Below, one piece after another: positions 1 through 32,615 of a stretch of 32,615 bases of DNA; within the stretch, counting starts at the first letter, position 1; each line of letters starts with the position of its first letter. Source of the stretch: Candidatus Bathyarchaeota archaeon (GTDB lineage: Archaea > Thermoproteota > Bathyarchaeia > TCS64); the NCBI GenBank assembly GCA_014729945.1, contig WJJC01000059.1, positions 1 through 32,615 on the forward strand. The letters run 5' to 3'. A program made the translations under genes and the position numbers. The notes below the pieces were generated by a model. The model searched no databases and was not told where the DNA came from. It saw only the letters and a list, made by a program, of their open reading frames with translations.

Positions 1-120
1 ACATCCGAACCTTCGGGTTGGAGAGCTCCGGTAGAAGACCGGTTTGATGGAAATGGGGTGTAAGTGCCAAGGCTTTGGCCGAGGTATTCAGCCTACATTC
101 CCCAAATGCTCAATAACACC
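1..120 (+). rRNA. 23S ribosomal RNA, 3' end (partial)
   Basis: This is the last part of a large-subunit rRNA gene that enters from the left edge. The stretch around 20-105 matches the conserved 3' region of archaeal 23S rRNA: a GCTCCGGTAGAAGACCGG hairpin, TTTGATGG, GGGGTGTAAGTGCCAAGGC, GGCCGAGGTATTCAGCC, then TACATTCCCC. Two terminal helices can be drawn: CTCCGGT with ACCGG, and GGAAATGGGGTGTAAG with TACATTCCCC. The exact mature 3' end is uncertain (about 105-120) because its pairing partner, the 5' end of the gene, lies outside the window. No 5S rRNA gene follows before the terminator, so 5S is probably encoded elsewhere, as in many archaea. Confidence 0.88.
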
Positions 121-203
121 AGCTTTAGAAGTTGATTTACTATTCTCATGGGAGAAATCGGAGCCGTACATGGTTGCCATCGTATTCTCATACAGCAATT
201 TTA

Positions 204-226
204 CCTAGCGTAAGCTAGGTTTTTTT
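204..226 (+). terminator. Hairpin and T-run after the rRNA gene
   Basis: CCTAGC (204-209), loop GTAA, GCTAGG (214-219), followed directly by seven T. It is placed where the rRNA transcript should end. The loop has the GNRA pattern. Archaeal termination depends mainly on the T-run, so the hairpin may act as much in 3' end stability as in termination. Confidence 0.7.
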
Positions 227-305
227 GCGTTTGTGCTTTTTCTTGGTGTATATTGATTTTAGACTAAATGTTTTGGTGTATTGTTATTGTTTTTGCATTG
301 GAAAA

Positions 306-633
306 AAGTTGTTTCTTGATGAGCCTGAACTTTTTTAGAAGACTATAGAGGCTCGTATGGAGAATACTCCTGAGAATGTGGATGTTCTTGTGGGGCTACT
401 CGCTGAGCGTGGAGTCTCGGAGGGGGATCTGATTCTTAATATGGCGTGTGGTATAGGCCGTGTTTCTATTCCTTTGGCTAAGTGGGGGTATAATTGTGGT
501 AGGACTTGATCTTTTTCCGACTTATATCGGAGCTGTAGGGATATGCACGGGGTGAGCTCAGTTATCTGATTATCGGGGGGCTTTTTATGCTGTGATTAAT
601 ATGTGGACTTCTATGAATTACTGGGATGAGTAG
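306..633 (+). pseudogene. Broken SAM-dependent methyltransferase
   Basis: Translation gives clear pieces of a class I methyltransferase: LDEPELF then KTIEARMENTPENVDVL, motif I NMACGIGRVSIPLA (about 441-482), then VVGLDLFPTYIG (496-531) and [14 protein letters not shown] (589-630). The pieces are separated by damage: an in-frame TAG at 336-338, one extra base near 495 that shifts the frame, a TGA at 553-555, loss of the sequence expected between motif II and the VINMWTS region, and an early TAG at 631-633. A working homologue would be about 240-260 residues long. The gene cannot make an intact protein. It is followed immediately by a second broken gene, which suggests a shared history of deletion next to the rRNA gene. 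Confidence 0.75.
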
Positions 634-634
634 C

Positions 635-1144
635 AGTGTGATAGCTACCGATAGCTTTGCCGGGGAGAAGGAGAGAAACACATTAGAGGTGTTACTAGCG
701 ACCCCCTTGACAGATTCAGAGCTTCTAGTGGGATAAATACTCGTGAGTTTCGTACTAGGAATGGGCGTCACAATAATCGGGTTCCTGCTCTATACCGCGA
801 CAGCAGATCTTCTAACATACTCAATATTTGAAGCCTATATCCTGTCCACCGTCTCTTGGATTGTATTTATATTCATCCTATCCCCAATCATCTCACTGCT
901 AGGAATCGGGATTACGGTAATGATATAATCTAAAGTTAAGGGATTCAGGGAAGCCCAGCAGCTTAGTGTACTCTTAGTAGTGCCGATACTGAGTCTTTTC
1001 TTTGGTCAAGCAACAGGTTTCCTCGTATTAGGTCCATCATTTATGATGGGTCTCTCAGCTGCAATATTGGTGATAGACTATATGGTTTTCAGAGTGGCAA
1101 TGAGGGTTTTCCAGAGAGAGAATATTCTCTCGCAGAGCCGTTAG
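635..1144 (+). pseudogene. Broken ABC-2 type transporter permease
   Basis: One reading frame from 635 to the TAG at 1142-1144 encodes the later part of an ABC-2 permease. It carries the loop motif [20 protein letters not shown] (about 647-706), hydrophobic helices after 743, the segment KVKGFREAQQLSVLLV (about 932-979) and a final hydrophobic stretch ending near a charged tail. Two in-frame TAA codons interrupt it, at 734-736 and 926-928, and the first membrane helices expected before the GEKER loop are missing. The frame has no other shifts, so decay looks fairly recent or the stops may be assembly errors. No partner ATPase is adjacent; an unrelated intact ABC exporter lies at 15795-17970. 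Confidence 0.72.
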
Positions 1145-1154
1145 GCTCTTTTTT
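1134..1154 (+). terminator. Hairpin terminator overlapping a stop codon
   Basis: AGAGCC (1134-1139), loop GTTA, GGCTCT (1144-1149), with a run of six T ending at 1154. The stop codon of the broken permease (1142-1144) lies inside the hairpin. The layout matches the rRNA terminator at 204-226: a six-pair stem with a four-base loop. Confidence 0.65.
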
Positions 1155-1316
1155 CCTCCTAAAAGTATTAAAAAAGGAGTAAAGAGCCCCTAAAACGGTT
1201 TCTTTATTACTCAATACTTTATGAAGTAATTCTTCATAGTTTATGATCCAATTATGTAATAATCCTGAAATCTCCTTAAAAACAAAAAACTGTTTCATGG
1301 GCCTGTGAAACATTAA

Positions 1317-2162
1317 ATGGAAAAAGAAAACGGGAAAAAAGTCTACTACTGCAGGAAATGCGGTAGCGTGTTACCACCGAACTCCGAGTTTTGCGAGTCA
1401 TGCGGTGCACCACGATTTGAGAGCGAGATCACATATGTGAAGAACAGAGGCGGACCAAGTAATACTTGGAAAGCAGTTGCGATTCTCATTGGAGGATTAA
1501 TGATCTTCGGCTCACTACCCTTCCTCTTCGGAGGAGGTGCCCTGATGGGTGTAACTGACTTACTAGATCAGGGTGGTGGATTCATAGGTGTAGATAACAT
1601 TGACTTAGAGACAAGCACACAGCTGCTTATGGGGAAGGAGCTTGATATTGTCATTGATGATATTGATGGCCTACCCCACTGGATGTGGGAACCCGATCTA
1701 GAAGACCTCGTAACATTGAAGATAAAGGCTGAAAGCAACAACGGTAAGCCGATCTTCATTGGAATCATTGAAGCAGATGATGCTATCGATTTTTTCGGTG
1801 AAGCCGCGTATGAGCAAATCACCGACTTTAGGATGGATGACTTCGATGATAGGCATCCATACATCGAATACAGATACCACTCGGGTGAGACGTTGAACGT
1901 AACACCCACAGAACTAAACATCTGGGCATCAGAGGTAAGCGGTTCAGGTGAACAAATTCTAACATGGAGCCCTGAAACAGGAAACTTCTGGTTAGTTATT
2001 ATGAACATGGATGGGTCTCCTGATGTTGACGTGGATGTTGGTATGGGTGCGAAAGTGCCTATATTGAGTGTTATCGGGCAAGGCTTGTTCGTAGGCGGTT
2101 TAGTGCTGCTTGCCGGCGGAATTATAATCGTATACTTTGGGGCGTTAAAGCCCAGGAACTAA
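1317..2162 (+). CDS. Zinc-ribbon membrane protein, unknown function
   Basis: A 281-residue protein with an N-terminal zinc ribbon (Cys12, Cys15, Cys26, Cys29; pattern CRKCG...CESCG). A first membrane helix covers about residues 51-76, an acidic domain of about 170 residues follows (79-248), and a second membrane helix lies near the C-terminus (about 249-276). The ribbon would face the cytoplasm and the middle domain the outside. The function is unknown. Zinc-ribbon plus membrane-anchor proteins are common in archaea and are often of unknown role. A small hairpin (GTTTCA 1292-1297 with TGAAAC 1306-1311) sits just before the ATG. The next gene starts 12 bases downstream and also begins with a zinc ribbon, so the two are probably cotranscribed. 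Confidence 0.8.
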   Translation: MEKENGKKVYYCRKCGSVLPPNSEFCESCGAPRFESEITYVKNRGGPSNTWKAVAILIGGLMIFGSLPFLFGGGALMGVTDLLDQGGGFIGVDNIDLETSTQLLMGKELDIVIDDIDGLPHWMWEPDLEDLVTLKIKAESNNGKPIFIGIIEADDAIDFFGEAAYEQITDFRMDDFDDRHPYIEYRYHSGETLNVTPTELNIWASEVSGSGEQILTWSPETGNFWLVIMNMDGSPDVDVDVGMGAKVPILSVIGQGLFVGGLVLLAGGIIIVYFGALKPRN

Positions 2163-2174
2163 GGAGAAGTCAAT

Positions 2175-2645
2175 ATGTATTGTAAAAAATGTGGAAGCGA
2201 GATATCAGAAGAAGCAGAATACTGTCCCAAATGTGGAACCCCCCAGAATGTTAGTGAGCTAATGCTCGCAAGCACCGGGGAGCGTATACTGGCGTACATA
2301 ATAGACGGTATCCTCATAGGGTTCGTCATGAGTGCCCTTTCCTTCCCGGGGATGTTCATGCCTCTTCATACGCCTTTCCTGAACTTGAGCCTGAACAGTG
2401 TAGCTCTGTTCCTTTACTGGGGCTACACTGAGGGTACTACAGGTCAGAGTATCGGCAAGAAGGTGATGAACATCAAGGTTACGGACCTTAATGGTGAGCC
2501 GATAGACACCAGTACCAGCATGTATCAGGCATTTGGGAAGGCATTCCTGCTACCTATTGACCTGATCATCGGGTTAATCGCCTATGGGGATAAGGAGCAG
2601 AGGCTCTTCAACCATCTCAGTGGTACAATAGTGGTCAAAGAGTAG
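2175..2645 (+). CDS. Zinc-ribbon RDD-family membrane protein
   Basis: A 156-residue protein with an N-terminal zinc ribbon (Cys3, Cys6, Cys17, Cys20) followed by an RDD domain. The hallmark is ASTGERILAYIIDGILIG with its Arg and Asp, then helices at about 45-60 and 65-80, the GQSIGKKVMNIKVTDLNG segment typical of RDD proteins, and a closing DKEQRLFNHLSGTIVV segment. RDD proteins are small membrane proteins; some are linked to ion transport but most are uncharacterised. A strong ribosome binding site (AAGGAGAA, about 2160-2167) lies 7-8 bases before the ATG, consistent with translation as the second gene of an operon with the zinc-ribbon protein upstream. Confidence 0.87.
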   Translation: MYCKKCGSEISEEAEYCPKCGTPQNVSELMLASTGERILAYIIDGILIGFVMSALSFPGMFMPLHTPFLNLSLNSVALFLYWGYTEGTTGQSIGKKVMNIKVTDLNGEPIDTSTSMYQAFGKAFLLPIDLIIGLIAYGDKEQRLFNHLSGTIVVKE

Positions 2646-2696
2646 ACCTCCCTTTTCCTTTTTATTTAGCCGTTTAGCTTTTTTTCGAGACCAGAA

Positions 2697-2846
2697 ATGG
2701 AAGTAAATTGTCCAAATAGATCAAGAAACTTGGAGAACTGTGCATGCACATCAGATACCTGTGAAAGAAAAGGGCTCTGCTGTGAGTGTGTGGCTAATCA
2801 CCGTTCACATGGTAATCTGCCTGCCTGCTTGAGGCCAGCAGACTAG
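2697..2846 (+). CDS. Small cysteine-rich protein, DUF6485-like
   Basis: A 49-residue open frame from ATG 2697 to TAG 2846. It reads MEVNCPNRSRNLENC, then CACTSDTCERKGLCCECV, then a His-rich stretch and LPACLRP. Eight Cys and two His in 49 residues, with a CPN start, a CxRKGxCCxC core and a closing LPACL, match my memory of the DUF6485 family of tiny putative metal-binding proteins; the family name rests on recall, not a search. The function is unknown. A T-rich, TATA-like stretch (about 2655-2675) lies about 30 bases upstream. Its stop is one base from the stop of the convergent serine hydrolase gene. Confidence 0.72.
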   Translation: MEVNCPNRSRNLENCACTSDTCERKGLCCECVANHRSHGNLPACLRPAD

Positions 2847-2847
2847 G

Positions 2848-4188
2848 TTACCATTCCTCAACTGGGTAAGTGTAGTTTTCACCTGTTTTCAAACGTTTTA
2901 TTTTCTCATCTTCAAACTCATAGATTGCGTATTCATTGTGGTTCCCATATCCTGATGAGATCATTTTGAACATGTCCCCCTCGATATGTTCCATCTTTGT
3001 ATAATCTTCTAGAGGTTCTGGTGACCTAGGGTCGATAGCGATTAATTCTCCATTATATTCCATTATCTGAAGGTCGCTCCACCTGTTTCTGAATTTACCA
3101 GTGTATCTTTCAAACTCGATTTCCTGTTTGTCTTGGTGTTTCTGGGTTAATCCCGGGGCTATCCATTTGAAGGCTTTTTCACTGTATTTTACTGGATCCC
3201 CATCGCCTGCGTTGGTGAAAACGATCACTGCTACCTTGTCTTCTAGGTTGATTCGAAGGTTTGTCCTATACCCGGGTACTGACCCACCGTGACCATGATA
3301 GGTCTTGCCGTCGATCCTCAGTACATTGAAGCCTAGGCCCCATCCCAAGTCCCAGCTTGGTGCAAGCCAGTGAACTCTATGCATCTCACGGAGAGTCTCG
3401 CCATCTAGAACAGGATTATCCTCCCTGAACTGGAGCATAGCGAATTTTGCTAGGTCTAGAACGGTGGTTGCCATATTTGCTGCTGGGTTGATCCCTCTAC
3501 TGCTCGTGTATGGACTATCTTCTCTCGTTAGGTCGGGCATTCTTCTACCGTAGCCTTTTGCGAGTCTGGGGTGATCGGCTGGTATGTCCTTGATATAGGT
3601 ATCATGCATCTCTAAGGGCTTGAAGATGTTCTCCTCAAGATAGCCTTCATAGGGTTTTCCAGATGTCTCCTCTACAATGTACCCTGCTAGGCTCAATGCT
3701 AGATTGCTATACTTCCATTTTCTCCAAGGCTTTAATGGATGCTCCTGTGTAGGGAGGTTCTCTATGATCTCCTCCTTTGTCGGGAAGTCTACTGTTGTCC
3801 AGTATGGGCCTGCTGCCTCTCTGGGCAGTCCACTAGTGTGCGTGATTAGATTCTCGATGGTTATTGGACTTCCGTTCTTTTTTCCTATCTTGAACCAGGG
3901 TAGATGTTCCGTGATAGGGTCTTGGATATTTAGCTTTCCCTTGTCCCTTAGCTGCATTATCGCTGTGCTGGTGAATAGTTTGGTGATCGAAGCGATCCTG
4001 TATATTGTCTGCGGTGTCGCCTTCTTTTCTTCCTTTAGATCAGCGTACCCAAAACCTTTGCTCCAGATGATATCTTGATCCTTAAGGATAGCTACGCTTA
4101 TTCCGGGCTGTCCACTGTAGGCCATCTGGCTCTCTGTCCATGACTCAAAGACCCTGATACCAGAGGCTACCTCTTCGTTTATCTTCAT
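2848..4188 (-). CDS. Serine hydrolase of the class C beta-lactamase family
   Basis: A 446-residue protein with the three active-site motifs of the family: SxxK (S67-I-T-K70), YxN (Y160-S-N162), and HGHGGSVPG (H300-G-G) in place of the KTG box. Related enzymes include esterases, D-aminopeptidases and penicillin-binding-protein-like peptidases, so the substrate cannot be given. The C-terminal 110 residues form an extra domain often seen in this family. No signal peptide is evident, so it is probably cytoplasmic. It is the last gene of an apparent minus-strand operon with the VOC protein (31-base gap) and the UroD-fold protein. Confidence 0.88.
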   Translation of the reverse strand: MKINEEVASGIRVFESWTESQMAYSGQPGISVAILKDQDIIWSKGFGYADLKEEKKATPQTIYRIASITKLFTSTAIMQLRDKGKLNIQDPITEHLPWFKIGKKNGSPITIENLITHTSGLPREAAGPYWTTVDFPTKEEIIENLPTQEHPLKPWRKWKYSNLALSLAGYIVEETSGKPYEGYLEENIFKPLEMHDTYIKDIPADHPRLAKGYGRRMPDLTREDSPYTSSRGINPAANMATTVLDLAKFAMLQFREDNPVLDGETLREMHRVHWLAPSWDLGWGLGFNVLRIDGKTYHGHGGSVPGYRTNLRINLEDKVAVIVFTNAGDGDPVKYSEKAFKWIAPGLTQKHQDKQEIEFERYTGKFRNRWSDLQIMEYNGELIAIDPRSPEPLEDYTKMEHIEGDMFKMISSGYGNHNEYAIYEFEDEKIKRLKTGENYTYPVEEW

Positions 4189-4219
4189 AATGCAAAAGGT
4201 ATCTTATTCTTATTTCAGC

Positions 4220-4594
4220 TTAGGCATCATACCGTGGGTCACCGAATTTTGTTATGTCCATTATCTCTATGCTATTGCCCTCAGGGTCTTCTAGTATGGC
4301 GCATTTTCCGCATCTGATATCAAAAGGTTCTCTGAGTATCTTGTAACCCGATTTCTTGTACTCCTCCACGAAGGCTTCTACATCTTTTACCTGATAGCTG
4401 ATGTTGGGGTCAGGTAGATCATTGTCACAGTGTAGCACTAGCTCAGAATCGTTATCAGGGAAAAGAAGCCCCGTCATACTGTTTTCGCGGTCAGTCCAGC
4501 CTCTCTTCAAACCCATGACGTTAATATAAAAATCCGCTGCGGCCTCAAGGTCCTCCACTTTGAGCATGACAGCATCTATCTTACGGAGACTCAT
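4220..4594 (-). CDS. VOC (glyoxalase/bleomycin resistance) family protein
   Basis: A 124-residue single-domain VOC protein. It shows the first beta-alpha-beta unit (VMLKVEDLEAAADFYINVMG), the middle strand SELVLHCDND, and the second half ending in CAILEDPEGNSIEIMD. VOC domains bind a divalent metal and act on small molecules, as lyases, epimerases or dioxygenases. Glu in SEL and SIEI are plausible metal ligands. The usual His in the first strand appears to be replaced (DAVML), so the metal site may differ from glyoxalase I. It sits between the UroD-fold gene (30-base gap) and the serine hydrolase (31-base gap) and is probably cotranscribed with both. Confidence 0.85.
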   Translation of the reverse strand: MSLRKIDAVMLKVEDLEAAADFYINVMGLKRGWTDRENSMTGLLFPDNDSELVLHCDNDLPDPNISYQVKDVEAFVEEYKKSGYKILREPFDIRCGKCAILEDPEGNSIEIMDITKFGDPRYDA

Positions 4595-4624
4595 AATGAA
4601 AAGATGAGGTCTGGGGATATAGGG

Positions 4625-5698
4625 TTACTTCTTGTATTTCCCGTATAGCTGGACGGCCTTACCTACAGCGTTATAGTTAGCTAGAGGTGCCTCATGGCTT
4701 ACAGTGCATCCTCCTGCCAGAATGAAGCCGCCGTCTTCCCCCGCGTCCTTGATTGCCTGTTTTGCCTCTGCCATTATAGCTTCAGGTGTATCCATTAGGG
4801 TCTTCTTATGGTCGAGTCCCCCTGCGATGCATTTCTTTCCCTCGTATACCTTTTTTGCTTCTCCCACAGGCACGAAGTGGTGGTCCCACCAGTTCAATAT
4901 GTTCACAGGGTACTCGTTGAACCATCCCCCGGTCACCAACCCCCCGTCTTTCTCCGGGTTCTCGTCAAGAGTATTGCAGATGTGTAGCATCTGTATCTCT
5001 GAGTCGACGCTGTTTAATGCTTCTTTGTCGAGTCTCAAGGTGATATCCTCGAGCTGTTTCCTTGTGAATCGGCTCCAGTAGCCGCCCCTTCCTGCTATGC
5101 CGTAGAAGAATCCATGGCATCCCTCGTCTACGGCTGCTTTCATGAACTCTTTGTTTGTCTCGTTTATGGTCTCCAAGCCTTTCAGTACTGCATCGGTGTG
5201 TTCACGTAGATGTTTGTGAAAAGTCTCGGGGTCTGATACGCCGTGTAGTGCCTGTGTTACTGGGCTGCTTATGCTGTAGATGAACGGGGTCCCATGTGGG
5301 GTGTCAGCTAGTACCTGTATGCAACGTAGGTTTTCCCTTAGGTCTTTCCATGGGTCCAGTACCCAGAGGCGTTCCCAGTCCTCGGGCTCATTAACGATCA
5401 TCGCTCGCTGTGTATCTTTTCCGTCATTGTTCTTGAACTCAAAATCGCTGCCCCATCTATCAGCCATGGCCCTGAAGAAGGGTGTGACTTTCAAGAGATC
5501 CATCTTGTAGTCCAGTGCCTGTAGTAGTGCTAGGTGGGCTTTGGCTTGGTGTTCACCGTTTCTGTTGGCTAGCTCCCAGCTGTAATGCTTGAGCCATGGG
5601 ATGGCCGGGTAGTGTGCCCAGACGCTCCATGGTACCCTGTCCGGTACTCCGTTATTGGCTGCAGTGATAACACGCTCGTATCTATCATTCATGGGCAT
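4625..5698 (-). CDS. UroD-fold methyltransferase-like protein (MtaA/MtbA type)
   Basis: A 357-residue protein of the uroporphyrinogen decarboxylase superfamily, starting with the family opener ERVITAANNGVPDRVP. It has H239-I-C241 (MLHIC) and C331 (LAGGCTVSHEAP), the His-x-Cys...Cys zinc site used by methylcobamide:coenzyme M methyltransferases and relatives such as MtaA, MtbA and CmuA. True heme-pathway decarboxylases lack this site. It therefore more likely moves a methyl group to or from a corrinoid than decarboxylates uroporphyrinogen. No corrinoid-binding protein gene is adjacent. It is the first gene of a minus-strand operon and is divergent from the DapA-like gene. Confidence 0.85.
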   Translation of the reverse strand: MPMNDRYERVITAANNGVPDRVPWSVWAHYPAIPWLKHYSWELANRNGEHQAKAHLALLQALDYKMDLLKVTPFFRAMADRWGSDFEFKNNDGKDTQRAMIVNEPEDWERLWVLDPWKDLRENLRCIQVLADTPHGTPFIYSISSPVTQALHGVSDPETFHKHLREHTDAVLKGLETINETNKEFMKAAVDEGCHGFFYGIAGRGGYWSRFTRKQLEDITLRLDKEALNSVDSEIQMLHICNTLDENPEKDGGLVTGGWFNEYPVNILNWWDHHFVPVGEAKKVYEGKKCIAGGLDHKKTLMDTPEAIMAEAKQAIKDAGEDGGFILAGGCTVSHEAPLANYNAVGKAVQLYGKYKK

Positions 5699-5819
5699 AA
5701 ATGAGCCCGTCTTCTATACATATCTTGGCCCTAGTTGCTTTTTTCTGAGATAGCTCAGGGGATCAAGATGAAGCGGGTTCATGAGCAGATTTAATTGTAT
5801 TTAACCCATTCAAAATGAT

Positions 5820-6755
5820 ATGAAGTATAACGTCGAGGGAAGCTGGCCAGCCCTAGTAACCCCATTCAACGAGGTTGATAAAGTAAATTATGATATGTTA
5901 AGAAAGCTCGTGGGTTTTCACGCAGAGAACCACAGCACAGGGGTTCTACTCATGGGGTCCACTGGAGAAGCCATCCTACTCACACAGGAAGAACGAAAAA
6001 AGATCATAGACACGGTGCTCGATGAGGCAAACGGTAAGATCCCCGTGATGGTGGGGGTAGCTGCAATGACCACACGTCAGACTATCGAGAACGCAAAATA
6101 CGCCAAGGACGCGGGAGCAGACGCCGCCCTCATAGTCCAGCCACCCTATATCAAACCAAACCAGACCGCCCTATACCATTACTTCAAGGACGTAGGGGAT
6201 GCCGTGGATATGCCCTTTGTTATATATAATAACCCTGAGCGGTGTGGGGTCAATGTTGAACCCGAGACCATTGCCCGGCTTGCCCAGCATCCCAACTTTG
6301 TAGCCATCAAGGAAGCTGGGCCAAACCCATACGGGGTGATGAGGACCGTTGAGCTAACTAGGGGAAAATTCAATGTGCTATGCTGTGACTGCGCATTCTA
6401 TGCCTTAATACCCGTAGTGATGAGCAGCGGAGGCAAAGGAACCAGCAATGTCACCGGAAGTCTTTGTCCAAGGGAGATCGCTGTAATCAGCAAGCCATGG
6501 GAGAGCTATGAGGATGTCCTGTACATGCGTGAGGCGCTATACCGTTATCTCCCCTTGATCAGGATGATGTACAGCGAGACCAACCCTGTGCCCCTCAAAT
6601 GGGCGCTCAACGAAGTCGGTGCCGATGTCGGTAAACCACGTAAACCACTCCTAGAGCTTAGTGAAGCCAACCAGTTAACAATGAGACAGACCATAAAACG
6701 TCTCGGGATACTGGACGAGGACAGCTATCAGAGAGAATATTTTTGCAAAAAATAG
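5820..6755 (+). CDS. DapA/N-acetylneuraminate lyase family aldolase
   Basis: A 311-residue TIM-barrel class I aldolase. Key residues are the GSTGE motif (46-50), Tyr136 in VIYNNPERCG, and the Schiff-base Lys164 in FVAIKEAG. The family includes 4-hydroxy-tetrahydrodipicolinate synthase, N-acetylneuraminate lyase and sugar-acid aldolases. The GTTGE motif of DapA is GSTGE here and the usual SRTG is ERCG, keeping the Arg that binds the second substrate in DapA. No other lysine-pathway gene is nearby, so the substrate is open. A TATA-like stretch (about 5791-5803) centred 24-26 bases before the ATG suggests a leaderless transcript. The gene converges with the GYD gene, five bases away. Confidence 0.87.
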   Translation: MKYNVEGSWPALVTPFNEVDKVNYDMLRKLVGFHAENHSTGVLLMGSTGEAILLTQEERKKIIDTVLDEANGKIPVMVGVAAMTTRQTIENAKYAKDAGADAALIVQPPYIKPNQTALYHYFKDVGDAVDMPFVIYNNPERCGVNVEPETIARLAQHPNFVAIKEAGPNPYGVMRTVELTRGKFNVLCCDCAFYALIPVVMSSGGKGTSNVTGSLCPREIAVISKPWESYEDVLYMREALYRYLPLIRMMYSETNPVPLKWALNEVGADVGKPRKPLLELSEANQLTMRQTIKRLGILDEDSYQREYFCKK

Positions 6756-6760
6756 AGTGG

Positions 6761-7045
6761 TTACTTTAGGCTCTCGATTAACTTGTCAACGGTTATCGAG
6801 GGCATGCTGAGGATCTTTACTGTTCCTCTGCTTCCAAGTTCCACACTCATCCTGAAGACAGCGTCATTATCCGGGGCCTCAACAATGTTCACAAAATCGT
6901 AGGGGCCTAGTACAGCGTACTGTTCAAGGAGTTTTACGCCGAATTTCTCGATCTCTTTGTTTACTTCCTTGATTCGCTCTGGTTTGTTTTTAAGTGTCTT
7001 CTGTCCGTCTGGTGTGAGTGAGCTTAGTAGTATGTATCGTGCCAT
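6761..7045 (-). CDS. GYD-domain protein
   Basis: A 94-residue protein starting ARYILLSSLTPDGQKTLKN and containing the VLGPYDFVNIVEAPD segment typical of GYD-domain proteins, which have a ferredoxin-like fold with the consensus G-[YF]-D. The function of the family is unknown. It follows the dihydroorotase-like gene on the same strand after 47 bases and may be cotranscribed with it. Confidence 0.85.
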   Translation of the reverse strand: MARYILLSSLTPDGQKTLKNKPERIKEVNKEIEKFGVKLLEQYAVLGPYDFVNIVEAPDNDAVFRMSVELGSRGTVKILSMPSITVDKLIESLK

Positions 7046-7092
7046 TTTTTACACCAAATATAGATTTGAGGCACCATTGATAAATGGAATCG

Positions 7093-8454
7093 TTAGCCGA
7101 AGATAAACTGTCCAAGTGCTTCCGAGACGATCTTTCCCTGCTGGTAGACTGGTACTCCTCTTAGTATGGTGGCCTCTACTGCTCCCAAAGTGGTCCATCC
7201 CTCGTATGGTGTCCACTTAGATTTGGCGTACATCTCATCGGCTGTTATCTTCTTTTCTTTCTTGGTGTCGATCACCACCAGATCAGCATCCGAACCTACA
7301 GCAATACAGCCCTTCCTTGGATACAGTCCAAGCCGCCTCGCCGGGTTTGCAGTTGTGGCTGATATCACCCGTTCCAGAGAAGTCTTCCCCTCTTTTACCG
7401 CGGTCAATAGAATGGGCAGCATAGACTCGATAGCAGGGAGCCCTGGTGGAGACTCCCAGATGTTTTCCCAGCCGGAGTTCTTTTCCTCTACTGTGTGGGT
7501 CGCATGGTCGCTGGCCATTATGTTTACAGTACCGTCATTAAGTGCACCCCAAAGGGATTCTTGGTTTTGTCTGGTTCTGATAGGAGTCCACTGCTGAGCA
7601 TAAGGTCCCAGATCAGAGGTGTTTTCATGGTTTAACACAAGGTGATCCGGCCGAACCTCAGCCGATATATCCCTTCTGTATGGCTTAAGGTGGCGGAGCA
7701 TCTCAACGGTCTTGGCTGTAGATACCTCCCTAAAGTGGGCACGAGCCCCTACGTTATGGGCTAATAGTATTCGTTTGGCTCCTCCAGCCGACTCGGCTAC
7801 GTGTGGGAAGTGATTATTATAATCCATTAAATTGTCTGAGCCCTTTTCTCTCGTCTTTCTCATTGTAGCTATGACAAGGTCTGACTCACGGCAGTTGAGC
7901 AATGCCAGGCCATCAACCATTTTCACTCTTTTCAGAGCCTCATAGAGCACGCCTGTATCATCCATACCTGTTGAGGTTCCTCCTAGCTCATCGAAGAAAG
8001 CGAAGGTGTTGATGCCCATACTGGATGCTGCCTGAACTTCATCCAGCCCCTCAGCGTATACAGCCATCTCAAAGAGATAATCCACATACGCCTTTTCCTT
8101 GACCAAAACCTTCTTCGCCCTCAAAGCCTCAGTCGATGAGGTAACAGGATTATTATTGGGTTCATCAAGCACTGTCGTTACTCCTCCAGCAGCCGCAGCC
8201 CTTGTTCCCGTCGAGAAGTCCTCTTTCTGTGTAAAACCGGGTTCCCTGAAGTGAACATGGAGATCAACCAAGCCTGGTATCACCAGTTTTCCCTCTGCGT
8301 CTATGGTGACTTCTGTTTGAGGTAGGCTGGTCTCTTTACCTATCTTGGATACAGCACCGTTCTCGGTGACCAATCCTCCCTCATAGGTCCCTGTATCTAG
8401 CCAGAGCTTGGCGTTGACGATCTTAAGGCTCATTATCCCTTTTATTACGTCCAT
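7093..8454 (-). CDS. Dihydroorotase-like amidohydrolase with altered metal site
   Basis: A 453-residue cyclic amidohydrolase of the dihydroorotase/allantoinase group. Present are the H66-V-H68-FREPG motif, AAAGGVTTVLDEPNNNP, D316 in ASDHATH and the C-terminal KGCIAVGSDADLVVID. Three usual metal ligands appear replaced. The carboxylated Lys position reads TFAFF (about Ala152), the VHAE His reads LLNCRE (Asn187), and the HVST His reads REVST (Glu243). The normal two-zinc centre is therefore unlikely. It may be a mononuclear enzyme, a different hydrolase, or an inactive partner like the pseudo-dihydroorotases that associate with aspartate transcarbamylase. No pyrB is nearby. Met8 (8433) fits the family start better than Met1. 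The promoter is shared with the divergent PLP gene. Confidence 0.83.
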   Translation of the reverse strand: MDVIKGIMSLKIVNAKLWLDTGTYEGGLVTENGAVSKIGKETSLPQTEVTIDAEGKLVIPGLVDLHVHFREPGFTQKEDFSTGTRAAAAGGVTTVLDEPNNNPVTSSTEALRAKKVLVKEKAYVDYLFEMAVYAEGLDEVQAASSMGINTFAFFDELGGTSTGMDDTGVLYEALKRVKMVDGLALLNCRESDLVIATMRKTREKGSDNLMDYNNHFPHVAESAGGAKRILLAHNVGARAHFREVSTAKTVEMLRHLKPYRRDISAEVRPDHLVLNHENTSDLGPYAQQWTPIRTRQNQESLWGALNDGTVNIMASDHATHTVEEKNSGWENIWESPPGLPAIESMLPILLTAVKEGKTSLERVISATTANPARRLGLYPRKGCIAVGSDADLVVIDTKKEKKITADEMYAKSKWTPYEGWTTLGAVEATILRGVPVYQQGKIVSEALGQFIFG

Positions 8455-8482
8455 GGAATTTAATAGCCGCGTTCATCACAAG

Positions 8483-8490
8483 CTTATAAG
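8483..8490. promoter_or_regulatory. Palindromic TATA element between divergent genes
   Basis: CTTATAAG is a perfect palindrome in the 56-base gap between the dihydroorotase-like gene (start 8454, minus) and the PLP enzyme (start 8511, plus). Its centre is about 25 bases from the plus-strand TTG start and about 32 bases from the minus-strand ATG. One element could therefore recruit TBP for both directions. No better TATA box is visible in the gap. Confidence 0.55.
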
Positions 8491-8510
8491 AATAATGATG
8501 ACCCATAGTC

Positions 8511-9701
8511 TTGGAGAGAATACATTTGAAATATGATAAATTCGCTACGAAGGCGGTTCACGGGGGACAGCACCCTGATCCATGTACTGGTTCAGTTGTC
8601 ACTCCAATATACGCTTCATCGACATTCGTGTTTCAGAACGCTGAACAAGGAGCCGCCCGTTTCGAGGGCAAAGAGAAAGGATTCATCTACACGAGGCTGG
8701 GTAACCCAACGGTCAAGGCGTTGGAGGATAGTCTAGCATTACTTGAAGGGGGAGAGGCGGCGCGTGCAGCAGCTACAGGTATGGGCGCCATTACTGCCGC
8801 GGTTATGGCTGTAGTCAAGAAAGAGGACCATATCGTGGCTGGTGACACGCTTTATGGAGGTACCCATAAGCTAATCACTAATATATTGAAAGAATATGGA
8901 GTCGAGCACACCCTAGTGAACACCAGTGATCCAGCGAACTTCGAGAAAGCCATAAAACCCAACACCAAACTCCTCTACATCGAGTCTCCCAGCAACCCTC
9001 TGATGAACCTCACAGACATGAAGGCTATTGCCGATATAGGTGAAAAACACGACATCATCACTGTGATGGATAACACATTCATGTCTCCATACAATCAACG
9101 CCCCTTGGAATACGGCATTGATGTGGTTGTTCATAGTCTCACCAAGAGTCTCAGCGGTCACAGCGACATGGTGGGAGGTGCAGTAATCGCTAGCTCTGAG
9201 TTCATGGAACGGATGGATCCAGTCTTCAAGAACATGGGTGCCACCATGGGGGCGTGGGATGCATGGCTCACCCTTCGTGGTATCAAGACTCTCCATGTAC
9301 GGTGGGACCGGATAAACGAGAACAGCGTCAAGGTAGCAAAGTTCTTGGAAGATCACCCCAAGATTGATCACGTTAACTACCCTGGATTAGAGAGCTTTCC
9401 CCAGTACGAGTTAGCTAAGCGCCAGATGGATGGTCCCGGTGGGATGATGAGCTTCGAGTTGAAAGGAGGTTTGGAGGCTGGACGTAAAATGATGAACAGC
9501 GTAGAGCTCTGCAGTTTAGCTGTAAGCCTTGGTGCTGTTGAGACGCTTATCAGTCACCCAGCTAGCATGACGCATAGTATTATACCACGTGAGGAGCGGT
9601 TGAATGCTGGATTAAGTGATGGCTTGGTGCGTCTCAGTGTGGGGATTGAGAATGTGAAAGACATCATCAAGGACCTAAACCAAGCGCTAGCTCAAATCTA
9701 A
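8511..9701 (+). CDS. Cys/Met metabolism PLP-dependent enzyme
   Basis: A 396-residue enzyme of the cystathionine gamma-synthase / gamma-lyase / methionine gamma-lyase / O-acylhomoserine sulfhydrylase family. The PLP lysine is K212 in HSLTKSLSGHSDMVGG, PLP-phosphate contacts lie in ATGMGAI (88-94) and the YTRLGNPT stretch, and D187 in VMDNTF should bind the pyridine nitrogen. The Cys that marks methionine gamma-lyase (YGCT) is Gly here (LYGGTH), so a strict methionine gamma-lyase is less likely. The exact reaction cannot be told from sequence. The TTG start at 8511 fits the TATA spacing; a second TTG at 8526 is the alternative. Confidence 0.9.
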   Translation: MERIHLKYDKFATKAVHGGQHPDPCTGSVVTPIYASSTFVFQNAEQGAARFEGKEKGFIYTRLGNPTVKALEDSLALLEGGEAARAAATGMGAITAAVMAVVKKEDHIVAGDTLYGGTHKLITNILKEYGVEHTLVNTSDPANFEKAIKPNTKLLYIESPSNPLMNLTDMKAIADIGEKHDIITVMDNTFMSPYNQRPLEYGIDVVVHSLTKSLSGHSDMVGGAVIASSEFMERMDPVFKNMGATMGAWDAWLTLRGIKTLHVRWDRINENSVKVAKFLEDHPKIDHVNYPGLESFPQYELAKRQMDGPGGMMSFELKGGLEAGRKMMNSVELCSLAVSLGAVETLISHPASMTHSIIPREERLNAGLSDGLVRLSVGIENVKDIIKDLNQALAQI

Positions 9702-9949
9702 CTCCTATCACTATATTACTAAGTCGAGTTTTTTCTTAAGTAAGAATGACTCAAGTATTTGGGTAGTTCATTGTGGCGTTTACTTTTACAAAGCAATTTG
9801 AGAAAAATACCGAGGCTTACGCTCCAATGGAAGTGTTTAACCTTCTTTAGGGTACCTTGCATCTTAACACAGCGCTGGATAATTATATAACACAAAACCT
9901 CTCCAATAACAGGGGTTTTATTAGAGAACACGTAACTGGATTGCTTTTT

Positions 9950-10024
9950 TGGAGCCTCGAGCGGGATTCGAACCCGCGGCCTACAGCTTACGAGGCTGCC
10001 GCTCCACCACTGAGCTACCGAGGC
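9950..10024 (-). tRNA. tRNA-Thr (anticodon CGT)
   Basis: Read on the minus strand: acceptor GCCTCGG pairs with TCGAGGC; D-arm GCTC...GAGC; anticodon stem GCAGC/GCTGT with loop CTCGTAA, giving anticodon CGT; T-arm GCGGG TTCGAAT CCCGC. The discriminator base is T and CCA is encoded (9950-9952). No intron. A TATA-like run (TTTTAAA, minus strand, about 10051-10058) lies about 30 bases upstream. Confidence 0.95.
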
Positions 10025-10075
10025 ACTGCAAGCCCTATTCGAGATACATGTTTAAAAGAAATTTGGAGAAAAAAA

Positions 10076-11236
10076 TTAGGTCCAGGCGACTACGCCCTTC
10101 TTCTTGAGTTCATCCAGGTATTCTTTGGACTTGCCCAGTAAGTCACAGATAACGTGCTCGTTGTCCTGTCCTAGTAACGGTGCGTGTCTCTTCATCTCTG
10201 GCTGTGTCTTACTCATCTTGAAGGGGAAGTTTATGGCCTCATATTTCCCTGCTTTGGGGTGGTCTATCTCTTGGAATAATCCTCTTGCGTGAAGATGTGG
10301 ATCAGCTACAGTATCCTTGGTGTGGTAAACTGGTGCAACCGGTAGACGAGCTTCAACGAATTTGTCCACGGCCTCTTTCTGGGTGTGCTTTGAGACCCAT
10401 TTCTCTAATTTCTCTGTGTCGAAATCTGGGTCATCAAATATGTCTCGGACAGTATCAACGGCCTTGGGACTATAAGCTCCTATACGTACCCATTCATCAT
10501 CCTTAGTTTGGAATAATCCCCCAATTCCTCCACCCGGACTCTCTTTTCTCATTTCCGCTGGCGTGGTTTGGCCCAGTTGCCATAATGTTATCGCTGTGTT
10601 GAAGGCTGTCATTATCTCGAACTGGCTCAGATCCAGCATCTGTCCCTCGCCTGTGAAGTCCCTGTATCTTAAGGCTGAAACTATTCCGAAGGCGGCCATG
10701 GTTCCAGGGCCGATGTCACCGTATGCTTGAGCCATCTCTAGTGGTGGCCCCTCTGGGTCTGCTCTATCCCCGGTGAGCCGTGTGTGGCCGCTCATGGCTT
10801 CAGCTATCATGGCGTAGCTTTTACGTTCTTTGTATGGACCTGTCTGACCGAATCCGCTAAGGGCGGCGTAGATAATTTTTGGGTTTATCTCATTGAGTAC
10901 ATCGTAGCTTAGTCCCATCCTCTCCATGGCGCCCACGCTCATGTTCTGGACTAGTACGTCGCTTTTCTTTATGAGCTCTTTGAGTAGTTCTAATCCTTCT
11001 GGTTCCTTTGTGTTGATGGTTACATCTTTCTTGTTTAGGTTCAGGTGGTGGAATGTATACGGTACTCCCCCATAAACTCCGCTCCTGCTGAGCCTGTCTA
11101 TGGCCCCCCATGGTGGTTCTACTCTGATTACTTCAGCGCCCATGTAACCTAGCATCATGGTACACCATGGACCGTACCAGACGTGAGTCATATCCACAAC
11201 CCTGATATCTTCAAGGGGCATCTTCATGTCACTCAA
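10076..11236 (-). CDS. Class III CoA-transferase (CaiB/BaiF family)
   Basis: A 386-residue protein of the formyl-CoA transferase / CaiB family. It has the N-terminal LEDIRVVDMTHVWYGPWC and LGYMGAEVIRVEPPWG, the NLNKKDVTIN segment, the SGFGQTGPYKERKSYAMIAEAMSG region, and the catalytic Asp (about D174) in AYGDIGPGTMAA. These enzymes move CoA between carboxylic acids through an aspartyl-CoA intermediate. The substrate pair is unknown. The length is near the family norm (about 400). The stop lies about 50 bases from the tRNA-Thr gene, so the tRNA promoter sits just beyond the gene's 3' end. Confidence 0.9.
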   Translation of the reverse strand: MSDMKMPLEDIRVVDMTHVWYGPWCTMMLGYMGAEVIRVEPPWGAIDRLSRSGVYGGVPYTFHHLNLNKKDVTINTKEPEGLELLKELIKKSDVLVQNMSVGAMERMGLSYDVLNEINPKIIYAALSGFGQTGPYKERKSYAMIAEAMSGHTRLTGDRADPEGPPLEMAQAYGDIGPGTMAAFGIVSALRYRDFTGEGQMLDLSQFEIMTAFNTAITLWQLGQTTPAEMRKESPGGGIGGLFQTKDDEWVRIGAYSPKAVDTVRDIFDDPDFDTEKLEKWVSKHTQKEAVDKFVEARLPVAPVYHTKDTVADPHLHARGLFQEIDHPKAGKYEAINFPFKMSKTQPEMKRHAPLLGQDNEHVICDLLGKSKEYLDELKKKGVVAWT

Positions 11237-11329
11237 AACTAATCACAACAATAAGGCAAGGCTTCCGATATAAGATGTTTACCCGGGTTCCATTTTTATA
11301 CCTCCCGTGGAGATATTCGAGTGATAATT

Positions 11330-12319
11330 ATGACCACAGTCTCTGAGGTGGGGGAACGTGCAGTTATAAAACGAGTGATGAAGCATCTGACATCCATGCC
11401 GGGTATGCCGCTTCCTTTTTGGGACGACGCCTCGGCGCTGAGCTTGGGTGATGGACGAGCATTGGTTATTAACACGGATATGCTGGTATGGGAGACTGAT
11501 ATCCCACAGGGTATGACCCCTTTTCAGGCTGGTAGAAAGACCGTTGTGATGAACGTAAGCGATCTTGGGGCCAAAGGGGTGAAACCCGTAGCTTTTATGC
11601 CTAATATCGCGGTTCCGGCAGATTACCAAGTTGATGATGTGGTGGAGATTTCGAAGGGGTTTGAGGCGGGGGCTAGGGCCTATGATGCCTACGTGGTGGG
11701 GGGTGACACTAATGAGGCGTGTGATGTAATAATAGCCGGTTCAGCCATAGGTATAGTAGAAGAGAAGTATTTAATGAAGCGAGCGGGAGGCGTTGAACCC
11801 GGTGACACTCTGGCTGTAACCGGTTTATTTGGTTTAACCTCCGTGGGGTTCACATATCTCTTGAATGGCATTAAGCCGTCAAAGGAGGTTGAACAAACCG
11901 CACTGGAGAGCATTTACATGCCAGAGGCTAGGGTGGATGAAGGACTGGCGTTAGCGGAGACCCACGCCATCACCAGCTGTATGGACAGCAGTGACGGATT
12001 ATCCGTTAGCCTGTATGATCTTAGACGTAGCTCGGGCTATGGCTTCGTGGTGGATTCGGTACCGGTTCATCCTTTAGCTATGCGCTATGCTGAGACTAAC
12101 CACTTGGATCACATTGACCTTGCTTTTAATGGGGGTGAGGAGTATGAGCTTGTGTTCACTTATCGACCGGAGGATGAGTCCAGAGCTAGGGAAGCTCTTA
12201 ACTCGGTTGGATGTAGCCTAGTTAAGATCGGTGTAGTCACTGAGGATGAAGAGATACTCCACAGGACGGATACTGGTCTAGTACCCATAAAGAAGGGTGG
12301 CTGGAACCACTTCACGTAG
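11330..12319 (+). CDS. thiL: Thiamine-monophosphate kinase
   Basis: About 329 residues (332 if the in-frame GTG at 11321 is used). It phosphorylates thiamine monophosphate to thiamine diphosphate, the last step of the cofactor pathway. Family motifs are SEVGERAVIKR near the start, FWDDASAL with metal-binding Asp, NTDMLVWETD, the NVSDLGAKGVKPVAF helix, VGGDT, TSCMDSSDGLSVSLYDLRR and NGGEEYEL. A clear TATA box (TTTTTATA, 11293-11300) is centred about 25 bases before the GTG, so either a leaderless GTG or a nine-base leader with the ATG is possible. No other thiamine gene is adjacent. Confidence 0.92.
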   Translation: MTTVSEVGERAVIKRVMKHLTSMPGMPLPFWDDASALSLGDGRALVINTDMLVWETDIPQGMTPFQAGRKTVVMNVSDLGAKGVKPVAFMPNIAVPADYQVDDVVEISKGFEAGARAYDAYVVGGDTNEACDVIIAGSAIGIVEEKYLMKRAGGVEPGDTLAVTGLFGLTSVGFTYLLNGIKPSKEVEQTALESIYMPEARVDEGLALAETHAITSCMDSSDGLSVSLYDLRRSSGYGFVVDSVPVHPLAMRYAETNHLDHIDLAFNGGEEYELVFTYRPEDESRAREALNSVGCSLVKIGVVTEDEEILHRTDTGLVPIKKGGWNHFT

Positions 12320-12364
12320 AAAATATACTTCAAAGCTTATCTTTTCGCTGTCATCTATACTATT

Positions 12365-13225
12365 ATGCAGTCTCGAATACCTGTCTCAAAACCCTTGGCG
12401 CTAGTCGTGATTGGGTTAATAATCGGTGTTAGTCTTGGGCTTGGCTCGGGTTACGCAGTCTTCTATCCTGATATGGTTAATGAAAGAAGCAAGACTGTTG
12501 AGGAACGGATAAGTGATATTGAGGATAATGTTTCTGCTCTTGATTCCAAGCTTTCCTCGGTTAATGAGAGCATCAATGTGATTGATGAGAACCTAGAGGG
12601 TATACTGGTCTTAACGGATGTGGTTGACAGGATATCGGACCGGGTCTCGGCGCTGGAGAATGGGCAGATAAACCTCAACAGTGACCTTAACACTATTGAG
12701 GATGAACTTGCTCAGTTAAAGACTGATTTGAATTCTCTTGAGGGATCTTGGAGTGATATGACTCAGAGTTTCTCAGACCTTGAGACAGCGTATAACTCGG
12801 TGAATAATGAGCTTGAGGAAATACAGACACTAGTGAGGGAAAATGATGGAGTAAGACTATTGACGGCTCACTTAGCTAATCCCTCAAGCGACTTTGAGCA
12901 GAGTATAGCAGAGGATGTCTTTGATGTACTTATTGAGGAGGAGCAGAAATTTGAGGAATGGGTGAATCTCTACGGGGAGAACACCGCCAAGATATTATTA
13001 AAGCAGGAGATTGATGCCATGGCGGGTAGTCTGGTATGGAACCCAACGGCTAACACAGAAGTGGGTAAGGATAGTTATCAGGTGAAGATGGAGACCTATT
13101 TCACTATGGAGTTTCGCCCGGCTAAGGTTACTGTGAATAATATGCATATGGAGGTCAAGGCTACTGTGGATATTGATACCGGGGCTATCAATGGTTTACA
13201 GGTTACACTGCTTGAGATAATTTAG
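12365..13225 (+). CDS. Membrane-anchored coiled-coil protein, unknown function
   Basis: A 286-residue protein: short cytoplasmic start, one membrane helix (about 11-33, rich in Leu, Ile and Gly), then a long acidic heptad-repeat region (about 38-155) with recurrent units such as ISDIEDNVSALDSKLSSV, and a globular C-terminal domain of about 120 residues. It is likely an outward-facing or lumenal fibrous protein tethered by its N-terminus, with the coiled coil as a spacer or oligomerisation element. I do not recognise the C-terminal domain. A TATA-like AAAATATAC lies at 12319-12327. The stop codon is one base from the encoded CCA end of the convergent tRNA-Asn gene. Confidence 0.82.
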   Translation: MQSRIPVSKPLALVVIGLIIGVSLGLGSGYAVFYPDMVNERSKTVEERISDIEDNVSALDSKLSSVNESINVIDENLEGILVLTDVVDRISDRVSALENGQINLNSDLNTIEDELAQLKTDLNSLEGSWSDMTQSFSDLETAYNSVNNELEEIQTLVRENDGVRLLTAHLANPSSDFEQSIAEDVFDVLIEEEQKFEEWVNLYGENTAKILLKQEIDAMAGSLVWNPTANTEVGKDSYQVKMETYFTMEFRPAKVTVNNMHMEVKATVDIDTGAINGLQVTLLEII

Positions 13226-13226
13226 G

Positions 13227-13303
13227 TGGCGCCGCCAAACGGAATCGAACCGTTGACCAACTGCTTAACAGGCAGACGCTCTACCGAGCTGAGCTATGGC
13301 GGC
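13227..13303 (-). tRNA. tRNA-Asn (anticodon GTT)
   Basis: Minus strand: acceptor GCCGCCA pairs with TGGCGGC; D-arm GCTC...GAGC; anticodon stem CTGC/GCAG with loop CTGTTAA, anticodon GTT; T-arm AACGG TTCGATT CCGTT. The discriminator base is G and CCA is encoded (13227-13229). The outermost anticodon-stem pair is a T-T mismatch. A TATA-like TTTATTATAAT on the minus strand lies about 30 bases upstream (about 13329-13340). Confidence 0.95.
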
Positions 13304-13403
13304 TCTCGCCTTCCAGAATATAGGATATATTATAATAAACTTTGTCGTCAGAAATCAGTTACGCTGATTAATTATTATATCTCTAACGAGTTGTTTTCTC
13401 TAT

Positions 13404-14171
13404 ATGAGCTACGACTATAGTAAGCAGTCGGGGGAAGAATTCGCTAATATAGCCGATGAGTATGATAAGGGTAGGAAGAGCGAGAATATCGAATTATGGG
13501 GAAACGAGACTAAACGCCTAGCAGATGTAGACGAGGACTCCCTTGTACTTGACTTGGGCTGCGGTACGGGGCTCTACACTGTGGGCAGAGGCTCAGCGGC
13601 TGATTGTTTGATGCTGGGGATGGACCCTGTGTCGGGTATGCTGGGTAAGGCCCGGGAGAAGTCACGGGATGTTCACTGGTTCAACGGAATAGGTGAATGG
13701 TTGCCTCTCAGATCCGACATACTAGACTGTGTCTTCAGTAGTCAGGTGTGGCACCATATAGAGGATAAGCAGAGTACAGCAGATGAATGCGGACGGGTGA
13801 TAAAACCGGGTAAAACCGTAGTCATTAGAACGATTGGCTATGCTCAGTTACACAGGAAAGTGGTTTTCAAGTATTTCCCCGAGATTAAGCGAAACCAGCT
13901 TAATGTATACCCTAGTAACCAAGAGTTCACGGAGTATTTCACCAACGCCGGTTTTAGCTCCATAGATTTTCATGAGTATCGTGAGGAGCGTTATCAATCC
14001 GTTGAAGAGTTCGTGGAGATAGCTGAGAATAAGCTATGGAGTATGTTCAGACCAATCACCGATGAGGGGCTAAGAAAGGGCATCGCTGAGTTATGGAGAT
14101 ATAAGAAGGAGCATAATGATGCTCCAGTTCGTAACGATGAACTTATTACCCTAGTAGTTTGTCGATACTAA
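13404..14171 (+). CDS. Class I SAM-dependent methyltransferase
   Basis: A 255-residue methyltransferase of the Methyltransf_11 type. The SAM-binding motif I is VLDLGCGTG (48-56). Motif II/III is represented by MLGMDPVSGMLGKAREKS, motif IV by LDCVFSSQVWHHIED, and the post-motif region by IKPGKTVVIRTIG. The acceptor is unknown; the C-terminal 100 residues, which usually set substrate choice, are not recognisable. A TATA-like stretch (about 13371-13380) is centred about 27 bases before the ATG, which fits a leaderless transcript. Confidence 0.85.
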   Translation: MSYDYSKQSGEEFANIADEYDKGRKSENIELWGNETKRLADVDEDSLVLDLGCGTGLYTVGRGSAADCLMLGMDPVSGMLGKAREKSRDVHWFNGIGEWLPLRSDILDCVFSSQVWHHIEDKQSTADECGRVIKPGKTVVIRTIGYAQLHRKVVFKYFPEIKRNQLNVYPSNQEFTEYFTNAGFSSIDFHEYREERYQSVEEFVEIAENKLWSMFRPITDEGLRKGIAELWRYKKEHNDAPVRNDELITLVVCRY

Positions 14172-14214
14172 TCAAGATTAAAAGCAACGGTTCCTCTTTT
14201 TTAATTGACTAATT

Positions 14215-14766
14215 ATGATAGACGAGAAGATATTAGAGGAACTTAATCAACAGGTTCAGGAAGAGACCTATAGTGGCTATATCTACCTCGCCATGGCAGC
14301 GTGGCTGGATGAGGAGGGCTACAAGGGAATGGCTAACTGGATGCGTGTACAGGCACGGGAAGAGAAGATACACGCAGACATATTCTATAACTATATCTTA
14401 GAACGAGGTGGGCATGTCAAACTACAAGCCATTGAGGCGCCGCCGGACAAGTGGAAGACACCTCTGGAATTATTTAAAGCGGCTCTTGAGCATGAGGAGC
14501 ATATTACCTCTAGGATTAACCACATGGTGGATGTCTCATTGAATGTGAAGGACCATGCTACCTATCAGATGCTCCAGTGGTTCATTGAGGAGCAGGTAGA
14601 GGAGGAGGCAAACGTGGGGGAAGCTGTGCAGCAGCTGAGTATCGTGGGTGAGGAGGGCAGGGGCATATTGATGGTGGATAGGGAGATGAGTACACGAGTT
14701 TTCAGCGTACCCGCATCGGCACCATGGTACCCCAAATCAGGGCAGCCAGGGTCAATGGCGACTTAA
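14215..14766 (+). CDS. Ferritin (non-haem iron storage protein)
   Basis: A 183-residue four-helix-bundle ferritin that oxidises Fe(II) and stores iron as a 24-subunit shell. The diiron centre residues fall at the same numbers as in E. coli FtnA: E17, E50, H53, E94, Q127 and E130, with the YSGYIYLAMAAWLDEEGY and REEKIHADIFYNYI helices intact. The C-terminal tail after about 160 (RVFSVPASAPWYP) is longer than usual and rich in Pro. The end of this gene overlaps the promoter of the next, with a TATA-like stretch just after the stop. Confidence 0.93.
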   Translation: MIDEKILEELNQQVQEETYSGYIYLAMAAWLDEEGYKGMANWMRVQAREEKIHADIFYNYILERGGHVKLQAIEAPPDKWKTPLELFKAALEHEEHITSRINHMVDVSLNVKDHATYQMLQWFIEEQVEEEANVGEAVQQLSIVGEEGRGILMVDREMSTRVFSVPASAPWYPKSGQPGSMAT

Positions 14767-14801
14767 AACACCTTTTTATTTATACAAGCTTTTTTCCATG
14801 T

Positions 14802-15722
14802 ATGCCCTATAACCCCGAGTTGCTCATAGATTCCATAGCAATGGATAATGTTCACGGAGCCGACTATTTGAGCAACAAGGCAATTGAAGTATTGGTTACT
14901 GTGAGTCTCCACGAGGACGCACCATGTGTTGATGTTCTTCATGAACTGCTCTGGAGTATAGGCATCAGGCTTGTCTCCTCCAGACCCAGTATGGCTCCGC
15001 TGGCTAACAAAATCGGTTACCTGTTTAATGAACTGGAAAAGACAACTGATCTAAACAGTTATCGATCTAGGTTGCGTAAGTTAGCCTCAAACCTCGTCAG
15101 GAGAAGCGAGAAGAGCAAGAAGCGGATAGCAGAGTACCTGGAGACTGTTGCAGTGGATGCTGAAACCGTATTCACTTACAGTTACAGCAGTACTGTGATT
15201 GATGTGATCCGTGAAAACAGGTACGAGAATATCCTGGTCACCGAGAGTAGACCCACATTGGAGGGTAAACTGCTGGCAGAGAAACTGGGGGAAGAGGGTT
15301 TTAACGTCTTACTGGTAATTGATGCAGCCGCCGGAGTGTATGTTCCCAATGCTGATATCTGTATAATTGGAGCTGATAGTGTCCAGTATGATGGCTCAGT
15401 GGTGAACAAGGTAGGCAGCAGTTTATTGGGATACGCCGCCCTAGACCATAACATACCTTTCTACGTTCTCTGTGATACCAGTAAATTCAATGTACTAAAC
15501 TATCTCGGAAAAACCATAGAACCAGAGATGAAACCACCGGATGAAGTAGCAGAACCCATGCTGAACGTCACCATAGGAAATCCCTACTTTGAAGTAGTTC
15601 CCCCAAGGTTAATCACCGGCGTAATCACAGAAAAGGGTTTGATGGAGCCACTTGATATACGCACGAATATGGAGTTCATGCGGAGATACGTTGAACCCTT
15701 CATCACGGTAAACTCTAGGTAA
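14802..15722 (+). CDS. eIF2B alpha/beta/delta family protein (isomerase-like)
   Basis: About 306 residues. The C-terminal two-thirds is the Rossmann-like eIF-2B domain: VTESRPTLEGKLLAEKL, NADICIIGADSVQYDGSVVNKVGS and IPFYVLCDTSKF. The GADSV...NKVG motif contains the Asp used as a catalytic residue in methylthioribose-1-phosphate isomerase and ribose-1,5-bisphosphate isomerase. The helical N-terminal part is shorter. It could be a sugar-phosphate isomerase or a regulatory eIF2B homologue; sequence alone does not settle this. The ATG at 14802 was chosen because a TATA box (TTTTTATTTATA, 14773-14784) sits about 25 bases upstream; the frame extends further upstream into the ferritin gene, but that part is not expected to be translated. 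Confidence 0.83.
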   Translation: MPYNPELLIDSIAMDNVHGADYLSNKAIEVLVTVSLHEDAPCVDVLHELLWSIGIRLVSSRPSMAPLANKIGYLFNELEKTTDLNSYRSRLRKLASNLVRRSEKSKKRIAEYLETVAVDAETVFTYSYSSTVIDVIRENRYENILVTESRPTLEGKLLAEKLGEEGFNVLLVIDAAAGVYVPNADICIIGADSVQYDGSVVNKVGSSLLGYAALDHNIPFYVLCDTSKFNVLNYLGKTIEPEMKPPDEVAEPMLNVTIGNPYFEVVPPRLITGVITEKGLMEPLDIRTNMEFMRRYVEPFITVNSR

Positions 15723-15794
15723 CATATAGATCATAAACACCTGAATACTGTATCAGAATCATTTTTACATTAAACACCTTGAACAAAACAAACA

Positions 15795-16520
15795 GTGGAC
15801 TCCATGGCGGTAATAAAAGTCGATAAAATCAACAAGAGTTTTGGGAAAACAAATGTACTCAAAGACATTAGCTTCAACGTGGAGAAGGGTGACTTCTATG
15901 GCTTATTCGGACCCAATGGAGCCGGAAAGACAACCCTACTACGAGTCATCACCGGTCAACTGTTACCTGATAGCGGTCAAGCCTACACTGCAGGGGTGCC
16001 CCACACTAACCCCATAATGGTTAAGAAACAAGTAGGTATTGTTCCTGAAGCCGATACTCCGCCAACCTTCCTAACAGCACGTGAGACCCTTGAGCTCACA
16101 TGCAGGATACGGGGTGTAGAGGATTTTAACCGTGTGGATCACTGGCTGGGTTTCTTCGACATTACCGATAAAGCCGATGTACTGTGCAGGGATCTATCAA
16201 AGGGTCAGAGACAGAAGGTTATGCTGGCTTCTGCGTTCATACATATGCCGGATTTACTGTTGGTTGATGAGCCTTTCATCAACCTTGACCCCATCTATCA
16301 GCGAAAGGTTAGAGAATACTTGAGAAACCTGGTATCAAATGGATGCACGGTTTTCATGTGCACCCATATTCTTGAGATAGCTGAGAAACTCTGCAACAGG
16401 ATCGCTGTAATCAATAAGGGTCGAATTGTGAGCTCTGGTTCCATTGATGAGCTGCGTGAGGGTGACGAGGGTCTTGAGGAAATATTCTTAAGGGTGGTGG
16501 ATGAGGGTGAAGTCTCTTAG
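15795..16520 (+). CDS. ABC transporter ATP-binding protein
   Basis: A 241-residue ATPase of the ABC-2 export type. Walker A is GPNGAGKTT (39-47), signature LSKGQRQKV (134-142), Walker B LLLVDEP (154-160), with H191 as the switch His. The Q-loop is less clear. The C-terminal IVSSGSIDELREGDEGLEEIF is typical of export ATPases with short tails. The start is GTG 15795 (TATA-like ATTTTTACAT about 29 bases upstream) or ATG 15804. It overlaps the permease gene by 20 bases, so the two are translationally coupled. The exported substrate is unknown. Confidence 0.93.
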   Translation: MDSMAVIKVDKINKSFGKTNVLKDISFNVEKGDFYGLFGPNGAGKTTLLRVITGQLLPDSGQAYTAGVPHTNPIMVKKQVGIVPEADTPPTFLTARETLELTCRIRGVEDFNRVDHWLGFFDITDKADVLCRDLSKGQRQKVMLASAFIHMPDLLLVDEPFINLDPIYQRKVREYLRNLVSNGCTVFMCTHILEIAEKLCNRIAVINKGRIVSSGSIDELREGDEGLEEIFLRVVDEGEVS

Positions 16521-17970
16521 CTGGCATCTGTTTAAATCCATGATCAAGGAGGAGTGGAGACTCCATACATCACTCTTGGGTGGATTAGGCTCCGGGTTGT
16601 TCCCTTTCATGATATTCTTATTCACCTCTCTTGGTGCCTTCATCACCCCGTACATCATGGGTAATATCCAACTCAGCACTATACTCTTGATGCTTCACAC
16701 TGCATCAGTTATCTACGGGGTATTCGTGGGTGGATTCGGTAAGATAGGTGAACATGTTATGACTCTGAGACTGGGTCAGGTGAGTATGCTACTCCAGTTG
16801 CCTCAGCAGTATCCGGTTAGCTTCAAACATGTTATGGGGGTCTTCTACCTCAAGGACTCTTTATTTTATCTGATTTACAGCTACGTGCCCTTGGTACTAG
16901 GTGTGAGTTTGACTGCTCCATCCGCTGGTGTCTCTCCTCTGAGTGTTTTGGTGCTCGGAGTCACCATGTTTCTGGCTTTCATGCTGGGGATGGGGTTAAG
17001 CTTTGCTCTCAGTGCTTTAAGCCTCAAGTCGAGAAAAACCGGTTTCATCCTCACCTGCATCGTTTTGTCTCTTTTTTTGCTGTGTTATCCTTTGAATTTT
17101 ATACCCATAGGCTATGTTATTCCTTCACTGGGTTACTGGATCACCAAGAAACTATCTTACATAGTATTCTCTATAGCTGAGGCAGTCCTAATGGCTAGCG
17201 TTGGTGTCTATTTCATGAAGGAGAGATTTGAGCTTCATGAGCAGCGACACGACGCGTCTTTACTGGGGGCTGAAGCCAGGCTGGGGTATATGGGTGGGCT
17301 ACGTACATTGGTCGCTAAGGAGTGGCTGGAGCTGGTGCGTAGTAATAGCCTGTTCCCGGCTTTGACGGGGTTTGGAGGGCATCTATTAGCAATATACTTC
17401 ATCTCGTGGCTGTTTCAGGTGGGCTTCGAGGTATCCATCGATTTTAATGTGGTTTTCTACAGTGGAATCGTTGGCTTCATGGGAGTAATGACTTATAGTT
17501 TCTTGACGAATATTGAACATAATGAATATCTGAATGTTCAGCCTGTCAGTGTGGATATGGTAGTGAAGTCCAAGTTAATGGTTTATCTATTGTTGACTTC
17601 GGGTGTTGCTATGGGATATGTGTTGTTGATTGGTTTTTTGAAGGGACAGCTGGGAATGGTTCCCATGGGGGTGATGGTGGCGCTCTCCACTAGCCTATTT
17701 GTTGTGGCTGTTACGGCTTATCTCACGGGGTTATGGACTAATACCCTGTTCTTTGGGGCTAAAACAATCCTGAAGTTCACGGTCATCGTGGCTCCCCCTT
17801 TGACGGTGATTGAGATCGCCTCCATGATCCTCCAGTTCAAACCACAGCTGGCTGTTCAGGTTATATACGGGTTTTCATTGGTATTATTGTTTGTTGCTGT
17901 GTTGATTTATAATAGGTTGGAGAATAGGTGGAGTGATAAGAGTTTCAGCTATGTCTCAACCGGCATCTAA
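16501..17970 (+). CDS. ABC transporter permease
   Basis: A 489-residue membrane protein with about twelve predicted helices in two halves, separated by a hydrophilic loop around residues 240-275 (HEQRHDASLLGAEARLG). Each half begins with an amphipathic segment leading into a long helix. It is the membrane partner of the overlapping ATPase gene. I do not recognise the subfamily or substrate. The ribosome binding site GGGTGG lies inside the end of the ATPase gene. Confidence 0.85.
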   Translation: MRVKSLSWHLFKSMIKEEWRLHTSLLGGLGSGLFPFMIFLFTSLGAFITPYIMGNIQLSTILLMLHTASVIYGVFVGGFGKIGEHVMTLRLGQVSMLLQLPQQYPVSFKHVMGVFYLKDSLFYLIYSYVPLVLGVSLTAPSAGVSPLSVLVLGVTMFLAFMLGMGLSFALSALSLKSRKTGFILTCIVLSLFLLCYPLNFIPIGYVIPSLGYWITKKLSYIVFSIAEAVLMASVGVYFMKERFELHEQRHDASLLGAEARLGYMGGLRTLVAKEWLELVRSNSLFPALTGFGGHLLAIYFISWLFQVGFEVSIDFNVVFYSGIVGFMGVMTYSFLTNIEHNEYLNVQPVSVDMVVKSKLMVYLLLTSGVAMGYVLLIGFLKGQLGMVPMGVMVALSTSLFVVAVTAYLTGLWTNTLFFGAKTILKFTVIVAPPLTVIEIASMILQFKPQLAVQVIYGFSLVLLFVAVLIYNRLENRWSDKSFSYVSTGI

Positions 17971-18048
17971 ACCAATGAGGAAGTCAGTTTGTACTCCTGT
18001 CCGCGAAATCTATAACCTCTCGTGAAGCTCTTAATATGAAGATGACAG

Positions 18049-18405
18049 GTGTATAATTTGGTTGGGTCTATTGAGGAGTTATTACCCGTTTTACTAGAGT
18101 TCAGATCTGAGCGTGACTGGGAGCAGTTTCACCTACCTAAGGAGTTAGCAGCTGCCATATCCATTGAGGCATCAGAGCTGCAGGAATTATTCCTATGGCG
18201 TGAAATAGAATCAGCTGATGACGTTAAACTTGATTCCACTAGGATGCATGAGATCCGCGACGAGGTAGCGGATATATTGATCTATTTACTCTTCTTGAGC
18301 CATGATCTAGGGATCAACTTATCTGTAGCAGTCAGGCGGAAACTTAAGAAAAACAGGGAGAAATATCCGAAAGAAGAGTACCACGGAAGATTTAGGAAAA
18401 CCTAG
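18049..18405 (+). CDS. MazG-like nucleotide pyrophosphohydrolase
   Basis: A 118-residue all-helical protein of the MazG/dCTPase superfamily. The metal-binding pattern is visible as IEASELQELFLW (the ExxE part) and EIRDEVADILIYLLFL (the ExxD part), followed by a Lys/Arg-rich tail KLKKNREKYP. Family members hydrolyse (d)NTPs to monophosphates and cleanse the nucleotide pool. The start is uncertain: GTG 18049, or TTG 18058, which fits the short N-terminus of relatives. Confidence 0.88.
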   Translation: MYNLVGSIEELLPVLLEFRSERDWEQFHLPKELAAAISIEASELQELFLWREIESADDVKLDSTRMHEIRDEVADILIYLLFLSHDLGINLSVAVRRKLKKNREKYPKEEYHGRFRKT

Positions 18406-18521
18406 TCTTCTCCTTCTATGTGTAGCTTGTACGATTTATGTTAATCTGGCTTAAGATTAATGGGCTGTTATTGTGTTTAAATAAAATAGCGACAACCTTT
18501 AACCAGTAAAGGTGTAAAACC

Positions 18522-19739
18522 ATAACTCCCCAGGATCTCTTTCTATTCATATCCATAATAATATTGATCAGCTACTTCAGCAGCCTAATCTATAGATACA
18601 CGCAGATACCGGATATAATCTGGCTTCTCTTATTCGGTGCTCTCCTTGGACCAATAATGGGTATAATCGATGTCAACCTTTTCAGAGGTGCAGCGCCCCT
18701 AGTAAGCACACTCAGCATTATGTTGATCACCTTTGAAGCCGGGATGGGTGTGGAGTACAAGACCTTACGAGATATCCTCCCTAACACCCTCTTAATCTCC
18801 TTACTAACCTTCTTTCTAATCGTCACAGGCACCACCCTAATAGGAACCTTCCTCTACCCGGGGCTCTCCCTTTTGAAATCCATGGTACTGGGGACAATGC
18901 TGGGTGGGCTCAGCACAGTAGCGGTAGTTAGTATCAGGGATCAGTTCAGGTTGGGTGGTATGGTTGATGCTTGGAAGATAATGGCATTGGAGTCTACGTT
19001 AGTAGATCCTGTAAGAGTGATGATAGCCATCAGCATAATCAAGGTAGCCTTGGCTGGCACCGTACGGCCTCTCGATCTCATGAAAGATATCTTTTTTGTC
19101 CTGCTAGTTGGGTCGGCTACTGGGTTGTTATCTGGTGTCTTATGGAGTGTTATCCTCCACCGGTTGAGGGGCGCGGGGAGCTTCTATATGATTACCATAG
19201 CTTTTTTGTTTCAGGTTTATTTCTTGGCTGAGTATGTCGCCGGCAGCGGTGGGGGAACTATGGCTTGCTTCCTGTTCGGGTTCACTATATCTAATCTCAA
19301 AATGTTGAGTGGGTGGCTGGGGTTCTCACCGCGTATCGATGTGAAACAGCTTACAGATATGAATAGAGAGATCAGCTTCGCTTTGAAAGCCTATTACTTT
19401 GTTTATACTGGTTTGATCGTTACGTTGAGCAGGGATTTTCTCCTAGCCGGGCTTGGTTTTACAGTTATGATTCTTGTGCTCAGATTTTTCTCTGGTACGG
19501 TATTGGAACGATTCTCGGATCTGGAGCCAATGGAGACTGGTATAATCAAGTTAACTTATCCTCTAGGTACTTCTGCTCTTGTCTTCGCCCAGCTCCCACT
19601 TCTGTATGATGCTGAGGGAATCGTGTTCACTGATCCACACCTGTTCACTAACTTGGTGTTCCCCACTGTATTGGGAACAATATTATTCTCCGCTCTAGCT
19701 GGACCTTTTTTAATTAGAAGAAAGATGAGAGCCATGTGA
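18522..19739 (+). CDS. Cation/proton antiporter-like membrane protein (CPA1 type)
   Basis: About 391 residues from TTG 18564, or 405 if it begins at 18522. It is a multi-helix protein with the CPA pattern: an opening helix pair followed by QIPDIIWLLLFGALLGPIMG, LSIMLITFEAGMGVEYKTLR, and AGSGGGTMACFLFGFTISN. It probably exchanges Na+ or K+ for H+. The first helix (FLFISIIILISYFSSLIY) begins upstream of the TTG. In-frame, after the last upstream stop, the only plausible position is ATA at 18522, which would give the natural opener MTPQDLFLF. Strong TATA-like stretches (about 18475-18488 and 18496-18502) fit a start there. The ATA may be a mutated or misread ATG. Confidence 0.82.
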   Translation: MTPQDLFLFISIIILISYFSSLIYRYTQIPDIIWLLLFGALLGPIMGIIDVNLFRGAAPLVSTLSIMLITFEAGMGVEYKTLRDILPNTLLISLLTFFLIVTGTTLIGTFLYPGLSLLKSMVLGTMLGGLSTVAVVSIRDQFRLGGMVDAWKIMALESTLVDPVRVMIAISIIKVALAGTVRPLDLMKDIFFVLLVGSATGLLSGVLWSVILHRLRGAGSFYMITIAFLFQVYFLAEYVAGSGGGTMACFLFGFTISNLKMLSGWLGFSPRIDVKQLTDMNREISFALKAYYFVYTGLIVTLSRDFLLAGLGFTVMILVLRFFSGTVLERFSDLEPMETGIIKLTYPLGTSALVFAQLPLLYDAEGIVFTDPHLFTNLVFPTVLGTILFSALAGPFLIRRKMRAM

Positions 19740-19784
19740 TGGTTTCCTCGTTTCCATTAAATACGGTGCTGGATATTATGCGGT

Positions 19785-20765
19785 ATGACTAGCATCCTGA
19801 ATATTCTCTATTCTCTTAGTTTGATAGCCTCTGGTTTATTAATAGGCTACCTTTACAGGAACAGGGTTCCCCACGGTTTATCCCAGACCCCGGAAGAGAT
19901 CAATAGGTTAAGAAGAAAACTGCAAGCAACGGCATTGTTGTTTGTAAACCCCATCGCGTTCGGTGGAGCCATCTGGGGGCTAGATCTCAATGACTTGAGG
20001 GTAATCACTTTGCCTTTTCTGGGGGCCTTCGCCATCTTACTTGGAGGCGTACTAGCGTATATCGCTTCTGAATTACTTGATTTGAACCGAAAGCAGAAAG
20101 GAGTATTTGTTACTTGTGGTAGTTTCACTAATATCGGCAGTATCGGGTCACTAGTTACCTATATACTGCTGGGTGAGGCAGCAGTTGCCTTAATGCCCTT
20201 CTATAAGCTGTTTGAGACTTTCATATACTATGGGATTGGTTTTCCCTATGCAAAGTCTACGAGTGACTCTCTATCAGAAGACGTTTCCATCAGGGATCGT
20301 GTGTTTGCTGTCTTGACTGACCGGTTCGTATTGGTAGCTATGTCCAGCATGATATTTGGACTAGGTCTAAACCTAAGGGGTATTAATAGACCAGGGTTCT
20401 ACCCCGCCTTCAACAGTGTACTTATCCCCTTGGGTACCTTGCTCTTATTATCATCCATAGGGATGGCTATGAGGTTTGGGAAGATGAGGGAGTACCTTAG
20501 AGAGGCTGGAGTGCTATTATTCATTAAATTCGTGGCTGTGCCGGGCAGTGTCTATCTCTTAGGGTCTTATCTGGGACTTGGGGATGTTGACGGTGGCTTA
20601 CCATTAAAGGTCTCCGTGATTCTAGCCAGTATGCCTGTAGCGTTCACTGCCATGGTGCCTCCAACATTATATGATTTAGATCTTGATCTAGCGAATACAA
20701 TGTGGTTCGTGACCACTTCTTCTCTGATGTTTGTGGTTCCAAGTCTCTGGCTATTACTGAGCTAA
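19785..20765 (+). CDS. AEC-family membrane transporter
   Basis: A 326-residue protein with about ten membrane helices in the auxin efflux carrier (AEC) fold. Typical segments are the NPIAFGGAIW motif near the first helices, GVFVTCGSFTNIGSIG, and the C-terminal ILASMPVAFTAMVPPTLYDL. In prokaryotes AEC proteins export or exchange small organic acids. CATTAAATACGG (19755-19766) is centred about 25 bases before the ATG, suggesting a leaderless transcript. The end overlaps the end of the convergent small gene by 12 bases. Confidence 0.88.
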   Translation: MTSILNILYSLSLIASGLLIGYLYRNRVPHGLSQTPEEINRLRRKLQATALLFVNPIAFGGAIWGLDLNDLRVITLPFLGAFAILLGGVLAYIASELLDLNRKQKGVFVTCGSFTNIGSIGSLVTYILLGEAAVALMPFYKLFETFIYYGIGFPYAKSTSDSLSEDVSIRDRVFAVLTDRFVLVAMSSMIFGLGLNLRGINRPGFYPAFNSVLIPLGTLLLLSSIGMAMRFGKMREYLREAGVLLFIKFVAVPGSVYLLGSYLGLGDVDGGLPLKVSVILASMPVAFTAMVPPTLYDLDLDLANTMWFVTTSSLMFVVPSLWLLLS

Positions 20766-20984
20766 CTTCACTTTTCTACCTGTGATTCGTTCAAGCTCAG
20801 CAGTTACCGTGTCTAAGTCGCTATTCCCTGCTCCTCTAGCCCAGTATCTACGTCCATCACCTGTTTCATAGAACTCGTAGATCTGATAGTACTGTTTTTT
20901 GTTGAGGGTTGTCTCAACTAGAATATATCTCCCGATCTCTAGTAACTCGCTGCTATCATCGGGAAGTTTTTTCTTAGGTTTCAT
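20754..20984 (-). CDS. Small hypothetical protein
   Basis: A 76-residue protein, Lys-rich at the start (KPKKKLPDD), with a beta-rich middle (IGRYILVETTLNKKQYYQIY, then DGRRYWARGAG) and a helical C-terminus ending TGRKVKLAQ. I do not recognise a family. The codon pattern and a TATA-like stretch upstream (about 21000-21010, minus strand) support it as a real gene. It lies downstream of the oxidoreductase fragment and overlaps the 3' end of the convergent AEC gene by 12 bases. Confidence 0.55.
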   Translation of the reverse strand: MKPKKKLPDDSSELLEIGRYILVETTLNKKQYYQIYEFYETGDGRRYWARGAGNSDLDTVTAELERITGRKVKLAQ

Positions 20985-21032
20985 CTAACATCAAGTCAAT
21001 TATACTATGTGCCGGGTATGTGATAGGGCTTC

Positions 21033-21389
21033 CTATTGGAGTAGTTTGACTCCAAGCTTGTTTAGGGTCTCCTCTGTTGGTTCTCCCCACTTATTCCATC
21101 CTCTGAGCCGGTAGATCTCCTCCACCTGCTTCTTGTAGAGCTCCCTTGGAATCTTTTTTCCTTTTATCAAACCCGCGATGCTCTTCTCTTGGAAGAATCT
21201 CTCGGGAAGTTTATCATCATCATGGCTGCGTCCTTTCCTTAAGTTGTAGAGCCTGCTCAGTGTCTGCATTCTGGCTTCCGCGGTTATTAGGTCCTCTGGT
21301 GTATACTCTATCCCTGTTGCCGCGTTCAAGAAGGGTGCAAGTCTATCAAAGCCATAGAGTAGGAAGTCACATACTATCAGTCTATTTCT
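21033..21389 (-). pseudogene. Aldehyde:ferredoxin oxidoreductase, C-terminal fragment
   Basis: The frame encodes only the last part of a tungsten-dependent aldehyde:ferredoxin oxidoreductase. It reads RNRLIVCDFLLYGF, LAPFLNAATGIEYTPEDL, LSRLYNLRKGR, DDDKLPERFFQE and then YRLRGWNKWGEPTEETL. This is the usual closing domain, ending with the RGWxxxGxPTxExL signature. A full enzyme is about 600 residues; only about 119 remain. The frame opens out of the integrase fragment at about 21385-21395 with no start codon there; a TTG at 21329 could start a 98-residue product. The pterin and iron-sulfur domains are missing, so the fragment cannot be active. It is taken as a remnant. Confidence 0.8.
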
Positions 21390-21750
21390 TTCATAGTTTG
21401 TAGGAATGAGGCATAAAAGTCATTGTGTACTGCTATTAGTTGATCAAGTTCTTTCTCTGATGGGATATAGGGTAGCGGTGCATCTTTTTCTCTCAATGTC
21501 TCAAATTCATAATCGAATCCCTTCCAGTTGCACCAATCACGATAAGCATAGAAACCAATATTCTTTCTACGATTTATCCAGTCAGCTTCTTTAATTATCT
21601 CAGTAACTTCATCAGAATCCCAGAGATTACCTCTGTTCCTGATTGTTCTAAGTACCTTAATCTTTGTCTTGATTGTAGATGGTTTTAGTTGTTTATCTCT
21701 TAGGTATTCTCTGAATGAATCCTGAGAATTTTCTAGGGTTGTATTATAGA
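21377..21750 (-). pseudogene. Archaeal tyrosine recombinase (integrase) fragment
   Basis: Too interrupted to be called as a gene, but the minus-strand frame reads clearly: NSQDSFREYLRDKQLKPSTI, KTKIKVLRTIRNRGNLWDSD, WINRRKNIGFYAYRDWCNWK and LPYIPSEKELDQLIAVHN, ending FLQTMKEID and TGA at 21377-21379. This is the core-binding domain of SSV-like or XerA-like archaeal integrases plus the first helix of the catalytic domain (IPSEKELDQLIA). The catalytic residues (Arg, Lys, HxxR, Tyr) are all missing. The frame stays open upstream into the T-arm of the adjacent tRNA-Leu gene, as happens when an element with its attachment site inside the integrase gene integrates in a tRNA. No start codon is present. 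It is a remnant of an integrated element. Confidence 0.78.
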
Positions 21751-21857
21751 TGCGGGGGGAGGGACTCGAACCCTCGAAGTCCTAAGACACGAGATGTCTT
21801 ATCCCGAAGCATCGGATCTTAAGTCTCGCCCCTTTGACCAGCCTCGGGTACCCCCGC
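21751..21857 (-). tRNA. tRNA-Leu (anticodon TAA), with intron
   Basis: Minus strand: acceptor GCGGGGG pairs with CCCCCGC. Anticodon stem CGAGA, loop CTTAAG (anticodon TAA), then a 22-base intron (21796-21817), then loop base A and the other stem half TCTCG. A class II variable arm with stem GTC/GAC follows, then T-arm GAGGG TTCGAGT CCCTC. The discriminator is A (21751). The intron is at the canonical position 37/38. No CCA is encoded, unlike the other two tRNA genes here. A TATA-like TTTTTAATGG (minus strand, about 21881-21890) lies about 28 bases upstream. Confidence 0.93.
21796..21817 (-). other. Intron in tRNA-Leu at position 37/38
   Basis: The 22 bases separate anticodon-stem halves CGAGA and TCTCG. 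They form a small hairpin (ATCCGA with TCGGGAT, one bulged base) that can be part of the bulge-helix-bulge recognised by the archaeal tRNA-splicing endonuclease. The borders may be off by one or two bases. Confidence 0.85.
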
Positions 21858-21911
21858 ATGCTCATATCAAAACACAGATATCCATTAAAAACTTAACTAA
21901 ATAAAAATAGG

Positions 21912-22094
21912 CTAGACGATACGTCTACTGCGCTGAAGATCCTTACGATTATTACTCGGCTTTCTTATCTTCGCCGTATCCCCATAACCACAAGCCGCGC
22001 AACGTTTCTTTCTAATATGATAAGCCCTGCGTCCACAGCGCCTACACTTTATATGAATAGTCTTTCCCTTATGAATTGGTCCCTTAGTTGGCAT
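21912..22094 (-). CDS. rpl37e: Ribosomal protein eL37
   Basis: A 60-residue zinc-finger protein of the large ribosomal subunit. The signature is CRRCGRRAYHIRKKRCAACG, with four Cys that bind zinc, and the protein is strongly basic. Its ATG lies 13 bases after the stop of the LSm gene, with GGAG in between, so the two are cotranscribed, a pairing conserved in many archaea. Confidence 0.95.
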   Translation of the reverse strand: MPTKGPIHKGKTIHIKCRRCGRRAYHIRKKRCAACGYGDTAKIRKPSNNRKDLQRSRRIV

Positions 22095-22107
22095 AATTTA
22101 TCACATC

Positions 22108-22347
22108 TTACTCCGGCGGCGGACTTACCATAATCACATTATCCCCGCGAAGAACAATATCACCGATCTCAACTACGCTCATAGGATCTGTGACTTCTTC
22201 AGAGTCCTTCATATAGAGATTAACGTGCTGGTCAAAACCCTCAAGAGTACCCCTGAGCGTCTTACCGCCTCTAAGCTTTATGAGCACGGTCTTCCCTACG
22301 CTGCGCTCAAGTACTCGTTCAATCATATCCGCCATGTCATTTATCAC
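22108..22347 (-). CDS. Archaeal LSm (Sm-like) RNA-binding protein
   Basis: A 79-residue Sm-fold protein. Sm1 is visible in VGKTVLIKLRGGKTLRGTLEGFDQHVNLYMKDS and Sm2 in GDIVLRGDNVIMVSP (IVLRGDNV). It is expected to form a heptameric ring that binds U-rich RNA. The start may be ATG 22347 or the in-frame ATG 22335. A TATA-like CTTTTATAGGG (minus strand, about 22382-22392) lies upstream. It is the first gene of the pair with eL37. Confidence 0.94.
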   Translation of the reverse strand: MINDMADMIERVLERSVGKTVLIKLRGGKTLRGTLEGFDQHVNLYMKDSEEVTDPMSVVEIGDIVLRGDNVIMVSPPPE

Positions 22348-22532
22348 TCGTTTATTGGGCTCTAATCGAATAACAAGTTTCCCCTATAAAAGTTTGTATT
22401 CTAGGCATCGCAATATTCTTAAACCCTGAGAGTAAATGAATCACAGAGAACAAAGTAACACCTCCTAGGGTGTACTGGATTAAACCCGAGGAGAAATCTT
22501 TTTTAGGAGGCACATAGCCTACTGTATAGCCT

Positions 22533-22628
22533 CTGCAAGGTTAGTATGGATTCTGAATAGGTGAACATTGGTTAAATGAAAGGATCAGTCCCCGTCATTA
22601 AGCTCCTCCCGCTACTAACAGCTTGCAG
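22533..22628. repeat. Long inverted repeat before rpoB, possible structured RNA
   Basis: In the 314-base gap between the divergent LSm and rpoB genes, CTGCAAG-GTTAGTA (22533-22546) can pair with TACTAAC (22613-22619) and CTTGCAG (22622-22628). This gives fourteen pairs with a two-base bulge around a 66-base loop. Smaller hairpins precede it, such as ACACC with GGTGT (about 22459-22474) and GAGGC with GCCTC (about 22507-22533). No open frame of note lies here, and no rpoH. It could be a leader or attenuator element, a small RNA, or chance. I cannot assign a known RNA family. Confidence 0.35.
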
Positions 22629-22642
22629 TATTATTAACTTTA
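22629..22642 (+). promoter_or_regulatory. Promoter of the RNA polymerase operon
   Basis: An AT-rich TATA-like stretch (TATTATTAACTTTAAA, about 22629-22644) is centred about 26 bases before the TTG start of rpoB at 22662, so the mRNA is probably leaderless. Confidence 0.45.
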
Positions 22643-22661
22643 AAAATAGGATGAATTAAAT

Positions 22662-25600
22662 TTGCTTCTCTCAGAAAACGACCACTGGGACATGATGAAG
22701 TCTTTCTTTAACGAGGAAGGCCTAGTCAAGCAGCACCTAGACAGCTACAATGATTTCACTAGGAACACGCTGCAACAGATAATAGATGAGATAGGAGGCA
22801 TCCAGATAGAGGTGCCCGATCACGTATATGATATTAAATTCGGCGCAATTGAGATTGGAGACCCCCGAGTAGTCGAGGTAGATGGAACCGTACGCGAAGT
22901 CTACCCTCGTGAAGCCCGGATACGAAGTCTCACTTACTCTGCCCCTCTCTATCTAGAGATAGAGCTGGATGACGAGGGACGCGAGACATATGAGCGCGTC
23001 AACATAGGCGATCTACCAATAATGGTAAAATCCAACCTATGTCTCCTCAGCCGCCACACCGAGGACGAGTTAATCAAACTTGGAGAAGACCCCAACGAGG
23101 TGGGTGGATACTTCATAGTAAACGGCAGCGAACGAGTAATAGTAAGCCTAGAAGACTTGGCCCCTAACAGGGTTCTAGTAGAGACTGATACCCGTGGCTC
23201 CAGACCCGTATACAAGGGCAAAGTATTCAGCACCACCGTAGGCTTCAGGGCAAGAATCGAGACCAGCCTAAAAGCCGACGGCGCCATGAAAGTAACTATC
23301 CCAGGCGTACCGGTACCTGTGCCTCTCGTAGTCTTAATGAGAGCCCTAGGCGTCGAGACGGACCGTGAAGTAGCTGAGATGGTAAGCCTCGACCCGAATC
23401 TACTCAACGAGTTGGAACCCAGCTTTAGAGAAGCAGCATCAATACAGACCATAGAAGACGCAGTACTATTTATAGGAAACAGGGTAGCCTTTGGGCAGGT
23501 CAAAGACTTCAGGATTAAACGAGCCGAGACTATTCTAGACAGAAACCTGTTACCACACATTGGCAGGGAACCGGAGGATAGATTCGATAAAGCGGTCTTC
23601 CTCGGAGAGATGGCCTCAAGGATCATTGAGTTAAAACTCGGAATGAGACATGAAGACGATAAAGACCATCTAAGGAACAAGAGAATCAAACTAGCTGGTC
23701 CACTACTTGCCGAGTTGTTCCGTTCAGCATTCTGGAGTCTTTACAGGGACATGAGGTACCAGTTCAGAAGAATGAGCACTAGACGTAAAGGCGTACTCAT
23801 AAGTGCAGCGATCAGACCCGGTATTATTACGAGCCGCATTCAACACGCTTTAGCGACGGGGAATTGGAGACGGGGCAGAGTTGGTATGACCCAGCTACTG
23901 GACAGAACCAATACCTTAAGCACATTATCACATCTGAGAAGACTCCAGAGCCCACTCAGTAGGACACAGCCCAACTTTGAGGCCCGAGACCTACATAGCA
24001 CCCACTGGGGTCGACTCTGCCCCAATGAGACACCAGAGGGAGCAAACTGTGGACTAGTCAAGAACCTAGCTCTCATGAGCAGCGTAAGTATCGGCACAGA
24101 CGCGGAGAAGATCAAACGAACCCTAGAGTTCATGGGAGTAATAAGAAGCAAGGACGCCGATGAACAACTCAGACACAATGGAATCAAGATCTTTGTAGAA
24201 GGATACTTGCTTGGATATACCACCTCCCCCGCTGTACTCGTGGATACATTCCGTGAGATGAGGCGAAAAGGAGAGATTAGTGGAGAAGCCAATATCTCTT
24301 ACTACCGTAACTATAACGAGATCTATGTCAACAGTGATGAGGGAAGAATCCGGCGCCCATTGATCGTAGTAGACGATGGTAGACCTTTACTCAAACAGAG
24401 ATATATTCGCAATATCCGGCAGGATAGATGGGCTTGGAGCGACTTGGTTAGAGAGGGAATAATAGAGTACCTTGACGCCGATGAGGAAGAGAATGCATAC
24501 ATAGCAATCGATCAAGATCATTTAACCTCAGAACACACACATATGGAGGTTTGCCCTTTCACCATTTTGGGAGTCGGGGCATCAATCATCCCCTATGCTG
24601 AGCATAATCAGTCCCCTCGTAACACATACCAGGCGGCTATGGCCAAGCAGGCGCCAGGCGTTTATGCCATTAACTATAGGGATAGAACAGATACACGAGC
24701 ACATCTGCTCCATTACCCGCAGAAACCACTAGTAGCCACCAAACCCATGGATGTATTCGGTTATAATGAACGACCAGCTGGTCAAAACTTTGTTATCGCG
24801 ATACTCAGTAGCATCGGATATAATATGGAAGACGCCATCATTTTCAACAAAGCTTCGGTCCAGCGTGGACTAGGTAACAGTAGTTTCTTCAGGATATACA
24901 AAGCCGAGTGCAAACAATACCTTGGTGGGAGCAAAGACAGGTTAACAATACCAGAAGCGGGTATCAGAGGATACCATGGAGCTGACGCTTACAGACAACT
25001 AGAATCAGACGGACTAGTAGCCAGTGAAGGAGAAGTGAAAGGCGGCGACATACTAATCGGTAAGACCAGTCCACCAAGATTCATGGAGGAATACCGTGGC
25101 CTAGAAGTAAGAGGCCCCCAGCTACGTGACACTAGCGTGGGTGTAAGACCCAACGAGGTAGGTGTCGTAGACAGTGTATTTATCACCAAGGACATCGAGG
25201 GCAGTCAACTAGTCAAAGTAAAAGTAAGAAGTAACCGTATCCCCGAACTTGGAGATAAGTTCGTGTCAAGGCATGGCCAGAAGGGAGTAATCGGAATGCT
25301 TGTGCCACAGGAAGATATGCCTTTCAGTACAACAGGGGTCATCCCTGACATAATCATGAACCCGCACGCTTACCCTAGCAGGATGACAGTAGGCCAATTC
25401 ATTGAGGCCATAGGCGGTAAAGCCGCATCCATCAGGGGCGACATCGTCGACGGAACGCCCTTCGATAACGAGGAACCCAAGACCCTGCAGGAGCACCTGA
25501 TAGACTTTGGTCTCCAGTCAGGTGGTAAGGAGATACTATACGATGGGCAATCAGGGAAAATGTTTGAGACAGAGATATTCCTCGGCGTTGCATTCTACCA

Positions 25601-25991
25601 GAAGCTCCACCATATGGTCGTGGATAAGATACACGCCCGTGCACGTGGGCAAGTGCAGATGCTTACAAGGCAGCCAACAGAGGGCCGAGCTCGAGGAGGA
25701 GGACTAAGATTCGGAGAGATGGAGCGAGACTGCCTAGTAGGACACGGAGCAGCCATGCTTCTCAAGGACAGGCTACTTGAGGAATCCGACTCTTACACCA
25801 TCTACGTCTGTGAGCGATGTGGGAGACAAGGTTACTATGATATCAGACAGAGAAAATATGTCTGTCCAACCTGTGAGGGAAAGGGAGACATAGAACCCGT
25901 AACAGTAAGCTACGCCTTCAAACTACTATTACAGGAGATGCAAAGCCTCGGCTTGTCCCCAAGCCTAGAGCTAACCAAGGAGGTCGAGTAA
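22662..25991 (+). CDS. rpoB: DNA-directed RNA polymerase subunit B (Rpo2)
   Basis: A 1109-residue second-largest subunit of RNA polymerase in a single unsplit gene; several euryarchaeal groups split it into B' and B''. Landmarks are the N-terminal EEGLVKQHLDSYNDFTRNTL, the fork/lobe region VNGSERVIVSLEDLAPNR, HWGRLCPNETPEGANCGLVKNLA, the NGYNMEDAIIFNKASVQRGL segment, RHGQKGVIGMLVPQEDMPF, and a C-terminal zinc site CERCGRQGYYD...CPTCEG. It starts with TTG at 22662. It is followed one base later by rpoA, whose ribosome binding site lies inside the end of this gene. The small subunit gene rpoH, usually just upstream, is absent. Confidence 0.96.
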   Translation: MLLSENDHWDMMKSFFNEEGLVKQHLDSYNDFTRNTLQQIIDEIGGIQIEVPDHVYDIKFGAIEIGDPRVVEVDGTVREVYPREARIRSLTYSAPLYLEIELDDEGRETYERVNIGDLPIMVKSNLCLLSRHTEDELIKLGEDPNEVGGYFIVNGSERVIVSLEDLAPNRVLVETDTRGSRPVYKGKVFSTTVGFRARIETSLKADGAMKVTIPGVPVPVPLVVLMRALGVETDREVAEMVSLDPNLLNELEPSFREAASIQTIEDAVLFIGNRVAFGQVKDFRIKRAETILDRNLLPHIGREPEDRFDKAVFLGEMASRIIELKLGMRHEDDKDHLRNKRIKLAGPLLAELFRSAFWSLYRDMRYQFRRMSTRRKGVLISAAIRPGIITSRIQHALATGNWRRGRVGMTQLLDRTNTLSTLSHLRRLQSPLSRTQPNFEARDLHSTHWGRLCPNETPEGANCGLVKNLALMSSVSIGTDAEKIKRTLEFMGVIRSKDADEQLRHNGIKIFVEGYLLGYTTSPAVLVDTFREMRRKGEISGEANISYYRNYNEIYVNSDEGRIRRPLIVVDDGRPLLKQRYIRNIRQDRWAWSDLVREGIIEYLDADEEENAYIAIDQDHLTSEHTHMEVCPFTILGVGASIIPYAEHNQSPRNTYQAAMAKQAPGVYAINYRDRTDTRAHLLHYPQKPLVATKPMDVFGYNERPAGQNFVIAILSSIGYNMEDAIIFNKASVQRGLGNSSFFRIYKAECKQYLGGSKDRLTIPEAGIRGYHGADAYRQLESDGLVASEGEVKGGDILIGKTSPPRFMEEYRGLEVRGPQLRDTSVGVRPNEVGVVDSVFITKDIEGSQLVKVKVRSNRIPELGDKFVSRHGQKGVIGMLVPQEDMPFSTTGVIPDIIMNPHAYPSRMTVGQFIEAIGGKAASIRGDIVDGTPFDNEEPKTLQEHLIDFGLQSGGKEILYDGQSGKMFETEIFLGVAFYQKLHHMVVDKIHARARGQVQMLTRQPTEGRARGGGLRFGEMERDCLVGHGAAMLLKDRLLEESDSYTIYVCERCGRQGYYDIRQRKYVCPTCEGKGDIEPVTVSYAFKLLLQEMQSLGLSPSLELTKEVE
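25979..25984 (+). promoter_or_regulatory. Ribosome binding site of rpoA
   Basis: GGAGGT, part of AAGGAGGTCG, lies eight bases before the ATG of rpoA and inside the last codons of rpoB. It is one of the strongest Shine-Dalgarno sites in the window and supports the ATG at 25993. Confidence 0.8.
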
Positions 25992-25992
25992 A

Positions 25993-28900
25993 ATGAGTAA
26001 AGTAATTAACGCAATTAAATTCGGTTTACTACCACCAGACGAGATTAGGAGACTAAGCGTAGTTGAGACCAACACCAGCGACACCTACGATGAAGACGGA
26101 GCCCCAATTGCAGGAGGTCTTATGGACCAAAGATTAGGAACATTAGAGCCGAGACAGCGGTGTCGTACATGTGGAAACATCGCAATCAATTGTCCGGGAC
26201 ACTTTGGGCATATCGAGTTAGCTGTACCCGTGGTTCACGTAGAGTTCGCTAAACCGGTATACAAAGTGCTGAACGCGACCTGCCGAGGATGCGGAAGCAT
26301 ACTACTGGACCCTGAACTTAAGGAGAAGCTTCAGGAGCAAATGGGTAGAGACATCGATTTATTCGGTAAAGTAAGTGAAGAGACCGAGGATGAGATCAAG
26401 AAACAAGCGAAGAAGTACAAGAGATACAAAGAGTGCCCATATTGTGGTATGGTCCAGACGAAGATTAAATTCAATAAACCAACCAGTTTTGTTGAGATCG
26501 AGAAAGAGGAATTCTTTGATGAAGGTTTGGAGGAAGAAGAGGAGGTAACCCGGAGACTCACTCCAAACATGATCCGGGAATGGTTTGAGCGTATTTCAGA
26601 TGAAGACCTAGAAATGCTGGGATATAATCCATCTGTAGCCAGACCAGAGTGGATGATATTGCAGGTAATGCCTGTTCCTCCGGTAGATGTCAGACCAAGC
26701 ATCATACTAGAGTCAGGAATAAGAGCCGAGGACGATCTGACACACAAATTAGTAGATATAATCAGAATCAATCAACGACTCAGGGAAAACATAGACGCCG
26801 GAGCCCCTACATTAATCATTGAAGACCTCTCTGAGCTACTTCAGTACCACGTTACAACCTACTTCAACAACGAGGTATCAGGAATCCCCCCAGCGAGACA
26901 CCGCTCAGGCAGGACATTAAAGTCACTAGCCCAGAGGCTCAAAGGAAAAGAAGGCAGATTCCGAGGGAATCTAAGCGGGAAACGTGTAGACTACTCTGCT
27001 CGTACAGTAATTAGCCCAGATCCAAACTTGGATATTAACCAGGTAGGAGTACCAGTGCACATAGCATCAAAACTCACAGTACCAGAGGTTGTCACTGAGA
27101 GAAACATTGAAGCAGTTAAGAAACTGGTCATTAATGGACCAAATAACCACCCGGGAGCATTATACGTCATAAGACCCGACCAAAAACGCATAAGACTCGA
27201 ATTCGTACAAGACCGGACATTAATCGCAGAGAGTATTGAACCCGGATTTATTCTTGAAAGACACCTTAAGGACGGCGACATCGCCCTCTTTAACCGACAG
27301 CCAAGTCTCCACAGGATGAGTATCATGGCTCACAGGGTCAAGGTATTACCTTACAAGACGTTCAGGATGCACCTCACTGTCTGCCCACCCTACAACGCGG
27401 ACTTTGACGGAGACGAGATGAACCTGCATATACCTCAGAGCAAGGAAGCCCAGACAGAAGCACGTATGCTAATGCAGGTACAGGACCAGATTCTGAGCCC
27501 AAGATACGGCGCACCAATCATAGGCGCTGGAAAAGACTACATCAGCGGAGCATACCTCCTCACAAGAAAGGAGACCATGTTGAAAGCTAATGAAGTTGGT
27601 AAGCTTCTAAGCTATATAGGGTATCAGGGTGAGGTACCTGAGCCAACAATCTCTGAGCCTGAACCGTTATGGAGCGGTAAATCAATCTTCAGCATATTCC
27701 TTCCAGCTGACTTTAGCTTCGTCAGCAGGGCAAACATCTGTATGCACTGTGCTGAATGCAAGTATGAGGCATGTGAATACGATGCCTATGTAATGATACA
27801 AAATGGAGAACTCAAGTCAGGTGTCATAGACAAGAACAGCATCGGCGCTGAGCGCCCAGACACAATCTTCCACAGAGTCATAAAGGACTATGGAACAGAC
27901 GCAGGTCATGACTTCCTAAACGGTGTATCCCGGCTTATCAACGGTTTCCTGACTTTGACGGGATTCACATATAGCTATGACGAGCTTACACTTGATGAAC
28001 CGGAGATCAAGGGAATAGACCAAGTAATGAGGAAGATGGAGAAAAGCGTTGAAAAACTCACAGAGGAGTATGAATCAGGTGAGTTAGAGCGACTACCTGG
28101 ACAGACAACTCAGGAGAGCTTTGAGATCAAGGTAATGAATGAGTTAGCCAAAGCCAGAGACGAGGCCGGTGAGATCGTTCAGAGTGGACTTCCCCTTGAG
28201 AACAGTGGAATAATCATGACTCGAAGCGGTGCTCGTGGAAGCAGTCTAAACATTGGCCAGATGATGGGCAGTGTAGGTCAGCAGTCTATCAGGGGTGAGC
28301 GAATTATGAGAGGTTACGAGGATAGAACCCTACCCCATTTCAAAGAGAACGATACTATGCCCGTAGCTAGGGGATTCGTATATGACTGTTACAGGGATGG
28401 ATTAGATCCCCTAGAGTTCTTCTTCCACGCAATGGGTGGGCGAGAAGGCCTAGTAGACACAGCGGTACGTACCCAGCAGAGTGGTTACATGCAGAGACGA
28501 CTTATCAACGCTCTAGAGCATCTGCGAGTGGAGTACGATGGTACCGTTAGGAACAGTATCGGGGATATTGTTCAGTTTACATATGGTGAGGACGGTATTG
28601 ACCCAAGTAAATCTGACCACGGTGTAGCAGTCAACGTTTCCCAGTTAAGGGATAGAACAAAGATCAACATGGTCGAGGGTGAGAACGCTTCAGAGGCGTA
28701 TATACAGAAAAAACTGGATGCAATCCAGACAGATATACCCGAATTACTGAAACAGGAAATGTACCGGAGACTAACCGAGGAGGATCTCACTGAGAAAGCA
28801 GTGGATGAGGTAATCGCCTCAGTGCTAAGAAACTATGACTACAGCTTGGTGGAGCCAGGGGAGGCAGTTGGAATAGTCGCAGCCCAGTCTATAGGAGAAC

Positions 28901-29835
28901 CGGGTACACAAATGACCCTCCGAACTTTCCACTATGCAGGAGTTGCCGAGCTAAACGTAACCTTAGGTCTCCCAAGACTAATTGAGATCGTTGACGCCCG
29001 TAAGAGTCCATCAACACCGGTAATGGATATCTACCTCGATGAGAAGCACAGGAAATCCGAGAAGAAAGCCCGTGAGGTAGCCCAGAAACTAACCTACACG
29101 ACCATCGATGATGTGATAGACAGCGTTAATGTTGACCTCAGGAAGGAGGCTGTAAGAATACGTATTGATCCTGGGCGTATGGAAACTCTGGGAGTATCTA
29201 TAGATGATGTAGAATCAAGAATCCCCTATAGTTACAGTAAGCCAGATGAATACGAATACTTGATACCTCTGGAGGAGGATAAATCCCATGACCCTGAGCC
29301 AATAATCAAGAATGTCTCAGAGGCAAGCATAAAGGGAATCGAGGAGATCAACAGAGTGCTTACAACCATAGAAGATGGGGAATGGCTCATCAGAACGGAT
29401 GGAAGTAACCTAGAGGGTGTACTACGAGTCGAGGGAATAGACCCCAGTAGGACGACTACTAATAACGTCCATGAGACGGCAGCTATATTCGGTATCGAGG
29501 CTGCGAGAAACTCCTTGGTGAAGGAAGCTCACGCCGTATTGACCGAACAGGGATTGGATGTAGATATACGCCACGTAATGCTCGTTGCTGACATTATGAC
29601 CCAGACCGGTGAAGTACAGCAGATCGGACGCCACGGAATCAGCGGAGAGAAATCAAGCGTACTGGCCAGAGCAGCTTTTGAGCTGACCATCCAGCACTTG
29701 GTGGACGCTGCTATTAAAGGTGAAACCGATCCACTTAAAGGGGTAATTGAAAACATAATCGTCGGACAGTCGATGCCCCTAGGCACAGGGAGCGTTGAAC
29801 TGTTCATGACACAGAGAGGAAAAAGCGATGAGTAG
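25993..29835 (+). CDS. rpoA: DNA-directed RNA polymerase subunit A, A' and A'' fused
   Basis: A 1280-residue largest subunit that contains both the A' part and the A'' part in one frame. A' landmarks are the zinc sites CRTCGNIAINCPGHFGHIEL and the CRGCG...CPYCG pair, and the catalytic NADFDGDEMNLH (N468-H479) whose three Asp hold the active-site magnesium. The A'' part starts at roughly residue 900-930 and includes GEAVGIVAAQSIGEPGTQMT (about 955-974) and FHYAGVAELNVTLGLPRLIEI. Most archaea split this protein into two genes; unsplit forms are known in Thaumarchaeota and some related lineages. The frame has no stop across the usual split site. It overlaps eL30 by eight bases. Confidence 0.96.
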   Translation: MSKVINAIKFGLLPPDEIRRLSVVETNTSDTYDEDGAPIAGGLMDQRLGTLEPRQRCRTCGNIAINCPGHFGHIELAVPVVHVEFAKPVYKVLNATCRGCGSILLDPELKEKLQEQMGRDIDLFGKVSEETEDEIKKQAKKYKRYKECPYCGMVQTKIKFNKPTSFVEIEKEEFFDEGLEEEEEVTRRLTPNMIREWFERISDEDLEMLGYNPSVARPEWMILQVMPVPPVDVRPSIILESGIRAEDDLTHKLVDIIRINQRLRENIDAGAPTLIIEDLSELLQYHVTTYFNNEVSGIPPARHRSGRTLKSLAQRLKGKEGRFRGNLSGKRVDYSARTVISPDPNLDINQVGVPVHIASKLTVPEVVTERNIEAVKKLVINGPNNHPGALYVIRPDQKRIRLEFVQDRTLIAESIEPGFILERHLKDGDIALFNRQPSLHRMSIMAHRVKVLPYKTFRMHLTVCPPYNADFDGDEMNLHIPQSKEAQTEARMLMQVQDQILSPRYGAPIIGAGKDYISGAYLLTRKETMLKANEVGKLLSYIGYQGEVPEPTISEPEPLWSGKSIFSIFLPADFSFVSRANICMHCAECKYEACEYDAYVMIQNGELKSGVIDKNSIGAERPDTIFHRVIKDYGTDAGHDFLNGVSRLINGFLTLTGFTYSYDELTLDEPEIKGIDQVMRKMEKSVEKLTEEYESGELERLPGQTTQESFEIKVMNELAKARDEAGEIVQSGLPLENSGIIMTRSGARGSSLNIGQMMGSVGQQSIRGERIMRGYEDRTLPHFKENDTMPVARGFVYDCYRDGLDPLEFFFHAMGGREGLVDTAVRTQQSGYMQRRLINALEHLRVEYDGTVRNSIGDIVQFTYGEDGIDPSKSDHGVAVNVSQLRDRTKINMVEGENASEAYIQKKLDAIQTDIPELLKQEMYRRLTEEDLTEKAVDEVIASVLRNYDYSLVEPGEAVGIVAAQSIGEPGTQMTLRTFHYAGVAELNVTLGLPRLIEIVDARKSPSTPVMDIYLDEKHRKSEKKAREVAQKLTYTTIDDVIDSVNVDLRKEAVRIRIDPGRMETLGVSIDDVESRIPYSYSKPDEYEYLIPLEEDKSHDPEPIIKNVSEASIKGIEEINRVLTTIEDGEWLIRTDGSNLEGVLRVEGIDPSRTTTNNVHETAAIFGIEAARNSLVKEAHAVLTEQGLDVDIRHVMLVADIMTQTGEVQQIGRHGISGEKSSVLARAAFELTIQHLVDAAIKGETDPLKGVIENIIVGQSMPLGTGSVELFMTQRGKSDE

Positions 29836-30136
29836 CATAGATCAACAGCTGAGACTCGCTCTCTCCACTGGTAGAGTCCAAATGGGCTCCAAACAGGCGG
29901 TTAGAGAGCTCAGAAGAGGACGGGCTAAGATGACTATCATTAGTAGTAACTGCCCAGAAGAGATGAAAGAACCGATACAAAATCATGGGAGATTAGGTGA
30001 TATCCCTGTACTGATCCATGAAAAAGATAGTGTGGATCTAGGTATTTTATGTGGAAAACCTTATCCAGTATCAGCCATTGTGATAAATGACCCCGGAGAC
30101 TCAAGAATTCTTGACATGATTAAGGAAGAAGAATAG
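29828..30136 (+). CDS. rpl30e: Ribosomal protein eL30
   Basis: A 102-residue L7Ae-fold ribosomal protein. Visible are LRLALSTGRVQMGSKQAVRE and RRGRAKMTIISSNCPEEMKE, then DIPVLIHEKDSVDLGILCGK. The ATG overlaps the end of rpoA by eight bases, and nusA follows after one base, so all are one transcript. This gene order (rpoA-eL30-nusA) is conserved in archaea. Confidence 0.95.
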   Translation: MSSIDQQLRLALSTGRVQMGSKQAVRELRRGRAKMTIISSNCPEEMKEPIQNHGRLGDIPVLIHEKDSVDLGILCGKPYPVSAIVINDPGDSRILDMIKEEE

Positions 30137-30137
30137 C

Positions 30138-30575
30138 ATGCTAGACAACATAAAAATAACAGACACAGAAATGAAGTACATCCAGCTCCTACAGAACATG
30201 ACTGGGGCAACAGTTGTAGATTGTATAGTAGATGAAGAAAACGACACAATAATATTCACAGTTAAGAAAGGAGAAGTAGGCTTAGCCGTAGGTAAAGGCG
30301 GTGAAAAAATAAAACGTTTCCGTAGTATGACCAATAAACGGGTTGAGATATACGAGTATTTATCGGAGCCTGAGAAGTTTATTAGGAATGCTTTGAAGCC
30401 AGCCAAGGTAAAGGACATACGTCTTGTTGATCGTATGGAGGGTAAGAAGATCGCCATGGTTAACGTGGAGCCTAAGGATAAGGGTATAGCCATAGGTAAA
30501 AATGGGTCAAATATTAAGAAGATAAGGTTCCTCGCAGAACGTTACTTCAACCTCGATACAGTTGTAATAAACTAG
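30138..30575 (+). CDS. nusA: NusA-like transcription factor (two KH domains)
   Basis: A 145-residue archaeal NusA made of two KH domains, with GxxG loops at VGKGGEKIK (about 53) and IGKNGSNIKKIRF (about 123). Archaeal NusA lacks the S1 and acidic domains of bacterial NusA. GGAAG lies a few bases before the ATG. In most archaea rps12, rps7 and elongation factor genes follow; here the operon ends with a perfect hairpin over the stop codon, and rps12 is absent. Confidence 0.94.
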   Translation: MLDNIKITDTEMKYIQLLQNMTGATVVDCIVDEENDTIIFTVKKGEVGLAVGKGGEKIKRFRSMTNKRVEIYEYLSEPEKFIRNALKPAKVKDIRLVDRMEGKKIAMVNVEPKDKGIAIGKNGSNIKKIRFLAERYFNLDTVVIN

Positions 30576-30597
30576 GAAATTTTCCTAGTTCATTTTT
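30570..30597 (+). terminator. Terminator of the RNA polymerase operon
   Basis: AACTAGGAAA (30570-30579), one T, TTTCCTAGTT (30581-30590): a perfect ten-pair inverted repeat, followed by TTTTT (30593-30597). The nusA stop codon (30573-30575) lies in the left arm. Confidence 0.6.
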
Positions 30598-30622
30598 CTA
30601 ACTCATTTTCCATTTCTATTTT

Positions 30623-30894
30623 TCAATGAAGCTTCTTTATATTGTTTAACTCGATATTAGGTTTAAGTAATCCGAATCCAACCATGAACACACTGAATGT
30701 GATTACTCTATGCAGTTTATTGAAGGTGGCGTTCATGAATCCTAGAAATGGTACCCTTGAATGCCAGAAGTTACGGAGGGTACTTCCTCGGCTACTGTGA
30801 CGCTGATGTAGACTAATAACCCGATTATTCTCAGTGTTATGACTCCAATGATTGGATGAGAGGGAATGTTCACCATGTACTTTACGTCATTATC
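30623..30894 (-). pseudogene. Frame-disrupted small membrane protein gene
   Basis: The 409-base gap between nusA and the deacetylase holds two linked hydrophobic frames on the minus strand. The upstream one starts at ATG 30874-30876 (MVNIPSHPIIGVITLRIIGL, LVYISVTVAEEVPSVTSG) and stops near 30745. The downstream one, in another frame, reads VPFLGFMNATFNKLHRVITF, SVFMVGFGLLKPNIELNN and ends at TGA 30623-30625 with no start of its own. Joined, they would give a protein of about 80-90 residues with two membrane helices. One frameshift near 30740-30780 would explain both. I do not recognise the family. The rest of the gap holds only the terminator and the next promoter. Confidence 0.4.
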
Positions 30895-30984
30895 AGGTTC
30901 TTACACAATTTCATTTTCTTATATCCTAGAAAAGGGTTGCTTTAGAGGGATTAATCTAATAGAATGGGTACCCGATTATAGTGT

Positions 30985-31782
30985 ATGAACTCAGTATGGC
31001 CTGATGATATGCAATGCGCTGCGTGTTTCACTTTTGATCTTGACGCTGAATGGGTTTTCATGGGCAATGATCCCAGTGTAGCGGATAAGCCACGTATCAG
31101 GAGTCAGGGCGAATATGTATGGAACTCGGATATTATCCCACGATTACTGAATGTTCTTGATGAGCATAGTATTCCGGCAACCTTCTTTGTGGTGGCTATG
31201 AATGCAATTAATCACCCTGATGTGGTAGGTGAGATTGTTGATCGTGGTTATGAGGTAGCCACGCATGGATGGAAACATGAGGCGATAGGTCACCTATCCT
31301 ATGATGATGAGAGGGTTCACCGATTAAAGATGGTAAAAGCTCTCGAAGACGCTACAGGATATAAACCTCTGGGTAACCGTGTTGCTGGAGGGGAGATTGG
31401 ACCTAATACTCATAATATCTTGAAGGAGCTTGGTTTCATCTATGATAGTAGTCTTAGGGGGTCGGATATGCCATATAAACTGGATAATGGCTTGATTATT
31501 GTGCCCAGTTATTATGAAATGGATGACTTCCATCTGTTCGCTGACTATCCGATGGCGGGATACAAAGCTAGGATGATGAGCCCGGAGACAGGTTATGAGA
31601 TATGGTCGAATGCTTTTGATGGTTACTATCGTTATGGTCTATGTTGGACTAGCATGTTCCATCCACAGATAATTGGAAAACCTGGGAACATTATGCTTCT
31701 AGAACGTTTAATTGGTTATATGAAGAAGTTTCCAGATGTCTGGTTTGCTAATGCTCGCATGATCGCTAAGCACTGGATGTAG
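30985..31782 (+). CDS. Polysaccharide deacetylase (NodB family)
   Basis: A 265-residue carbohydrate esterase 4 type enzyme that removes acetyl groups from N-acetyl sugars. Metal ligands are visible: FTFDLDAEWV (the Asp pair) and ATHGWKHEAIGH (the HxxxH pair). ATFFVVAMNA and the NRVAGGEIGPNTHNILKELGF segment match motifs 1-3, and TSMFHPQIIG holds the later catalytic His. No signal peptide is seen, so it is probably cytoplasmic, as in relatives that act on lipid-linked or nucleotide sugars. A TATA-like stretch (about 30949-30962) is centred about 27 bases before the ATG. A glycosyltransferase follows; both may build surface glycans. Confidence 0.9.
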   Translation: MNSVWPDDMQCAACFTFDLDAEWVFMGNDPSVADKPRIRSQGEYVWNSDIIPRLLNVLDEHSIPATFFVVAMNAINHPDVVGEIVDRGYEVATHGWKHEAIGHLSYDDERVHRLKMVKALEDATGYKPLGNRVAGGEIGPNTHNILKELGFIYDSSLRGSDMPYKLDNGLIIVPSYYEMDDFHLFADYPMAGYKARMMSPETGYEIWSNAFDGYYRYGLCWTSMFHPQIIGKPGNIMLLERLIGYMKKFPDVWFANARMIAKHWM

Positions 31783-31852
31783 TGTTTGTCTCTTTTTTAT
31801 AGTATAAATTTATATTTAACCTAACAAAATAGGATCATACTTTCAAATATAT

Positions 31853-32615
31853 GTGAAAGTAAGAGGCGGGAACGCAGTGTATCAATATATAATAGGGTTA
31901 ACCTCATCATATATTGCATTAATCCTTGGCTTTTTCTATTTCATCTACGCCTCGAAATATTATATATCCAGTCTAGTCTCCCTGAATTTATTCTCAGTTG
32001 ATTCATCAAAATACCCTCCACAGCATCCGGTTAATAGATTACTTGCACCAAGACACATTGAACGCATGCCAATAAGTGAGGAACCATGGATCTCAATCCA
32101 CCTACCTTTTTTCAATGAATTAAATGTGGCTAGAAGAGTTCTAGAAGCGTGCGTGAGGTTCAACTATACTAACTTTGAGATACTTGTAGCTGATGACTCA
32201 CGAGATGCCACCATTAAGATCCTACGTGATCGTGAATGGAGGCATAGCCGCCCAATAATTAAGTTTGTTCACAGGAAAGATCGATTTGGTTACAAGGGAG
32301 GCGCTCTGGAGGAGGCTATGAAGTATATTCCCCCTTTAACTGAATATATCGTTGTGTTTGACGCTGATTTTGTTTCACCAGCCAATATACTTGTGCAGTT
32401 CATTCATCAGTTTCAGATTCATAGTAAAGAATCTAAACCAGTGGCGGCCGTGCAGGGGTATCAGCTTCATTACCTTAACCGCAACGAGAACTGGGTTACC
32501 AAAGGTGTGCGTACCGAGTTCAGTGGTAGTTATATGGTCGAGAGAGTGGCTGAAGAGTTGATTGGAGCCATGAAGATGGTGAGTGGGAGCGTGTTCATGT
32601 TCAAAGCTAGTGTCC
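31853..32615 (+). CDS. Family 2 glycosyltransferase, membrane-bound (partial)
   Basis: An open frame of about 254 residues that runs off the right edge. The start is GTG 31853 or GTG 31877. An N-terminal membrane helix (YIIGLTSSYIALILGFFYFI) is followed by a GT-A domain: WISIHLPFFNELNVARRVLE, FEILVADDSRDATIKILRD, DRFGYKGGALEEAM and the metal-binding VVFDADFVSP (DxD). QGYQLHYLNRNENWVTKG follows, as in cellulose synthase-like and glucomannan synthase-like enzymes. It probably makes a polysaccharide or a glycolipid. The acceptor region and the QxxRW motif lie beyond the window. A TATA-like stretch is at about 31803-31815. It pairs naturally with the deacetylase upstream. Confidence 0.88.
   Translation, partial: MKVRGGNAVYQYIIGLTSSYIALILGFFYFIYASKYYISSLVSLNLFSVDSSKYPPQHPVNRLLAPRHIERMPISEEPWISIHLPFFNELNVARRVLEACVRFNYTNFEILVADDSRDATIKILRDREWRHSRPIIKFVHRKDRFGYKGGALEEAMKYIPPLTEYIVVFDADFVSPANILVQFIHQFQIHSKESKPVAAVQGYQLHYLNRNENWVTKGVRTEFSGSYMVERVAEELIGAMKMVSGSVFMFKASV

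Follow-up and report, generated by a model that had tools for sequence, protein, structure and literature searches.

Remnant of a tyrosine integrase beside tRNA-Leu(UAA) in a bathyarchaeal contig and a probable clade of self-splitting PF00589 integrases

The window, by which we mean the whole 32,615-base stretch of DNA analysed here, carries next to a tRNA-Leu(UAA) gene the core-binding domain of a tyrosine integrase that, judging from sequence comparison with its relatives, is probably a decayed member of a clade of self-splitting integrases of the PF00589 family. The likely explanation of this arrangement, in which we have good confidence, involves integration into tRNA-Leu of an element with the attachment site (attP) inside its integrase gene (int), loss of the start of that gene and a subsequent deletion. 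This explanation draws on the exact end of the homology at FLQTMKE, the lack of a start before codon 95, the open reading frames (ORFs) restored by joining element ends at 10 of 14 loci in relatives, the database protein P0072, the integrase tree and a similar remnant in the relative G006. It further appears fairly probable that self-splitting originated a second time, in a PF00589 clade of Bathyarchaeota which has attP in the 5' coding region and in the sense of the tRNA, targets several tRNA genes and the RNase P RNA gene, and acts as a one-way switch through loss of a leader of about 7-19 codons rather than of a domain. This clade of self-splitting integrases holds more interest than the remnant itself.

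Under the proposed scheme, a small mobile element of Bathyarchaeota would insert into tRNA-Leu(UAA). On the free circle, the ATG of int would precede attP by about 7-19 codons, and the gene would continue across attP, which duplicates the tRNA 3' end and reads in the tRNA's sense, into the core-binding and catalytic domains. Integration would swap the int start for the host tRNA, so that the gene body would come to lie beside the tRNA without a start codon and the int start, together with an att, would land at the far end of the element. A later deletion would then have taken out the catalytic half of int together with the remainder of the element and its far att, and would have cost an aldehyde ferredoxin oxidoreductase (AOR) gene its 5' part, joining the int codons for KE to the AOR 3' end. 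For the window itself, we infer this history of integration and deletion from the relatives; the loss of the start would presumably switch the integrase off.

At 90 % identity, the rpoB gene of the window matches that of G001 (the genome from which the Bathyarchaeota record L001 comes), which places the window in Bathyarchaeota. This rpoB is a single 1109-aa gene adjoined by a single 1280-aa ORF (25993-29835) that we named by eye as the largest RNA polymerase subunit, neither gene being split; positions 1-125 are the 3' end of an archaeal 23S rRNA gene. The first-pass annotation was right to place a tRNA-Leu(UAA) next to the integrase fragment: the gene scores 42 bits with the Rfam tRNA model, its intron, with bounds set by hand, is at the canonical place, and the orthologous tRNAs at the same locus in relatives are called Leu(taa), with the intron at nt 40 or 41. 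ARAGORN missed the window gene when run without introns and misread it as Glu when introns were allowed.

Nine relatives (G001, G002, G005, G006, G008, G009, G016, G020 and G026) have the tRNA-Leu upstream of rpoB. The contig of G009 stops at the tRNA, and seven of the eight others carry different sequence after it, ranging from about 190 bases (G001, G005) to 3.1 kb (G002). A decayed integrase of the same kind is present at the orthologous tRNA-Leu of G006, the contigs of which overlap at the tRNA by exactly 141 bases, and it accounts for the one short match obtained here among the tblastx matches listed at tRNA-Leu. In blastn comparisons with the window, the post-tRNA sequences of the relatives, some of them only about 190 bases long, matched solely in the tRNA and its edge; within these comparisons, no insertion-free relative had the window's sequence after tRNA-Leu. 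G007, which is not among the nine rpoB-linked relatives, has a similar tRNA followed by other sequence. In G026 (L166, G026:C131, 2264-3031), about 660 bp separate tRNA-Leu(UAA) from an 89-nt duplicate of its 3' portion; the 165 bases past this copy match the sequence after the tRNA in G020 at 71 %; G020 apparently holds the site without the segment. On visual inspection, this segment resembles a toxin-antitoxin pair. The tRNA-Leu(UAA) site looks like a hot spot. The genomes of the relatives are mostly drafts, several of them broken at these tRNAs: contigs of G001, G005, G006 and G009 (4 of 9 relatives) end within about 200 bases past tRNA-Leu, and many integrase matches lie near contig ends, a hint of strain variation there.

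Sequence similarity solidly identifies the fragment as the core-binding domain of a tyrosine integrase. It is 75 % identical over 129 aa to P0096 (309 aa), 74 % to P0099 and 64 % to P0072, these full-length homologues being 306-323 aa long. In a large protein search that takes in only proteins of 0.55-1.75 times the query length, 8 of the 17 candidates matched at E<=1e-3 (best 5e-49), and two were named integrases. The first-pass assignment of the minus-strand reading to an integrase core-binding domain is borne out by these matches, although the homology covers 21386-21750 and does not extend to 21377. The Pfam match of the fragment is weak (E 0.02, under the cut-off), such that Pfam alone would miss the integrase, and NCBIfam yielded no match. 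An AF2 model of the remnant built from 16 sequences had a mean pLDDT of 77.9, and the top Foldseek matches to it were tyrosine recombinases, all weak (best E 0.06, none <=0.001). Searches of viral contigs with two queries found no relative, and named phage and plasmid collections gave distant integrase matches with no record covering 80 % of the query. Among 398 genomes from the phylum, 12 had a match to P0099 at E<=1e-60, the best being that of G001 itself at 53 % identity; hence there is no close intact copy among these 398 genomes.

Table 1 Features of the integrase remnant and its surroundings in the window, and RNase P RNA target sites in relatives
Feature	Position	Strand	Evidence or remark
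tRNA-Leu(UAA) with 22-nt intron (21796-21817); 3' part is the presumed att	21751-21857	-	Rfam RF00005, 42.2 bits
TAG stop closing the integrase frame	21782-21784	-	inside tRNA variable arm
tRNA 3' end in the integrase frame (DFEGSSPSPR), att-coded peptide	21751-21781	-	near-identical DFEGSSPSSR in P0001, P0004, P0072
Integrase core-binding domain remnant, ends FLQTMKE, no catalytic domain	21386-21750	-	homology to P0096, P0099, P0072
Junction: two codons (I-D) and TGA in the integrase frame	21377-21385	-	AOR-side sequence, other frame
AOR 3' fragment, about 116 of about 630 codons, no 5' part	21033-21383	-	PF01314
RNase P RNA target site	L184, 9527-9829	+	RF00373
RNase P RNA target site	L186, 10402-10704	-	RF00373
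RNase P RNA target site	L197, 7226-7522	-	RF00373

The minus-strand frame is open from the D at 21781 to the TGA at 21379-21377. Its upstream limit is the TAG in the variable arm of the tRNA (Table 1), and therefore it spans the T-arm and the acceptor stem, as had been claimed from the first reading, and not the whole tRNA. An open frame of this full length is improbable by chance (matched in 1 of 20000 mononucleotide shuffles); the ten open tRNA codons are too few to mean much and by themselves give no evidence of att geometry. We accordingly dropped the openness of the T-arm as proof of an att overlap, as too weak alone. No ATG, GTG or TTG is in frame between the TAG stop and codon 95 of the remnant, the first in-frame start being a TTG at that codon. 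At the other end, the integrase homology stops at 21386, and the final codons I-D and the TGA are downstream AOR sequence. FLQTMKE marks the break point, where the full-length homologues continue into the catalytic domain: this domain (R...HxxR...Y), present as PF00589 in the relatives, is absent from the window, and no homology follows FLQTMKE. A second copy of the tRNA 3' end was not found in the 32,615 bases when as many as 8 mismatches in 31 bases or 4 in 20 were tolerated; the far att copy may have been deleted or may lie beyond the window. With neither a catalytic half nor a nearby start codon nor a second att, the fragment is a dead remnant, and the first-pass description of a decayed gene deprived of its catalytic domain was correct.

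The AOR fragment matches the PF01314 (AFOR_C) profile over positions 295-384 of 385 (E 1.6e-25). Homology to the AORs of the relatives starts at residue 2 of the ORF at 21036-21383, and AOR thus begins within one or two codons of FLQTMKE, in a different frame. Among the matches listed, identity to the relatives' AORs is 28-44 %; 34 of 36 genomes match, and no close AOR was found among them, the best listed match having 44 % identity. The AOR gene may accordingly have been either cargo of the element or a neighbour in the host. A single deletion would be the simplest reading of the integrase-AOR junction.

With the L001 integrase as the query, matches at E<=1e-8 were obtained in 53 of 101 relatives; 60 chosen places around integrase matches were taken first and further loci were added later. 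Two layouts recur. In layout A, the 3' end of a tRNA gene (tRNA-Leu, Ser, Met, Thr or Gln) reads in sense into the integrase N-terminus; in layout B, the integrase gene ends with its stop codon 18-71 bp short of the 3' end of a facing, convergent tRNA. A scan for direct repeats of at least 18 bases gave 14 distinct loci with one copy upstream of int and one beyond. When the ends were joined by script, an ATG-started frame ran through att into the integrase in 10 of these 14 loci, nine of the joined ORFs being intact (319-326 aa from the first ATG) and the tenth decayed. The ATG lies about 7-19 codons before att (30 in the decayed G101 copy if its first ATG is taken), and in both G087 and G101 an ATG is present 18 codons ahead of att. 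Frames opened by an upstream ATG crossed att in the int frame at 10 of 13 loci, compared with 4 of 26 other frames (Fisher p 0.0003), or 7 of 10 compared with 4 of 20 (p 0.015) with one locus per related group; the 14th locus, G019, was omitted from this comparison and from the joining of ends, and is counted as a miss among the 14. The window itself contains one att copy. The att-inside-int geometry inferred from it in the first-pass annotation is supported by the joined loci of the relatives (10 of 14) and not by the window alone.

The four loci that failed the ORF test are G095 L190, where a 44-bp repeat pair is present and the int frame is closed; G094 L185 and G056 L186, the repeat pairs of which are doubtful; and G019 L077/L158, where an att copy is paired with tRNA-Met and int is decayed. 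In L158 (G019:C28, 16327-18191), a third, partial tRNA-Met copy, fused to an integrase, lies between two tRNA-Met genes and has ATG where the tRNA has ATA. The RNA gene at att was called by program in six of the ten passing loci (L182, L184, L192, L193, L194 and L197), whereas the tRNAs of L168 and L181 were judged by eye from the T-arm; in L163 the contig begins inside the RNA gene, and L198 has no assigned target. Shine-Dalgarno-like motifs were seen by eye ahead of the ATG in L163, L182 and L197. The piece with the start at the far end of the element crosses att and stops soon after in nine of the ten loci, and in L182 it reaches the contig end. For the element of G087, no empty site was present among the loci examined. 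In L184, L186 and L197, att is at the 3' end of the RNase P RNA gene (Table 1; positions set by hand); of these three, L184 and L197 have an int frame that starts at an ATG and crosses att, and L186 does not. The L184 site (G094) holds two integrases in a row, the second of them located after the far att and using another frame. In L075 (G015:C14, 2563-2811), the core-binding part of a decayed integrase continues in frame into the last residues of the protein, as would follow a deletion between two GFEYV-coding repeats.

Database homologues offer a further view of the leader. Among the best 120 of 1437 homologues, 60 have at least 20 aa ahead of the core, and 47 of these 60 carry a peptide resembling the sense-strand T-arm in one of three frames. 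P0072, known here from its protein sequence, reads MKGNKSILTKGK and then DFEGSSPSSRTY, where the window tRNA gives LVS-stop and then DFEGSSPSPRIY; it looks like the free (attP) form for the window's own tRNA-Leu att.

These observations bear on the alternatives. An element of the classical kind, with int wholly downstream of att and starting just after the tRNA, would make the openness of the T-arm a matter of chance, which is conceivable given how little weight ten open tRNA codons carry alone. The tRNA-Ser(CGA) members L068 and L071, with a GTG at +12 after the tRNA and another tRNA frame, would fit such an arrangement, as would the ATGs just past att in L194 and L184. However, the first start in the window comes only at codon 95, the scanned stretch of L074 contains none, the frame is opened by an ATG ahead of att in 10 of the 14 loci flanked by repeats, and the leader of P0072 appears to run through att. 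We consider this alternative unlikely.

A different possibility, which we regard as more doubtful still, is that integrated copies continue to express the integrase, with the tRNA promoter driving it and translation beginning at a start codon inside the tRNA, so that nothing is switched off. Integrated copies do have starts at the T-stem within the tRNA (ATG in G001 L066, GTG in G001 L067 and G006 L069, both in G066 L092), and many database homologues are called as starting with MGSNP or VGSNP. Such expression would be impossible in the window, given that no in-frame start precedes the TTG at codon 95, and also in L074 as far as scanned, and it offers no account of the ATG-bearing segment across att. 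Together with the in-frame ATG, GTG or TTG found between the start of att and the core at 7 of the 10 passing loci, the starts within tRNAs nevertheless imply that int may not always be silenced by integration.

Finally, retention of the remnant as a domesticated, putative DNA-binding protein rather than debris is very improbable: although its frame is intact over the full length, its sequence is well conserved and core-binding-only proteins recur (5 of the 8 matches in the large search, which favours short proteins; 81-122 aa, contigs of at most 3089 bases), the remnant has no start codon near its beginning and an abrupt out-of-frame junction with AOR, and most of the database pieces finish with unrelated tails, an outcome to be expected from decay or from contig ends. 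N-terminal integrase pieces also occur in the relatives, some of them cut by contig ends.

The self-splitting integrase that we favour as the source of the remnant can be placed by family and phylogeny. All seven proteins scanned, namely, those of five relatives with layout A, P0001 and P0002, matched PF00589, with no second integrase family reaching E<=0.1; the corresponding part of the protein is missing from the window fragment. The SSV1 integrase, used as a control, matched PF16795 (E 1.5e-61) and PF07935, and BLASTP between the L001 and SSV1 integrases gave an E of 5.2. The L001 integrase has seven relatives of solved structure, the best being the archaeal XerC-like 4a8e (E 2.9e-10) and the third XerA 5hxy. 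Given PF00589 rather than PF16795 in the relatives and the BLASTP result against SSV1, we rejected an SSV-family reading of the fragment. The first-pass term SSV-like thus holds, through the relatives, for the principle of attP inside int and fails for the family and for the orientation, which is sense and not antisense.

In a midpoint-rooted tree of 41 rows, the layout A rows (18) and layout B rows (11) fall on opposite sides: 12 rows including all 11 B group at 91/76 and 24 rows including all 18 A at 89/89, both supports being under the tool's mark of 95/80. The window groups with P0001, P0002, P0007 and the integrases of G001 and G006 (100/99), on the split-gene side. Eleven rows are unlabelled and one (G095) is labelled Ax; with these counted as others, A needs 7 changes and B 2. 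The A label was given by hand to L163, L168, L172, L184 (two rows), L186, L197, L198, the window and P0001, and the tRNA calls of L183 (A) and of L096 and L196 (B) are doubtful. The tree thus sets the split-gene integrases apart from the intact-int relatives with moderate support. A split-gene clade in another catalytic family, next to a group with intact int, would open the origin of the strategy to comparative testing. The window itself suggests how such insertions decay and can carry off part of a neighbouring gene.

Integrase remnants are left beside archaeal tRNA genes after element loss. The window is like such tRNA-side remnants but ends in an AOR fragment without a second boundary; int(N) and int(C) pieces are described in the available portion of PMC8371274. 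In a literature search of limited coverage, we found no description of a self-splitting PF00589 integrase clade in Bathyarchaeota and no paper on RNase P RNA genes as archaeal integration targets. Such a PF00589 integrase in Bathyarchaeota is absent from the accessible sections of PMC6972569, PMC10848311, PMC11705971, PMC11697101, PMC3293823, PMC8813620 and PMC13107129.

The closest analogues in principle are the SSV-type 'suicidal' integrases, which, in the excerpted text of PMC8371274, have attP inside int and tRNA targets, keep the catalytic domain in int(C), occur in archaea only, belong to PF16795 and have one origin; the conclusions of that paper, as excerpted, present them as a system of hyperthermophilic archaea. 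Excerpts of two further papers report that the pTN3 integrase splits at tRNA-Leu (PMC5495485) and that a split SSV1-like integrase is present in the thaumarchaeon Nitrososphaera evergladensis (PMC6563490). With SSV1, pTN3 and pT26-2, the relatives of the window appear to share an attP within int, division of the gene upon integration, tRNA targets and retention of the catalytic domain in int(C). The two systems differ in family, PF16795 for the SSV type and PF00589 for the relatives of the window, and in geometry: in SSV1, att is at int codon 63 and antisense to the tRNA, whereas in the window group it follows about 7-19 codons and int reads in the same direction as the tRNA, with the C-terminal side of the gene left next to the tRNA. 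In pTN3, the rebuilt tRNA is said, in the excerpted part of PMC5495485, to be parted from its original promoter; the att of the window group is a tRNA 3' end. By family, the relatives of the window resemble instead the classical pNOB8-type and XerA/XerC-like integrases of PF00589. The pNOB8-type integrases, however, keep int intact and outside att, whereas the window has no start on the tRNA side until codon 95, a lack that decay could explain too. The layout B group appears to keep int intact as classical integrases do, and the group to which the window belongs does not.
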